Positions 1-64,000 of a stretch of DNA of 64,000 nt are shown one piece after another. The DNA comes from Spirosoma fluviale (GTDB lineage: Bacteria > Bacteroidota > Bacteroidia > Cytophagales > Spirosomataceae). Position numbers and translations under genes: made by a program. Location: contig CAMCXW010000001.1 of the NCBI GenBank assembly GCA_945883625.1, positions 62,001-126,000 on the forward strand, written 5' to 3'. The notes under the pieces are model-generated. The model was given only the letters and a program-made list of their open reading frames with translations. It was not told the DNA's origin and ran no database searches. Every line of letters starts with the position of its first letter. Within the stretch, counting starts at the first letter, position 1.

Positions 1-2
1 AT

Positions 3-941
3 GAGCTGGTAGGCGAGCGTTTATTAACCACCCCAGCGCACTATGCCTATTTGAAAATTGCAGAAGGCTGCGATCGCCCATGTAGTTTTTGCGCCATCCC
101 ATTAATGCGCGGCGGACACGTGTCGCGTCCCATGGCTGAATTAGTCAAAGAAGCGACGTCATTAGCTAAAAAAGGAACAAAAGAATTAATCCTTATAGCC
201 CAAGATCTGACTTTTTACGGATTGGATTTGAAGGGTGAAGGAAAATCAGGCCGACAATTAAAAGAATTGTTGGAACGTTTATCCGACGTTCAAGGCATCG
301 AATGGATTCGCCTACAATACGCATATCCAGCAGGTTTCCCGATGGAGATTTTACAAACGATGGCTGAGCGTGAAAATATTTGCAACTACCTAGACATGCC
401 ACTTCAAAGTGGATCCGATGCCATGTTGAAACACATGCGCCGTGGAATCACGCGTGAAAAAACGGAGCAACTTATCACAGATATCCGCGATAAAGTGCCT
501 GGAATCGCCTTGCGAACTACGCTAATCTCTGGTTATCCGGGCGAAACGGAAACTGATTTCGAAGAAACCTATTCCTTCGTAGAACGGATGCGTTTTGACC
601 GATTAGGGATCTTTAATTATTCACACGAAGAAAATACCCATGCGTATCTAGTGGAAGATAATGTGCCTGAAGAAGTGAAGCAAGAACGTTCTGATGAGAT
701 TATGGCGCTCCAACAAGGCATTTCAGAGGAACTGAATCAAGCTAAAATCGGAAAAACCTTTAAAGTGATGGTGGACCGGAAAGAGAGTGGTTTCTTCGTA
801 GGTCGAACGGAGCATGATTCCCCAGAGGTGGATAATGAAGTCTTAATTCTAGCCGCACAATATGCCCGACAAGGAGATTTTGTTCAGGTGAAAATCAACA
901 AAGCAGAGGAATTTGACTTATACGGTGATATCGTTTCTTAG
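3..941 (+). CDS. rimO: Ribosomal protein S12 methylthiotransferase RimO, 5'-truncated by window edge
   Basis: Frame is open from base 3 (ELVGERLLTTPAHYAYLKIAEGCDRPCSFCAIPLMRGGHVSRP); radical-SAM CxxxCxxC motif (CDRPCSFC) and C-terminal TRAM-like region. Confidence 0.93.
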   Translation, partial: ELVGERLLTTPAHYAYLKIAEGCDRPCSFCAIPLMRGGHVSRPMAELVKEATSLAKKGTKELILIAQDLTFYGLDLKGEGKSGRQLKELLERLSDVQGIEWIRLQYAYPAGFPMEILQTMAERENICNYLDMPLQSGSDAMLKHMRRGITREKTEQLITDIRDKVPGIALRTTLISGYPGETETDFEETYSFVERMRFDRLGIFNYSHEENTHAYLVEDNVPEEVKQERSDEIMALQQGISEELNQAKIGKTFKVMVDRKESGFFVGRTEHDSPEVDNEVLILAAQYARQGDFVQVKINKAEEFDLYGDIVS

Positions 942-2017
942 TATCGCGGAATGGATTTATCCACTTCCCGTGACCAAGCATCTATCCCACCAGCCACATT
1001 CAGTAGATTCGAGAAGCCTTGCGCTTGCAAATGTTTGAGCACATACATGGAGCGCATGCCATGATGGCATAAAACGACTCCTTTAGCTTCCCTAGGAATT
1101 AGACCTATTTGCAGCGAATTCATCGGCATTTGAATCGAGCTAGGTAAACTAGCTAAATCCCACTCAAACGGCTCCCGAACATCCAGTATAAATTGAATAT
1201 CGCCCGTTTGTAAACGGGTAGAAGCTTCCAAAGCGGAAATTTCAATGACCTCGACATGTTTGGTCGGGAAAATTTGTTCAACCGCATTTGCAGATCGTTC
1301 CATCCGAAACAGCTGCATGCGCATGCTGCGGACGTCCCAACGAAGCAACTGATTTTGCGCGGGGGAATCCATGCCACTCAAATAAAATATAGCTTCTTTA
1401 GCTTGCATTAAACCCAACATCCCCGGTAAAAAACCAAGTACACCTGCCTCGTCGCAGTTTGGAATCTCACCAGCACTAGGTTCTTCTGGAAATAAACAAC
1501 GGTATGTAGGGCCCGTTCCAAATGCATTACAAACCGCCAATTGCCCTTCCCACGTATGAATCGCCGCATAAACAAATGCCTTACCAAACTTCACGCAACT
1601 ATCATTAATTAAGTAACGCGTTTCAAAATTATCTGTGCAATCAATGACGAGATCGACATCGTTAACAAGCGTATGATTTTCCAACGAAAATTTCGCTGCA
1701 ATTGCCTCCACAGACACATGCGGATTCAAGGACTCGACAAAAGCTTTGGCTAACAACGCCTTCGATTGCCCCACCTGATCCGTTCGGTAGATGGTTTGTC
1801 GGCCTAAATTACTCAACTCCACATCATCATGATCCACAATCGTTAGTTGGCCCACCCCAGCCGCAGCCAAGTAAGGAATGACCGCCACACCCAAACCCCC
1901 AGCCCCAATAACTAACACATAGGCATTTTTAAGGCGTACTTGCTTGGCTGCATCCCATTCAGGAATAGCGAGTTGTTTTTGGTATCGATTGGTTTCTTCG
2001 TGCGTCAACATGGGCAA
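938..2017 (-). CDS. MoeB/ThiF-type adenylyltransferase with C-terminal rhodanese domain
   Basis: E1-like nucleotide-binding motif VLVIGAGGLGVAVIPYLAAAGVGQLTIVDHDDVELSNLGRQ; rhodanese-like end (ILDVREPFEWDLA...VVLCHHGMRS). Confidence 0.9.
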   Translation of the reverse strand: MPMLTHEETNRYQKQLAIPEWDAAKQVRLKNAYVLVIGAGGLGVAVIPYLAAAGVGQLTIVDHDDVELSNLGRQTIYRTDQVGQSKALLAKAFVESLNPHVSVEAIAAKFSLENHTLVNDVDLVIDCTDNFETRYLINDSCVKFGKAFVYAAIHTWEGQLAVCNAFGTGPTYRCLFPEEPSAGEIPNCDEAGVLGFLPGMLGLMQAKEAIFYLSGMDSPAQNQLLRWDVRSMRMQLFRMERSANAVEQIFPTKHVEVIEISALEASTRLQTGDIQFILDVREPFEWDLASLPSSIQMPMNSLQIGLIPREAKGVVLCHHGMRSMYVLKHLQAQGFSNLLNVAGGIDAWSREVDKSIPRY

Positions 2018-2020
2018 ATA

Positions 2021-2049
2021 AAAAAAGCCTCCTTGGTTTCAAGGAGGCT
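2021..2049 (-). terminator. Intrinsic terminator after rpmB
   Basis: On minus strand AGCCTCCTT-GAAACC-AAGGAGGCT followed by TTTTT; 9-bp perfect stem. Confidence 0.8.
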
Positions 2050-2075
2050 AATTTCGGTAAAAATCTTGATATATT

Positions 2076-2315
2076 TTAGATCGATAAAGTACCCTTACGA
2101 GCCGCAGCGATTAAAGTCTTCTCGAAACCGTTTTTGTTGATTGTACGAATTGCTTTTGCACATACTTTCATACGTACCCAAACACCTTCAGACTCCAAGA
2201 AAAACTTTTTAGTATGCAAGTTTGGATAAAACTTACGCTTTGTCTTGTTATTCGCGTGAGATACGTGATTACCCACTTGAGTTTTCTTTCCAGTTAATTG
2301 ACAAACCTTTGCCAT
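2076..2315 (-). CDS. rpmB: 50S ribosomal protein L28
   Basis: MAKVCQLTGKKTQVGNHVSHANNKTKRKFYPNL is a typical L28 N-terminus. Confidence 0.97.
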   Translation of the reverse strand: MAKVCQLTGKKTQVGNHVSHANNKTKRKFYPNLHTKKFFLESEGVWVRMKVCAKAIRTINKNGFEKTLIAAARKGTLSI

Positions 2316-2373
2316 AATATGTTCTTTTTAAAATTGAATGCGCTGTAAAAACTATTTCCCCTAAAAGGGATTG

Positions 2374-2381
2374 CAAAAGTA
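2374..2381 (-). promoter_or_regulatory. Bacteroidota -7 box (TACTTTTG) for rpmB
   Basis: caaaagta on plus strand equals TACTTTTG on minus, matching TAnnTTTG, about 60 bp upstream of the rpmB start. Confidence 0.55.
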
Positions 2382-2441
2382 GGAAATAAATTGAAAAATC
2401 CCAAAGGTCTTTACAAAATTTATAAAATGCATTTCAATGTG

Positions 2442-2449
2442 TATCTTTG
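2442..2449 (+). promoter_or_regulatory. Bacteroidota -7 box TATCTTTG
   Basis: TATCTTTG only 3 nt before ATG 2453, suggesting a leaderless transcript. Confidence 0.5.
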
Positions 2450-2452
2450 GTC

Positions 2453-3565
2453 ATGGTAAAGCGCAAGCAAGAAGAACCTGTATTAACTAAAATCGTCTCC
2501 TCCATCATCTGGTTGGGGACTTTGCCTTTGTGCCTTTATACGCTCCTCACCTACTTATTGAGTTATTCTTTAGTCATCGATCACTGGCTAGCCGGTTTTA
2601 TCATGATGACCTTGCCTTACGCGCAAATCCTATGTTTTATCTCGTTGGTTTACTGGATTTTTCGTCGGGCCAAACGCGCTTTACTTCCCCTGCTCGTTTT
2701 AGCGCTCGGATACAGTTTTATTCAACGTAGTTTTTCGTGGAATACACCCGTCAAATCTCCGAAATCAGCGATTCGCGTAATGAGTTACAATGTATATGGG
2801 ATGTATTCCAATAGCTTTGAAGCGAATAAAGAGAAGGTGAAAAACTTGAAAAAATTTATGTTGGACCACGCTGCCGACGTAAAATGCTTCCAAGAATTTT
2901 ATTCCCATGCGGATCGGAAAGCGTATCGGACGATCAACATGATGAAGGAAAATTATCCGCATTACGCTTTTATCCCCTTAAAGGAAGAATTATTTGATAC
3001 CAATGAAAAAATGGGACTTGCCATCTTTTCAAAATACCCCATCATTCATCAAGAAGGAAAGCAATTTGGGAATTCGGCTAACGGTTATTTATATGCTGAT
3101 ATTGTTGCGGAAAAAGACACCTTTCGAATTATCAACGTACAACTTTGGTCGATGGGTATTCGCGTCGGGAAGGTGACAGGAAAAATCAGGGATCAAGATT
3201 ACGAAGATGCCAAACGTGAAGGACGGGGTATCGTCGCATCCTTACGCAAGGGATTTATCCACCACAAAGATGAAATGACTCAGATTAATCGGCTTATCCA
3301 ACAAAGCTTATATCCGGTGATTTTAGTCGGGGACTTGAACGAGACGCCTTATGGCTGGGCGTATGGAACTTTACGGGAACGTTTGAAAAATTCGTTTGAG
3401 GAAGCGGGACGCGGATTTGGTTTTACCTTAAATCGAAGTCCCTATTTAGTTCGGATTGACAACCAATTCTGCTCGACGGAATGGCAAGTCACGCAGTTTA
3501 GAACGCTACGAAATGTTAGCTATACAGACCACTTTCCGGTTATCGCGGACTACACGTTAAAATAG
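2453..3565 (+). CDS. Endonuclease/exonuclease/phosphatase (EEP) family protein with N-terminal TM segments
   Basis: EEP motifs RVMSYNVYGMY, CFQEFYS, GDLNETPYGWAYG, YTDHFPVIADY; hydrophobic N-terminus. ATG at 2453 preferred over the ORF-track TTG at 2447. Confidence 0.85.
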   Translation: MVKRKQEEPVLTKIVSSIIWLGTLPLCLYTLLTYLLSYSLVIDHWLAGFIMMTLPYAQILCFISLVYWIFRRAKRALLPLLVLALGYSFIQRSFSWNTPVKSPKSAIRVMSYNVYGMYSNSFEANKEKVKNLKKFMLDHAADVKCFQEFYSHADRKAYRTINMMKENYPHYAFIPLKEELFDTNEKMGLAIFSKYPIIHQEGKQFGNSANGYLYADIVAEKDTFRIINVQLWSMGIRVGKVTGKIRDQDYEDAKREGRGIVASLRKGFIHHKDEMTQINRLIQQSLYPVILVGDLNETPYGWAYGTLRERLKNSFEEAGRGFGFTLNRSPYLVRIDNQFCSTEWQVTQFRTLRNVSYTDHFPVIADYTLK

Positions 3566-3567
3566 TT

Positions 3568-3575
3568 TATTTTTG
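3568..3575 (+). promoter_or_regulatory. Bacteroidota -7 box TATTTTTG
   Basis: Matches TAnnTTTG; ATG of the permease 10 nt downstream. Confidence 0.4.
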
Positions 3576-3585
3576 CTTCATACAA

Positions 3586-4905
3586 ATGAAGAAAAATTCA
3601 ACAAATCAACTCTGGAAAGTATTAGGCACCAGCTTTAGCATCGCCGTTACGATAGGTGGCACCGTGGGCACAGGCATATTGCGCAAACCAGGGCCCATTG
3701 CAGAGCAATTACACAATCCCTTTCTCATTATCGTTTTATGGATAGCTGTGGCCATCTATGCACTTTTAGGTGTGAGTTGCGTTTTGGAATTAAGTTTATC
3801 TATCCCAAAAGCTGGCGCTTGGTATGGATATGCAGAACGCGCATTTGGTAGGTATATCGGATTTATGGTGGGCCTAAGTTCTTGGCTCGGAACCGTAAGT
3901 GCGCTAGGATTCGGCTCCTACACGTTTAGTGAATATTTAGGGCTTTTGATTCCCGCATTAGAACCCTATGTAATCTATTGTGCGATAGGGATTTTGGTTG
4001 TGTTGTGGAGTTTCCACCAGTTGGGCGTCATCCTGGCTGGCCGGTCACAAGAATGGCTAAGTGGAATTAAAGCAGTCGCTTTACTACTTTTTATTGGAAT
4101 CTGTTTTCGGTATGGCGATGGGGGTGTTTGGGCCGAAAATGCACCAATTCCAAGTCAGAGTACCCTCTGGTCGGGAATTCTAGCAGCCCTACTATCCATT
4201 TTCTATGCATTTGACGGTTGGCATACCGCTGCTTATTTCACGGAGGAAAATAAAGACCCCGTAAACACCATGCCCAAATCCATGTTTATTGGTGTCATCT
4301 TAGTAGCCATTATCTATGTTTTGATCAATGCGGGGATATTATACACGATGTCACTTGCCGATTTAAGCCAAAGCAAATTAGCGGCTTCTGACGCAATTGG
4401 GCACTATTTTGGACCGGGAGCCGGTCGGTGGATAACCACTTTTTTAATGCTCAGTATCCTGGGAATTTTAAATACACAGGTCATGTTTGCTCCGCGGGTA
4501 ATTTACTCCATGTGCCGCGATGGCTTATTTTTTCCGCAAGCTTCACGTGTGAATGCGGCAGGTAGCCCAACCTTTGCCACGCACTTGACGGAGGGAACTG
4601 CCTGTTTATTTTTGTTTAGTAGCAAGGCTATTAGTGACCGACTTTCAGACATTGCAACCTTCTTTTTTGTGGCTAGTTATTTGGCAGGGTTTGCCTCGTT
4701 AATTCGATTGCGAAAAATTGAACCTGAGCTTCACAGACCATATCGCGTATGGGCCTATCCATTTTTGCCCTGGTTATTGGTATTTATTTCAACTGCATTT
4801 CTGGTGGGGACTTTGGTGCAAAACTTGAGTAGCCTACCCTTCGTAGGACTATTCATGCTCGTCAGTTATGGAATTTATACATTCGTTTTAACGCAGCGCG
4901 TTTAA
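3586..4905 (+). CDS. APC-family amino acid permease
   Basis: 439 aa, about 12 TM segments; TIGGTVGTGILRKPGPIA matches the APC N-terminal signature. Confidence 0.88.
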   Translation: MKKNSTNQLWKVLGTSFSIAVTIGGTVGTGILRKPGPIAEQLHNPFLIIVLWIAVAIYALLGVSCVLELSLSIPKAGAWYGYAERAFGRYIGFMVGLSSWLGTVSALGFGSYTFSEYLGLLIPALEPYVIYCAIGILVVLWSFHQLGVILAGRSQEWLSGIKAVALLLFIGICFRYGDGGVWAENAPIPSQSTLWSGILAALLSIFYAFDGWHTAAYFTEENKDPVNTMPKSMFIGVILVAIIYVLINAGILYTMSLADLSQSKLAASDAIGHYFGPGAGRWITTFLMLSILGILNTQVMFAPRVIYSMCRDGLFFPQASRVNAAGSPTFATHLTEGTACLFLFSSKAISDRLSDIATFFFVASYLAGFASLIRLRKIEPELHRPYRVWAYPFLPWLLVFISTAFLVGTLVQNLSSLPFVGLFMLVSYGIYTFVLTQRV

Positions 4906-6129
4906 CAACGTAATCACATCCGCCTTACTTGCAGCAACCGACCGATTGGCCAAATTTGATAGGATACTAAATCGGTACATCTTGCCTTTGGCATCCTGGT
5001 AAAAACCAGAAAGATCATACGTATTACCAAATGAGCCCGACTTAGCCCAAGCCGTTCCGTGATGGAGTTTAACATTGCGCATCGTACCTGATCGTCCTGA
5101 TTGCGGCAATAACACTTTCAATTTTTCCATGGAAACCTCATTTTCCAATTCCCGTAGGATCTGAATCATGTCTGTTGGCCGCACCAAATTATAGCGCGAC
5201 AAGCCCGAACCATCCACCCAGCGGAGGTCGGCAACCACCGAATTTTCCTTTTTTAATTGCTCAATAATTTTGGCAGTGGGCCCTGTCCAACCACGCTTCG
5301 CGGCGATTAAATACAACAATTGTTCCGCAATTTGATTGTCACTGGTATACATCATGGGAACGATCAGACTGTCGACGAGTCCCGCATACTGGATTTTTGC
5401 GGCAGCAGGTATAGTACGCATTTTTGTTACAACCGACTTATGCAACGTATCAGCCAATAAACGGGCCGTTAATTCCACTGAGGTGATATATGGGATGGCT
5501 TGTTTTGCATACGCACTCGTATCGGGCAAATCTAGGTGATTGGAATTACGCGCACGCAACACATCTTTTTGCCTTGTTATTCGAATATCTTGGCTAAATA
5601 ATTTAGGTGAAATCTGCCAAATACCTTCCGTTTTTTGTACGCTGATTTGATTGTTGTAAAGCGGCAACAACGAAATTTCGGCTGAATAATCATCGTTATA
5701 ATCATCCCAAGCCCAGCCATCGCCCATCGCTTTTACATGACGTGCATCGTCTGCGTAAATGAGTACTTTCGCGCTTGCTTGTAATTTTTTTAATAAGGCA
5801 TCGCCCTTTAATTTGGGATGCATCAAACTGGGATCACCCGTTCCCCAGAAAAACAGGGTATCAGCGGTTTCATGGTATTTGAATGACGGAATGGAATCGG
5901 AAAGATTTCGTTTGGTGAGGAGCATGGTGGCCAACTTCATATTGGAAGCGGGCATAAAAAATTGATCTACATGATGGGTAAAAACGGTTTTTCCTGTAGC
6001 TGCTTCTTCAATGAATACGCCGCTGAATTGGTTAGGAAGCGAAGTGGAATGAAAGGCTTTTTTGACGCGAAGACTCGTACAGGAGCTTAGGAAGGCCAAC
6101 AAAACTACGAGGTAAGTTAATTTAGTCAT
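4888..6129 (-). CDS. D-alanyl-D-alanine carboxypeptidase/endopeptidase (PBP4/DacB, S13-like)
   Basis: Lipoprotein signal (LAFLSSCTS), SNMKLAT (SxxK), SDNQIAEQLL (SxN), KSGSFGNTYDLSGF (KSG). Confidence 0.87.
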   Translation of the reverse strand: MTKLTYLVVLLAFLSSCTSLRVKKAFHSTSLPNQFSGVFIEEAATGKTVFTHHVDQFFMPASNMKLATMLLTKRNLSDSIPSFKYHETADTLFFWGTGDPSLMHPKLKGDALLKKLQASAKVLIYADDARHVKAMGDGWAWDDYNDDYSAEISLLPLYNNQISVQKTEGIWQISPKLFSQDIRITRQKDVLRARNSNHLDLPDTSAYAKQAIPYITSVELTARLLADTLHKSVVTKMRTIPAAAKIQYAGLVDSLIVPMMYTSDNQIAEQLLYLIAAKRGWTGPTAKIIEQLKKENSVVADLRWVDGSGLSRYNLVRPTDMIQILRELENEVSMEKLKVLLPQSGRSGTMRNVKLHHGTAWAKSGSFGNTYDLSGFYQDAKGKMYRFSILSNLANRSVAASKADVITLLNALR

Positions 6130-6192
6130 GCGTCAAATTTGGTCTTTAAAGGTACCAAAATTTCTGTATTTTCGCGTTTTCGCTCTGTGTAG

Positions 6193-7611
6193 ATGCTCAT
6201 CGGATTTGTTGTTTTTTACCTTCTTTTGAACTTGGTCGTTGGCTGGTGGGCCAGTCGGAAAGTCCATACTGCTAGCGATTTTGTGCTTGCAGGTCGTTCA
6301 TTACCATATGCTTTGGCCACGATGGTCACTTTTGCAACCTGGTTTGGATCTGAAACATTACTCGGTGCGCCACGCGAATTTGTCCATGGCGGCGTTTTAT
6401 CTATTATCGAAGAGCCATTTGGTGCAGCACTTGGTTTACTAATTGTGGGCATGATCTATGCCAAAAAACTATATCCCCTCCCCGTCCTTACCTTCAGTGA
6501 TTATTTCCGAATTCGGTTTGGAGGACTGTCGGAAAAGCTTTCAGCGCTCGTGATGATACCCTCGTATTTTGGTTGGATTTCTGCACAGTTAGTCGCCTTG
6601 GGATTGACCATGCATTTATTACTCCCAATTTCCACGGAATGGGGCATTGTGATCGGTGCAGTTTTAGTGATGACCTATACGCTGATGGGCGGAATGTGGT
6701 CGATTTCAATCACCGACTTCCTTCATAATTTAATACTGATTGCTGGGCTTTTGTTTCTAGCGTATTTGATGTGGGAAAAGATTCCTAATTGGCAGGTATT
6801 TTTAGCGGAGCAACCCAACGGTTTTTTCCGCTTTACCCCAAAAGAAAATACGACGACATCCTGGCTAACTTATCTGGCTGCATGGATTACGATTGGGTTT
6901 GGGAGCATTCCGCAGCAGGATATATTCCAACGGGTGATGTCGGCCGCCACCGGTAAAATTGCCGCCAAAGCTAGCATCACTGCCGGCATCATGTACATTT
7001 CAATCGCCTTATTGCCCTTGCTGATTGCCCTCGTGGGAGTGCGTTTATATCCGGAATTGTTGCAGGACGATATGCTGTTGATTCCGAATTTGGTGATGAA
7101 GTTTACGCCTTATGCGATGCAGATATTGTTTTTAGGCGCCTTATTATCAGCCTTATTAAGCACGACAAGTGGCGCTATTTTAGCTCCTGCGAGTGTTTTG
7201 GGTGAGAATCTTTGGAAGCCTTTATTAAAAAATCCGTCAGATAAATCGGTCTTATTGGTCATCCGAATATCGGTGGTTGTGGTGACGGGGGCTTGTATAT
7301 TGATGGCAATCAGCCGACAAAACATTTTTGAGCTCGTGGGAGAAGCGTCAGCGTTTAGTTTGGTTTCACTGTTTATTCCGCTGAATGCGGGATTGTGGTG
7401 GAAACGTGCTAGTGCGATGGGCAGTCACTTAAGTATGTTGGGTGGTTTATTTATCTGGGCCTACTTTCATTTTATGGCACCCACGGAAATTCCGTCGATT
7501 TGGTATGGCTTATTGGCCAGTGGATTGGGGTTGCTTTTCGGAACTTACGTTTGGCCTAATCGATCCAAGGCTGATCGATCGTCCCCACATATCTCCCCTG
7601 CGACTGAGTAA
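6193..7611 (+). CDS. Sodium:solute symporter family protein
   Basis: 472 aa, about 12-13 TM; LAGRSLPYALATMVTFATWFGSETLLGAPREF and GFGSIPQQDIFQRVMSA typical of SSS transporters. Confidence 0.88.
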   Translation: MLIGFVVFYLLLNLVVGWWASRKVHTASDFVLAGRSLPYALATMVTFATWFGSETLLGAPREFVHGGVLSIIEEPFGAALGLLIVGMIYAKKLYPLPVLTFSDYFRIRFGGLSEKLSALVMIPSYFGWISAQLVALGLTMHLLLPISTEWGIVIGAVLVMTYTLMGGMWSISITDFLHNLILIAGLLFLAYLMWEKIPNWQVFLAEQPNGFFRFTPKENTTTSWLTYLAAWITIGFGSIPQQDIFQRVMSAATGKIAAKASITAGIMYISIALLPLLIALVGVRLYPELLQDDMLLIPNLVMKFTPYAMQILFLGALLSALLSTTSGAILAPASVLGENLWKPLLKNPSDKSVLLVIRISVVVVTGACILMAISRQNIFELVGEASAFSLVSLFIPLNAGLWWKRASAMGSHLSMLGGLFIWAYFHFMAPTEIPSIWYGLLASGLGLLFGTYVWPNRSKADRSSPHISPATE

Positions 7612-7996
7612 AGATCAAATCTTGTAATTCCACCCCTATGTTTGGATACATGTGTACGTCGCTGAGTTGGGAAACAGGCAACCAAAGCACCTCCATAGCC
7701 GTCGTTTCATTCGGTTGGAGCACCGGTATTCCGCCAAGAATCTCGCCAGAAAACAAGATATGAAGTGATGTGGGACGTTTATCTGTTGCTTGAATTTCAC
7801 CCATGAGCATTAGTGGGCCTACTTCAACATCGATACCTAGCTCTTCCAAACATTCGCGCGCTACGGTTTCTGGAAATGATTCCCCAGGATCTGTATTTCC
7901 ACCGGGCAGATTATAAATGAATTGCGTACCGTACTGGTACTTCATGACTAAAACGTGATTGTTTTCGAGGATAACTAAGGCGGGTCTACAACGCAT
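7556..7996 (-). CDS. NUDIX hydrolase
   Basis: Nudix box GGNTDPGESFPETVARECLEELGID. Confidence 0.9.
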   Translation of the reverse strand: MRCRPALVILENNHVLVMKYQYGTQFIYNLPGGNTDPGESFPETVARECLEELGIDVEVGPLMLMGEIQATDKRPTSLHILFSGEILGGIPVLQPNETTAMEVLWLPVSQLSDVHMYPNIGVELQDLIFTQSQGRYVGTIDQPWID

Positions 7997-8043
7997 GTGC
8001 TACTTAAATACTTGTCGAAATATACATTAATTTTTTTATTGTC

Positions 8044-8051
8044 TACCTTTG
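8044..8051 (+). promoter_or_regulatory. Bacteroidota -7 box TACCTTTG
   Basis: Matches TAnnTTTG; 21 nt before ATG 8073. The ORF-track TTG start at 8049 lies inside the box. Confidence 0.5.
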
Positions 8052-8072
8052 TCTGTCCTAAAACACAATGGT

Positions 8073-9167
8073 ATGCTGGTACACGATATATGTTCATCCA
8101 TGGAAACATGGGCGCCACTCGCTTGGCAAGAATCCTATGATAATTCAGGTTTATTGACAGGTAACCGTTCGCAAAAAGTCACGGGGGTCTTGGTCAGTTT
8201 TGATTGTACGGAGGCTGTTGTCGAAGAGGCCATAGCCAAAGGATGCAATATGATTGTGGCGCATCACCCCATTTTATTTAAGGGAATTAAGCACCTGACT
8301 GGGCGAGATTATGTGGAGCGGACGCTGATTTTAGCTATCAAAAATGATATTGCGCTTTATGCGTCGCATACGAATTTAGATCATGCGCCTAAGGGAGTCA
8401 GCTATCAGTTGGCCCAAAAACTGGGACTTCAAGCCGGTAAGGTTTTGCGTCCGATGCGTGATGCCTTGCGCCAACTCACCTATTTTGTTCCTGAGGCGGA
8501 TGCGGAGAAAGTTCGCGCAGCGTTGCATGCGGTGGGAGCTGGAAATATTGGCGAATATTCAGCGTGTAGTTTTTCAGGCGCGGGAACCGGTCGGTTCACC
8601 CCATCAGATACCGCCAATCCCACCATCGGCCAGGTCGGCAAATCAGAAGAGGTCGCAGAGTTAAAAGTGGATATGTTATATCCCAAACACCTCGAATCAA
8701 CCGTAATAGGCACACTTTTCACGTCACACCCCTATGAGGAGGTTGCTTATTTTGTAACATCCTTGGGGAATTCGTGGCAAGATGTGGGCGCTGGCTTTGT
8801 TGGTGAATTACCTCAGGCCATGTCATCGAGCGAATTTACATCGTATGTAAAAGAAAAGCTTGGATTGACCTATTTTAGACATACGCCTTGGTTGGGTAGA
8901 TCAATCAAACGAATTGCCTTGTGCGGGGGAGCGGGAAGTTTCTTATTGGCCGATGCCATTCATACACAGGCAGATGTCTACATCAGTGGTGATTTTAAAT
9001 ATCATGAGTTCTTTGATGCAGAAAATCACTTGACGATCTGTGATATTGGGCATTATGAATCCGAAGTCATGATAAAGGATACAATCCATGAATATTTATC
9101 AAATAATTTTAGTACTTTTGCCGTTCTGAAAAGTATGACCCAGACCAATCCTGTGAGTCTTGCTTAG
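8073..9167 (+). CDS. Nif3-like dinuclear metal center hexameric protein
   Basis: LAWQESYDNSGLLTGN, MIVAHHPILFKGIKHLTG, SHTNLDHAPKGVSYQLA, GHYESEV are Nif3/YbgI-family motifs. ATG at 8073 preferred. Confidence 0.92.
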   Translation: MLVHDICSSMETWAPLAWQESYDNSGLLTGNRSQKVTGVLVSFDCTEAVVEEAIAKGCNMIVAHHPILFKGIKHLTGRDYVERTLILAIKNDIALYASHTNLDHAPKGVSYQLAQKLGLQAGKVLRPMRDALRQLTYFVPEADAEKVRAALHAVGAGNIGEYSACSFSGAGTGRFTPSDTANPTIGQVGKSEEVAELKVDMLYPKHLESTVIGTLFTSHPYEEVAYFVTSLGNSWQDVGAGFVGELPQAMSSSEFTSYVKEKLGLTYFRHTPWLGRSIKRIALCGGAGSFLLADAIHTQADVYISGDFKYHEFFDAENHLTICDIGHYESEVMIKDTIHEYLSNNFSTFAVLKSMTQTNPVSLA

Positions 9168-9207
9168 AGATTAGAGCGAATTAATATTTTCAAACGCAAC
9201 AATAATA

Positions 9208-10035
9208 ATGGCTACAGTTACCGAAACTACAATTGCCCAAAAGTTAGAAGCATTATTAAAGCTTCAAACCATTGATTCAGCCTTAGACAATATCAAGAAA
9301 GTACGAGGTGATTTACCTGAAGAGGTTCGTGATTTAGAGGATGAGATCGCAGGTTTAGAAACACGTTTAACCAAATTTCAATCTGAAATAGCGTCATTCG
9401 AGGAGCAAATCGCGAATTACAAAGTTTCTAAAAAGGATTCTGAGAAGCTTATTGTGAAATACAAGGAGCAACAAATGAATGTTCGTAACAACCGTGAATT
9501 CGAAGCTATTTCGAAAGAGGTTGAATTACAAGGGTTGGAAATGGAGATTGCAGACAAGCGTATCAAGGAAATCGATTTCAAAATTTTGAACAAAAATGAT
9601 GAGATTGCTGGGGTAGAATCCAATTTATTTGAACGCAAAAAAGACCTTGAGATTAAGCAAAAAGAACTTGAGGTAATCATTAGCGAAAGCGAAGAAGACG
9701 AGCAAAAAGGATTGAAAGATCGTGAAAAAGCGTTGAAGAGCGTGGATGGACGCCTATTGAAATCCTACGAAAAATTACGTGGGAACGCGATTAATGGCTT
9801 GGCGGTTGTTTTAGTAAAGCGTGGCGCTTGTGGTGGATGTTTCAGTTCTGTTCCTCCGCAACGTCAAACAGATATCAAAGACAAGAAAAAAATAATCGTT
9901 TGCGAACATTGCGGACGTATCTTAGGTGGAGTTGAAGATCCAATTCCAGCACCGGAAAAAGAGAAAAAACCACGTGGAAAAGCTGCAATTGCAGCTGCCG
10001 CTGCAGCTACTGCAGCAGCAACAGTCGCAGAATAA
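9208..10035 (+). CDS. Coiled-coil protein with C4-type zinc ribbon (zf-RING_7 type)
   Basis: Long coiled coil followed by CGGCFSSVPPQRQTDIKDKKKIIVCEHCGRIL; Lys/Ala-rich tail. Confidence 0.85.
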   Translation: MATVTETTIAQKLEALLKLQTIDSALDNIKKVRGDLPEEVRDLEDEIAGLETRLTKFQSEIASFEEQIANYKVSKKDSEKLIVKYKEQQMNVRNNREFEAISKEVELQGLEMEIADKRIKEIDFKILNKNDEIAGVESNLFERKKDLEIKQKELEVIISESEEDEQKGLKDREKALKSVDGRLLKSYEKLRGNAINGLAVVLVKRGACGGCFSSVPPQRQTDIKDKKKIIVCEHCGRILGGVEDPIPAPEKEKKPRGKAAIAAAAAATAAATVAE

Positions 10036-10055
10036 TTCGCGTTAGAACACAAAAA

Positions 10056-10088
10056 AACCTGATGATTAATTTCATCAGGTTTTTTTTA
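10056..10088. terminator. Bidirectional intrinsic terminator between convergent zinc-ribbon gene and accD
   Basis: AACCTGATGA-TTAAT-TCATCAGGTT flanked by A-run and T-run. Confidence 0.9.
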
Positions 10089-10105
10089 TAGCTTTTAATT
10101 AAAGC

Positions 10106-10957
10106 TTATTTCTTGAGCATGGCCAGCAAAGCTCCTAGTTTGTCCTTCATCTCCTTACGGTCTACGATGAAATCCAAAAATCCGTGATCCAAAACAAAGT
10201 CGGCACTTTGAAAACCTTTCGGCAAATCCTTCCCTATCGTCTCTTTAATGACACGTGGTCCAGCAAAACCAATCAACGCACCAGGCTCAGCAATATTAAA
10301 ATCACCTAGCATCGCGAATGAAGCAGTTACTCCACCGGTGGTGGGATCTGTCAACAATGAAATGTAAGGTATTTTTGCTTCTGCTAATAAGGCTAAGCGA
10401 GCCGATGTTTTCGCCATTTGCATTAAGGAGAAACCTGCCTCCATCATGCGCGCTCCACCTGAACGCGAAATCATCAAAAAAGGTGTTTTTGTTTTTATCG
10501 AGTAATCAATTGCGCGTGAAATTTTCTCTCCTACGACAGATCCCATCGAACCTCCAATAAAACTAAAATCCATAGCCGCAATCGTAATAGATAGGCCATT
10601 CATTTCACCATAGGCTGCGCGTACGGCATCTTTTAAGCCTGTTTTGTCCTCTGTAGCTTTAACTCGGTCCGTATATTTCTTCGTATCCGTAAAATTCAAT
10701 GGGTCACCAGAACTCATCATGGGATCGATTTCAGTGTACCTAGATTGATCGAACAACAGCTCAAAATATTCTTGTGAACCTATTTTTTCGTGGTAATTAC
10801 AGCTTGAACAGGTAAAAGCGAATAAGCGGTGCTCACGTGTGTGAAGCGCTTTTTTACACGATGGACATTGGTACCAAAGGCCATCTGGAGAATCACGTTT
10901 AAACTCTGTAGGGGTTTGAATCCCTTTATCCTTTCGCGTAAACCAAGACATAATCAA
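10106..10957 (-). CDS. accD: Acetyl-CoA carboxylase carboxyltransferase subunit beta
   Basis: Zinc ribbon [66 protein letters not shown]. Confidence 0.97.
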
Positions 10958-11032
10958 TTAATTAAATGATACCGATTACTCGGATGAACTGCAAAGGTAA
11001 TTAAAAAGCTTCGCAAGGAAAAAACCACCTGG

Positions 11033-13957
11033 CTATTTCACTAAAATCACACGCCGATTAATCACCCGTTTTTCTGTTCTAAGCTCAATGAAATACGAAC
11101 CAACTGCTTGTTCGCTTAGGTCCAACAAATAATCTAGTTGGCCTTGAACAGGAATTGTTTCCGGACGTAAAATGACTTTCCCCTGCATATCCAATACACG
11201 CAGCATCACACTGCGTTCATCACGCGCTAAGTTAGCCTGCACACGCAAACGACCATTCGTTGGATTTGGACTGAGCGTAACACCTTCCCCTAACGCACTC
11301 GGCTCATTACTTAAAATAACAATGGTAATCGCATTCGACTCTCCCGTGGCACAAACAGCATTCACCTGCGCCTTCACGGTGTAGGTGCCCGGTTCACTAA
11401 CTGTCAATGTAGAAGAGCTTTGGCCTGGAATCACGTTTCCATTACGTAACCAAATAAAGGTTACCCCCGGATATTCTGAAGTAACGGAAAGTACTTGCTC
11501 CGACTGTTTAATTAAAAATGGCACATTAAAGGCACATTTTTGGACTTCAGAACAACCGTTGGCATCTACTTTCGCACCTGCAGCTGTACCCAAACATTTA
11601 TCTATGGAATCATCCACTCCGTCTTTATCTAAATCAACAGGAATAATTGGCTCTTGAATCTTCAAATTATCAACAGACCATCCCCAGCCATGCGCACCTA
11701 CATCCGCATGCAAACGGAACCGAATAAGCACTTGATCACCCGATTTAATCTTCCCGGAGGAAAGTAAATTGATTTCACGACTTCTGATCAGTGCCGCTGT
11801 GGGAGTTGCCGTTGAATTACCCTCATTATCTACCGCACTATTCCAGGCATTTAACCAGATGGAATTCGCATTTGAATCCCAACCATTGGTAAAATTAGAC
11901 CAGGTTAAACCTCCATCATTTGACCCTTGCACAATCACATAATCGAAGAAGCTCCGGTTAATGGTTCCATTTGAATTCAAAAATGCCTCACCAGCTTCAC
12001 CAGGCTCCACTAACACAATTTCATCAAAACTCATGATAGACTTTCCAGGATTGATCTTAATTGGTTTCAGTAAAACGGCATCTGAATTCGTGAATCTATC
12101 AGTTCCATTTCCTCCATCGTATGATTCTTCCGAGCCATCGGCGTATGGATGCGCAGTTTGCAATGCGGAAGTTGAAAATCCAGCCGCCGTCCCAATACGC
12201 ATGCCCTTCAAGTAGAAATCAGTTGAATTCGAATCAAAGGATTGTATGTACGTAGTCTCTACGGGTAAAATCCCCAAAACTTTAACTTCATAATACCCGC
12301 TACTAGGACTTGTAACTGTATTTAAGGCCTTGGCGGCATCTTGAACAACGACCCGATATTTTAAAACATCTCCAGCTTTAATTTCACCAGCCGTAAAATT
12401 AAAGGAATTTGAAAAGCTCGTAGTTGTACCTGCCACTAATTGAAAATCTTTACGCTTTAGTGGACCATTATTGATCGCGTATTCCATATAAACCGCACTC
12501 AAGCCGATATTATCGGATGCCAAAAGCGTAGTCAGTGGAATCGTAGACTGCGAAGAAAAGATGTAGTTAAGTCGGTTTGCGTATACCATTCTAGGTTTCA
12601 CCGTATCTACACCAATATTAAACTCGAAAAAACTGCCAAAATTTGTGTTTGCAATGACCGGGGCCTCAGCAGGCGCTGTGATCTTTTTCCCCGACGGCTC
12701 ATTCGCCATCCAATAATACCGCACATTCCGATCTCCCGAAGCCGGAGGCAATTTATAGGTATAGGTATTACCAGTTCGCGTCAATGGCATCGATGTGGCC
12801 GATAAAATACTTTTGTTTACAGAGAGCATTAATTTGACCGAGTTATCAGCCAATATGGTATCCGAATAGACCACGGCAGAGATGGAGATATCTGACGTTG
12901 TATTTTCTGAATCAGGTAAATCGGAGCCGATGATGTTTGTGGAAAACCATCCGAAATCAGCGAAGGCGGATGTTACGATTGGGCCAACTTGTGGCGTAAT
13001 CTCACCTCGCGCAATTTGAGGTGTCATAAGTGAGTTTGGGTCACCTACTTTATACGTGGCTTGATCAACGTGGTACACGCTTGAACCTGCTGAATAGGTT
13101 CGTGGTGAATATAATAAAGCAGGTGATTTCCCATTATTTTGAAGAATTTTAGGGGAGGTTAGTTGAAGTTCAGTCGAGGTAATCGCCGTCTTTAATTCAA
13201 GAGATGGATTGGGCATTTTAGTTGTATCTGTAACGGAAACACCTGTACCTGTTTGAACAAACTGATCAAAAATTCCAGGAAGGCCATAGCTTCCTTCACT
13301 TTGATCATCACTTAATCCAAGCTGTCCGATAAACCCGAGACCATGCCCAAACTCATGTAAAACCACAGAAAATAGGTCAATTTGATTAGGAGAAGGTACC
13401 CCTTCTGTATTAATATACCAATCTGAAAAATCAGAATTGAACGTCGCGAAAACATCCGGATCTGTTCCATTTAAGTTGCGATGCGACATCTTTTCGGCTA
13501 ATGCGATGGGATACCACGTATTTAGCCGATTGCTACCAGCAAAATTACGTACCACAGTGGAAGCACCAGCACTACCTAAAACACCAGCAGCCAGAGATCG
13601 CCAGCGAACAAAAATCTGAATAGGTACGTCCGAGATAAGCGTGTTTGCCCATACGCCTGCTGCTTTTTCAAAAACTGCTTTTACATTGGCTGGCGGTAGC
13701 GTTTCATAGGACACGACTACCTGTGTCGAACTTTGAGAGCCTTGTGTAGAAAACGTAGCCATGCCAGACCGTTTCTTTGACTCTTCTAAAATTCGCTTGG
13801 AATAACCTTCTGGCAATTCGCGGTGAATTCCCGACTTTTCCGGGGTATATTCTTCGACTTGTTGGCCCGGCTTAAATTCCATTGGGAAGCTTTTTTGCCC
13901 CGAGACAGAAACTGCCACACAGCAAAAAACAAGCACGAAAAAGTAAAATCTATTCAT
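11033..13957 (-). CDS. Large secreted putative metalloprotease with T9SS C-terminal sorting domain
   Basis: Signal peptide; VVLHEFGHGLGFIGQLG; TSP3-like DLDKDGVDDSIDKC; C-terminus LSPNPTNGRLRVQ...GSYFIELRTEKRVINRRVILVK typical of Por sorting domains. Confidence 0.88.
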   Translation of the reverse strand: MNRFYFFVLVFCCVAVSVSGQKSFPMEFKPGQQVEEYTPEKSGIHRELPEGYSKRILEESKKRSGMATFSTQGSQSSTQVVVSYETLPPANVKAVFEKAAGVWANTLISDVPIQIFVRWRSLAAGVLGSAGASTVVRNFAGSNRLNTWYPIALAEKMSHRNLNGTDPDVFATFNSDFSDWYINTEGVPSPNQIDLFSVVLHEFGHGLGFIGQLGLSDDQSEGSYGLPGIFDQFVQTGTGVSVTDTTKMPNPSLELKTAITSTELQLTSPKILQNNGKSPALLYSPRTYSAGSSVYHVDQATYKVGDPNSLMTPQIARGEITPQVGPIVTSAFADFGWFSTNIIGSDLPDSENTTSDISISAVVYSDTILADNSVKLMLSVNKSILSATSMPLTRTGNTYTYKLPPASGDRNVRYYWMANEPSGKKITAPAEAPVIANTNFGSFFEFNIGVDTVKPRMVYANRLNYIFSSQSTIPLTTLLASDNIGLSAVYMEYAINNGPLKRKDFQLVAGTTTSFSNSFNFTAGEIKAGDVLKYRVVVQDAAKALNTVTSPSSGYYEVKVLGILPVETTYIQSFDSNSTDFYLKGMRIGTAAGFSTSALQTAHPYADGSEESYDGGNGTDRFTNSDAVLLKPIKINPGKSIMSFDEIVLVEPGEAGEAFLNSNGTINRSFFDYVIVQGSNDGGLTWSNFTNGWDSNANSIWLNAWNSAVDNEGNSTATPTAALIRSREINLLSSGKIKSGDQVLIRFRLHADVGAHGWGWSVDNLKIQEPIIPVDLDKDGVDDSIDKCLGTAAGAKVDANGCSEVQKCAFNVPFLIKQSEQVLSVTSEYPGVTFIWLRNGNVIPGQSSSTLTVSEPGTYTVKAQVNAVCATGESNAITIVILSNEPSALGEGVTLSPNPTNGRLRVQANLARDERSVMLRVLDMQGKVILRPETIPVQGQLDYLLDLSEQAVGSYFIELRTEKRVINRRVILVK

Positions 13958-13977
13958 ATAATAAAATTAAGCACGTA

Positions 13978-14628
13978 TCAATGATAATTAACTAATGTTT
14001 CAAATAATTGCCTAAAATTTGGCCGCACGACATCCGTATGTGCCAGTTCCGCTGGACTGTGCGACGTGGTGATACCTATAACCCGCATGCCGGCCGACTG
14101 CCCCGCTGCGATGCCTTGTAAGGAATCTTCAATTACCCAGCATTGTGCGGGTTCAACCCCTACAAGGCTAGCCGCCTTCACGTATATTTCAGGATCTGGT
14201 TTCCCTTTGCGCACTTCTGCACCGCCGATAATCGCATCGAATTGATCTCGAATTCCAAGACCATCCAAAATAAAATCAATATTTCCCGGCCCAGCAGATG
14301 TAGCTAATGCCGTTTTAATTCCATTAGAGCGTAATGTTTGGAGAAACTCCAACAACCCTGGTGCGGGATTAATGTGATCTCGGTAAAAATCCCGGTAAAT
14401 GAGCTCTTTTTCTTCCTCGAGTACCTCAATTTCAGCTCGTGACATCTCCCGCTTATAAAACCATTCAAAAGTATCTTTGGAATTCATCCCGTTTAATTCC
14501 TGATAAAAAATCTCACGCGTCAACGGTATATTTTTACGTTCGCAAAAAAGCAACCAAGCATCTACGTGATAGGGCAAGTTATCCACCACCACACCATCCA
14601 TATCAAAAAGTACCGCTTGGAAATTCAT
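13978..14628 (-). CDS. HAD-superfamily phosphatase (beta-phosphoglucomutase-like)
   Basis: AVLFDMDGVVVDNLPYH; ALATSAGPGN; GKPDPEIYVKAASLVGVEPAQCWVIEDSLQGIAAGQSAGM. Confidence 0.92.
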   Translation of the reverse strand: MNFQAVLFDMDGVVVDNLPYHVDAWLLFCERKNIPLTREIFYQELNGMNSKDTFEWFYKREMSRAEIEVLEEEKELIYRDFYRDHINPAPGLLEFLQTLRSNGIKTALATSAGPGNIDFILDGLGIRDQFDAIIGGAEVRKGKPDPEIYVKAASLVGVEPAQCWVIEDSLQGIAAGQSAGMRVIGITTSHSPAELAHTDVVRPNFRQLFETLVNYH

Positions 14629-14631
14629 AGC

Positions 14632-15402
14632 TTATACCTCTAAAGTTAATCCGTCAAAGGCCAAGTGTACATGGGGAGGCAACTCTTTTTCAACCTCTGC
14701 ATGCAAACCCATCATGTGACTGATGTGGGTTATATAGGCCTTTTCGGGCTTTATTTTTTCAATTACCTCGAGTGCTTCGTCAAGTGTAAAGTGCGAAATA
14801 TGCGTCGTTTTACGGAGTGCATTTATGACAATGACTTTGGATCCTCTGACCTTATCGAGCTCCTCGTCGGAAATAAAATTAGCATCCGTGATGTACGTAA
14901 AATCTCCAAAACGAAAGCCAAGCACGTCTAAATAATAATGCTTAACTAAAATGGGAATGATTGAAACGCCAGCAATGATAAATGGCCGATTTTCAATTTC
15001 GTGCACTTCGATTTCAGGTACTCCTGGATACTTGTCTTCAGCGAAAGCATAGGCAAATTCCTGCTTCAATTGCTCGATAACGGGGGCTTGTGCATACAAA
15101 GGAATACTTGACTTTTGGGCATAATTAAATCCGCGAATATCATCCATACCTGCGGTATGATCCTTATGTTCGTGGGTATATAAAACAGCATCTATGCGCT
15201 GAATACCCGCCCGTAAGATTTGTTGGCGAAAATCTGGCCCCGTATCAATGATGAAACTTTTGCCTTCGGTTTCAATATGCATGGAAACACGAAGGCGCTG
15301 ATCGCATGGATCTGTGGAGCGACAAACTTCACAGGAACAGGCAATCATCGGAATCCCTTGAGAGGTCCCCGTACCCAGAAACCTTACGTGGACCTGGGAC
15401 AT
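14632..15402 (-). CDS. MBL-fold metallo-hydrolase, PhnP-like
   Basis: FLGTGTSQGIPMIAC, IDTGPDFRQQ, YTHEHKDHTAGMDDIRGFN. Confidence 0.92.
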   Translation of the reverse strand: MSQVHVRFLGTGTSQGIPMIACSCEVCRSTDPCDQRLRVSMHIETEGKSFIIDTGPDFRQQILRAGIQRIDAVLYTHEHKDHTAGMDDIRGFNYAQKSSIPLYAQAPVIEQLKQEFAYAFAEDKYPGVPEIEVHEIENRPFIIAGVSIIPILVKHYYLDVLGFRFGDFTYITDANFISDEELDKVRGSKVIVINALRKTTHISHFTLDEALEVIEKIKPEKAYITHISHMMGLHAEVEKELPPHVHLAFDGLTLEV

Positions 15403-15406
15403 CGAA

Positions 15407-15775
15407 TTATTCAGTTAATGACTTAACTGTCGAAACGAGTGCGTCAAAATTAAGTGGCTTGGCCAAGAAATCATTGAAACCCGCGGCCTTGAAATCTTCC
15501 ATGGAATAATTACGTGCATTACCTGTAATGGCAATCATCGGAATTTTTGATTTCTGGGAATCGGCGAGTGCACGAACGGCTTTGGCGCAATCCATACCGT
15601 CCATTACAGGCATATTGATATCCAATAAAAGCACATCAAAATCAGCTTTAGCTAATTCGTCTAACACTTGCTGGCCATTCTTAACTGCATGAATCTCAAA
15701 ATTTTGAAACTCTAAAATTTTACGCGCTAAATTTTGGATGACAGAACTATCTTCGGCGATCAATACTTTTTTCAT
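15407..15775 (-). CDS. Stand-alone response regulator receiver domain (CheY-like)
   Basis: VLIAEDSSVIQN...VLLLDINMPVMDG...MIAITGNA...FLAKPLNFDAL. Confidence 0.93.
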   Translation of the reverse strand: MKKVLIAEDSSVIQNLARKILEFQNFEIHAVKNGQQVLDELAKADFDVLLLDINMPVMDGMDCAKAVRALADSQKSKIPMIAITGNARNYSMEDFKAAGFNDFLAKPLNFDALVSTVKSLTE

Positions 15776-15852
15776 AGGAGTACGTTATACATGATAGAGG
15801 GAAACCTCACAATTGGGTAAAAATAGGGAAACAAAAGAAATTAAGCAATAAA

Positions 15853-15884
15853 AAAAGCGACCCTTTTGAGGTCGCTTTTAAAAA
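15853..15884. terminator. Intrinsic terminator hairpin
   Basis: AAAAGCGACC-CTTTTGA-GGTCGCTTTT with A/T flanks, downstream of the DUF2911 gene on the minus strand. Confidence 0.8.
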
Positions 15885-15897
15885 GAATTTGAATCAC

Positions 15898-16407
15898 TTA
15901 TTTCACATAGATGGAAACAGATGATTTATCCCAATCTAGGCTAATTTGTCCTTCTGGAGATACACTGATGTTGAATTGCTCAGTCATCGCATGCTCGCTA
16001 ACTTTTCCAGTTACGCGCAACACATCTTTTTCTGCTTTGTAGGTATATGCACCCCATTGCTTTGAATCGCTATTAAAAATAACCGTCCATTCGGTAGGGC
16101 CCGGGATAGAAAATAAAGAGTAAACTCCTTTTGCCAACGGCTTTCCTTGGATTGTAACATCATTCGAAAATTCGATGATTGTCGCATCATTCGCTCCTGT
16201 TCTCCAAACTTCTCCGTAAGGGACTAACGCTTTTTGTTCTTTAGTACCAAACACCAAACGTCCTTTTACAGAAGGCTTCGCGTATTTTACCATAACTTCT
16301 GTCTTGCCCACTTTTTGAATAACAACTGCTGGTGGCGATGCAGGAGCTTTTTGTGCAAAAGCACCAAAACTCAACACACTCATTAAAATCACTAAGTACT
16401 TTTTCAT
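15898..16407 (-). CDS. DUF2911 domain-containing secreted protein
   Basis: Signal peptide; VMVKYAKPSVKGRLVFG...LVPYGEVWRTGANDATIIEFSNDVTIQGKPLAKGVYSLFSIPG. Confidence 0.88.
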   Translation of the reverse strand: MKKYLVILMSVLSFGAFAQKAPASPPAVVIQKVGKTEVMVKYAKPSVKGRLVFGTKEQKALVPYGEVWRTGANDATIIEFSNDVTIQGKPLAKGVYSLFSIPGPTEWTVIFNSDSKQWGAYTYKAEKDVLRVTGKVSEHAMTEQFNISVSPEGQISLDWDKSSVSIYVK

Positions 16408-16430
16408 AATTCGATTTCGTTTAAATTTTT

Positions 16431-18665
16431 TTACAAATTAAGCCAATAATTCAATTTCAACACTAAAGATCTGTTCCGAATTTGAAAGGTCTCCGGAAAA
16501 TAATTATCCGTATACACCAAAAACAAATCCGAAGCTGGTTTATAACGCCATTGAAGTCGCGCATTCAAATTGATATTTTTGGTTTGTTGGTTCAATTGAA
16601 AAAACGTAGCAAAGAACAATTTGTTTGAAAATGTAATATCTATTTTCGGGCGAACAATCCAAAACTGCGAGGAAACCTTTTTGGCAGCCATCTTTTCAGT
16701 ACCCGGAATTTCCACATCCTGGATGTCATTATAATCAACCGCCACCGAAACGGAGCCAAAAGGCTGGAATCGATAACCAATATCACCCGTGATCCCTGTG
16801 CGCCAGCCATTTCCAAAATATCCACCCACACGCGAGGTCAATAAATAGGTAAATGCTTTTATGGGTGATGAACTATAACGCATATTCAAGGCATACCAAT
16901 CATGCTCTGAACCACGCAAAAGAGCGGTATTGCCCATTCGCGTAGCATCGAAATTGTACTGCAACTTGACAAAATCATACGATAAAAAAACGCCAAAGTT
17001 AGAGCGATCTTTCATCGTACCACTGTAGGATACATATGTTGTGTTATCTGTGTATGCCCCTTGGTTGTTCCAAAAAGACACGGACATCACCTTCAATGTC
17101 GTATAAAATAAATTAGTGTTTTTATTTTTAGGATAGAATATTTTGGCCGCTTCGGGTTGAATCTCCAGGTAGTTGACACGAGGAACATAGCCAACTTCCG
17201 GGTTATAATTCTCACCAACCCACTGTTCTTTAATCGAGAAAGCCCAATCGTTATCCGCGTAAGCTAATGAAGCCGCTTGAGAAAAGTCACGCGCTTTGTT
17301 TAACGGACTGATTGTATTCGCATAGAAAAGCGAGCCCGTCCAAAAATTATCTTTGGACGCTAAATTATACTCAAATCCTACATCCCGGTTATAGGACTGA
17401 AATCCATTTGTTTTTTGCAACTCGGTGTCAATAAATGACTGTTTATTGACCATATAAACACCAAAGTTTGACCGAGCAAATAGCTTCCGTTGGAGTGCCA
17501 CCATCGAAAAGTTTTGCGTTGGAATACCTTTTGCGTCGATGCGCTCCGACTGCACATTCAACGCGCCAATGCGCCAATCTTGATTTAATTTACCACTCAA
17601 ACGGGCACCATAGGTAATGGGTGTTTGTTCATAAATACCGGTTTTGGGATTGAGGGCTATTCCTATCCGCCGCGAGAAAAATGGCCGAATACTCTCAGTT
17701 CCAAAGCCATCAAACAAATCTGAATTCTCAATAAAAAACTGCCTTCTTTCCGGGTAAAACAACTCAAAGCGGTCCAAGTTGGTTTGTTGGCGATCCACAT
17801 CCACCTGCGAAAAATCCGGATTTAGGGTCATATCTAAATTCAAACCCGAATTAATCGAAACCTTAATATCTCCTCCGATTTGATTCCGAAAGGTCGTTGG
17901 GGATTTCGACTCATAGTTGGCAGTCGCCCCCGATAACACATACGGAATAAACGAAATGTTCTTTTTGGGAGCCGGTGGAGGGGTATCCCAAACAAGCACT
18001 CCAGCGTAAGCGAGCGAGGCTGTTGGAAATTGACGTGGCACAGGTGCCCAAGCAGATTTTTCTTTGGCCTTTAAATCATAGCGAGAGAAGTTGATGCCCC
18101 AGCGCTTCACATTATCCTTGTATCGGATCGACTTAAACGGAATGGCTGCTTCAAAAATCCATGAATCGGTTTTGTAGGTCGTAGCGGATTCCCATTTGTT
18201 ATCCCAATTCAGATTTACTTTGGCCCCTTCTGACATCTGGCCGTCCCATTGCGCACCTGCGGCATTTGCACCAAATGCAAAACCGGTCGTTTTATCTTCG
18301 AACGTATCGATAAAAACTAGAAAATTATCATTCACACCAAAAGCAAAATCCCGCTTCATGGATTCAACTACATAAGCGCCAGGTTCTTTCAAAAAACATT
18401 CCGCTGATATGTATATGTATTTGTCATCGTAGGCAATTTTTACATCTGTACGAACCTGCGCGCACAAAGAATCGTAGGGATTACACATGACGAAGTCGCT
18501 CACTGCGGCTGATTCTAGCCAAGCGTTTTCATTTAATACCCCATCGATTTTAATCTGCCCCGTACTTTTTTTGATATTTACTTGGAAACGTTCGTTGATT
18601 TTTTGCGCATTGGCATGGCCAACAAACAATAATAGGAAGCAAACGAGAAGTAGCAATCGATTCAT
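16431..18665 (-). CDS. DUF5916 / CBM9-like domain outer-membrane protein
   Basis: Signal peptide MNRLLLLVCFLLLFVGHANAQ (ATG at 18665 preferred); IKIDGVLNENAWLES; predicted C-terminal beta-barrel. Confidence 0.8.
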   Translation of the reverse strand: MNRLLLLVCFLLLFVGHANAQKINERFQVNIKKSTGQIKIDGVLNENAWLESAAVSDFVMCNPYDSLCAQVRTDVKIAYDDKYIYISAECFLKEPGAYVVESMKRDFAFGVNDNFLVFIDTFEDKTTGFAFGANAAGAQWDGQMSEGAKVNLNWDNKWESATTYKTDSWIFEAAIPFKSIRYKDNVKRWGINFSRYDLKAKEKSAWAPVPRQFPTASLAYAGVLVWDTPPPAPKKNISFIPYVLSGATANYESKSPTTFRNQIGGDIKVSINSGLNLDMTLNPDFSQVDVDRQQTNLDRFELFYPERRQFFIENSDLFDGFGTESIRPFFSRRIGIALNPKTGIYEQTPITYGARLSGKLNQDWRIGALNVQSERIDAKGIPTQNFSMVALQRKLFARSNFGVYMVNKQSFIDTELQKTNGFQSYNRDVGFEYNLASKDNFWTGSLFYANTISPLNKARDFSQAASLAYADNDWAFSIKEQWVGENYNPEVGYVPRVNYLEIQPEAAKIFYPKNKNTNLFYTTLKVMSVSFWNNQGAYTDNTTYVSYSGTMKDRSNFGVFLSYDFVKLQYNFDATRMGNTALLRGSEHDWYALNMRYSSSPIKAFTYLLTSRVGGYFGNGWRTGITGDIGYRFQPFGSVSVAVDYNDIQDVEIPGTEKMAAKKVSSQFWIVRPKIDITFSNKLFFATFFQLNQQTKNINLNARLQWRYKPASDLFLVYTDNYFPETFQIRNRSLVLKLNYWLNL

Positions 18666-18742
18666 AGGTTTCAAATAGGTCTTACAGAAAAACAAAGGTA
18701 AGTTATTTTCACATGAGACTTGTGGGTCTTATGGGGCTTGAT

Positions 18743-18750
18743 TATTTTTG
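18743..18750 (+). promoter_or_regulatory. Bacteroidota promoter -7 box TATTTTTG
   Basis: TATTTTTG with TTG 20 nt upstream (18720-18722); 24 nt before ATG of the YebC-like gene. Confidence 0.5.
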
Positions 18751-18774
18751 TACCATATTTAACCGAGACTACCC

Positions 18775-19491
18775 ATGGGAAGAGCCTTCGAATTCCGAAA
18801 AGCGAGAAAGTTTAAACGTTGGGGCCAAATGGCCAAAACCTTCACCAAAATAGGTAAAGACATCGTGATTGCTGTGAAAGCAGGTGGCGGCGATCCTGCA
18901 TCGAATTCGCGTTTACGTGCCATCATTCAAAATGCAAAGGCCGTTAATATGCCAAAGGAAAACGTAGAGCGCGCAATCAAACGTGCGACTTCGAAGGACC
19001 AAGAGGATTACAAAGAGATTGTGTACGAAGGATATGCGATGCATGGCATCGCGATTTTAGTAGAAACAACCACAGATAACATTAACCGTACCGTGGCAAA
19101 TATCCGTTCCTCATTTACAAAATGTGGCGGATCTTTAGGAACTACGGGGATGTTGGACTTCATCTTCGCCCGCAAATCAGTCTTTAAAATTGCCGCCAAA
19201 CCGGAAATCGATTTGGAGGAATTGGAATTTGAGTTGATTGACTTAGGTGGCGACGAAGTATTTTTAGATGAGGAGACGAATCAAATCAACATTTATGGTG
19301 AGTTCACGGCATTCGGTGGGATACAGAAATTTTTGGAAGAGCGTGGATATGAATTAATGGGTGCGGATTTCGAGCGTATTCCAGATGAAACGAAAGAATT
19401 GACAGATGCCCAAGTGGCCGATGTTGAAAAACTCATCGAGCGACTTGAGGAAGACGACGATGTGCAGAACGTCTACCATAATATGGGATAG
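18775..19491 (+). CDS. YebC/PmpR-family DNA-binding regulatory protein
   Basis: MGRAFEFRKARKFKRWGQMAKTFTKIGKDIVIAVKAGGGDPASNSRLRAIIQNAKAVNMPKENVERAIKRA. Confidence 0.95.
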   Translation: MGRAFEFRKARKFKRWGQMAKTFTKIGKDIVIAVKAGGGDPASNSRLRAIIQNAKAVNMPKENVERAIKRATSKDQEDYKEIVYEGYAMHGIAILVETTTDNINRTVANIRSSFTKCGGSLGTTGMLDFIFARKSVFKIAAKPEIDLEELEFELIDLGGDEVFLDEETNQINIYGEFTAFGGIQKFLEERGYELMGADFERIPDETKELTDAQVADVEKLIERLEEDDDVQNVYHNMG

Positions 19492-19527
19492 TCATTTCCT
19501 GAATAGGGAACATGTGTTTTTCCCCTT

Positions 19528-19560
19528 AGCTTTGGCAAACCTCAAAGGTTTGCCAAAGCT
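19528..19560. repeat. Dispersed inverted repeat, copy 1 (perfect 15-bp stem, 3-nt loop)
   Basis: AGCTTTGGCAAACCT-CAA-AGGTTTGCCAAAGCT, between convergent genes; no T-run follows. Confidence 0.85.
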
Positions 19561-19580
19561 CAAAACCATGAATCCGAGTC

Positions 19581-20294
19581 CTACGGTTTCAGACGATATA
19601 AATACGGTGCTTTGTGAGCGCCTCCGGTGAATTTCTTTTCAATCCGCACGAGAATATCTAAACTTAACATCTTGCGCTGAAAATTAGTCCGCACAATTTT
19701 TTTGTCCAAAATCGTCTCATACACCGCTTGAATTTCCGACATTGTAAAGGTATCCCCCAATAATTCAAAAGCAATTAATTTTTCATCCAAGGACTGCCTC
19801 ATGGCTTCTAAAGCCTTATTCACAATCTTATTATGATCTAAAAATAGATGAGGTAGGGCTGCAATATCAACCCAATCTGCGGCATCTGAAATATCTCCAG
19901 GATTAACCACCACCTTGGAATAATCAACCAAGGCATAATAACCAATGGTTATGTAACGCTTTGACATCCAAGATAAATCATCATCGGGGGATCCCATCGC
20001 CGTAGTAACGCTTCGATGCTCCTCCGCAGCTCGATCATTCCGCTCTAGATCGCCAAAGGTATAAAATTGCTTTAAGTAAATATCTGTTAATCCGGTACGC
20101 TCGTACAATACCCGCGCCGCCGCCTGATCAACATTTTCTTCTACCCCCACAAACCCACCGGCCAAAGACCAGACATGCGTATTGTGAAATTTCAGCAATA
20201 AGACTTTCAACTGATTTTCATGGAAACCAAAAATCACACAGTCAACGGAAATTCCTGGCAACCAAAGTTCTGTTTGTTTAAATCTACTTAACAT
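19581..20294 (-). CDS. NUDIX-domain protein with C-terminal winged helix (NrtR/AraR-like regulator)
   Basis: Divergent Nudix box GGFVGVEENVDQAAARVLYERTGLTDIY; C-terminal FTMSEIQAVYETILDKKIVRTNFQRKMLSLDILVRIEKK. Confidence 0.85.
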   Translation of the reverse strand: MLSRFKQTELWLPGISVDCVIFGFHENQLKVLLLKFHNTHVWSLAGGFVGVEENVDQAAARVLYERTGLTDIYLKQFYTFGDLERNDRAAEEHRSVTTAMGSPDDDLSWMSKRYITIGYYALVDYSKVVVNPGDISDAADWVDIAALPHLFLDHNKIVNKALEAMRQSLDEKLIAFELLGDTFTMSEIQAVYETILDKKIVRTNFQRKMLSLDILVRIEKKFTGGAHKAPYLYRLKP

Positions 20295-20934
20295 ATTTTA
20301 GAACAAATGCGCGAATTTGATTCGCAAAAATTACATATCCTTTCTCATTTAAATGGAGCCTATCCGCTACAAAAATATCGGTCATTAATGACCCATCGGG
20401 CAAGAAAAATGGCGAATGCATATCTATAAAATATCCCCCTTTAGCCTTAATTAATGCATTTAACTCTCTTTGTTTTTCCCGTAAAGCTACTCGATCAATA
20501 CTCGGCCGAGCCGCCACATAAACAAAATTTGCACCTGGCACCTGTTTAGCTAAACGCGCTTTAAACTCATCATACTCCGCAGCAATCACCACAGGCGCCT
20601 TGCCTTGGGACAAATCGTTATCCCCCTCATACATAAAAACCCATGTAGGCTGATACTTTGCCACCATACGATCAAAATAATATAAGGCCTCAGCTAAGGT
20701 AGACCCACCAAATCCACGATTAATCGCGGATGGTAACCCCTGAATATCCCTAGTAAATGTCTTCCATAATCTAAAACTTGAAGAGCCAATAAAAAGCATT
20801 TGTCCTTTGGCGGGCATGGCCAACGAGTCTTGTTTCTCATAAGCTAAAATCTCTTTCTCATACTTTTTGAGCTTATTTTGAGCCAGTAAACTACTGCTTA
20901 CAAAAAGCAATAAGGCAACTAATATCTTATTCAT
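20284..20934 (-). CDS. SGNH/GDSL hydrolase family protein
   Basis: MLFIGSSSFRLWKTF (block I), INRGFGGSTLAEALYYFDR, YEGDNDLSQGK, DRLHLNEKGY (block V). Confidence 0.88.
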   Translation of the reverse strand: MNKILVALLLFVSSSLLAQNKLKKYEKEILAYEKQDSLAMPAKGQMLFIGSSSFRLWKTFTRDIQGLPSAINRGFGGSTLAEALYYFDRMVAKYQPTWVFMYEGDNDLSQGKAPVVIAAEYDEFKARLAKQVPGANFVYVAARPSIDRVALREKQRELNALIKAKGGYFIDMHSPFFLPDGSLMTDIFVADRLHLNEKGYVIFANQIRAFVLKYVK

Positions 20935-21919
20935 TTGGATATGTTAAACCTATCTGAGCACGTATTTCATCTAATAAACCCATCAATTCCTGGCTAAATT
21001 GATGCGACATCCAAGCATTTTCCGCGCGTCCTGCATGCAAATCTTCCTGCACCGCATCCGCCTCATAACTATAGCCCCAACCCAAACGCTCCGTCTCCAT
21101 CACAGTCTCCTCCCCACCATAAATCGTCAAGGTCATTCCCTTCGTTTCATGAAAACGCGGATGCATATAAATTTTTCCAAGCGTACCATATACCGTACAT
21201 GTTGTATCCGTTTGCGCAGCAAACGTCGAAAATAAACTTGCCGTAGCACCTGATGCATAGCTCGTAGCAATCGAACAATTCATGTCTACACCCGAAGGAG
21301 CCATCACACCCGTCGCCTTCATTTCCAGCGGTTGGCCTAATAACAGTTTCGAAATAAATAAAGGATAAATACCGATGTCCAACAAAGATCCACCTGTCAA
21401 ATGCGGATTAAACCAACGCGCCTCCTCATCATAAACCGCCTTAAAGCCAAAATCTGCAACCACATGCTTGATTTCGCCGATGGCACCCGATGCAATAATC
21501 TCTTGTAATTTGGCAATAGACGGATGAAAACGTGTCCACAAAGCCTCCATTAAAAACAGCTTCTTTTCACGCGCCTTCGAAATCATCGCAGCAACCTGCA
21601 TGCTATTGATGGCGAAAGCCTTTTCACATAACACAGGAATACCCGCTTCCAAACACAATAGCGTATGCTCATAATGCAAGCCATGCGGCGAAGCAATGTA
21701 AACAACATCGATTTCGCCACTCGAAAGCATTTCCTCATACGACCCAAAGGTCTTCACAGATGAGTCATAATGGGAAGCAAATTCCTGAGCCCGTTTGATA
21801 TCCCGAGAGGAAACAGCGGCTAAATAGCCTTTTTTGGCATGCGTAAGATCGTCGGCAAATTTACGCGCAATGCCTCCGCATGCGAGTATGCCCCAACGAA
21901 TGGGTTGATCTGTTTTCAT
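20927..21919 (-). CDS. Gfo/Idh/MocA family oxidoreductase
   Basis: WGILACGGIARKFADDL; DVVYIASPHGLHYEHTLLCLEAGIPVLCEKAFAIN. Confidence 0.92.
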   Translation of the reverse strand: MKTDQPIRWGILACGGIARKFADDLTHAKKGYLAAVSSRDIKRAQEFASHYDSSVKTFGSYEEMLSSGEIDVVYIASPHGLHYEHTLLCLEAGIPVLCEKAFAINSMQVAAMISKAREKKLFLMEALWTRFHPSIAKLQEIIASGAIGEIKHVVADFGFKAVYDEEARWFNPHLTGGSLLDIGIYPLFISKLLLGQPLEMKATGVMAPSGVDMNCSIATSYASGATASLFSTFAAQTDTTCTVYGTLGKIYMHPRFHETKGMTLTIYGGEETVMETERLGWGYSYEADAVQEDLHAGRAENAWMSHQFSQELMGLLDEIRAQIGLTYPNE

Positions 21920-21931
21920 AGTCGGTTTAAA

Positions 21932-23008
21932 TTATAAGGAACCCAAAGTAGCTATTAAAGCCTCCACCTGGTCTAAATTTACTGCAGGAAAATTTGCAAT
22001 ACGTATTTGAGTCTCCTTCATTTTTCCATATCCCGCACCCAAAATAAAGTCATTTTTTGCCTGTACTTGTTTGATCACATCGCCAGCCATCTGCTTGCAG
22101 TTTAAGACCACGACAGTCGCCGAACGATGTGGTTCATTCGTTACAAATATGTCAAATTGGTCCGACTTCTTTGCAAAATCATATAAAGCTTTTGCTTTGC
22201 GATCTGTCTCCTTCCGCATAACGTCCACACCAATGCGATTGAAATCCTCGGCCACTTTACCCAACACGTAAATCCCCATTACATTAGGCGTTTCAGGAGT
22301 TTCGAAATTCTTATAATTCTCCCAAAGACTCGGAAGTGAATGATAGGTTCCCACGGTTTCGCCGTGAAGTTTCATGCGCTCCGCCTTCGCTAGCATCTTT
22401 TCATTCGCAATCCAAACACCTAAACCTGCCGGCATTCCAAATGCTTTTTGCACCGAAAACATCGCGGAATCAACTAAATTGAAATCTAAATTCGGATAAG
22501 GAGCGGATGAAACCATGTCCACCATCACCAACTTATCTTTGTTTGCCTTTTTAATCTTATGAATCTCAGCTGCGCGCATCTGAACACCGGAACTAGTTTC
22601 ATTGGCCGTGCAACAAATCAACTCAGCATATTCAGGCACCGTCACTTCTGCCGCATCAAAACCCTCACCAAAAGGTTTGTGCATCGCATGTGCAAACTTG
22701 TGAAGCTCTTGAGAAAAATCAAAAAACTTCTTCGAAAACGACCCATTCACCAAGTGAAAACTTTCATGCTCCACGGAATTCATAATCGCTCGCTCCCAAA
22801 TTTCCGTAGCCGATCCTGTGAATAACACCGCAGTCTCTTTCGGCAAGGCAAATAATTGGCGCAACTGCTCATCGGTATGTTGGTAAATCTTACGAAATGC
22901 CCCCGAACGATGTGAAATCGATCCAATATTTTGACGAAATGCTGCTGCATAATGTGCCTCAACAGTAGGAAATAAGGCAGCAGGACCGGGTGTAAAAAAC
23001 GTGCTCAT
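21932..23008 (-). CDS. serC: Class V aminotransferase, phosphoserine aminotransferase (SerC-like)
   Basis: MSTFFTPGPAALFPTVEAHYAAAF; SAMFSVQKAFGMPAGLGVWIANEK PLP-Lys region; adjacent to SerB-SerA fusion. ATG at 23008 preferred. Confidence 0.75.
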   Translation of the reverse strand: MSTFFTPGPAALFPTVEAHYAAAFRQNIGSISHRSGAFRKIYQHTDEQLRQLFALPKETAVLFTGSATEIWERAIMNSVEHESFHLVNGSFSKKFFDFSQELHKFAHAMHKPFGEGFDAAEVTVPEYAELICCTANETSSGVQMRAAEIHKIKKANKDKLVMVDMVSSAPYPNLDFNLVDSAMFSVQKAFGMPAGLGVWIANEKMLAKAERMKLHGETVGTYHSLPSLWENYKNFETPETPNVMGIYVLGKVAEDFNRIGVDVMRKETDRKAKALYDFAKKSDQFDIFVTNEPHRSATVVVLNCKQMAGDVIKQVQAKNDFILGAGYGKMKETQIRIANFPAVNLDQVEALIATLGSL

Positions 23009-23009
23009 A

Positions 23010-24920
23010 TTAATATAACATTCTGAATTTGATCGTGTTATCAATCAATTTCAACTCATTGACAATTTCCTCCGCATATTCTTTCGCGACATCCGTAATC
23101 ACATAACCTGTCTGCTCCGTCGTTTTCAAATATTGACCGATGATATTCACATGGTATTTGGCAAATACATTATTTATTTGTGCCAATATACCCGGCACAT
23201 TGTGGTGTATATGCAATAAGCGGTGTGCATTTTCCAAAGGCGGCAACTGTAATTCTGGAAAATTCACAGAACCATAGGTACTTCCATTATTCATGAATTG
23301 CAACAACTTCGAAGGCACAAACTCCCCGATATTTGCTTGCGCTTCTTCCGTACTTCCACCGATATGTGGCGTCAAAATTACATTGGGTAAGCCGCGCAAC
23401 TCATTGATAAATTCCTCATCATTCGTTTTAGGCTCATACGGAAATACATCAATTGCCGCACCCCAAACCTTACCTGACTTAATCGCCTCCACTAATGCTG
23501 GGATTTGAACAACATGCCCACGCGACAAGTTTAGGAAGATGGCATTGTCCTTCATCCACGAAAATTCTTGTTGGCCAAATATATCCGTATTTGATTTTCG
23601 CCCATCCACGTGCATACTCACGAAATCAACGGTTGATAATAATTCTTTTAGACTATTGCATTTCTTCGCATTACCGAGCGCTAATTTGTCTACGATATCG
23701 AAAAAATAAACTTCCATTCCGAGCGCCTCCGAAATAACTGAAATCTGTGTTCCGATATTTCCGTAACCAATTAAACCGATTTTCTTACCCCGGATTTCAT
23801 ATGAATTAGTCGCTGATTTATCCCAAATACCGGCGTGCATCTTCGTAGATTTTTCGAAAATGTTACGGGTCAACATCACCATTAAACCGATTGATAATTC
23901 CACAACACTTCGTGTATTTGAATAAGGCGCGTTAAAAACGGCAATTCCACGATTCTCACATTCCGCCAAATCAATTTGGTTGGTACCTATGCAAAAAGCC
24001 CCCACACACATCAATCTAGCTGCATTTGGATGTTCGAGTACCTTCTTTGTCAAATTGGTTTTTGAACGCAAACCTATAATAGAAACATCTTTGATTTTCT
24101 CAATCAGCTCATCCTCGTCTAAAGCGCCCTTCAACAGCTCAACTTGGAAGCCTTCTTTTTTAAATACTTGAACCGCCGCCGGATGTACGTTCTCTAATAA
24201 TAAAACTTTGATGCGTGATTTTGGATAGGACTGTGCCCGACTTAACCCATTAAGATATAAAAATTCATCCAAAGATGGGACAACAAAATCCGCTTTATCG
24301 GTCACCGCTTTGCGTGAAACGTTCTCTGTAAATGCAAAGAATTTATTGGCCAAACCGGCCTCGCGTAATTCGTAATCTGTATATCCATCACCGATCACAT
24401 AGACTTCTCCGTCTAAGGCTAAAGATTGCAATAAACTTACTTTGCCGCGATCTTGTGAAAGCAAGTTGGCTTGATCATATCCCGTAATGGTGCCGTCGGC
24501 CGCATACGTAAACGTATTCGCATACACATTCGCAGCTGCAATACCCATCTCCTCTACGACAGGAACGATAAAATCTTTGAAGCCACTTGAGACAATTAAA
24601 ATTTGATCCGCATGCTCTTTAATAAACGCTTTATTGCGTTTAAATGACTCAGAAATTTTTCCTTTTAAGAAGGTGATTAACAGGTCCACATGCGAACGAT
24701 TCGCTGGCAACAAAGCCACACGATCTCGCAATGAATCTGCGAATGAATAATTTCCGGTCATCCCTTTGTCGGTGATTTCGCGAATTTTTCCAACGATCTC
24801 CCCTTGTTTGGCATTCCCTTCCAAAGCGATACGCGCTAATTCATCGAGTCCCTCGACTTTCGTGAATGTACTGTCAAAATCAATGACAATCGTTAATTGT
24901 TCCAGCTCCTTAGTTGACAT
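23010..24920 (-). CDS. serA: Fused phosphoserine phosphatase (SerB/HAD) and D-3-phosphoglycerate dehydrogenase (SerA with ACT domain)
   Basis: N-terminal HAD: VIDFDSTFTKVEGLDELA, LIVSSGFKDFIVPV, VIGDGYTDYEL; C-terminal SerA: IGLIGYGNIGTQISVISEALGMEVYFFD, FLNLSRGHVVQIPALVEAIKSGKVWGAAIDVFPYEP, HIGGSTEEAQ, then an ACT-like tail. ATG 24920 preferred; the longer ORF overlaps the upstream gene. Confidence 0.9.
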   Translation of the reverse strand: MSTKELEQLTIVIDFDSTFTKVEGLDELARIALEGNAKQGEIVGKIREITDKGMTGNYSFADSLRDRVALLPANRSHVDLLITFLKGKISESFKRNKAFIKEHADQILIVSSGFKDFIVPVVEEMGIAAANVYANTFTYAADGTITGYDQANLLSQDRGKVSLLQSLALDGEVYVIGDGYTDYELREAGLANKFFAFTENVSRKAVTDKADFVVPSLDEFLYLNGLSRAQSYPKSRIKVLLLENVHPAAVQVFKKEGFQVELLKGALDEDELIEKIKDVSIIGLRSKTNLTKKVLEHPNAARLMCVGAFCIGTNQIDLAECENRGIAVFNAPYSNTRSVVELSIGLMVMLTRNIFEKSTKMHAGIWDKSATNSYEIRGKKIGLIGYGNIGTQISVISEALGMEVYFFDIVDKLALGNAKKCNSLKELLSTVDFVSMHVDGRKSNTDIFGQQEFSWMKDNAIFLNLSRGHVVQIPALVEAIKSGKVWGAAIDVFPYEPKTNDEEFINELRGLPNVILTPHIGGSTEEAQANIGEFVPSKLLQFMNNGSTYGSVNFPELQLPPLENAHRLLHIHHNVPGILAQINNVFAKYHVNIIGQYLKTTEQTGYVITDVAKEYAEEIVNELKLIDNTIKFRMLY

Positions 24921-24924
24921 ATTA

Positions 24925-25878
24925 TCAAATTTCAATTTCCTTAAACCATGCTTCAGCCCGCTGCTCGGACCAAGTTTTACCTCGGTAGTTACGTGGGAAA
25001 AAACCGCAATGCCCTCCTTGTTTAGACAATTCAATCTGAACATAGTCGGACTGAATCACTTCAGGAAGACATTCCTGCGATAAAAAAGGATCGTTTTTCG
25101 CGTTGACCACGAGGGTCGGAACGCGAATCCCACCTAAGAAATACAAGGAACTATTTTGTTCATAATAGTCCTCAGCATCCTTAAATCCATGTAAAGGCCC
25201 CGTAATTACATTATCAAAATCGTACAAACTACCAATGGAAGAAAGCATGGCCGGCGTAATATCTTGTGGATATCGGGCCGACTTTTCAGTTACTTTTTCT
25301 AATAGCGTTTGTAAGAAGCGATGCGTGTAGAGGCGGTTTTCCCAACGGGCCAGTTGCTGACTACTGCTGGAAAGGTGTAAAGGTACAGAAAATGCTACAG
25401 CTTTTCGAACGAATTTTGAAGCTTTTTCCCCATTTTCCCCTAACCATTTTAAGGTCAAGTTGCCACCTAAACTAAACCCAGCCAGGAAGATATCACGGAC
25501 GCCCAGCGAAATCGCATGGTTGATAACGTGATCTAAATCATCCGTGGCTCCACTGTGGTAAAACCGCAAATTTCGATTTGGCTCCCCTGAGCAACTCCGA
25601 TAATTCCAGGCGAGCGCATGAAAATCAGGAAGAGAGCGAATTAGACCGGTGATGTAATGCCGCCGACTGCCACCCTCCAAGCCATGAGAAACAATAAGCA
25701 ACGGTTTTTGGATCAGTTCCCCGGAACGTATATGCCAATCTAAATCTAAAAAATCACCATCTGGCAATTCCAATCGCTCTGTGTAAGCATGGGTTTCAGG
25801 TATTTCCCGAAAAAGTGCCGGATAAATACTTTGCGAATGACCCTCTGGCAACCAAATTGGCGGCTTGTATGCGTGCAT
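24925..25878 (-). CDS. YheT-family alpha/beta hydrolase
   Basis: PIWLPEGHSQSIYPALFR; LIVSHGLEGGSRRHYITGL; FLAGFSLGGNLTLKWLGE. Confidence 0.9.
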   Translation of the reverse strand: MHAYKPPIWLPEGHSQSIYPALFREIPETHAYTERLELPDGDFLDLDWHIRSGELIQKPLLIVSHGLEGGSRRHYITGLIRSLPDFHALAWNYRSCSGEPNRNLRFYHSGATDDLDHVINHAISLGVRDIFLAGFSLGGNLTLKWLGENGEKASKFVRKAVAFSVPLHLSSSSQQLARWENRLYTHRFLQTLLEKVTEKSARYPQDITPAMLSSIGSLYDFDNVITGPLHGFKDAEDYYEQNSSLYFLGGIRVPTLVVNAKNDPFLSQECLPEVIQSDYVQIELSKQGGHCGFFPRNYRGKTWSEQRAEAWFKEIEI

Positions 25879-26711
25879 TAAATAAAGAAATCTGGAATTA
25901 AAGAACGGTCGTCCACATTGGGATCAACTTTATACGAACTAAAATCAGTGACCCCAGCCTCAGCTAAGACGGCGTCATCGATAAAATAATTTCCTGAACA
26001 AGTTTTAAAATCACGTGCCAAAATTTCAGCGGCAGCATCTGCCATGATCGTTGGCTTACGCGCATTCCGCATCATCTCACCATTCCCAACCGCAAATTCG
26101 ATAGCAGCTGTGGCAATAATAGTCCGCGGCCATAATGAATTAAAAGCAACTTTACCATCAAATTCAGCTGACATCCCCAGCGTTACTAATGACATACCAA
26201 ATTTTGCCATCGAATAGGCTACATGATGCTTAAACCAACGTGCCTCAAAATTCAAAGGAGGCGAAAGGGTTAAGACATGTGGATTTTCAGACTTGAGTAA
26301 ATGAGGTAAACATGCACGCGAAACCAAGAATGTTCCTCGGGCATTTACGCCGTGCATTAAATCAAAGCGCTTCATTTCTGTTTCGAGTGTTCCGGTCAAC
26401 TGGATAGCTGAAGCATTATTGATTACAATATCGATCCCTCCAAAGGTGGCAACCGCTTGATTGACCGCTCCAAAAACCTGATTTTCATCACGAATGTCAA
26501 CCATGCAGGGCAGGGCACGACCTCCTAAGCGTTCGATTTCAGCTGCGGCGGAAAAAATAGTCCCTTGCAATTTAGGATGTGGCTCAGCTGTTTTAGCGGC
26601 AATAATGATATTTGCACCCAATGAGGCTAATTTTTTAGCTATTTCCAAGCCGATACCACGTGAGGAACCCGTTATGAAAACGGTTTTGTTTTTGAAGTTC
26701 ATGTGAGTCAA
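25878..26711 (-). CDS. SDR-family oxidoreductase (HSDL2-like)
   Basis: VFITGSSRGIGLEIAKKLA; IVINNASAIQ; HHVAYSMAKFGMSLVTLGMSAEF. Confidence 0.9.
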   Translation of the reverse strand: MTHMNFKNKTVFITGSSRGIGLEIAKKLASLGANIIIAAKTAEPHPKLQGTIFSAAAEIERLGGRALPCMVDIRDENQVFGAVNQAVATFGGIDIVINNASAIQLTGTLETEMKRFDLMHGVNARGTFLVSRACLPHLLKSENPHVLTLSPPLNFEARWFKHHVAYSMAKFGMSLVTLGMSAEFDGKVAFNSLWPRTIIATAAIEFAVGNGEMMRNARKPTIMADAAAEILARDFKTCSGNYFIDDAVLAEAGVTDFSSYKVDPNVDDRSLIPDFFI

Positions 26712-26774
26712 TTTAAACTTTATCTAAATTACGATTTTATTGCAAAGACTTGTCAAATTTTAATTTTTGCGTTG

Positions 26775-26782
26775 TACTTTTG
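26775..26782 (+). promoter_or_regulatory. Bacteroidota -7 box TACTTTTG for hemA
   Basis: TACTTTTG with TTG 22 nt upstream (26750-26752); 27 nt before hemA ATG. Confidence 0.5.
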
Positions 26783-26809
26783 TAAACTTGTTTTTGCATC
26801 CTATACCGA

Positions 26810-28081
26810 ATGATCACACCGTTTAAGTTAGTAAGTATTTCTCATCGCAGTGCGCCACTCACGATTCGTGAGATGGTATCAATGAACGAGGAAGAAAGTC
26901 GCGCTTTTACGCTCAAGTGTAAAGATTTATTTGGCTTACAAGAATTATTGATTGTATCGACGTGCAACCGCACCGAACTATACTATACTTCTCCGGAATC
27001 TATCTCAAATGACTTAATTAAGGCATTGTTAATCGAAAAAGGATTAACAAATATTACTGATTATGCGCATTATTTCGTTCAAATGGATGAAACGAGTGAT
27101 TCTTTAAAACACCTTTTTGAGGTTGCTACTGGTTTACAATCCAAAGTTGTAGGTGACTTACAGATACCTAATCAGATCAAAAGAGCGTACCAACTAGCGG
27201 CTGATTTGAACATGGCGGGTCCGTATTTGCATCGTTTAATGCATACCATATTTTATTCAAACAAGCGTGTTGCGCAAGAAACTTCGTTCCGCGATGGAGC
27301 AGCTTCTGTTTCATATGCCACTGTTGCCTTAGCTGAAGAATTATCGCAAGCTTTGGCTGCTCCCAAAGTCCTTATTTTAGGCTTGGGTGAAATTGGGATT
27401 GACGTTTGTAAAAACTTGGAGGATAAAGATTTTGCTGAGGTGACGGTCATGAATCGGACCATCGAAAAAGCTGAACGTGTGGCCCAAGGGAAAAACTTCC
27501 GTGTCGCTCCATTTGAAGATATGTGCCAAGAAATCGAAGCGGCCGACATCATTATTTCGTCTATTCGCACGGATTCGCCGATCATCACACAAGAGAATTT
27601 GAAAGCCATGCAATTGCTTTCATTTAAATATTTTATAGATCTATCCGTACCACGCAGTATCGAAGAGGGTGTAGAAAAGGTTTCTGGAGTTTTATTATAT
27701 AACATTGACACGTTGAAAGAACGTGCAGACGAAGCTTTAGCTGCTCGTATGGCGTCCATTCCAGATGTGCGCGTAATCATTGAGGAAAGCATAGATAGCT
27801 TCAATGATTGGTCTAAAGAGATGGAAGTTTCTCCTACCATCCATAAGTTAAAAGGTGCGCTTGAGCAAATCCGTAAAGAAGAAATCAATCGTCACCTGAA
27901 AGGTCTAAGTGCAGAAGAAGTGGAGAAATTAGAAAAAATCACAGCTTCTTTGGTCCAAAAAATCATCAAACAACCCATCATTCATTTGAAAGCCGCTTGC
28001 AAACGCGGTGATTCTGAAGCTATGGTGGATGTATTGAATGACCTCTTCAACCTCGAGCAATTCGAAGAGCACGAATCCTAA
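26810..28081 (+). CDS. hemA: Glutamyl-tRNA reductase
   Basis: LLIVSTCNRTELYY; VVGDLQIPNQIKRAYQLA; VLILGLGEIGIDVCKNLED. Confidence 0.95.
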   Translation: MITPFKLVSISHRSAPLTIREMVSMNEEESRAFTLKCKDLFGLQELLIVSTCNRTELYYTSPESISNDLIKALLIEKGLTNITDYAHYFVQMDETSDSLKHLFEVATGLQSKVVGDLQIPNQIKRAYQLAADLNMAGPYLHRLMHTIFYSNKRVAQETSFRDGAASVSYATVALAEELSQALAAPKVLILGLGEIGIDVCKNLEDKDFAEVTVMNRTIEKAERVAQGKNFRVAPFEDMCQEIEAADIIISSIRTDSPIITQENLKAMQLLSFKYFIDLSVPRSIEEGVEKVSGVLLYNIDTLKERADEALAARMASIPDVRVIIEESIDSFNDWSKEMEVSPTIHKLKGALEQIRKEEINRHLKGLSAEEVEKLEKITASLVQKIIKQPIIHLKAACKRGDSEAMVDVLNDLFNLEQFEEHES

Positions 28082-28085
28082 TCGC

Positions 28086-28547
28086 ATGGACAGCGCATTA
28101 CTGACTAAATTGGCCCGCTATTGCGCCTATCAGGAACGCTGCATCTCAGAAATCAAACTAAAAATTCAGGAATTAGACGGCGCTGACCTGCAGGACGATT
28201 ATATCCAGTGGTTGCAAGAAAACAATTACCTGAATGAGCAAAGATTCATTGGTCTATTTATCCGCTCCAAATTCAACCAGAAAAAGTGGGGCCGCGGGAA
28301 AATTCAATTTGAATTGCGCAAAAAAGGAATTTCAGATTCGGACATACAAGCGCATTGGGATGAAATTGCAGAAGCAGATTACACCGAAGCCCTAAAAGTC
28401 CTATTAGAAAAAAAAGCATTTTCGCTCAAATCAGGAACTCCGAACGAAAAATACCAAAAGTGTTACCGGACGGGTTTGTCTAAAGGCTTCGAGCCTAGTC
28501 TTGTTTCTCAGGTCTTGAAAGGTCTTTTTCCGAAGGGATTTGCATAA
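28086..28547 (+). CDS. recX: Regulatory protein RecX
   Basis: LARYCAYQERCISEIKLKIQEL; YLNEQRFIGLFIRSKFNQKKWGRGKIQFELRKKGIS. ATG 28086 preferred. Confidence 0.9.
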   Translation: MDSALLTKLARYCAYQERCISEIKLKIQELDGADLQDDYIQWLQENNYLNEQRFIGLFIRSKFNQKKWGRGKIQFELRKKGISDSDIQAHWDEIAEADYTEALKVLLEKKAFSLKSGTPNEKYQKCYRTGLSKGFEPSLVSQVLKGLFPKGFA

Positions 28548-28569
28548 AATCATTTTTTTCCTACCTTTG
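28539..28569 (+). promoter_or_regulatory. Promoter of tyrosine leader/aminotransferase-tyrA operon (TTTG-N19-TACCTTTG)
   Basis: TTTG 28539-28542, 19-nt spacer, TACCTTTG 28562-28569; overlaps the 3' end of recX. Confidence 0.75.
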
Positions 28570-28573
28570 AGAC

Positions 28574-28639
28574 ATGGATTTCAAATCAACTACTTATTAC
28601 TTAGGTTATTATTACGCAGGATACTACGTCTGCGCGTAA
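28574..28639 (+). CDS. Putative tyrosine-rich leader peptide (21 aa, MDFKSTTYYLGYYYAGYYVCA)
   Basis: Short ORF with 7 Tyr codons (TAT TAC ... TAT TAT TAC ... TAC TAC), 4 nt after a -7 box, upstream of a terminator-like hairpin and the aminotransferase-tyrA genes. Confidence 0.8.
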   Translation: MDFKSTTYYLGYYYAGYYVCA

Positions 28640-28674
28640 CCGGTTTGATAGGTTTTTGATGTTAACTTATTTTC

Positions 28675-28703
28675 GCCGGCCTGTGAGTCGGCATTTTTAT
28701 TAT
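28675..28703 (+). terminator. Putative attenuator terminator upstream of aminotransferase-tyrA
   Basis: GCCGGC-CTGTGA-GTCGGC (6-bp stem with one G-U) followed by ATTTTTATTAT, ending just before ATG 28704. Confidence 0.65.
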
Positions 28704-29879
28704 ATGAGCTTTTCTATTTCACCCGCTTCGCGTTTAAAGTCCGTAGAGGAATACTATTTCTCCACAAAACTCAAGCAAATCGCAGCATTGCGCGCCGCCG
28801 GTATTCCCGTCATTAACCTAGGTATAGGTAGTCCAGACCTCGCTCCTGCTACGGAAACGATCGAAGCCTTGACTTTATCTGCAGCTAATCCTGCCAACCA
28901 CGCCTACCAAGGGTATCAAGGAATTCCTGCGTTACGTGAGGCATTTGCAGCATTTTACGCTAAACATTACGGGGTGACGGTAGATCCAGCTTCTGAAATA
29001 TTGCCATTAATCGGTTCCAAAGAAGGCATCATGCACATTGCCATGGCCTATTTAGAGGCAGGGGATGTGACGTTGATTCCGAATCCGGGCTACCCAACTT
29101 ACCAAGCGGCGTGCTCACTGGCTGGGGCAACGGTTCAAGCATACGAATTAACGGAAGCGAATGGTTGGCTGCCTGATTTAGATACCTTGGAAAAACAAGA
29201 TTTGTCTAAAGTAAAAATCATGTGGGTGAACTATCCACATATGCCCACGGGTGCCAAAGCAGATGTAGCGTTTTTTACTAAACTGCGCGATTTCGCGATT
29301 CGCCATTCTATACTATTAGTTAATGATAATCCATACAGTTTTATCTTGAATGATAATCCCTTGAGCATGTTGGCCGTACCCGGCATGAAAGACGTAGCCA
29401 TTGAATTAAATTCACTTTCCAAATCTCACAATATGGCCGGTTGGCGCATCGGTGCGGCATTCGGTCGGGCGGAATTATTGGGACCCGTGTTGAAATTCAA
29501 GTCCAACATGGACTCTGGTATGTTTTTACCTTTGCAAGAAGCTGCGGTGAAGGCATTATCATCAGATTCATCTTGGTTTGCTCGTCAGAATGAAATCTAT
29601 AAGTCGCGTCAGAGGAAGGTATTTGAATTATTAGATTTATTGGATTGCGTGTATGATTCAGCGCAAACCGGCATGTTTGTTTGGGCTCGCGTGCCTGCAT
29701 CCATTGAAACTGGGTATGCACTCTCCGACCAGATATTGGATGAAAATGCGGTTTTTATCACCCCTGGGGGTATTTTTGGCACACAGGGCAACGGGTATGT
29801 GCGGATTTCGTTATGTGCCAAAGAAGAGGTTTTTCAAACGGCGATAGATCGCATTAAAAATCACAGCAATGGAATCTAA
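28704..29879 (+). CDS. PLP-dependent class I/II aminotransferase (putative aromatic aminotransferase by context)
   Basis: INLGIGSPDLAPATETIEAL; VNDNPYSFIL; ELNSLSKSHNMAGWRIG (PLP Lys). ATG 28704 preferred. Confidence 0.9.
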   Translation: MSFSISPASRLKSVEEYYFSTKLKQIAALRAAGIPVINLGIGSPDLAPATETIEALTLSAANPANHAYQGYQGIPALREAFAAFYAKHYGVTVDPASEILPLIGSKEGIMHIAMAYLEAGDVTLIPNPGYPTYQAACSLAGATVQAYELTEANGWLPDLDTLEKQDLSKVKIMWVNYPHMPTGAKADVAFFTKLRDFAIRHSILLVNDNPYSFILNDNPLSMLAVPGMKDVAIELNSLSKSHNMAGWRIGAAFGRAELLGPVLKFKSNMDSGMFLPLQEAAVKALSSDSSWFARQNEIYKSRQRKVFELLDLLDCVYDSAQTGMFVWARVPASIETGYALSDQILDENAVFITPGGIFGTQGNGYVRISLCAKEEVFQTAIDRIKNHSNGI

Positions 29880-30729
29880 AAAAGTAGGTATTATCGGGAT
29901 TGGGTTAATAGGTGGATCCATAGCGAAAGGCTTACGATCATCTGGCTGGGCATCGGAACTTATTGGAATTGAAGCTAATCCAGCTCATGCGATCAAGGCG
30001 CTTTCCTTGCGGTTAGTTGACGAAGTTTTACCTTTGGCAGAAGCCATTGACCGCGTGGATATCTTTGTTTGCGCAACACCGGTAGACGTTTTGGTACAAA
30101 TCATTCCACATGTTTTGGATCAGTTAAAGCCGGGCCAAATCGTGATTGAAGTTGGCTCAACCAAAACTCCCGTATATAATGCATTGAAGAATCACCCCAA
30201 ACGCGCGCAATTTGTTTCCACGCACCCGATGGCCGGAACGGAATTTTCAGGTCCAGAAGCCGCGGTTGAAGGATTGTTTATGGGCAAACGAGGTGTCATC
30301 TGTGATAAGGAATTAAGTTCGACCGATACTATAGAGACTATTGAAAGTTTATATCGAGATGGGTTGAGCATGAACTTGATTTACATGGAATCGATTGACC
30401 ACGACGTGCATACGGCCTATATCTCACACATATCGCATATTTGTTCGTTTGCGTTAGCAACAACAGTTTTGGAAAAAGAAAAGAATGAGGAACGTATTTT
30501 TGAATTAGCTTCAACGGGTTTTGAATCTACGGTTCGTTTGGCGAAATCTTCGCCGGAAACGTGGAGTCAGATTTTTCATCAAAACCAAGAGAATGTCATC
30601 GATGTATTAGACGAATACATTAACACCCTATTAAAATACAAAGGACTGATGTTGTCCGGAAGTTACGATAAATTGAAAGATGAGCTAGGTAAGGCAAACG
30701 ATATTGGCCGTATCCTGAATAAACATTAA
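29869..30729 (+). CDS. tyrA: Prephenate dehydrogenase
   Basis: VGIIGIGLIGGSIAKGLR; THPMAGTEFSGPEAA; AYISHISHICSFALA; overlaps the aminotransferase end. Confidence 0.92.
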   Translation: MESKKVGIIGIGLIGGSIAKGLRSSGWASELIGIEANPAHAIKALSLRLVDEVLPLAEAIDRVDIFVCATPVDVLVQIIPHVLDQLKPGQIVIEVGSTKTPVYNALKNHPKRAQFVSTHPMAGTEFSGPEAAVEGLFMGKRGVICDKELSSTDTIETIESLYRDGLSMNLIYMESIDHDVHTAYISHISHICSFALATTVLEKEKNEERIFELASTGFESTVRLAKSSPETWSQIFHQNQENVIDVLDEYINTLLKYKGLMLSGSYDKLKDELGKANDIGRILNKH

Positions 30730-30730
30730 A

Positions 30731-30760
30731 AAAGCCCCGACTTACATCGGGGCTTTTTTT
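30731..30760. terminator. Bidirectional intrinsic terminator between tyrA and M1 peptidase
   Basis: AAAGCCCCGA-CTTACA-TCGGGGCTTT followed by TTTTT. Confidence 0.92.
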
Positions 30761-32703
30761 TAGTTTCCTTTCGGAGCTCGGTAAACTACAGGCTTCCACG
30801 TATTATTCTTTCCATTGATGTCAGGGAAGACATGGTCAGGATCTATCGTCACCGATTTGATCGGTAGGTTAGTTACGGTTTTAAATGTCCATGAAGCACC
30901 ACGCTGCCAAATCTCCACTGGGAACGTGAAACGTTCTTTTGCGCCACCTGCCATTTCAACTTCAACAATTGCTGGCATGGCCATCTTGTCTAAGTTTTCA
31001 ATCGTGATTAAAGCACCTTTGGCAGGATCTTGATCAATGTAAACGACATCTTTCACCGACTGATCAAGTTTCCATAATTCGTAGAACCAGGCACGCCAGA
31101 ACCAACCTAAATCTTCGCCGGCACCATCTTCTATGGCACGGAAGAAATCACGTGGTGTCGGATGTTTGAAAGCCCAATTTTTGATATACTGCTTGAGTGC
31201 GTAATCAAAACGATCTGCACCTAAGATATTTTCACGTAAAATCCGTAAACCAAAACCTGGTTTATTGTATGCCTCCCAACCTAAATTACGTGCTTGAATA
31301 ACATCCGGTATCGACATGATCGGATCAGCTTCTGCACGGAACATGCGCGGAGCGATTTGATGCATATCAAACTTTGGATTCTTGTACTCACCTTTGTTGA
31401 AGGCATCTGTTGAATAGAAATTAATAAATGTATTAAACCCTTCATCCATCCAAGCGAACTTACGTTCGTTTGTTCCTACGATCATCGGGAACCAGTTGTG
31501 ACCAAATTCGTGATCTGTCACACCCCATAAAGACGCGGTTTGGTCGCGGTAGCCGCAGAAAATAATGCCGGGATATTCCATACCTGAAACGATTCCCGCC
31601 ACATTCGTAGCAACTGGATAGGTATATTCGTATAACCAATTCGAGTAATGCTCGATGGAAGCCTTCACGTATTCAGTAGAACGTGCCCAAGCTTTATCTC
31701 CGTCTGATTCAATCGGATAAACCGAAACAGCGGTAGCTTTTTTACCACTAGGCAAATTGATCATAGCTGCATCTTGAATGAAGGCTTTCGAGGTAGCAAA
31801 AGCCACATCACGCGCATTCTTAATCGCAAATTTCCATGTCAAACGATCTTTAGCCGGACGAGAAGCCGCATCAGTTACCTCGGCAGCTGAACGAATAACA
31901 ACCGTTTTGTCAGATGTTTTTGCTGCAGCCCAACGCTTCATTTGCTCTGCTGTGTACACCTCCGCTGGATTCAACAATTCACCCGAACCTACCACAATAT
32001 GTGAAGCAGGCACATTGATGGAGTACTCAAAATTTCCATATTCTAGATAGAACTCGCCTGCTCCTAAATAAGGTAACACATTCCATCCTTCAATGTCATC
32101 ATATACACACATGCGTGGAAACCATTGGGCAACCGTATACACATCGCCGTTTTTGGTTTCCTGAATTCCCATACGGTCTGAACCGTTTTTCGGGGAAGTA
32201 AATGAATAAACGATTTTGATTTTTGCGATACCCGCTTTCTCCACTAATGGGGTTGCTAAGCGAATTTGCATCCGCGTATCTTCCACAATAAAGTTGGCCG
32301 GTTTCCCATCAACCAAAACACTTTCAATCGCATAACCACCATCAAAAGCGACGTTACCAAAACGACCTCCCAACACAGGGGTTGTTTTGCCTCCGCGCGA
32401 TTGCGTGTTAAACGAATTTTGGTCTAATTGTAACCAAAGAAAAGGCAATTTATCGGGAGAATTATTTTTGTAGGTAATCTCCACATCCCCTGAAATCTTA
32501 CGTTTGGTGTCGTCTAATGAAGCGGATATTTTATAATCAGCGACATTTTGCCAATAAGCGGGCCCAGGCGTTCCGGCTGCAGAGCGAGCGGAAGAAACGG
32601 GGCCATAATTCCAAAGTGGATGAAATAATTCGTACGCATTGTATTGCGCAAATGTTTGGGCAGTACAAAAGAGGAAACTTAGGGTAATTAATTTTTTAAA
32701 CAT
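30760..32703 (-). CDS. M1-family metallopeptidase, secreted
   Basis: Signal peptide; zinc motif [29 protein letters not shown]. Confidence 0.93.
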
Positions 32704-32727
32704 TAGGATGAAGTTATAGGTAATAAA

Positions 32728-34494
32728 TTATTCAAAAATGGTTAAAATCTCGTCATCAAGCAAACGTTTTGTCAAACCTAAGGCCTTAGGAACCTCATAA
32801 TGGTAGAAAAACTTCATGGTATGAATCTTATCTTGATAGAAAGCTTGCTCGCCGCTATTATTTGCTAACGCCTCCGCTGCCACATTTCCTTGCTTCAACC
32901 ATTGCCAAGCAACAACAATCAAGCCAAACAATTCCATGTACAACGTGGAGTCGGCAAGGAATACATCCGGCTGAGCGGCTTTGCTTAATTTGTGCATGGT
33001 TACTTGATTGAGACTAGCTAATTCGTTGGCCAACATCTCTGCGTAGGGTTTCGTTTTCTCCTGTGACATCCCTTTTTGGATATCAGCTTGGATCAATTTT
33101 ACCAAAGCTTGAACTGCTTTTCCTTGTGCGCTTGGGATTCCGCGGCCCAACAAAGTTAAACCGTGAATACCGGTCGTTCCCTCATAAATGGACATAATTC
33201 GGGCATCACGTACCATTTGTTCCAGCGGAAAATCTTCAGTATACCCATACCCGCCTAATACTTGAAGCCCTTGATTAACGGCTAAGAATCCTTGCTCGGC
33301 GGGATATGTTTTCGCGACAGGAGTCATCAGATCCAACAATATTTGTGCTTCTAATTGTGCATCTCCTTCTAAACATTTTGAATAATCTTCCCAAAGAAAA
33401 CATTGGAAGAGAAGACCCATCGCGCCTTCAACGATTGATTTTTGATAGTATAACATTCGTTGCACATCGGGATGATTTTGAATCAGTGTAGGTGAAGTCT
33501 CCGGATCTTTATTCGTCAACTTTCTTCCTTGGCTACGTTCTGAGGCATATTGTTTGGAGAAATGATATGCAGCTGAAGCGATGTAGGCGGCGCCCATGCC
33601 CACGCCTAAACGTGCTTCATTCATCATTTGGAACATATACATGAGGCCTTTATTAGGCTCGCCTACTAGGTGGCCAATCGAATCGCCTTGATCGCCAAAG
33701 GATAAATGTAAAGCTGGAGTTGCTTTTTGGCCCATTTTGTGATAGAGGCCCATCGACAAAACTTCATTGGAAATCCATTGGCCATTTTCTTGTCGGCGCT
33801 TGGGAACCACAAACAATGAAATACCTTTCGTTCCTTTGGGTGCTCCTTCTAAACGGGCTAAAACTAAGTGGATGATGTTTTCTGAAAAGTGATTATCGCC
33901 TCCAGAGATGAATATTTTTTGGCCTTTGATGGCGTAGGATCCATTTCCTAAATCTTTGGCAGTTGTCGTCACATCGTTCAACGAACTTCCTGCTTGTGGT
34001 TCTGTCAAACACATGGTGCCTGTCCATTTACCATTTAGCATGTTGGGAACATAGGCCTGCTTAAGTTCTTCTGATCCAAAACTGGCAATTAAATGTGCCG
34101 CACCGTTACTCAATCCGGTAAACATGACAATGGAATTATTAGCCGCACCGCGAATGAATTCATTTGCACCACCTACAATCGAAGGGAGTTGTTGGCCCCC
34201 TTTCTCATACGAAAACGTAGCCCCGATCATCCCCGACTCACCCATTTCTTTTACATAGGCCTCAACAGAATGATGTACTTGGACAGTCCCGTTTACGAGT
34301 TCAGCCTGTTTGCGATCTGCATCTACAAAATGAGGTCGCAGGTAACGTTCTGCTATTTGCTCGGCAGAGTCCAAAACCATATCGAACATCTCTGGCGTAT
34401 AATCCGCGAAATGAAGATATTGACATAAAGAACCATAATTTAATACCTCTTTTAGGATAAAATCGAGGTTGCGGCGATCGTATTCTCTTGGCAT
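32728..34494 (-). CDS. Acyl-CoA dehydrogenase family protein (long form)
   Basis: MCLTEPQAGSSLNDV; GQKIFISGGDNHFSENI; VLGGYGYTEDFPLEQMVRDARIMSIYEGTTGIH. Confidence 0.93.
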   Translation of the reverse strand: MPREYDRRNLDFILKEVLNYGSLCQYLHFADYTPEMFDMVLDSAEQIAERYLRPHFVDADRKQAELVNGTVQVHHSVEAYVKEMGESGMIGATFSYEKGGQQLPSIVGGANEFIRGAANNSIVMFTGLSNGAAHLIASFGSEELKQAYVPNMLNGKWTGTMCLTEPQAGSSLNDVTTTAKDLGNGSYAIKGQKIFISGGDNHFSENIIHLVLARLEGAPKGTKGISLFVVPKRRQENGQWISNEVLSMGLYHKMGQKATPALHLSFGDQGDSIGHLVGEPNKGLMYMFQMMNEARLGVGMGAAYIASAAYHFSKQYASERSQGRKLTNKDPETSPTLIQNHPDVQRMLYYQKSIVEGAMGLLFQCFLWEDYSKCLEGDAQLEAQILLDLMTPVAKTYPAEQGFLAVNQGLQVLGGYGYTEDFPLEQMVRDARIMSIYEGTTGIHGLTLLGRGIPSAQGKAVQALVKLIQADIQKGMSQEKTKPYAEMLANELASLNQVTMHKLSKAAQPDVFLADSTLYMELFGLIVVAWQWLKQGNVAAEALANNSGEQAFYQDKIHTMKFFYHYEVPKALGLTKRLLDDEILTIFE

Positions 34495-34572
34495 ACTTGT
34501 TCTGTTTAGATGGAAACAAATTTGCAGAGAAAAAATTTATTATGCAAGCATACTACTTTCGACTCCCCCACC

Positions 34573-34607
34573 TACCTTTGGCAAACCTTGTAGGATTGCC
34601 AAAGGTA
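34573..34607. repeat. Dispersed inverted repeat, copy 2 (16-bp stem, 1 mismatch, 3-nt loop)
   Basis: TACCTTTGGCAAACCT-TGT-AGGATTGCCAAAGGTA, intergenic. Confidence 0.8.
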
Positions 34608-34697
34608 ATCAGCAATATATTACTTCCATGTTAATTAGTCATCATTAGAATAATCCTATTAATTGAAAAATTTGGACAGTGCTAGTCTGTTAGCAAT

Positions 34698-34907
34698 TCA
34701 AGGAAGCGGATCGTACCCACTTCCACCCCATGGGTGACAGGAGGCAAGCCGACGAACCATCAAGCGAAAACCCTTGATGAATCCATATTTTTCAAAAGCT
34801 TGTTTGGCGTATTCAGAACATGTAGGTTGATACCTACAGGAATTTGGCAAAAAGGGAGAAACCAACAACTGGTACAATTTAATCAGTACTATGAATATAT
34901 ATTTCAT
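34698..34907 (-). CDS. yidD: Membrane protein insertion efficiency factor YidD
   Basis: LIKLYQLLVSPFLPNSCRYQPTCSEYAKQAFEKYGFIKGFRLMVRRLASCHPWGGSGYDPLP. Confidence 0.96.
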   Translation of the reverse strand: MKYIFIVLIKLYQLLVSPFLPNSCRYQPTCSEYAKQAFEKYGFIKGFRLMVRRLASCHPWGGSGYDPLP

Positions 34908-34991
34908 GCCAATCTTCGGTAAAACAACAAATTAAATAAAAGATCCCTAATTCATTGATTAAATTTCTTAATTGATATAAATTGCTATTCA

Positions 34992-36257
34992 ATGAAGCGC
35001 TTAATCGAATACATGAATCAATTACCCAAACGATCAAAGATCCTCGGACTTGTTGGCATCACCCTTTTCATCGGAATTCTAATCCTGGCCAACTCCCATC
35101 CTTCCCAAAGCTTTTTCCACGTGAAAACGGTAACGGAAAAAAGAAATGATAGTTTGGCCAACTTATATAATCCGGAAATAGCGCAACAAAAATCCATTAA
35201 ACTGGATACCTTTTTCACTAAGCTGCGCGAAAAATCAGGTTTTAATGGTGCTGTATTGATTACCCAGTACGGAAAAATCATCTATAAGAAGGGTTTTGGC
35301 TATTCAAATTACTTCACCAAAAGCGCTATTAATACACATACCCACTTTCAACTAGCTTCCGTTTCCAAGCAATTTACGGCTGTAGCGATTATGCAATTAA
35401 AGGAAAAAGGGCTACTGAACTATGATGATGCAATCTATAAGCATATCCCAGGTTTTCCATACGACTCTAGCTTAACCATCCGCAGTTTACTTACGCACCG
35501 TTCTGGACTTTCCGACTACGCTTATAATATGGACAAGGTATATGATAAAAAAATACCTTTGACAAATCAAAAAGTAGTCGAGATGATGATTCGCCTCAAG
35601 CCGCACATCGACTACCGGCCGAACGCTAAATTCAGTTATAATAACACCAACTACATGTTGCTGGCCTACATCGTTGAGAAACTCAGTGGATTAGGCTTCC
35701 GTGAATACTTAAAGAAAAATATTTTCGAACCGGCAGGCATGTTGGAAAGCTTCGTTTACGACCCCATGCATCCAGAAATGCTAAAAACAGCAGCTACTGG
35801 GTACACGCCTCGGCGCGGAGGACCTGCCGTTTCCGAGTTCAACCACCTAGATGGGGTAACCGGCGATAAAGGCATATATTCCACCGTGGAGGACCTTTAT
35901 CTTTGGGACATGGCCTTGAACGAAGAGAAATTAATCAAATACACAACACTAGAGGAAGCATTTACCCCTCAGCATACCACTCCAAAGGTCTTACCTAAAA
36001 ACTATGGCTTCGGATGGAGACTCACCCAATTGGAAAACGGCGATTGGTTGACCTATCACACCGGTTGGTGGCATGGATTTAAAAACTATTACCTCCACAA
36101 CCCGAAAGATAACTCGGCCATCATCATCTTGGGCAACATGGCCAATCATGCCTTAGCCAAAGTAAATATTGTACAATCCATTTTATATCCAGAAAAATCA
36201 GCCTTATTTATGAAGGGTGATCCCCTACCTGCGGAATTTACCTTAGGAGGAAACTAA
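34992..36257 (+). CDS. Serine hydrolase (beta-lactamase/PBP-like, class C fold)
   Basis: FQLASVSKQFTAVAIMQL (SxxK); YNNTNYMLLAYIVEKLSG (YxN); YHTGWWHGF. Confidence 0.9.
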   Translation: MKRLIEYMNQLPKRSKILGLVGITLFIGILILANSHPSQSFFHVKTVTEKRNDSLANLYNPEIAQQKSIKLDTFFTKLREKSGFNGAVLITQYGKIIYKKGFGYSNYFTKSAINTHTHFQLASVSKQFTAVAIMQLKEKGLLNYDDAIYKHIPGFPYDSSLTIRSLLTHRSGLSDYAYNMDKVYDKKIPLTNQKVVEMMIRLKPHIDYRPNAKFSYNNTNYMLLAYIVEKLSGLGFREYLKKNIFEPAGMLESFVYDPMHPEMLKTAATGYTPRRGGPAVSEFNHLDGVTGDKGIYSTVEDLYLWDMALNEEKLIKYTTLEEAFTPQHTTPKVLPKNYGFGWRLTQLENGDWLTYHTGWWHGFKNYYLHNPKDNSAIIILGNMANHALAKVNIVQSILYPEKSALFMKGDPLPAEFTLGGN

Positions 36258-36265
36258 TTAAAGCT

Positions 36266-36799
36266 ATGAAAAAACTACTTTCTGTTACCATGTTCTTGTT
36301 AGCGAGCATTGCTGCTTGGGGACAACAAGCTGCTGACGATGCCATCAAAGCTACAGTCACCAATTATTTTGAAGGCGTAACCACAGGAGACGCAGCCAAA
36401 TTGAACAAAGCATTTCACGAATCAGCCATCTTACGCACATTTAATGCGGCTACGGGAAAAATTCAAGACATCCCTGTTAAAACTTTTATTAGCAAAACCC
36501 CGGCTGGAGGAGTGAAAGCGAGCACCAAACTGATTTCGTATTCCTATGCTGGAGTTTCAGGTTTAGCTGCTGTCGAAATGCAGTTCGACGAATTTAAATA
36601 CATCGATCTACTTTCCTTATTACAAGTCAATGACGAATGGAAAATTGTCGCCCGTGTGTTTAGCCGCGTAGATCTAGATACCCAACTAAAAGGTTCCGCA
36701 GGCGCAGCAACCAAAGCTACTGGCAAAACACCTGCAGCAGCCGCTCCTGCAAAAAAGAGCACAGCGAATATCAAACCGAAAAAAGATGACGGGTGGTAA
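36266..36799 (+). CDS. Secreted NTF2-like / putative lumazine-binding domain protein
   Basis: Signal peptide; AIKATVTNYFEGVTTGDAAKLNKAFHESAILRTF...DLLSLLQVNDEWKIVARVFSR; Ala/Lys-rich tail. Confidence 0.75.
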   Translation: MKKLLSVTMFLLASIAAWGQQAADDAIKATVTNYFEGVTTGDAAKLNKAFHESAILRTFNAATGKIQDIPVKTFISKTPAGGVKASTKLISYSYAGVSGLAAVEMQFDEFKYIDLLSLLQVNDEWKIVARVFSRVDLDTQLKGSAGAATKATGKTPAAAAPAKKSTANIKPKKDDGW

Positions 36800-36805
36800 A
36801 AACTA

Positions 36806-37113
36806 GACGTTAGACTTTAGACGTTAGACGTTGGACGTTAGACGTTAGACTTTAGACGTTGGACGTTAGACGTTAGACGTTGGACGTTAGACTTTAGACG
36901 TTGGACGTTAGACTTTAGACGTTGGACGTTAGACGTTAGACTTTAGACGTTAGACGTTAGACTTTAGACGTTAGACTTTAGACGTTGGACTTTAGACGTT
37001 GGACGTTAGACTTTAGACGTTGGACGTTAGACGTTAGACGTTGGACGTTAGACGTTAGACGTTAGACGTTGGACGTTGGACGTTGGACGTTAGACTTTAA
37101 ACGTTAGACTTTA
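36806..37113 (+). repeat. Tandem array of 44 x 7-bp heptamers (GACGTTA / GACTTTA / GACGTTG)
   Basis: 308 bp = 44 x 7 with phase kept throughout (unit starts checked at 36806, 36841, 36904, 36960, 37023, 37079); a single off-type unit, AACGTTA. Confidence 0.97.
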
Positions 37114-37130
37114 GACGCAGGAAACTTCTA

Positions 37131-37158
37131 GCGTCTGACGTCTAAAGTCTAACGTCCA
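37131..37158 (-). repeat. Inverted copy of heptamer repeat closing the array
   Basis: GCGTCTGACGTCTAAAGTCTAACGTCCA; the reverse complement of 37131-37156 matches the array end (37093-37118) at 21 of 26 positions, 12-nt loop. Confidence 0.85.
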
Positions 37159-37159
37159 A

Positions 37160-37987
37160 TTACCAATTGATTGGTCCTTTACCTAAGTATTTCTCCACGA
37201 TAGGCTTATAATACGATTTCAATTCCTCGAAAACTGGAACTACCGGAGATTTGGTATACAAATCATATTTATTGAAATCACGAATCCATTCAAGATATTG
37301 TTCGTCTTTGGCTGTCATGAATTGACGGTAGCTTCCACCCGAATGCCACGGGTAGAACGAGTGATAGCGAATCATTGCCATACCCGCTTCCGGAATTTTA
37401 TTTTCAGGATGATTTTTTAACACTTGATACAAGTACTCGTCATGCCCCCAAGCTAAGTGCACATTATCTAATCCGCAGCCTTCAGCATATACACCTAAGT
37501 CAGTGTTATAACGCGAATCAGCCATATCTGGATTTAACGCATTAAACTCTGGATACACGCACGAATAAGGTAATTTACAGCCTACGACAAACACATCCCC
37601 TACTAATCCCCACTGCTCAGCCTGACTTGTTCCGTCTTCATCTGAACCAAATAAATACATGGCTTTACCCAAATCATGAATTAAGCCCACCAACTGCATC
37701 CAATCTGGACGCCCTTCGGCACGAAGACCTTCTGCTGATTGCAATAAATGAATGATATTAGGGAGGGTCAAATCTGGATCAGAAACGTCAACCAAGACAT
37801 TCAAGCGCTCCATCATTTCCCAAATGTCCATCGGACGCTCAAATGTCAAGTACTTATTTTTCATTCGAAGTACATATGCATACGTTTGACGCGATCGCAT
37901 CTTACGGTAATGCTCTTTTACGGCAACGGTGATATCACCCTGCTCATAATTACGAAATTCAGATTTTTCTTTGCTGATCGTTTCCAT
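37160..37987 (-). CDS. Inositol oxygenase (MIOX) family protein
   Basis: HD-type iron-site motifs LVGLIHDLGKAMYLFG, WGLVGDVFVVGCKLP, NVHLAWGHDEYLYQVLK, MIRYHSFYPWHSGGSY. Confidence 0.93.
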   Translation of the reverse strand: METISKEKSEFRNYEQGDITVAVKEHYRKMRSRQTYAYVLRMKNKYLTFERPMDIWEMMERLNVLVDVSDPDLTLPNIIHLLQSAEGLRAEGRPDWMQLVGLIHDLGKAMYLFGSDEDGTSQAEQWGLVGDVFVVGCKLPYSCVYPEFNALNPDMADSRYNTDLGVYAEGCGLDNVHLAWGHDEYLYQVLKNHPENKIPEAGMAMIRYHSFYPWHSGGSYRQFMTAKDEQYLEWIRDFNKYDLYTKSPVVPVFEELKSYYKPIVEKYLGKGPINW

Positions 37988-38027
37988 CGCGCCTAAAGTT
38001 TAGAACGATGAAATTACAGAATGATTT

Positions 38028-38498
38028 TTAATGCTGCAAGAGTGAGAGAATAATCGAACTCATCAGCATTAAGATACCTAAAACAAAAAACACAGTTGGA
38101 TTTAACACAGGCAAACTAGTCTCACTCAAAGAAGCCTCATATGGATTATCCGTTAAATACCGTACCGGAATTTGCTGGCCTATCTCACAATTCTTTGCCA
38201 AACCCTTATCTGCCTCCCGGCGAAACTCGGCACCATTAACATAATAGGATACAATCGGGAAGTAAATCGGAAATCTACCTGAGTGATCATCCCGCGCGTA
38301 CCGACGAGAAATCTCTACGATTTTACCGTACGTAGTTTTTGAATGTGCAATCCAATCTTTCCGCTTGTTATACAAATAAACACCCACACCAATCAAGGCA
38401 AAAGCGATAAAGGAAAACAACACCAAAAATAGTGTCATCGATCCTTGAAAAGAACCGGTAGGCCGACCAGAAATCAATAAAATGCCAACTAAATTCAT
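38028..38498 (-). CDS. DUF3592-like membrane protein
   Basis: Two hydrophobic segments flanking TYGKIVEISRRYARDDHSGRFPIYFPIVSYYVNGAEF...CEIGQQIPVRYLTDNPYEA. Confidence 0.75.
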   Translation of the reverse strand: MNLVGILLISGRPTGSFQGSMTLFLVLFSFIAFALIGVGVYLYNKRKDWIAHSKTTYGKIVEISRRYARDDHSGRFPIYFPIVSYYVNGAEFRREADKGLAKNCEIGQQIPVRYLTDNPYEASLSETSLPVLNPTVFFVLGILMLMSSIILSLLQH

Positions 38499-38754
38499 TC
38501 GTCTATTTGTGCAAACAGGGAACCCCTATCTGATATTTTCATCAAAAGACGTACAAAAAATACTGAAAATCAAATACGTAGCTCATGCGCAAAAAGAGCT
38601 GTGAAGTACACTATTCAAGCACTTTTTAATGTTTTTTGCTAATTCCCGAAAAACAAGATTTCATTTTGACCCATTCATAGAAAAAATAGGCGTATTTTCA
38701 GAAAATGGGTTTTCGAAATAGTGCCAAAAGCTCGAAAAATTTATTTTCCTAAAA

Positions 38755-38784
38755 TTTGATATTTCTTTCAAATTTGTATTTTTG
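38755..38784 (+). promoter_or_regulatory. Promoter TTTG-N18-TATTTTTG upstream of MFS permease
   Basis: TTTG 38755-38758 and TATTTTTG 38777-38784; ATG at 38806. Confidence 0.65.
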
Positions 38785-38805
38785 ACCTGAAAGAAACCAA
38801 AAACT

Positions 38806-39993
38806 ATGAAGCAATCGACTAAAATTCAACTCATGACCATGATGTTCCTCATGTTCTTCGGATGGGGAGCCTGGTACGGTCAAATGAGTAAATACCTACT
38901 AAGCACCTTGAACGCTACCGGCGATCAAGTAGGTAATGCTTACCTTACCTTCTCTATTGCCTCATTTGTTGCTCCATTCTTTGTGGGCCTAATTGCAGAC
39001 CGTTATTTCGCCGCACAAAAAGTAATGGGGGTTTTAAATATTATTGGTGGAGGATTGCTGTATTTATTAAGCCAAACAACGGATCCTGAAATCTTCTTTT
39101 GGTACATTTTAGCCTATACCATGTGTTTCGCACCAAATTTAGCCTTATCAAATTCCATTGCGATGAAGCAAATGCAAAACCCAGAAAAGGAATTTGCCAA
39201 TATCCGGGTAACCGGGACCGTTGCTTGGATTGTGGTAACCAATATCATCGGATTTTACGCCCTTGGAGATAATGTAGCCATATTTCATATTGCCATGTAC
39301 AGTTCTTTCGCCTTAGGAATCTACGCGTTCTTCTTGCCAGACACCCCTCCGAAAGCCGACAAAAATGCATCCATCGCTCAGATTGTTGGCCTAGACGCCC
39401 TCAAACTTTTCAAGGATCGTTCGTTCCTCATTTTCTTTATTTCTTCGATCCTAATCTGTATTCCACTTTCCTTCTATTACGCCATGGCAAATCCTTCATT
39501 AACGGATTCCCACATGAGCAATGTTGAAAACAAAATGTCTTTGGGTCAAGCTTCTGAGGTAATTTTCATGTTGTTAATTCCCTTTGCATTTACACGCCTA
39601 GGAGTCAAAAAAATGCTTATCGTTGGATTAATTGCCTGGATTATACGCTTTGTTTGCTTTGGCTATGGCGATGGACTTTCTAGTGAGTGGATCTTGTATA
39701 TTGGCATCATTCTTCATGGTATTTGTTACGATTTCTTCTTCGTGACGGGACAAATTTATACGGACCAAAAAGCTGGACCCCATATTAAGAATTCCGCACA
39801 GGGGCTAATTACCTTGGCAACCTATGGTGTAGGTATGGGTATCGGATCGAAACTTTCCGGTATTGTTCTAGACATGTATACCACCAATGGCGTCCATGAC
39901 TGGCAGTCAGTCTGGATGGTACCAGCTGGCATAGCTGTTTTAGTACTCGTGCTATTTATCCTGTTTTTCAACGAACGAAAACAAACAGCCTAG
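38806..39993 (+). CDS. MFS transporter, nucleoside permease (NupG-like)
   Basis: MKQSTKIQLMTMMFLMFFGWGAWYGQMSKYL; 12 TM; IRVTGTVAWIVVTNIIGF. Confidence 0.82.
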   Translation: MKQSTKIQLMTMMFLMFFGWGAWYGQMSKYLLSTLNATGDQVGNAYLTFSIASFVAPFFVGLIADRYFAAQKVMGVLNIIGGGLLYLLSQTTDPEIFFWYILAYTMCFAPNLALSNSIAMKQMQNPEKEFANIRVTGTVAWIVVTNIIGFYALGDNVAIFHIAMYSSFALGIYAFFLPDTPPKADKNASIAQIVGLDALKLFKDRSFLIFFISSILICIPLSFYYAMANPSLTDSHMSNVENKMSLGQASEVIFMLLIPFAFTRLGVKKMLIVGLIAWIIRFVCFGYGDGLSSEWILYIGIILHGICYDFFFVTGQIYTDQKAGPHIKNSAQGLITLATYGVGMGIGSKLSGIVLDMYTTNGVHDWQSVWMVPAGIAVLVLVLFILFFNERKQTA

Positions 39994-40787
39994 GTATTTT
40001 TAATTTTTCGAAGCATCCAAGGAACGATGGATGGGAGGAGGCGCTGTACAATCAAGCCGAATCTCTCTAAAGCGCCACCAACAAAAAAGTAGTTTTTACC
40101 CTGAGAAACGGCATGAACTATTTTTTGGGCGGTGAAATTTGGATCAAGTCCTTTGGCTTGATTTGGGTCCATTTTCCCATATTTTTCACCGTCTTCATTC
40201 ATCGCGTGTAATGAAATTTCCGTACGGATATAGCCTGGCATGATGGTGGAAACCTGCACACCATGATCGTGTAATTCAGCGCGCACGGAATCGAAAAATC
40301 CAATTAAGGCATGTTTTGTGGCACCATATGCCGCACGACGCGGGGTCGAAATTCGGCCAGCGACAGAGGCGATAGGCACAAAAACTCCAGCCTTTTGATT
40401 TTGAAACACCGGAATGACTTGTTGGACCAAATGCACAATCGAAAAGAAATTCACTTCAAACAAACTGCGGTAAACTTCAAATTTGGTATCTAATACAAAT
40501 GACCGTTGGCTCACTCCTGCATTTAAAACCAACACATCAATCCGACCATACGTTTGCATCACCTTGGTAACCTGTTGGCCATGTCCCGCCAAATCCACCA
40601 TATCAAATGGCAAAACCAATACGCTTCCCCCGTGTCCCTCACAAGACTGGGCTACCCGTTGCAATTCCACCTCTCTACGGGCGGATAATACCAAATTAGC
40701 GCCCTTTGAAGCAAATTCATAGGCTAAGGCTTCCCCAATTCCAGATGAGGCTCCGGTAATCCAGACGATTTTGTTTTTGAATTCCAT
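39990..40787 (-). CDS. SDR-family oxidoreductase
   Basis: VWITGASSGIGEALAYEFA; VLVLNAGVSQRS; RAAYGATKHALIGFFDSVRAEL. Confidence 0.92.
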   Translation of the reverse strand: MEFKNKIVWITGASSGIGEALAYEFASKGANLVLSARREVELQRVAQSCEGHGGSVLVLPFDMVDLAGHGQQVTKVMQTYGRIDVLVLNAGVSQRSFVLDTKFEVYRSLFEVNFFSIVHLVQQVIPVFQNQKAGVFVPIASVAGRISTPRRAAYGATKHALIGFFDSVRAELHDHGVQVSTIMPGYIRTEISLHAMNEDGEKYGKMDPNQAKGLDPNFTAQKIVHAVSQGKNYFFVGGALERFGLIVQRLLPSIVPWMLRKIKNT

Positions 40788-40809
40788 ACCCCAAATATAA
40801 ACAAGTAGC

Positions 40810-40827
40810 GACGCGATACCTCGCGTC
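40810..40827. repeat. Short palindrome GACGCGA-TACC-TCGCGTC
   Basis: Perfect 7-bp GC-rich stem, 4-nt loop, 36 bp from inverted repeat copy 3. Confidence 0.6.
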
Positions 40828-40862
40828 TGCTTTGATAGTCACAAATTATGTGCCTGGGCCAA

Positions 40863-40891
40863 CTTTGACAAAGCTTAGAGCTTTGCCAAAG
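40863..40891. repeat. Dispersed inverted repeat, copy 3 (13-bp stem, 1 mismatch, 3-nt loop)
   Basis: CTTTGACAAAGCT-TAG-AGCTTTGCCAAAG, intergenic. Confidence 0.7.
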
Positions 40892-40907
40892 AGAAATAGC
40901 GCGTTTC

Positions 40908-41984
40908 TTACCTGCTTTCTAACTCGCGAAAGAACTCCGCCATCGGATTAACCTCAAGTAATTGCAACTTCTGCCACAAGCGAATAGCCTTTGTCATCAA
41001 GCCACTTTCGATTAAAAATCCATCGTGCCCGTAAAGTGAGTCAATCATTTGAAAAGAAGCACCTGGAATATGTTTGGCTAAAAATTCTTGTTCAACAATC
41101 GGGAAGAGAGCATCGGATTTGATCCCAATCACCAAGGTATTGGATTTAATTTCTTTCAAAGCGGGAATAATTCCACCACGGTTCCGACCTACATCTTGAG
41201 AATCCATCATTTTGGACAAAATATAATAGGAATACGCATTGAATCGCTGGGCTAACTTTTCTCCTTGGTAGCGTTGATAGGAAACGGCGCGCAATGTTTT
41301 TTCCAACGAATGGTCTTGGCGAGATTGGGTAATTTGATAGGTTTCGTAGTTACGATACGAAATCAGAGCAGTTGCACGAGCAGCTTTCATTCCCTCAATT
41401 CCTGCTTTTGGATGCGATTCTCCCCAAGTCTTGTCGACTTCAATAGCCATCCGTTGGGACTCATTAAATGCCACTCCCCACGGAGAATGAACCGCATTTG
41501 TCGCCACTAAAATTAAATTTTGAATCAAATCAGGATTCACAATTCCCCACTCAACGGCTTGTTGGCCCCCCATCGAACCACCAATACACGTTTTAATCCG
41601 ATGAATCCCCAATTCATTTCGTAACAGCTCAAATGAATGAACAACATCCCGAATACTTATATCTGGAAATGAATGAAAATAGGGTTTACCCGTTGATGGA
41701 TCCGTAGACAAAGGACCCGTAGAACCATAATGTGAGCCTAAAATATTGACACAAACGATGAAATTATTCTCGGGATTAAACAATTTACCAGGCCCAACTA
41801 GCCCCTGCCACCATTCGGCAACGTCCTGACTGCCCGTGAATGCATGGCAAATCCATATCACATTATCGCAAGATGCATTCATCTGCCCCCACGTTTGGTA
41901 TGCCAAATCAATTTGAGGAAGCGAAGCTCCGCTTTCTAAAGCAAAAGTATGGGGATAATGATAGTGTCTAAATTCTGCTTGCAT
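40908..41984 (-). CDS. metX: Homoserine O-acetyltransferase
   Basis: VIWICHAFTGSQDVAEWW; GGSMGGQQAVEWGI; DVGRNRGG; YGHDGFLIE. ATG 41984 preferred. Confidence 0.94.
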   Translation of the reverse strand: MQAEFRHYHYPHTFALESGASLPQIDLAYQTWGQMNASCDNVIWICHAFTGSQDVAEWWQGLVGPGKLFNPENNFIVCVNILGSHYGSTGPLSTDPSTGKPYFHSFPDISIRDVVHSFELLRNELGIHRIKTCIGGSMGGQQAVEWGIVNPDLIQNLILVATNAVHSPWGVAFNESQRMAIEVDKTWGESHPKAGIEGMKAARATALISYRNYETYQITQSRQDHSLEKTLRAVSYQRYQGEKLAQRFNAYSYYILSKMMDSQDVGRNRGGIIPALKEIKSNTLVIGIKSDALFPIVEQEFLAKHIPGASFQMIDSLYGHDGFLIESGLMTKAIRLWQKLQLLEVNPMAEFFRELESR

Positions 41985-41999
41985 CGTCAAAGCGTTATA

Positions 42000-42105
42000 T
42001 TTCCCTAAACAGGCATTCGCCTGGGGTAGGAATTAGCACCGGGGTCAAATTTTGACGGGTTGCCAGAAGATCAATGAGCCTAGTCTCTCCCTTCTTCTTT
42101 ATAAT
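42000..42105 (-). promoter_or_regulatory. SAM-I-like (S-box) riboswitch upstream of metX
   Basis: Minus strand: AGGGAGAGACTAGGCTCATTGATCTTCTGGCAACCCGTC...CCGGTGCTAATTCCTACCCCAGGCGAATGCCTG; S-box hallmarks GGCAACC and GGTGCTAATTCC plus P4-like hairpin CAGGC-GAAT-GCCTG. Confidence 0.88.
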
Positions 42106-42146
42106 TCAATGCTCTACAGCCACTGAATGAGGGGACAAAGTAAATC

Positions 42147-42548
42147 ATGAAATCAGGATTTTCCAAAATTTTAGTGATATTTACCCGCATGAAAAGCCTA
42201 ATTCTGTTTTACATCATACTAATAGGTATTTTGTACCTAGTACACATCAGTCCATGGGGAAATTTAATCCACCCCCAGATAACGTATATTCTAGCGTTTC
42301 TAATTTTTCAATCCTATTTAACTATTGGCATTTCACAAATCAGTCCAAAAAGTGGGAAAGAAAAATTTGTCCACTTTCAACTCATTAATCTGACTATACG
42401 CTTTATTTCAAGCCTTTCTTTCGTTGGTTTTTTTGCCTACACCGGTACACCTGAAATATTCTTATTCACAATCAACTTTTTTGTACTCTATTTATGTAGT
42501 GCAAATTTTGAAATAATAGCCTTGCTTCGTAACTTGCGACGTTTTTAG
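42147..42548 (+). CDS. Small membrane protein upstream of atpB (possibly AtpI-like)
   Basis: 133 aa, about 4 hydrophobic segments; function inferred only from position before atpB. Confidence 0.5.
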   Translation: MKSGFSKILVIFTRMKSLILFYIILIGILYLVHISPWGNLIHPQITYILAFLIFQSYLTIGISQISPKSGKEKFVHFQLINLTIRFISSLSFVGFFAYTGTPEIFLFTINFFVLYLCSANFEIIALLRNLRRF

Positions 42549-42648
42549 GAAATAAATAGTTTTTCAACTTTTATTTCGTGCCCAAAACACCGTTAATCGC
42601 CGTATTAACAACATAAATTATCACAAAATAGTAAAAGCTAGAATTACG

Positions 42649-43722
42649 ATGCCGATTAAGACTTTTTTAAAGAAAATGTACTTTTCAAATATAATCCTTG
42701 GATTATTATTCAGCTTTTCAAGCTTTTCGTTAGTAGCAAATGAATCAGCGAATGTGTCTGAGGAAGCAACGGCACTAGCGGTTACTAAAACAGAATCAAC
42801 CAAATTCGATCCAGGTAAATTAATCCTACATCACATTGCGGACGAACATGAATGGCATTTCTTTACAGTGGGCCATTTTCATGCTACTTTACCATTGCCT
42901 TGTATTGTTTACACAGCGTCTGCAGGTTTACAGGTATTTTCTTCATCCAATTTCAAAAACGAACATCACGAAGAGATTCCATACAATGGTTTCGTTTTAG
43001 AGCATGGAAAAATTCATGCTGAAAATGGCGAGAAAGTATACGATATTTCAATTACGAAAAACGTGGCTTCCTTATTAATATCAGCCGTTTTATTGTTGAC
43101 AATCTTCATTGGTATCGGAAAAAAATACCAAGAAAATCCGCATAGAGCTCCTAAAGGACTTCAATCCATGTTCGAACCTATCATCATTTTCGTTCGTGAT
43201 GAGATTGCAAAAAACAACATTGGCGAAAAACATTACCGCCGATTTATGCCTTATTTATTGACTATCTTCTTCTTTATTTGGTTTAACAATATGTTGGGCT
43301 TAATTCCCGGAGGAGCAAACGTGACGGGCAATATCGCCGTGACTTTAGTTTTAGCGATCATCGCATTCATTGTTACTAATGTAAATGGACGTTCTACGTA
43401 TTGGACACACATCTTTGCGATGCCAGGCGTTCCTAAGTGGATGTTAATTATTTTAACCCCGGTAGAAATTGTGGGCGTATTTATGAAGCCATTCTCGTTA
43501 ATGGTTCGTTTGTTCGCGAATATTACGGCCGGCCACATCATTTTATTAAGTTTAGTATCCTTGATTTTCATATTTGAAAATGCGGCATTAGGACTTGCAG
43601 TAGTTCCTTTCTCGCTTTTCATGAATGTAATCGAGCTAATTGTTGCCTTCATCCAAGCCTTCATCTTTACGATGTTAGTTTCGAATTACATCGGATCGGC
43701 GGTTGAAGAGCATCACCATTAA
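42649..43722 (+). CDS. atpB: ATP synthase F0 subunit a
   Basis: C-terminal MKPFSLMVRLFANITAGHIILLSLV...ELIVAFIQAFIFTMLVSNYIGSAVEEHHH; extended His-rich N-terminal region. Confidence 0.95.
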   Translation: MPIKTFLKKMYFSNIILGLLFSFSSFSLVANESANVSEEATALAVTKTESTKFDPGKLILHHIADEHEWHFFTVGHFHATLPLPCIVYTASAGLQVFSSSNFKNEHHEEIPYNGFVLEHGKIHAENGEKVYDISITKNVASLLISAVLLLTIFIGIGKKYQENPHRAPKGLQSMFEPIIIFVRDEIAKNNIGEKHYRRFMPYLLTIFFFIWFNNMLGLIPGGANVTGNIAVTLVLAIIAFIVTNVNGRSTYWTHIFAMPGVPKWMLIILTPVEIVGVFMKPFSLMVRLFANITAGHIILLSLVSLIFIFENAALGLAVVPFSLFMNVIELIVAFIQAFIFTMLVSNYIGSAVEEHHH

Positions 43723-43758
43723 TTTGTATTTTTTTTAATTTATATAAACCCAAATCGT

Positions 43759-44004
43759 ATGTCTATTTTATCGATTTTATTAGAAGTTTCTGTAGGTCTT
43801 GGCCTAGCAGGTGTTGGTGCTGGTATAGCTGCTTTAGGAGCTGGTGTTGGTATCGGTCGCATCGGTGGTTCTGCCATGGAAGCTATTGCGCGTCAACCAG
43901 AAGCTTCTGGAAAAATTCAGGGTGCGATGTTGATCGTTGCTGCCTTCGTTGAGGCGGTTGCGTTATTCGCTGCTGTAATTTGTCTATTGGTTACTTTGAA
44001 ATAA
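43759..44004 (+). CDS. atpE: ATP synthase F0 subunit c
   Basis: AGIAALGAGVGIGRIGGSAMEAIARQPEASGKIQGAMLIVAAFVEAVALFAAVI. Confidence 0.97.
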   Translation: MSILSILLEVSVGLGLAGVGAGIAALGAGVGIGRIGGSAMEAIARQPEASGKIQGAMLIVAAFVEAVALFAAVICLLVTLK

Positions 44005-44059
44005 GAAACCAACCGAATAAACCTAGGGATTAGCCTTAGAATCATTATTCAAAAAATTT

Positions 44060-44100
44060 AAAACGCAATTTGGAAGGCACTAGGCACCAAATTGCGTTTT
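44060..44100 (+). promoter_or_regulatory. Strong intercistronic hairpin between atpE and atpF
   Basis: AAAACGCAATTTGG-AAGGCACTAGGCA-CCAAATTGCGTTTT: perfect 14-bp stem, 13-nt loop. Confidence 0.85.
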
Positions 44101-44133
44101 CTAGAAACTAAATACTGTAAATATTTATATACC

Positions 44134-44628
44134 ATGGAGTTAATTACCCCAGATCTAGGATTAATCTTTTGGCAATTACTTGTCTTTGGAATTTTGTTTT
44201 TCTTACTAGCTAAATTTGCTTGGAAACCCATTATTCAATCGCTAGCAGAGCGGGAGCAATCCATTGACGAAGCAATCAAATTATCTGAAACAACGCGTGC
44301 TGAAATGGCTGAGTTGAAAGCAGGTAATGAGCAACTAATCGCATCAGCTCGTGCTGAACGTGATGGATTAATCAAACAAGCAAAAGAGGCGTCGGATGCA
44401 ATGATTGCACAAGCAAAATTAGATGCACAGACGGCTGCAAACCAAGAAATTGAAAAGGCGCGCGTAGCTTTCGAACAAGAAAAAGCGAGTGCAGTAGCTT
44501 CTATCCGTAGGGAAGCGGCTTCGCTATCGTTAGACTTGGCTGAAAAAGTATTGAAAAGCCAATTAAAAGACAAAGCAGCTCAGGAAAAATTAGTGACTGA
44601 GTGGATGTCTGACGTTAAATTATCATAA
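44134..44628 (+). CDS. atpF: ATP synthase F0 subunit b
   Basis: MELITPDLGLIFWQLLVFGILFFLLAKFAWKPI followed by long charged helix. ATG 44134 preferred. Confidence 0.95.
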   Translation: MELITPDLGLIFWQLLVFGILFFLLAKFAWKPIIQSLAEREQSIDEAIKLSETTRAEMAELKAGNEQLIASARAERDGLIKQAKEASDAMIAQAKLDAQTAANQEIEKARVAFEQEKASAVASIRREAASLSLDLAEKVLKSQLKDKAAQEKLVTEWMSDVKLS

Positions 44629-44639
44629 TCGAATAGACC

Positions 44640-45176
44640 ATGTCAGAATTAATTGTAGCTCACCGGTACGCTAAATCCTTGCTTGACTTCGCCATTGAAA
44701 AAAATGCCGTAGAAGCAGTTGCAAAGGACATGATTGATTTCGCAGAGACATGCGAAGGAAGTTATGAATTAGTCCTAGCACTCAAGAGCCCAATCATTAA
44801 GCATTATACCAAACTAGCAATCCTTGCAAAGTTATTTAAGGATAAATTTAACCCCGTTACCTACGGTATATTCGTCATAATCACGAATAAAAACCGCGAA
44901 AAGATTCTTCCAGCTGTGGCTAAAGAATTCATTTCCATGTATACCGATTACAAAGGAATCCAAAAAGCAACTGTTACGACGGCTTCTTCATTAACGGCCG
45001 ACCAGAAAATAACGGTTTCCAAAATCGTTAAAGATTACACAGGTAAAGAAGTACAATTGATCGAAAAGATTGACGAAAGCCTTATTGGTGGATTCATCTT
45101 GAAGGTTGGGGACCAACAAATAGATGATTCAATCAAGCGAAAGCTGAATGATCTAAAAGTTTCATTAGCATCTTAA
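44640..45176 (+). CDS. atpH: ATP synthase F1 subunit delta
   Basis: VAHRYAKSLLDFAIEKNAVEAVAKDM...LIEKIDESLIGGFILKVGDQQIDDSIKRKLNDL. Confidence 0.94.
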   Translation: MSELIVAHRYAKSLLDFAIEKNAVEAVAKDMIDFAETCEGSYELVLALKSPIIKHYTKLAILAKLFKDKFNPVTYGIFVIITNKNREKILPAVAKEFISMYTDYKGIQKATVTTASSLTADQKITVSKIVKDYTGKEVQLIEKIDESLIGGFILKVGDQQIDDSIKRKLNDLKVSLAS

Positions 45177-45179
45177 TTG

Positions 45180-45208
45180 AAAGGCCTTGTTATCAAGGCC
45201 TTTTATAT
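45180..45208 (+). terminator. Terminator after atpH
   Basis: AAAGGCCTTG-TTAT-CAAGGCCTTT followed by TATATTT. Confidence 0.8.
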
Positions 45209-45220
45209 TTCAGTTATACC

Positions 45221-45592
45221 ATGAAGAAATTCTCCTTATTTACTGGCTCAATTATTTCCGGATTGTCGGTTGCCATAGGTGCATTCGGCGCGCATGCGTG
45301 GAAAGACTATTTACGCACTATCAATCGACTTGACACATTCGAAACAGCTGCTCAATACCAAATGTATGGTGGTCTAACATTGCTGCTACTTGGTATATGG
45401 CAAATTCAAGTATCAAACAGACTATTGAAATCTGCCGGTTATTTAATCTTCAGCGGAAGCCTAATTTTCCCGGGCTCGCTGTATTTAATTTGCCTAACGC
45501 AAAATACATTTTGGGGAATGATAGCTCCAATCGGTGGGCTCGCCTATATCACCGGATTTGCCTTCATGGCCTACGGAACATTGAAGCAATAA
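45221..45592 (+). CDS. DUF423 family membrane protein
   Basis: GSIISGLSVAIGAFGAHAWKDYL...FETAAQYQMYGGLTLLLLG. Confidence 0.93.
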   Translation: MKKFSLFTGSIISGLSVAIGAFGAHAWKDYLRTINRLDTFETAAQYQMYGGLTLLLLGIWQIQVSNRLLKSAGYLIFSGSLIFPGSLYLICLTQNTFWGMIAPIGGLAYITGFAFMAYGTLKQ

Positions 45593-46615
45593 CTAGTGAC
45601 GCATCACTAATTCTAAACTATTCCAAACAATCTCCCCCATCGTCTTGCATTGCAAGAAACGTGGGTCATCGTAATGTTTGGCTAATTCACTTTTCAGTTG
45701 ATCGACATTTTCCTGCGGTGCAATTTCATCCTTCGCCATCACCGTCATTAAATCGGAAACACGCTGGCTTTCGGATTTAAGCCTACTAGCAATCATGGAG
45801 CGTTCTTCGATTTGGTACTGCCAAACAGACTCCGGCGTCATGTATTTCATCCCTAATTCAATCAAATTATTATTCTGCTTGAAGTACTGTGGCATGTAAA
45901 CCGAGCGTTTTCCTTCAAAACACTGTTGGTCAAAGTCAATGGGGCGAATCCGATAATAGATCTCCTCAAAATCAGGATTTGTAATCACCACAAAATTGGC
46001 ACTATGCATGTCCCCCAATAATTGAACGAGACAACGCTCATTAAACTTGACAAACTCTTTGGCTAAACGAATGGGGGATTCCAATTCAGCCTCCAAGTCT
46101 TGCTTTAAAAAAGTATCACCTGGAATTCCCGCAATATGCTCCTCCACCAACGTGTTGTCATACGTTACGTAGTTGATGCGATTAGGCGACAAAATATGCT
46201 CAAGTTCTAATCCATAAACCCGCGAGGCATCCGCAATTTTGATGTAGAAATAATCAAAATTATCGTTCACGCGATTCACAATACGAATCCGAAACGGATG
46301 GGTATTTCCATAGGTACAGTAATCCACTCGATCAATGACTAAGTGCTTAATCACCTCCTCATTCCCGTCTGTTTTTAAATCCGCATAGATTTGCTTGAGT
46401 GCCTCATAGACTTCCGGCTGATCCGCTGGCGAGTAAAAAACCGTCTCCCAGAGCGTATCTGCCCCATTTTTATCGTAGAGTACAATCGCATTATCATAAC
46501 GCAATAAATCCTGATACGAAATATTCATCTCGTGCTCCCGATTGTATTTGTGCAAATACCGCCGAAGCTGATTGTTAATCCGATAAAGTATTTTCTTCTT
46601 AGAAATTAAAGCCAT
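45593..46615 (-). CDS. Uncharacterised protein with divergent protein-kinase-like (PKL) fold motifs
   Basis: FDYFYIKIADA (candidate ATP Lys), NTLVEEHIAGIPG (hinge-like), QLLGDMHSANFVVITNPDFEEIYYRIRPIDFDQQ (catalytic loop GDxHxxN and DFD-like). Confidence 0.6.
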   Translation of the reverse strand: MALISKKKILYRINNQLRRYLHKYNREHEMNISYQDLLRYDNAIVLYDKNGADTLWETVFYSPADQPEVYEALKQIYADLKTDGNEEVIKHLVIDRVDYCTYGNTHPFRIRIVNRVNDNFDYFYIKIADASRVYGLELEHILSPNRINYVTYDNTLVEEHIAGIPGDTFLKQDLEAELESPIRLAKEFVKFNERCLVQLLGDMHSANFVVITNPDFEEIYYRIRPIDFDQQCFEGKRSVYMPQYFKQNNNLIELGMKYMTPESVWQYQIEERSMIASRLKSESQRVSDLMTVMAKDEIAPQENVDQLKSELAKHYDDPRFLQCKTMGEIVWNSLELVMRH

Positions 46616-47847
46616 TATTCGACGAAGTCTAACGATTTACCGAAGGTATCCTTCAGTTGGCTTATAGCAAATAAGGCCAAACTAAAACAAAGCACGCCTA
46701 CCCAGGCTGCCGCATCAATTAGACCGAGCGACGGAATGAGGAATTTAAATAACAAGCTGATTGGGATCAAGGCTCCACGTACAAAATTAGGTACCGTTGT
46801 CGTCACCGTCATGCGAATGTTTGTCCCAAATTGCTCGGATGAAGCCGTCAAAAATACGGCCCAGTACCCTCCAAAAAAGCCCAAAGCAGTAATTAGTGTA
46901 TTAGCGAAGACCTGTGAAACGTCGGTCGCCACATACAGGAAATACAAAGTCAATGCCCACGCTAACAGAAGGTACATGAGGACGACCTTGTTCCGACTCT
47001 TGAACCATTGACTTAATGCGCCGCTGACGAAATCGCCAACAGATAGCCCGATGTAACAATACATAATCGCATCTCCACCTGAAACACTTCCTTGAATACC
47101 GATTAACTGCGTGATTTCGGGGGCAGAAAAAACTAAAATTCCGATAATATACCAAATAGGTAAGCCCATTAAAATACAATAAAGGTACTTTTTAAAGGTA
47201 GGCCACGAGGTAAATAATTGAAAAAAATTCCCCTTAGGTACATCCACATGCATGCCTTGATACATCGATGATTCAAAAGTTCCTAGGCGCAATAAAAGTA
47301 ACGCCAATCCCATACCTCCACCAATAAAATAACAAGTTCGCCACCATTCTGGATCGGGATTTAACCCCGCGACAATAGGTGCAAAAACGGCACCAGCTGC
47401 CCCCACCCCAGCAATGATCAAGGTACCAATTCCTCGTTTAGAGGCTGGTAATGTTTCATTTACCAACGTAATTCCAGCTCCCAATTCCCCCGCCAAACCG
47501 ATACCTGCAATAAATCGCAACACCCAATACGTATTTAAATCAGTCACAAAACCATTCAATGCATTTGCGATGGAATAAAGCAAAATAGAGCCAAAAAGAA
47601 CTGATTTACGGCCTTTTTTGTCGCCGTATACCCCCCACAAAATTCCGCCGAGTAGCATACCGCCCATTTGGACATTCATGAGGTTTAACCCTTCACTCAA
47701 TAATTCAGAACCCGATAAACCCAAACTTTTTAAGCTGGGATTACGAACTACGGAGAATAAGATGAGATCGTATACATCAACAAAATAACCGAGCGCGGCC
47801 ACGGCAATCAGCATTTTAGACTTGGAACTAAGTTTTTCTGTTTCCAT
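46615..47847 (-). CDS. MFS transporter (sugar/metabolite:H+ symporter type)
   Basis: ALGYFVDVYDLILFSVVRNPSL; GVYGDKKGRKSVLFGSILLYSIANALNGFV; GELGAGITLVNETLPASKRGIG. Confidence 0.9.
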   Translation of the reverse strand: METEKLSSKSKMLIAVAALGYFVDVYDLILFSVVRNPSLKSLGLSGSELLSEGLNLMNVQMGGMLLGGILWGVYGDKKGRKSVLFGSILLYSIANALNGFVTDLNTYWVLRFIAGIGLAGELGAGITLVNETLPASKRGIGTLIIAGVGAAGAVFAPIVAGLNPDPEWWRTCYFIGGGMGLALLLLRLGTFESSMYQGMHVDVPKGNFFQLFTSWPTFKKYLYCILMGLPIWYIIGILVFSAPEITQLIGIQGSVSGGDAIMYCYIGLSVGDFVSGALSQWFKSRNKVVLMYLLLAWALTLYFLYVATDVSQVFANTLITALGFFGGYWAVFLTASSEQFGTNIRMTVTTTVPNFVRGALIPISLLFKFLIPSLGLIDAAAWVGVLCFSLALFAISQLKDTFGKSLDFVE

Positions 47848-47848
47848 A

Positions 47849-49141
47849 TTAACGCGATAACATGTCTGATCGATGCGAATCGAGCTTCAAAAATATAAAT
47901 AATAATACGGTGAATGACCATAACGATGAGCCCCCGTAACTCAAGAAAGGTAGCGGAATTCCCATAATGGGCATGAGGCCAATCGTCATGCCAATATTAA
48001 CCAAAAAGTGAAAAAAGAGAATGCCAACTACACCAAATCCATAGGCGCGTGCAAAGCGAGAACGTTGTAAATCGGCTAAATACATCAAGCGCCACAAAAA
48101 CACCATAAACAAAATCACCACTACAGAGACGCCAAAAAAGCCAAACTCTTCGCCAATCGTACAGAAAATAAAGTCGGTGCTTTGCTCCGGTACAAAGTCA
48201 AATTTTGTCTGCGTACCACCAAGGTATCCCTTACCCCAAAAACCACCGGATCCAATCGCAATTTTAGACTGAGTTACCTGGTACCCTAAGCCGCGCGGAT
48301 CAAATCCAGGATCTAATAAAACCTTAATTCGATTTCGCTGATGCTCCTTTAACACATGGTTGACCACCCACTCGACAACCATCACCAAGGTCATGATAAC
48401 CGAAATACCTAGCGCTAGTTTCACATAGGTTTGCCACATCCGCTGCAAGTATATGGGCATGAGTACCACCAAAATGATGACAAAAAATAACAAAATCAAA
48501 AAGATGGTGAGCGGCTCGAGCATTAACGCACTCACAAAAAGAAAAATACCCCCGAGTAAAATACTTGGATAGGCACTAGGCAAGCCTTCCCTGTAGAGCA
48601 AGATGATAAAGGATACAAAAACAAGAGCAGATCCCGTTTCGTTGGAACCAACAATTAATAAAATCGGCAAGGCAATAATAAGGGCGGCACGCCATTGATC
48701 TTTAAATCTTCCCAAATTGACCTGCGGATCATTTAGATATTTAGCTAATAATAATGCAGTTGCTGTTTTGGCAAATTCAGCCGGCTGAATCGTAGCCGAA
48801 CCAAACTTAAACCAGGAATGTGACCCATTTATTGTTACCCCTAAAAAGGGCACTGCAATGAGCAGCAGAATAAACAAGCCATAAATGAAGACAGCAAACG
48901 ATTCAAAAAATCGAAAATCTAGCGCATAAATAAACATGATCAAGACGAAACTCGTCCCTATCCAGATCAATTGTTTTCCCGCATTGGACGTATAAAAAGC
49001 GGCATCCGTCAATCCCAAATGCGATTCTGGATTGTATATCGCTGAATAAATACTCATCCAGCCAAGCAGCACGAAGAGTGCATAAAGCCCTACGCTTATC
49101 CAATCAATCCGACTCTTTAATTGTCCTGACGATCCGCTCAT
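47849..49141 (-). CDS. rodA: Rod shape-determining protein RodA
   Basis: GSHSWFKFGSATIQPAEFAK; STDFIFCTIGEEFGFFG; MPIMGIPLPFLSYGGSSLWS. Confidence 0.95.
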   Translation of the reverse strand: MSGSSGQLKSRIDWISVGLYALFVLLGWMSIYSAIYNPESHLGLTDAAFYTSNAGKQLIWIGTSFVLIMFIYALDFRFFESFAVFIYGLFILLLIAVPFLGVTINGSHSWFKFGSATIQPAEFAKTATALLLAKYLNDPQVNLGRFKDQWRAALIIALPILLIVGSNETGSALVFVSFIILLYREGLPSAYPSILLGGIFLFVSALMLEPLTIFLILLFFVIILVVLMPIYLQRMWQTYVKLALGISVIMTLVMVVEWVVNHVLKEHQRNRIKVLLDPGFDPRGLGYQVTQSKIAIGSGGFWGKGYLGGTQTKFDFVPEQSTDFIFCTIGEEFGFFGVSVVVILFMVFLWRLMYLADLQRSRFARAYGFGVVGILFFHFLVNIGMTIGLMPIMGIPLPFLSYGGSSLWSFTVLLFIFLKLDSHRSDMLSR

Positions 49142-51003
49142 TTTTTTAAAGTATCCATTTTAACGCGATTGGCCGGTCGGTTATACACCACATTAGCCAA
49201 ATAACTCATATTCATAAACTTCGTCTCAACCGCCTTGCGATCTACACGTCCTTTCAAATATTTCTCAATAATCAACGAAGCTATAGGCGCGGCAGCAAAA
49301 CCACCAAAACCAGCATTCTCCACAAACACCGCAATTGCAATCTTCGGATTATCCTTTGGAGCAAAGGCAATAAACACCGAGTGATCTTTTCCTTTTTGAT
49401 TCTGCGATGTACCCGTTTTCCCACACATCGTGATATCCGGAATGCGACCATCCGCCCCTACGGTACCATGTAAAACCGCATCTTGCATACCTTGAACGAC
49501 GACAGGAAAGTACTTGGCGTCTACGCCAACTGACACCGGATTTTTATAAAATGGATCCAATGTCCGGCGAGGCCCAACGCCCTTCACTAAATGTGGTGGG
49601 ATGTACCAACCTCGATTGGCAATAATAGCCGCAAAATTGGCCATTTTCAACGGACTAACAACCAGCTCTCCTTCTCCGATACTTAACGAATAAATATTGG
49701 AAAACTTCCATGTATTCTCGCCTTTATACACCTTATTGTAGTACTCAGCCGTAGGCAAATTGCCCCGTTTTTCATTACTGACATCCACTCCTAATTTACG
49801 TCCGAAACCGAAATTTGCCACTAACTCAGACCAGCGCTTCAAACCCTGAGCTGATCGTTCATAGGTGTCACCCGTTGTCCCATCATACAAAATCTTCCGA
49901 AAGGCATGGTAAAAATAGGGGTTACATGACCATTGAATTGCATTATGTAAATCATTATGCGCCGTAGTGTGAACGTGACATTTCACCGGAGCACCGGCAT
50001 GACCAAAGACAGAACCCGCTGAAATTATTCCGAGCTGTTGGCCCACTAACGCTTGCACCAACTTAAACGTAGAACCCGGCCGATAATACGCAGAGGGCGG
50101 CCGATTGATCAAAGGCTTCAACGGATCTAATGCTAGTTTTTGATAATATTTTGAAAAATTTCTACCTGCCAATAAACTAGGATTGTACGACGGCGCAGAC
50201 ACCATCGTCAAAATTTCACCAGTTGATGGTTCAATCGCAACCACACTTCCCACCTTATTCATCATCAAACTATCCGCATATTCTTGCAAACGAATATCGA
50301 TACTCGTGTACAAATTCTGTCCAGCGACAGGATATACATCCAATTTCCCATTTTTGTAATCACCTTTCTCTACCCCATTACTATTCACCATCCGGTATTT
50401 CACTCCGCGCTGACCACGCAAAACAGCCTCATAATAAGATTCAATCCCAGAAACGCCCACATAATCTCCTTGTCGGTAATAATCATCCGGCTGTTCCTTC
50501 AGTGAATTTGGATTAATCTCCGCTACATAGCCGAGCGCATTGGAAAACGCGATCGATTGATAGGTCCTAAAGGCAGTAGTCGTTATCGAAAAACCAGGGT
50601 AATCGACCATGGCATCCTGAATTCGCGCAAAATCCTCTTTGGATAAATGCTTTAAAAATACAGATGGTTTGACCCGGGAATATGACCTTGCTTGCCGCGT
50701 AACCGTATCAAAATACCCACGAGTAATGCCAAACAAAGCACAAAACCGATTTGTATCCGCCACATAAGCTTTGCGCGGCGTAATATACACATCGTAAACT
50801 GGCGTATTATAGACAATTAATTTCCCGTGTCGGTCATATACTTCTCCGCGAAATGGAACCTGAATAATCTTCCGAATGGCATTGTTATCTGCCGCCTTCT
50901 CATAGGTGTCATCGATTAATTGTAGGTAAAACAACTTGCCTAAATAGACTACCGCCACTGTCAAAAAAACAAGAAATAAGATTAGTCGGCGACCTTCAAA
51001 CAC
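49138..51003 (-). CDS. mrdA: Penicillin-binding protein 2
   Basis: VGVSGIESYYEAVLRGQRG; YYRPGSTFKLVQALVG (SxxK); WSCNPYFYHAF (SxN); CGKTGTSQN (KTG). Confidence 0.95.
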   Translation of the reverse strand: MFEGRRLILFLVFLTVAVVYLGKLFYLQLIDDTYEKAADNNAIRKIIQVPFRGEVYDRHGKLIVYNTPVYDVYITPRKAYVADTNRFCALFGITRGYFDTVTRQARSYSRVKPSVFLKHLSKEDFARIQDAMVDYPGFSITTTAFRTYQSIAFSNALGYVAEINPNSLKEQPDDYYRQGDYVGVSGIESYYEAVLRGQRGVKYRMVNSNGVEKGDYKNGKLDVYPVAGQNLYTSIDIRLQEYADSLMMNKVGSVVAIEPSTGEILTMVSAPSYNPSLLAGRNFSKYYQKLALDPLKPLINRPPSAYYRPGSTFKLVQALVGQQLGIISAGSVFGHAGAPVKCHVHTTAHNDLHNAIQWSCNPYFYHAFRKILYDGTTGDTYERSAQGLKRWSELVANFGFGRKLGVDVSNEKRGNLPTAEYYNKVYKGENTWKFSNIYSLSIGEGELVVSPLKMANFAAIIANRGWYIPPHLVKGVGPRRTLDPFYKNPVSVGVDAKYFPVVVQGMQDAVLHGTVGADGRIPDITMCGKTGTSQNQKGKDHSVFIAFAPKDNPKIAIAVFVENAGFGGFAAAPIASLIIEKYLKGRVDRKAVETKFMNMSYLANVVYNRPANRVKMDTLKK

Positions 51004-51051
51004 AATTAAAAAAATTTAAGAATAACGCGGCAATTTACGCATAATTCCGAA

Positions 51052-51237
51052 TTATTTGGGGAGACTTTTGATGAGTGCAAACAGTGCAAATGCAATGGAA
51101 CCCAATGAAAATCCAAGTGTGAACCAAGGGGTAGTCGAATGAAAATATTCATCCAAAAAGCGACCGAGATAGACGCCTCCTAAAATTGTGATCAACATTT
51201 GAAATGCTGCCCCAATAAATCGTTGATATGAGTTCAT
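51052..51237 (-). CDS. atpZ: AtpZ/AtpI family protein
   Basis: MNSYQRFIGAAFQMLITILGGVYLGRFLDEYFHSTTPWFTLGFSLGSIAFALFALIKSLPK. ATG 51237 preferred. Confidence 0.85.
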   Translation of the reverse strand: MNSYQRFIGAAFQMLITILGGVYLGRFLDEYFHSTTPWFTLGFSLGSIAFALFALIKSLPK

Positions 51238-51332
51238 GAAAAAATTAAAATAATCGGCTATCCACACACTAAAATTATCCCTTTTTCATTTATATATATT
51301 GTAAATTTGAAAATTATACGCATTCCATCCCT

Positions 51333-53426
51333 ATGAATAAACTGTTGGCAGCTTTAATCCTCGTGTTACTCAGCTGGGCCTGTTCCCAGCAAAGTACCCG
51401 ACCTGCTGCCGTTGCTTTTCATAATGTAAATGCCAAATACAATGCCATCTTTCAGGCAGACCGACTTTTAATCTCGCTAACGAACAAAGCGCGCGAAGAG
51501 AAAAAAGAAAATTTCTCGAATGCATTGCCTATCCTTGCGCCCATTGACACAAGCTTTTCTCAAAGCAATGCGAATGAAATTGCAAACCTCATTCGTAAAG
51601 CAACGTTGGTCATCGATCGACATCAAAATTCCCGCTTCGTAGACGACGCCTATTTGATTATTGGCCAAGGCCGACTCCTTCAGCATGACCTAAAAAACGC
51701 CTTAGAGACTTTTAAATATATCAATTCGATCGAACATGACCCCAAAACACAGCAGTCGGCACTCATCGAATTAGCAACCATCTACCTGCATCAATCCAAC
51801 TACGAATCAGCCCAAAAAGTATTTAATTTTATTGCCGAAAACCCGGTAAATACTAGTCACGAACAAGAACTTTTACTCCTTCAAGCTTTTACGTACCAAA
51901 AACAAAATTTACTTTCTAAGTCCATTCCCCTTCTAGAAAAAGCAGCTCCACGCGCAAAAAAACGGGCTGAGCGTGGCCGACTGTTCTACATACTCGGACA
52001 AATGCACCAAATTCTTGGACAATCAGCCGAGGCACAAAAAGCATATGAACAATGCCTCAAACAAAAATCAAGTTATGACCTAACCCTGCATGCCCAAATA
52101 GCAATCTTAGCCTTAAGAGAGAATATCCCGGCATTAGAAAAATTAGTAAAAGACCCGAAGAACCAAGATCTTCAGTCTAATATATTTTTAGCGATTGGCC
52201 AAATTCATTTTCAAAATAAAGACTATGAACTAGCTAGAAAAAATTGGGAAAATGGAGGTGCCAATAACCCAAATAAAGGTGAACTGTATTTTCAATTAGG
52301 CCAATTGTTTTCAAACCAATTGAAAGACTACCGAAATGCGGCCAACTATTTTGACTCGGCAGCCACGTTTTTACCTGCTCAACATAGCCAATTTCAACTA
52401 GCCCAAAAATTGCGGACACAGTGGGGCGAATTTGCGCGTTTAGACGGTTCAATCAAAATGCAGGATTCATTATTGAAATTAGGCCAACGATCCGAAAGTG
52501 AGTTAAAGGCTATGTATGAAAAAGTCCAAAAGTCGAAAAAAGCGAAAATGGATTCGGTCCAACTGAAAAAGACGGTAATCCCAAATGCCAATTTGGTTAC
52601 GTTTATAAGACGACCAGCGACACCTGAGCAACAAAGCTTTTATTTTTATAATGATCAGGCGCGGGTGCAGGGCCAACAAGAATTTGGGAGAAAGTGGGGA
52701 ATACGAACCTTGGAGGATTTTTGGAATAGGAAGAACAAACAAGCCGCAGCCCAGGCAGATGTGCAAGTGATGCAAAATGCAATTACCCAAACGAACACAG
52801 CAAGCTCGTTGGCACCAACCCAAGATTCACTTCAAATTTGGCTCAACACCATTCCTCGTACGGAAAAGCAACAAGCCGAAATTAATTTAAAGCGCGAAAA
52901 AGCACTATTCGACCTCGGCAAATACGCCAAAATTGAATTGACAAAAAATGATTTAGCGGAACAATCTTTAACTCAATTACTACGCGACTATCCCTTAACT
53001 TCCAGTGAAGCTGAAGCACTTTACCTGCTTTACTTAAGTAGCGAAAAATCAAAAATGTACCGACAATTACTATTTGACAAATACCCAAATTCGTTTTTCA
53101 AACAAGCAATTTTAACCTTGGAGTTTGGTGGATTGACAGAAGGTAAAGAATTAGAAGCTCAGAAAAATTACGAAAAAGCATACGCACAATTTAAGTCGGC
53201 CGACTTTTCTGCGTGTATCGCGCAAGCAGATTTATTACTTCAAACGTATCCGGGTAGTAAATGGGAAGATAAAATCGTATTTTTAAAAGCTCAAAGTTAT
53301 GGTGGCTTAAAAGACTTTGACCGATATAAAAAAGAACTCAAACAGTTTGAGCAGGCCTACCCCAAAAGCCCACTCATACCAGAAGTAAAAGCCTTATTGG
53401 AAAAATTTACCCAAAACAACCGATAA
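51333..53426 (+). CDS. TPR lipoprotein, PorW/SprE-like type IX secretion component
   Basis: Lipobox LLSWACSQQ; FHNVNAKYNAIFQADRLL; many TPR-like repeats. Confidence 0.8.
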   Translation: MNKLLAALILVLLSWACSQQSTRPAAVAFHNVNAKYNAIFQADRLLISLTNKAREEKKENFSNALPILAPIDTSFSQSNANEIANLIRKATLVIDRHQNSRFVDDAYLIIGQGRLLQHDLKNALETFKYINSIEHDPKTQQSALIELATIYLHQSNYESAQKVFNFIAENPVNTSHEQELLLLQAFTYQKQNLLSKSIPLLEKAAPRAKKRAERGRLFYILGQMHQILGQSAEAQKAYEQCLKQKSSYDLTLHAQIAILALRENIPALEKLVKDPKNQDLQSNIFLAIGQIHFQNKDYELARKNWENGGANNPNKGELYFQLGQLFSNQLKDYRNAANYFDSAATFLPAQHSQFQLAQKLRTQWGEFARLDGSIKMQDSLLKLGQRSESELKAMYEKVQKSKKAKMDSVQLKKTVIPNANLVTFIRRPATPEQQSFYFYNDQARVQGQQEFGRKWGIRTLEDFWNRKNKQAAAQADVQVMQNAITQTNTASSLAPTQDSLQIWLNTIPRTEKQQAEINLKREKALFDLGKYAKIELTKNDLAEQSLTQLLRDYPLTSSEAEALYLLYLSSEKSKMYRQLLFDKYPNSFFKQAILTLEFGGLTEGKELEAQKNYEKAYAQFKSADFSACIAQADLLLQTYPGSKWEDKIVFLKAQSYGGLKDFDRYKKELKQFEQAYPKSPLIPEVKALLEKFTQNNR

Positions 53427-53427
53427 T

Positions 53428-55740
53428 ATGTTTGCATTAGAAGTAGGGAAATATGCCAAATTTATACGAACCATGTACCGATTTTTCCTCGGCACAACCG
53501 TAGCGTCCATCCTATTTATTGTAGCTGTCAATTACAACTTTTTGTGGCTTTTCGGCGGAATGCCCAGCTTATATGAATTAGAGAATCCAAAAAGCCAACT
53601 GGCCTCATTGATGATTTCCGAAGATGGCCAAGAGATCGGCAAATACTTTCGTGAAAATCGGAACCCGCTTGAATTTGAACAACTTCCTGAAAATATTGTC
53701 AATACACTCGTTTCGACGGAAGATGCCCGCTTTACATCACATTCGGGAATTGATATTCGCTCGATGTTTCGTGTGGTCTTTTCATTAGGTACTGCCGGTG
53801 GAGGAAGTACTATTTCACAGCAACTAGCCAAAAATTTGTTCCATACCCGCTCCATGGAGTTTGGGGAAGACGACCCCGTTTACTTAGGTTTACTCATGAA
53901 AATAGATGGCTTGCGAACGGTCATTGCCAAAGTTAAGGAATGGATTTTGGCGATCCGATTAGAGCGCAGATACACCAAGCAAGAGATCATGGCCATGTAC
54001 CTGAATGAAGTGAGTTTTGGTAACAATGCTTACGGAATACAGGTTGCCTGTCGGACCTATTTCCAAAAAGACCTTCAAGAAGTAACGCTTCCGGAAGCCG
54101 CCACGCTAATCGGTCTACTTCAAAATCCCTCTTTATATGATCCACGCGTTCGCCCAGAAAGAACATTGGAACGACGTAATGTGGTGTTGGGCCAACTAGC
54201 TAAATATGAATTCATCACGGAAGAAGATTTACCCAAGTTGCAAGACGCGCCACTTAATTTAAATTACCGTGTGGAAAACCAGAATACGGGAGCGGCGCCC
54301 TATTTCAGGGAGGTCATACGCCAGCAAGTTTTAAAGGCTATTAAGGAATTAAATCAAGAACGTCCGGAGGACCAGCAATTAAACCTGTACACTAGTGGAT
54401 TACGCATTTATACTAGCATTGATTCTCGCATGCAGAAATACGCGGAGGAATCCGTTCGAGAGCACATGCGTGCGGAACAAAAGTTGTTTTATGATCATTG
54501 GCGTGGACGCAATCCATGGGTTAATGAAGAGATGAAGGAAATCAAGGGCTTTTTACGTGATGCAATGAAGCGGACACAACGTTACCGTGACTTGATGACT
54601 GCGTACAATAATGATGAATTTAAAGTTTGGGAAGAATTACGAAGACCAATTAAAATGTCGGTTTTCACATACGATGGAGATAAAGATACGACCTTGAGCC
54701 CGATGGATTCATTGAACTATTACAAACGAATTCTGAACTGCGGCATGATGGCGATGGATCCCATGAATGGGCATGTGAAAGCTTGGATCGGTGGTATTAA
54801 CTACAAATATTTCAAATTCGATCACATCTCACAAAGTAAGCGCCAGCCTGGTTCCACGTTTAAACCCTTTGTTTATGGAGCGGCCATAGAGAATGAAATC
54901 GTTACCCCGTGTGATGAATTGATGGATGAACCCGTGACTTTTGGCGAGGAAGACGGTCTTAGTGGAGGAACTTGGACACCCCAAAATTCAGATGGCAAAT
55001 ACAGCTATCAAAATTTGAAAATGCGGCGGGCGATGGGATTATCTATCAATTCCATTTCTGCCAAATTGATGAAGCAATTAGGCCCAGACAAGATTGCGGA
55101 ATTTGCCCATAAATGTGGAATCAACAGCCCATTAAACGAAGTTCCATCCCTCTGTTTAGGAGCATCAGAAGTGTCGTTGCTTGAGCAAGTTTCTGGTTAT
55201 GCTACGCTTGCGAATGGTGGAGAAAAAATTGAACCCATTTTAGTCTTAAAAATTACCGATAAAGTAGGTAATGTATTGCGTGAGTATTCACCCCCAGTAA
55301 AAGCAGTTATCAAACCTGAAACCGCTTATCTGATGACCTACATGTTACAAGGAGCAGTCCATGAGCCAGGAGGTACCGCCGAAGGATTGAAACGAACATC
55401 GATTGTAGCAGGGAATGAAATAGGTGCCAAAACTGGAACAACCTCAAATTATTCGGATGGCTGGTTTATGGGAGTTACTCAGAAGTTGGTTGCCGGCGTA
55501 TGGGTGGGCGGCGACGATCGCAGTATCCACTTTCGTAGTTTGGCTCTTGGTCAAGGTGCCAAAATGGCGATGCCCGCCTATGCGAAATTTATGGAAAAGG
55601 TATATGCCGACCAGACTTTAGCTATTGAGGGGTATCGGAAGATGCCATTTATCAAACCTGAAAATTTTGTATTTGATTTTAGTTGCAATGGTCGCGTGGT
55701 GGGTGATTCAACTGCCACTGAAGCACCTGTCTCCCAATAA
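53428..55740 (+). CDS. Bifunctional transglycosylase/transpeptidase, PBP1A-like
   Basis: GT51: STEDARFTSHSGIDIRSMFR, GGGSTISQQLAKNLFHTR; transpeptidase: KRQPGSTFKPFVYGAA, SINSISAKLM, AKTGTTSNYSDGWFMG. Confidence 0.95.
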   Translation: MFALEVGKYAKFIRTMYRFFLGTTVASILFIVAVNYNFLWLFGGMPSLYELENPKSQLASLMISEDGQEIGKYFRENRNPLEFEQLPENIVNTLVSTEDARFTSHSGIDIRSMFRVVFSLGTAGGGSTISQQLAKNLFHTRSMEFGEDDPVYLGLLMKIDGLRTVIAKVKEWILAIRLERRYTKQEIMAMYLNEVSFGNNAYGIQVACRTYFQKDLQEVTLPEAATLIGLLQNPSLYDPRVRPERTLERRNVVLGQLAKYEFITEEDLPKLQDAPLNLNYRVENQNTGAAPYFREVIRQQVLKAIKELNQERPEDQQLNLYTSGLRIYTSIDSRMQKYAEESVREHMRAEQKLFYDHWRGRNPWVNEEMKEIKGFLRDAMKRTQRYRDLMTAYNNDEFKVWEELRRPIKMSVFTYDGDKDTTLSPMDSLNYYKRILNCGMMAMDPMNGHVKAWIGGINYKYFKFDHISQSKRQPGSTFKPFVYGAAIENEIVTPCDELMDEPVTFGEEDGLSGGTWTPQNSDGKYSYQNLKMRRAMGLSINSISAKLMKQLGPDKIAEFAHKCGINSPLNEVPSLCLGASEVSLLEQVSGYATLANGGEKIEPILVLKITDKVGNVLREYSPPVKAVIKPETAYLMTYMLQGAVHEPGGTAEGLKRTSIVAGNEIGAKTGTTSNYSDGWFMGVTQKLVAGVWVGGDDRSIHFRSLALGQGAKMAMPAYAKFMEKVYADQTLAIEGYRKMPFIKPENFVFDFSCNGRVVGDSTATEAPVSQ

Positions 55741-56037
55741 ATATGCGTTTTTTAACCCTTAGCGACCAAAGATGTAAAATGACCATTTACCATGCAAACA
55801 TTTTACTGATATTATTTCATTTTTAGTCTTAAAAATGGTATTTATCAACTATTTGAGTATAAATACACCAATTATTTATTAGTCAAGTGCCAAAAAAATG
55901 AGAACAAAAGCAAAATTTGGACAAAAACAACCCTTAAACAAATATTAGTTTTGTCCTATATTAATAATATGTAAAACTTTAATAAATATTTTTCGGAAGA
56001 CCTCAAAATCCTAAAACACAATTTCATGATTAATGTC

Positions 56038-56045
56038 TAATTTTG
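56038..56045 (+). promoter_or_regulatory. Bacteroidota -7 box TAATTTTG upstream of uvrC
   Basis: TAATTTTG 4 nt before ATG 56050; no clear TTTG at -33. Confidence 0.45.
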
Positions 56046-56049
56046 GCTA

Positions 56050-57867
56050 ATGACAGATTTCGAACCTAAAAACATCTTGCCTAGCCTGCCGGAAGAACCC
56101 GGTGTCTACCGCTATTTCGATGCGTTCGATACAATCATCTATATAGGAAAAGCCAAAAACCTAAAAAATAGGATAAGCAGCTATTTCACCAACCTCCAAA
56201 ATCACAATACCAAAACTCGAAAATTAGTCCAGCAGATTTGTCGGCTCGAATTCACCATCGTGCACTCCGAATTTGACGCACTTTTATTGGAGAATACGCT
56301 TATCAAACAATTCCAGCCCAAATACAACATTCTACTACGGGATGATAAAACCTATCCATTTATTTGTTTAACCAAAGAACATTTTCCTCGCCTTATCACT
56401 TCGCGGCGAATCGACCATGCCGCAGGTACATTTTTTGGCCCATATGCGAATCCGAAAGCAATGAATGGGATGCTAGAGATGATTCACCAACTATACCCAT
56501 TGCGCAGTTGCTCCCTCACTTTAAAGCCCGGAAATATTGAACAAGGGAAATTCAAAGTCTGCCTAGAATACCACATCGGTAATTGCAAAGGGCCATGTGA
56601 GGGATTGCAAAAGGAAAATGATTATTTGGTATACATTGATCAGGTAACACACATACTAAAAGGAAATTACCAAAAACCAAAAACTTTTTTCCAAGAACGA
56701 ATGCAAGAATCAAGCGGCCGTTTAGCTTTCGAAGAAGCGCAAGAATGGAAAGAAAAATGGGAACTCCTCGAAAACTTTCAATCGAAATCGACAGTCGTCA
56801 ATCCATCCATCCATGATATCGATGTGTTTTCGATGGTCTCCGACGAGCAGATGGCGTACGTCAACTTCATGAAGGTCATCAACGGGACTATTTTGCAGTC
56901 CCAAACCTACGAAGTAAAAAAGAAATTAAATGAAGACGAGTCGGACCTACTGACTATGCTGATTTGGGAAAAGCGTGATCAATTTCATAGCGAGGCCAAG
57001 GAAATTTTGACAAACATCCCCATGTCAATTGAATTTCGTGGCATCAAAAATACCATCCCGTTAATGGGTGACAAGAAAAAGCTATTGGACATGTCACTTA
57101 AAAATGTACTCTATTTCCGCAAGGAAAAAGCAGATCGTAAAGCTGCAGAAGAATCAGGTGGGGATCGAAAAATGCGTGTTTTATTGACTTTGAAGAATGA
57201 TCTTCATTTAAAACACTTACCCAAACGCATCGAATGCTTTGATAACTCCAACCTCCAAGGGACTAACCCAGTCTCAGCCATGGTTTGCTTTATCCAAGCA
57301 CAAGCTGCCAAAAAAGAATATCGTTTATTTACTCCACGAACAGTCGTGGGACCAGACGATTTCGCAACCATGTACGAAGTAATCACACGACGTTACACAC
57401 GATTAATCGAAGAAGAGGCCGAAATGCCCGACTTAATTATTGTCGATGGAGGCAAAGGCCAATTAAGTGCCGCATGTGATGCACTGAAAGCAATAGGTCT
57501 TTATGGACAAGTTCCCATTATAGGTATCGCAAAAAGACTTGAGGAAATTTACTTCCCAGAAGATAGTCTGCCTTTGTACATCGACAAAAAATCGGAATCC
57601 TTAAAATTAATCCAACAACTTCGCGATGAGGCACACCGTTTTGGAATTACGGCGCATCGCAATAAGCGTAGTAAGAATTTCCTAATAAGTCAATTAGAAG
57701 AATTAGATGGAATTGGAAAATTAACCGCCCAAAAATTAATGAAACATTTTGGTACGATACGCAACATGTATGATTCACCAGCGGAAGATCTAGAAAAAGT
57801 GTTAGGGAAATCAAAAACACCTGGTTTTCGGAAACAACTCAAAATTTGGCTAGACGAAAAGTCTTAA
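56050..57867 (+). CDS. uvrC: Excinuclease ABC subunit C
   Basis: LPEEPGVYRYFDAFDTIIYIGKAKNLKNRISSYF; KRIECFDNSNLQGTNPVSAMVCF; DLIIVDGGKGQLSAA; HhH LEELDGIGKLTAQKLMKHFG. Confidence 0.97.
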   Translation: MTDFEPKNILPSLPEEPGVYRYFDAFDTIIYIGKAKNLKNRISSYFTNLQNHNTKTRKLVQQICRLEFTIVHSEFDALLLENTLIKQFQPKYNILLRDDKTYPFICLTKEHFPRLITSRRIDHAAGTFFGPYANPKAMNGMLEMIHQLYPLRSCSLTLKPGNIEQGKFKVCLEYHIGNCKGPCEGLQKENDYLVYIDQVTHILKGNYQKPKTFFQERMQESSGRLAFEEAQEWKEKWELLENFQSKSTVVNPSIHDIDVFSMVSDEQMAYVNFMKVINGTILQSQTYEVKKKLNEDESDLLTMLIWEKRDQFHSEAKEILTNIPMSIEFRGIKNTIPLMGDKKKLLDMSLKNVLYFRKEKADRKAAEESGGDRKMRVLLTLKNDLHLKHLPKRIECFDNSNLQGTNPVSAMVCFIQAQAAKKEYRLFTPRTVVGPDDFATMYEVITRRYTRLIEEEAEMPDLIIVDGGKGQLSAACDALKAIGLYGQVPIIGIAKRLEEIYFPEDSLPLYIDKKSESLKLIQQLRDEAHRFGITAHRNKRSKNFLISQLEELDGIGKLTAQKLMKHFGTIRNMYDSPAEDLEKVLGKSKTPGFRKQLKIWLDEKS

Positions 57868-58169
57868 TTGTGAGATTCAAATTTCCCTACCTCAATGTGC
57901 TGAAATTGTCTGTAAACCTGAATAATGATTGAGAGCGCAATGGCCATTTCACAAACGCCCACAACTAACACAAAGATTCCCATCATCAGGCCTTGCTGCG
58001 CATCATCTTGGCGCGAAAAAGCAATTAAATTCAAATTAGCCGCATTTAACATCAGCTCAATACCCATCAATATAAATATCGCATTACGCTTTAGAACCAT
58101 AATCGTGAAACCCGTCGCGAATAATGCCGCACTCGCCCATAAAAAATAAATTACCGGAATTTCAGTCAT
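57864..58169 (-). CDS. nuoK: NADH-quinone oxidoreductase subunit K
   Basis: FILMGIELMLNAANLNLIAFSR; three TM. ATG 58169 preferred. Confidence 0.95.
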   Translation of the reverse strand: MTEIPVIYFLWASAALFATGFTIMVLKRNAIFILMGIELMLNAANLNLIAFSRQDDAQQGLMMGIFVLVVGVCEMAIALSIIIQVYRQFQHIEVGKFESHN

Positions 58170-58671
58170 TTCGTTTTGCAATATAAGTTGCCCCCACGAG
58201 CGCAATTAATAAATAAACACCAACCAATTCGAACGGAAAGGCATATTTTGTCAAAAGCGCAACACCTACATCGCGTAATTTCGACTGATCATTACCCACT
58301 ACATGCAATTGCCAATCCATACCTGAAAAGACATAAATCAAAGCAATAAAAATCGATAATCCGACCGCTGCCGACCAGATAAAACTACGCTGTTCGACCC
58401 ACAAATGATTCTTACCGTTCGTTTCACGGGACTGCTGAGTCGTCAACATGATTCCAAAAAGGATTAAAATCAGGACTCCACCCACATAAATCATCAAATG
58501 AGAAACAGCCATTACGTCAGCATAAGCAATGACATACAAGCCCGCCAGGCCAAGCATGCACATAAACATCGCCAATGCCGCATGCAAGATATTGCGCGTA
58601 AACAACATCGCTAACCCACTCCCGCAAGTTAAAATCACTAATGCCAAAAATGATAATAAGATAGGGGTCAT
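58162..58671 (-). CDS. nuoJ: NADH-quinone oxidoreductase subunit J
   Basis: RNILHAALAMFMCMLGLAGLYVIAYADVMAVSHLMIYVGGVLILILFGIML. Confidence 0.93.
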   Translation of the reverse strand: MTPILLSFLALVILTCGSGLAMLFTRNILHAALAMFMCMLGLAGLYVIAYADVMAVSHLMIYVGGVLILILFGIMLTTQQSRETNGKNHLWVEQRSFIWSAAVGLSIFIALIYVFSGMDWQLHVVGNDQSKLRDVGVALLTKYAFPFELVGVYLLIALVGATYIAKRND

Positions 58672-58686
58672 GGTTTAGACGCTAGC

Positions 58687-59631
58687 TTAGACGTTAGACT
58701 CTGGACTTTGGACGTTAGACTTTGGACTTTGGACGTCAGAAGTTGGACCTTCGGACTCCGGACTAGCTACTGAAGACTGACTACTGTCCACTGCCTTCAC
58801 TTTAAAACTTGGCTTAAAAACTGGCTTCTTAACCTCCGGACTAGTATTAGACGCTGGATCTTCGGACTCCGGACTAGCGACTGACGACTGACTACTGTCC
58901 ACTGCCTTCGGTTTAAAACTTGGCTTAAAAACTGGCTTCTTAACCTCCGGACTAACGACTTCGGACTCCGGACTAGCGACTGACGACTGACTACTGTCCA
59001 CTGTCGACTGACCACTGACTACTGACGACTGACCACTGACGACTGCCGACTGACCACTGTCCGCGGACTTTTTCAACTCCTCTTTCTCCGCCACAAACTG
59101 TTCATACAAACGCTTCTTCTCCTCTGCCTCCTCGGCCGTCAAGTTCGCAAATGAGAAATTATGCTCTTTGACTTCAAAAACAGAAAAGTCATACTCCGAC
59201 GTCATCGTTAAACACTCCGTCGGACAAACCGTTGTGCACAGACCACAAAAACAACATTTAGACATGTCGATGTCGAATTTGGCAGCATAAAGTCGAATGG
59301 GTGAACCATCGGATGTTAGGCCAACTAACCCAGTAGCTTTGATGGGCTCAATTTCAATGCAATCAACAGGGCAGACTTTGACGCATTTGTCACAAACAAT
59401 GCAATCATCCATCTCATTGTGTAACTGATAGCGACCGTTATCCGGAACAGGAATCTCTACATGCGGATATTCCAATGTCGTAATCCCCGTCGTTTGTGAA
59501 AAATAATCGGTGTCCTGAATGTTATGTTGGCTGCGCTTTTTACGTGCATCAAAGGCATGCTTCCACGTCAGTGCCATCCCCTTTCGAGTACTCTGAATCA
59601 CATCAACAATTTCCTTCAAATAACGCTTCAT
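58687..59631 (-). CDS. nuoI: NADH-quinone oxidoreductase subunit I with repeat-encoded C-terminal extension
   Basis: Two 4Fe-4S motifs CIVCDKCVKVCP and CCFCGLCTTVCP; tail of about 125 aa with VSGQSSV / VQSPKSN heptads and two KKPVFKPSFK(P/V)KAVDSSQSSVASPESE repeats. Confidence 0.95.
   Translation of the reverse strand: MKRYLKEIVDVIQSTRKGMALTWKHAFDARKKRSQHNIQDTDYFSQTTGITTLEYPHVEIPVPDNGRYQLHNEMDDCIVCDKCVKVCPVDCIEIEPIKATGLVGLTSDGSPIRLYAAKFDIDMSKCCFCGLCTTVCPTECLTMTSEYDFSVFEVKEHNFSFANLTAEEAEEKKRLYEQFVAEKEELKKSADSGQSAVVSGQSSVVSGQSTVDSSQSSVASPESEVVSPEVKKPVFKPSFKPKAVDSSQSSVASPESEDPASNTSPEVKKPVFKPSFKVKAVDSSQSSVASPESEGPTSDVQSPKSNVQSPESNV
58690..58745 (-). repeat. Heptamer run within nuoI 3' end (8 units)
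   Basis: Plus strand: GACGTTA GACTCTG GACTTTG GACGTTA GACTTTG GACTTTG GACGTCA GAAGTTG; shares GACGTTA exactly with the 36.8 kb array. Confidence 0.85.
58947..59058 (-). repeat. Second heptamer run inside nuoI (16 units, NNNGACT/NNNNACT type)
   Basis: Plus strand: CCGGACT AACGACT TCGGACT CCGGACT AGCGACT GACGACT GACTACT GTCCACT GTCGACT GACCACT GACTACT GACGACT GACCACT GACGACT GCCGACT GACCACT. Confidence 0.9.
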
Positions 59632-59639
59632 CTCAGTTA

Positions 59640-62060
59640 TTAAAAATAAATAGCGGGATAAGAAGATGGATCAGCTTCACGCATCATTTCGTAAACAGTA
59701 TCCACCACATTTTCTACATTTGGTTTTGAAAAATAATCTCCATCCGAACTATAGGCTGGTCGGTGAGGCATCGCAGCTAAACACCGTGCTGGACTATCTA
59801 ACCACGAAAAGGCACCTTGTTTGTCCAACAACTCTTGCATCATGTAGGCTGATGTCCCTCCCGGCATATCTTCGTCGGCAAACAACACACGCTGCGTCTT
59901 CTGAATCGATGTCAAAATAAGGTGGTATCGGTCAAATGGTAATAAAGTTTGTACATCGATAACCTCAACCGAAATTCCCATATCGGCTAAACAATTCGCT
60001 GCCTCCATCACGATCCGACACATCGACCCATATGTTACAATCGTCAAATCATTCCCCTCTCGTAATATTTCAGGCACCCCAAGCTCTACTTGAATGGCCA
60101 ATAAATTTGTGGGCATCGGTTCTTTTAATCGATATCCATTCAAACATTCAACAACCACACCGGGATCATCTCCGGCTAATAACGTTCGGTACATGCCAGC
60201 CGCTTGAGTCATGTCACGCGGAACACAGAAGTGAACTCCACGCAATCCATTAATCAACACAGCCATCGGACTACCCGAATGCCAAATCCCCTCCAAACGA
60301 TGCCCACGGGTTCGCAGTATCATCGGTGCTTTTTGACCCCCAGCCGTACGGTAATGTAAACAAGCCCAATCATCCGATAAGATCGGAAAAGGATAAAATA
60401 TATAATCTAAATACTGAATCTCGACAATTGGTCGTAAACCACGCATCGAAGCGCCAATTCCCTGACCCACAATACTCACCTCTCGAATTCCCGTATCCGT
60501 AACTTTAAGAGGTCCAAAAATCTCTTGCAAGCCCGCTAGCGTTTGATTTACATCACCAATCTTCCCTACGTCCTCACCCAAAATAAAGACGCGCGGATCG
60601 GTCAAAAACTGCGCAAAACTCTTATTTAAAATTTCGCGCCCATCTACAAGGATAGGTTCTTTATCATATTCAGCCTTAACCCCTTTAATGTGCATTGGAC
60701 TTTGCGCTGATTCACTCATTTGATGTGAACTAAACCGACGATGGTTTTTCGTCTCCAATTCTTCAAGCCAATGCCGAAGTAATTTGACAGCAGGCCCTTG
60801 AAAGAAGCGAAAAGCACGCAAGGTTTTTCGCCCTGCACGCACCAAATCACTAAAAATCGGGTATGAAAGTTGGTTTAATTCCTCTAATATAGGTTCGATC
60901 AAACCAGGTTCATTCGTCGAATCATATAGGTTTTTAGCAATCCGTAAGAAGCCCTTTTTGTCAACTTCAATCGAAGCCATGTAAGCAGCAAAAGCCTCTT
61001 TTTGGTAACTGCGTGCTTCTTTAGAGGCCTCTTCATCAATGGCAAGCAAGGTGCTTTCATCCGAAATTCCAGCCTGTACAATCCACTCCCGAAAACGCAC
61101 ATTGCAATCAGCATCAGACTCAAATTGAAGGCGCTCGGCCGACTTGTATCGCTCATGTGATCCGGAGGCCGAGTGACCTTGTGGTTGCGTGCATTCAATA
61201 ACATGCACTAAACAAGGCACATATTCCTCACGCGCCAAACGAGCCGCCTGCTGATAAGCCACCACCAATCCAGGATAATCCCAAGCCTTTACTTGAAAAA
61301 TCTCTATACCTTTTTCCGTTTCCGTTCGTTGGTATCCAGCTAACGCCTTTGAAATCGATGATTTAGTTGTCTGAAATTCAATGGGAACTGAAATGCCATA
61401 ACCATCATCCCAAACTGAAAAAACAATCGGAATTTGCAACACCCCGGCCGCATTTATACATTCCAAAAACATTCCTTCGGAAGTTGACGCATCCCCAATC
61501 GTCGTAAAACAAACCTCCTGTCCTCCTTTCGAAAACAACGCGCTATATGGCTCTAAATCAGGTCTTTCCTTATACATTTTCGAGGCATAGGCCACTCCCA
61601 ATGCACGTGGAGTCTGCGCACCTGTCGAGGAAATGCCCGCAACATTATTATACGTTTCAGTTTGATTTAACCATTCCCCCTGGGCATCTAGCCACCGAGT
61701 TGCATGGTGATTATTCATTTGTCGGCCACCTGAGTGTGGATCAAACTGAATATCGGGATGTCCATATAATTGCGCAAAATATTGGGGCCAAGTTAAGTCT
61801 CCAATCGCCACCCCGATCGTCTGATCCCGGTAATAACCTGAAATGTAATCCCCCCGTTGCATCGCATTAGCCAAAGCTATTTGACACAATTCCTTCCCAT
61901 CCCCGTAAATTCCAAATTTGGCTCGACCCGAAAAAACTTCTTTGCGCACTAGCATACTACATGCCCTACTTAGCACAGCAAGTCGATAATTATCCATTAC
62001 CTGATTCGGATCAAATGTAATCCCAGGATTAGAAAATGAATAGCTATGAGTCAAAGACAA
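59640..62060 (-). CDS. 2-oxo acid dehydrogenase E1 component, fused alpha and beta subunits
   Basis: E1 alpha: YYRDQTIGVAIGD, GDASTSEGMFLECINAAGVLQIPIVFSVWDDGYGIS; E1 beta: VFILGEDVGKIGDVNQTLAGLQEIFG, VEIQYLDYIFYPFPILSDDWA, EDMPGGTSAYMMQELLD. Confidence 0.93.
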   Translation of the reverse strand: MSLTHSYSFSNPGITFDPNQVMDNYRLAVLSRACSMLVRKEVFSGRAKFGIYGDGKELCQIALANAMQRGDYISGYYRDQTIGVAIGDLTWPQYFAQLYGHPDIQFDPHSGGRQMNNHHATRWLDAQGEWLNQTETYNNVAGISSTGAQTPRALGVAYASKMYKERPDLEPYSALFSKGGQEVCFTTIGDASTSEGMFLECINAAGVLQIPIVFSVWDDGYGISVPIEFQTTKSSISKALAGYQRTETEKGIEIFQVKAWDYPGLVVAYQQAARLAREEYVPCLVHVIECTQPQGHSASGSHERYKSAERLQFESDADCNVRFREWIVQAGISDESTLLAIDEEASKEARSYQKEAFAAYMASIEVDKKGFLRIAKNLYDSTNEPGLIEPILEELNQLSYPIFSDLVRAGRKTLRAFRFFQGPAVKLLRHWLEELETKNHRRFSSHQMSESAQSPMHIKGVKAEYDKEPILVDGREILNKSFAQFLTDPRVFILGEDVGKIGDVNQTLAGLQEIFGPLKVTDTGIREVSIVGQGIGASMRGLRPIVEIQYLDYIFYPFPILSDDWACLHYRTAGGQKAPMILRTRGHRLEGIWHSGSPMAVLINGLRGVHFCVPRDMTQAAGMYRTLLAGDDPGVVVECLNGYRLKEPMPTNLLAIQVELGVPEILREGNDLTIVTYGSMCRIVMEAANCLADMGISVEVIDVQTLLPFDRYHLILTSIQKTQRVLFADEDMPGGTSAYMMQELLDKQGAFSWLDSPARCLAAMPHRPAYSSDGDYFSKPNVENVVDTVYEMMREADPSSYPAIYF

Positions 62061-62216
62061 GAGTATTTATGATTGTAACGTGTAAAAATACAACAAAATC
62101 CTTGTCGGCCAAATACGTTCCATTTCAAACTTTTCGAAAAACTCCTGCATTTCTTTTGCCGAATCTTTCCATTGTTATAGATTTGTTACTCAACTAAGTA
62201 AACCAATTATAAAACC

Positions 62217-62591
62217 ATGAAGAAATTTTTAGGAGTACTCGCACTCATTTTAGGCTTCGCTTTCCAATCAAATGCACAGGGAGCAATCCGATTTAAAGCC
62301 GAAAAACATGATTTTGGCAAAATTAAAGAGGGCACACAAGCATCTTATGCCTTTGAATTTACCAACACAGGGAAAGCTCCGGTAGTAATTTCCAATGTTC
62401 AGCCATCATGCGGTTGTACTACGCCAGAATGGTCAAGAGAACCAATAATGCCGGGAAAAACAGGAAAAGTTACCGCATTGTATAACTCTGCTGGAAGACC
62501 TGGAAACTTCAATAAAACCATTACGGTGGTCAACAATGGAGAAGTATCTCAGATTATTTTGACTATACAAGGTTCGGTTGTACCCAAGTAA
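62217..62591 (+). CDS. DUF1573 domain-containing secreted protein
   Basis: Signal peptide; HDFGKIKEGTQASYAFEFTNTGKAPVVISNVQPSCGCTTPEWSREPIMPGKTG. Confidence 0.93.
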   Translation: MKKFLGVLALILGFAFQSNAQGAIRFKAEKHDFGKIKEGTQASYAFEFTNTGKAPVVISNVQPSCGCTTPEWSREPIMPGKTGKVTALYNSAGRPGNFNKTITVVNNGEVSQIILTIQGSVVPK

Positions 62592-62603
62592 GTTTAGCGA
62601 ATT

Positions 62604-62643
62604 AAAAAAAGGGCCGACAATTAAATTTGTCGGCCCTTTTTTT
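62604..62643. terminator. Bidirectional intrinsic terminator
   Basis: AAAAAAAGGGCCGACAA-TTAAAT-TTGTCGGCCCTTTTTTT. Confidence 0.95.
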
Positions 62644-62646
62644 GTG

Positions 62647-64000
62647 CTAATCTCGATTTAATAAGGCTTTATTTTTTAACCCATTTATCCATGAAGCTAT
62701 TTTGAGTACATCGCCGGCTGGAACATGGCTCATCGGCGCCATCGCCGTTGCGTAGTCTGGCCAATTCTGCGGGTTTGGTTTATATACCAAAGCTAAAATT
62801 TGCTTGTCCGTATAATTTCGTTTAGCAATATCCACATAAGATGGGCCCACGACTCTCGCCTCTTTTGCATGGCAAGCTAAACACGTGTGCTTTTTCAACA
62901 ACGCCATTGCCTCTTCATCCGAAATTATTGACTTTCCTGACGGCTTGGAAGCTACTACTTGAATTGATTTTTCAACTTTTTCAACTTGCATTCGATTTGT
63001 CTCCGAAACCGCAATTCGACCACCCGCTGGAATTTGATTCAACGTATAATAAGCGGTTTCATGAAGTAAAGGGTCTCCAGATTCGTTACGAATACCCGTC
63101 AATTTAAATTCATGGATAAAAAACTGGCGTAACCCCTCAATTACTAAACGCACTTTTCGTTTGTCAGCTGAAACTTCCATAGCAGAAATCTTCAAATCCT
63201 TGAGTTCAATAATCGGACTTCCGTATTGATGTTGGTATTTGTATATATAAGACCTTAAGGCATAAGAAGCTGCTTTTTTAACCGAATTTATATCCACAGC
63301 CTGCGTGAAACTTAGCTCAAATCCATCTGGCTTCGCATGTATATTTTCAATTTCAAAGGGCATTTCCCCATTCCAAAAAAGCCGTTGCAGACCAAAATTA
63401 TCTTTCCCGGTTGAACCCCACCCGCGGGAAGTCATCCCGACAAACATGGAGCCATCTAAACCAAAACGTTCGCGTAAAATACCCGACTGAAAACCTTCTC
63501 TGTAATTAATACAAAAACCTTGATACACTCCATTGACCTTCTCTAAACCCATCCGCATCACTTTAGACTGCCCCTGATCAGCAACAAAATACTGTCCTGG
63601 GAATGGACTAAATTTTCCTTTCGTCGAGTCTTGCAAGATGTCTGCCGTACTTATTCCCATAATGGCATGTGGAAACCAAACAGCAGGCAATTTTAAATTT
63701 TTCACCTTGGCTGCCGCCTCATACATCGGGGCGCCATTATCTTGAATTTCTTCGAGGGTCAACTTAAACGGGCTGTTGGGCTCTTTCGCCCATTTCAATC
63801 CGCCTGGGTTACCGGCGAAATCCCCCTTCGCCAAATGCGTTACACGACCCGATCCAACCCAATCCCCTTGGTTCTCACCATAAAAAATATCCCCTTCATC
63901 ATTAATTGAATACCCTGCCGGAGACCGCAACCCCGCTGAATGGGGCTCCATGGTGCCATCAGGCTTGATTTTCAAAAGCCAGCCCCTCCATTTGGCAAAT
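62647..64000 (-). CDS. Sugar-dehydrogenase-like beta-propeller protein with C-terminal cytochrome c domain (partial, continues past window)
   Basis: Frame open to the window edge (FAKWRGWLLKIKPDG...); GLRSPAGYSINDEGDIFYGENQGDW; heme motif HTCLACHAKEARVVGPSYVDIA. Confidence 0.85.
   Translation of the reverse strand, partial: FAKWRGWLLKIKPDGTMEPHSAGLRSPAGYSINDEGDIFYGENQGDWVGSGRVTHLAKGDFAGNPGGLKWAKEPNSPFKLTLEEIQDNGAPMYEAAAKVKNLKLPAVWFPHAIMGISTADILQDSTKGKFSPFPGQYFVADQGQSKVMRMGLEKVNGVYQGFCINYREGFQSGILRERFGLDGSMFVGMTSRGWGSTGKDNFGLQRLFWNGEMPFEIENIHAKPDGFELSFTQAVDINSVKKAASYALRSYIYKYQHQYGSPIIELKDLKISAMEVSADKRKVRLVIEGLRQFFIHEFKLTGIRNESGDPLLHETAYYTLNQIPAGGRIAVSETNRMQVEKVEKSIQVVASKPSGKSIISDEEAMALLKKHTCLACHAKEARVVGPSYVDIAKRNYTDKQILALVYKPNPQNWPDYATAMAPMSHVPAGDVLKIASWINGLKNKALLNRD

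Follow-up and report, generated by a model that had tools for sequence, protein, structure and literature searches.

A 44-unit heptanucleotide array in Spirosoma fluviale is part of a genome-wide, clade-specific repeat family at gene ends

Results

The window, by which we mean the whole stretch of 64,000 nucleotides analysed here (Spirosoma fluviale assembly GCA_945883625.1, contig CAMCXW010000001.1, positions 62,001 to 126,000 of the forward strand), carries between the convergent genes for an NTF2-like protein and for MIOX a tandem array of 44 heptanucleotides (Table 1), whose first GAC lies 6 nt past the NTF2-like stop codon and which is directed into the gap. The far side of the same gap holds an inverted arm of four units that comes to within 3 nt of the MIOX stop codon and is likewise directed into the gap. 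TRF scored period 7 at 36804-37117 with 44.9 copies and 0% indels, the partial unit reaching 37117, and our recount of the 44 units (copy number as assembled) gave 20 GACGTTA (A), 12 GACGTTG (C), 11 GACTTTA (B) and a single AACGTTA (x) in the order ABACAABCAACABCABCAABAABABCBCABCAACAAACCCABxB. A sequence-only reading of this DNA had described 44 heptamers of three unit types with one AACGTTA and no indel, in strict 7-bp phase and between convergent NTF2-like and MIOX genes. All of this holds: sequence, TRF and an identical unit order agree on the array, the 0% indels bear out the phase, and PF12893 and PF05153 profile matches bear out the two borders. That reading lacked the two most informative features, the inverted arm and the polarity at gene ends, and also a second heptamer locus at 58686-59066.

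Table 1. Positions of the heptamer arrays and the genes next to them, counted from the first nucleotide of the window
Feature	Position	Strand	Basis
NTF2-like gene, PF12893 Lumazine_bd_2, E 4e-20; convergent left border	36266..36799	+	
44-unit heptamer array GACGTTA/GACTTTA/GACGTTG, one AACGTTA	36806..37113	+	sequence, TRF, unit recount
Incomplete unit GACG plus a short loop (CAGGAAACTTC) separating the arms	37114..37128	.	sequence, fold
Inverted four-unit arm GACGTTA GACTTTA GACGTCA GACGCTA	37129..37156	-	sequence
MIOX gene, PF05153, E 8e-95; convergent right border	37160..37987	-	
Ferredoxin-type (NuoI-like) gene	58687..59631	-	
Second, 7-unit GACNNTR array; overlaps the ferredoxin-type (NuoI-like) gene at its 3' end	58690..58738	+	
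Related period-7 runs (GACTCCG, GACTAGC, GACTGAC, NNACTGA words), read as the repetitive C-terminal tail of the ferredoxin-type gene	58860..59066	+	

Tandem matches to GACNNTN number 46 in the window as against 0.01 expected from dinucleotide shuffles, and no period but 7 and its multiple 14 gives more than one strong run there. The order of the 44 units is near random for their composition, with uncorrected p values of about 0.04 at lags 3 and 14 and p = 0.18 for the longest repeated unit string; a non-random order was rejected on signals this weak and uncorrected. At the second locus, period-7 and period-21 heptamer repeats code for the long tail (SGQSSVVSGQS..., SPESNVQSPKSNV) at the C-terminus of the ferredoxin-type protein. 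Longer versions of this tail occur in the orthologues of two further genomes (G101 and G115; L225, L261), and the tail of the orthologue in the genome G107 (same genus, one contig) is free of heptamer repeats.

A three-unit GACKYTR pattern matched 158 times in the source genome (2.3 Mb, an 86-contig assembly that is 89% complete), the reversed control pattern not once. This Spirosomataceae MAG has about 40 GACKYTR arrays (42 array starts) and its nearest relatives tens more, and the 44-unit array is the longest family member sampled. Judged by the MIOX gene, the nearest named relatives are freshwater Cytophagaceae MAGs, followed by Sandaracinomonas and Aquirufa. Within the genus the pattern is found in 8 of 38 genomes (158, 106, 95, 50, 46, 33, 23 and 1 matches) with 0 in the other 30, and beyond it the pattern is sporadic (9 of 101 family genomes, 8 of 398 phylum genomes). 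Carriers group together on a tree of the MIOX gene yet need two changes, and deep branches are weak, so that a single origin of the carriers is not established and was rejected. Distant Bacteroidota offer independent cases, with pure GACGTTA arrays between a stop codon and a terminator-like hairpin (loci L162, L165). The reversed control pattern is frequent in some other Bacteroidota genomes (e.g. G301, G243, G400), meaning that these abound in other heptamer words.

The array is thus part of a genome-wide, clade-specific heptanucleotide family at gene ends. Its tandem 7-bp units, which occupy many intergenic loci and exceed other periods, are of the LSSR/STRR type in the broad sense; cyanobacterial STRR are, as here, short tandem heptamers dispersed between genes, and their words differ. 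The case of heptamers unique to one locus, to which the sequence-only reading had given thought, is false, there being dozens of loci in this genome and its relatives.

Placement was scored on some 100 array groups taken from five carrier genomes, with gene borders taken from a simple ORF caller rather than from curated annotation. Arrays are nearly confined to intergenic gaps. Genes flanking the array groups are convergent in 57 cases and divergent in none. Across the longer stretches that were sampled, an array is present in 9 of 30 convergent gaps and in 6 of 94 co-directional ones, but in 0 of 60 divergent gaps. Neighbouring arrays on opposite strands come as + then - 49 times and as - then + twice, and of the arrays that lie 30 nt or less from a gene border, 116 of 119 at stop codons (116:3) and 15 of 17 at start codons (15:2) have inward polarity. 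Arrays start at the stop codon or some 20 nt or less from it, and the genes next to them end in TAG more often than other genes do (70 of 112 as against 57 of 194, p = 2e-8), the TAG of the first TAGAC itself serving as the stop codon in 42 of the 112. For genes of the latter sort (-1 genes), orthologues in G107 stop with TAG in 18 rows, TAA in 7 and TGA in 1, several rows representing one gene in different species; it seems that arrays favour genes already ending in TAG, yet supply new TAG ends too. A TAG every 7 nt puts a stop in all three frames, and we rejected a strict three-frame-stop function because a quarter of the units here (GACGTTG) have no TAG and the stop is not strictly kept.

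While the MIOX gap holds 42+4 units here, the two nearest species have only short arms in it. Units of the GACGCTR form make up 24-30% in the near subclade as against 1-5% in the other, and arrays at orthologous loci across subclades are about as alike (0.47) as those at unrelated loci (0.45), compared with 0.59-0.61 within one species (p = 0.02). Unit spectra are therefore species-wide rather than locus-specific, which is concerted evolution. From the mosaic unit order, the sequence-only reading had argued for turnover by slippage or recombination; turnover stands, since the gap differs between species, whereas the near-random order does not in itself serve as evidence of slippage. Homogenisation, which it had also suggested, is borne out by the species-wide spectra.

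In G107, which has no GACKYTR array, a scan of 800 kb gave 38 period-7 runs, as compared with 0-3 runs for each other period (multiple 14 aside). The words are TAGAGTA, TAAAGCA, TGGTRAA, CAGTNNN and AGTCNNN, often chained within one gap. Elsewhere, period-7 runs number 13 in 200 kb of G099, 2 in 200 kb of the Aquirufa-like G090 and 1 in 379 kb around MIOX in other Bacteroidota. In a word-free test on pooled species (G107, G099, G090, G000 and G109, GACKYTR arrays included), 37 of 43 runs at stop codons have their purine-rich strand running inward (p = 1.6e-6), as do, in a weaker trend, 10 of 16 runs at start codons. Among 135 gaps conserved between the source genome and G107, 5 have arrays here, and 4 of these 5 also have arrays in G107 as against 3 of the 130 others (p = 1.3e-5; p = 9e-4 where both gaps are at least 60 bp). 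Though small in number, these five array gaps indicate that array sites can persist while the word changes.

Other gene-end sequences were noted alongside. Several G107 gaps (156513-156617, 161529-161769 and 260806-260935, within L279, L280 and L285) keep a constant word order, [TAAAG][TAGAG][TGGTRAA] TTCCnnCCGGACT [ACTGNNN], and look like a decayed composite element. In G107 (the 800 kb and the orthologues of the -1 genes) there is also another type of gene-end array after TAG stops, in which TTAGTC is separated by mini-hairpins with TTCG loops (e.g. TTTAGTCACGACTTCGTCGTTTAGTCACCACTTCGTGG). The palindrome AGAGACGCGATACTTCGCGTCT, accompanied by T-runs and in many cases lengthened to GTAGAGACGCG...CGCGTCTCTAC, recurs in spacers between facing arrays (e.g. 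L229, L236, L244, L257). This element is terminator-like and dispersed among the carriers; its TAGAGAC/GACGC ends look like the heptamers, which might derive from it. A different dispersed palindromic element, with the core AAAACGGCGC(A/G)AGCACATGTTTTC, lies downstream of MIOX in L049-L053 and L056 and in the post-MIOX gap of G107, that is, in the orthologous convergent gap of other species of the genus. A dispersed element with a hairpin, TTTGGCAAACCTTTCAGGATTGCCAAAGTTTGAGGCG, adjoins heptamer arrays in several carriers (L160, L131, L150, L248, L260).

Discussion

The account we favour, with a probability of roughly 0.58, is that heptamers expand and are copied between loci, that they are tolerated at gene ends and that they give rise to 3'-end hairpins there. 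Slippage would lengthen and shorten arrays 7 bases at a time, and gene conversion or a similar process would re-copy them between loci, so that a word may spread and be replaced lineage-wide. Purifying selection would clear them from promoters and coding frames and leave gene ends, where a stop-bearing, self-pairing unit should do no harm. The transcript would gain a long 3' stem, which may protect the mRNA end or help to terminate transcription, possibly as a side effect or a later use. Against expansion and copying, recent slippage should leave higher-order repeats, and yet the order of the 44 units is near random; the persistence of arrays in the same gap with a different word exceeds a purely neutral prediction, albeit with small counts; and the account gives no reason for period 7 over other periods.

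Facing arrays may instead be selected 3'-end RNA elements, kept as bidirectional hairpins that end transcription or protect mRNA 3' ends and that replace ordinary terminators, much like REP/BIME elements or uptake sequences that form terminators. We regard this as rather doubtful. It would suit the gene-end, mostly convergent placement, the inward polarity, the array sites common to species and the strong folding: the 44-unit array and its inverted arm fold as a long hairpin (z = -9.5), and array RNA alone self-folds (z = -8) because GACGUU self-pairs via its ACGU core. However, facing arrays necessarily pair, as their units are common to both, and an arm complements its partner at the same locus no better than it does arms from elsewhere (p = 0.15), which gives no sign that pairing itself is kept and led us to reject a hairpin maintained by compensation. 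Moreover, the two borders of a gap in G107 can bear different, non-complementary words, and the hairpin is not followed by a T-run. Canonical terminators lie inside 15 of 49 facing pairs as against 13 of 21 array-free convergent gaps of carriers (p = 0.018), but the deficit is not significant when the comparison is matched on the same stretches (4 of 9 against 13 of 21, p = 0.44). No intrinsic terminator (GC-rich stem-loop plus T-run) was called in 36600-37400, where the MIOX gap of several relatives has an A/T-flanked hairpin; it is possible that arrays replace terminators. An Rfam search of the array returned only microRNA-precursor hairpin look-alikes far below the gathering cut-off, and with no score above it a known RNA family was dismissed.

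REP, BIME and REPIN elements are dispersed inverted repeats at gene ends rather than tandem 7-mers, and uptake sequences (DUS/USS) in terminator pairs form inverted pairs at gene ends. We rejected the first because the locus has no conserved palindromic REP, its arms being variable heptamer arrays, and the second because single units are not clearly enriched genome-wide (outside arrays, the three main units were observed 24, 49 and 16 times as against 18, 41 and 18 expected).

A miniature transposon, in the form of a palindrome with GAC...GTC ends that inserts at TA dinucleotides (often those of a stop codon) by means of a transposase acting in trans, strikes us as improbable. Arrays very often begin where TA directly meets GAC, copies are dispersed over many gene ends and G107 orthologues stop with TAA, and one with TGA, at some -1 sites, all of which would fit insertion; yet length and unit order vary continuously, many arrays are one-armed, neither ends nor interior are fixed, and other words follow the same rule without TA-GAC ends. 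The RAYT/Y1 transposase (PF01797) turned up in 0 of the 8 carriers, whose genomes are 71-89% complete, and in 13 other genomes of the genus, so mobility by a Y1 transposase was rejected too.

We give very little credit to a protein-binding array, whose 7-base units would each bind a regulator or an RNA-binding protein: strict phase, dispersed copies and the precedent of such a proposal for TAACTGA (PMC4679880) favour it, but word and spectrum differ between related species, arrays lie mostly after stops rather than at promoters, and isolated units show little or no enrichment beyond the arrays. That short-read metagenome assembly produced the 44-unit length is scarcely credible since, for all that the 86-contig genome is incomplete and some arrays lie a few hundred bases from contig ends, heptamer arrays occupy the same MIOX gap in two independently sampled relatives (L039, L040), besides many loci and species, and the heterogeneous unit order speaks against simple graph duplication.

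Expansion and inter-locus copying being our preferred account, a wider and tentative idea is that heptamer arrays in three phyla could be products of one general, undiscovered 7-base process, which would start at gene borders and run inward on a fixed strand, with its word swapped and its sites kept. Just as tentatively, the words GACKYTR, TAGAGTA, TAAAGCA, TGGTRAA and CAGTNNN found here and GGGAATC, GGGGAYT and TAACTGA in the literature might all be assigned to it.

That no characterised Bacteroidota equivalent was known to the sequence-only reading needs qualifying, as TAACTGA heptamers, which Beggiatoaceae also have, reach up to 43 copies in Bacteroidetes and Cyanobacteria, with arrays described in five Bacteroidetes (MacGregor 2015, PMC4679880). 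They lie mostly upstream of start codons, toward which they read, and use one fixed word with rare near-variants; forward arrays bring stops in all three frames and overlap with stop codons; related 7-mers can be interspersed among them ('split' sets), some Bacteroidetes have longer mixed heptamer assemblages, and S1/Csp/Csr proteins were proposed as binders (PMC4679880). Common to TAACTGA and GACKYTR are 7-bp intergenic tandem arrays, three-frame stops and stop-codon overlaps. Unlike TAACTGA, GACKYTR arrays are mostly downstream of stop codons, form facing pairs and have a word spectrum that varies by species; with GACKYTR units and 119 array borders at stops as compared to 17 at starts, they do not belong to the TAACTGA group. 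Read on the inward strand, though, TAACTGA becomes TCAGTTA and is similar to the CAGTNNN words found in G107, and G107 does have CAGTNNN/ACTGNNN arrays of the TAACTGA sort, one of them directly before a start codon. TAACTGA in Beggiatoaceae is compatible with the inward rule.

GGGAATC in Xanthomonas and GGGGA(C/T)T in Nostoc are found on the sense strand <50 bp from stops or antisense upstream of ORFs, are under-represented between divergent ORFs and have tandemly inverted copies and conserved locations (PMC4692102). These heptamers obey the same inward rule as the arrays here, which likewise point inward from ORF borders and are scarce where ORFs diverge. The Xanthomonas and Nostoc repeats are G-rich and quadruplex-forming, whereas GACKYTR units are without GGG and fold as hairpins; a G-quadruplex reading was rejected, as GGG is nowhere in the array and the G-tract criterion (at least 3 per unit) is not reached. 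A search of the open literature returned no earlier statement that these heptamer groups share one polarity rule. Earlier records of heptamer arrays concern single words in bacteria that are not related to each other, and there is no agreed origin. Here is a clade that has several words side by side, with the word changed in close species and the placement rule and some sites kept, and the rule (7 bp, gene borders, inward) thereby becomes separable from the sequence. What makes and keeps such arrays is testable by comparison among closely related freshwater species in the Aquirufa neighbourhood, of which several are in culture. The kind of repeat is already known; what is new are several words in one genus, concerted unit spectra that are species-wide, and the change of word at sites that are kept.
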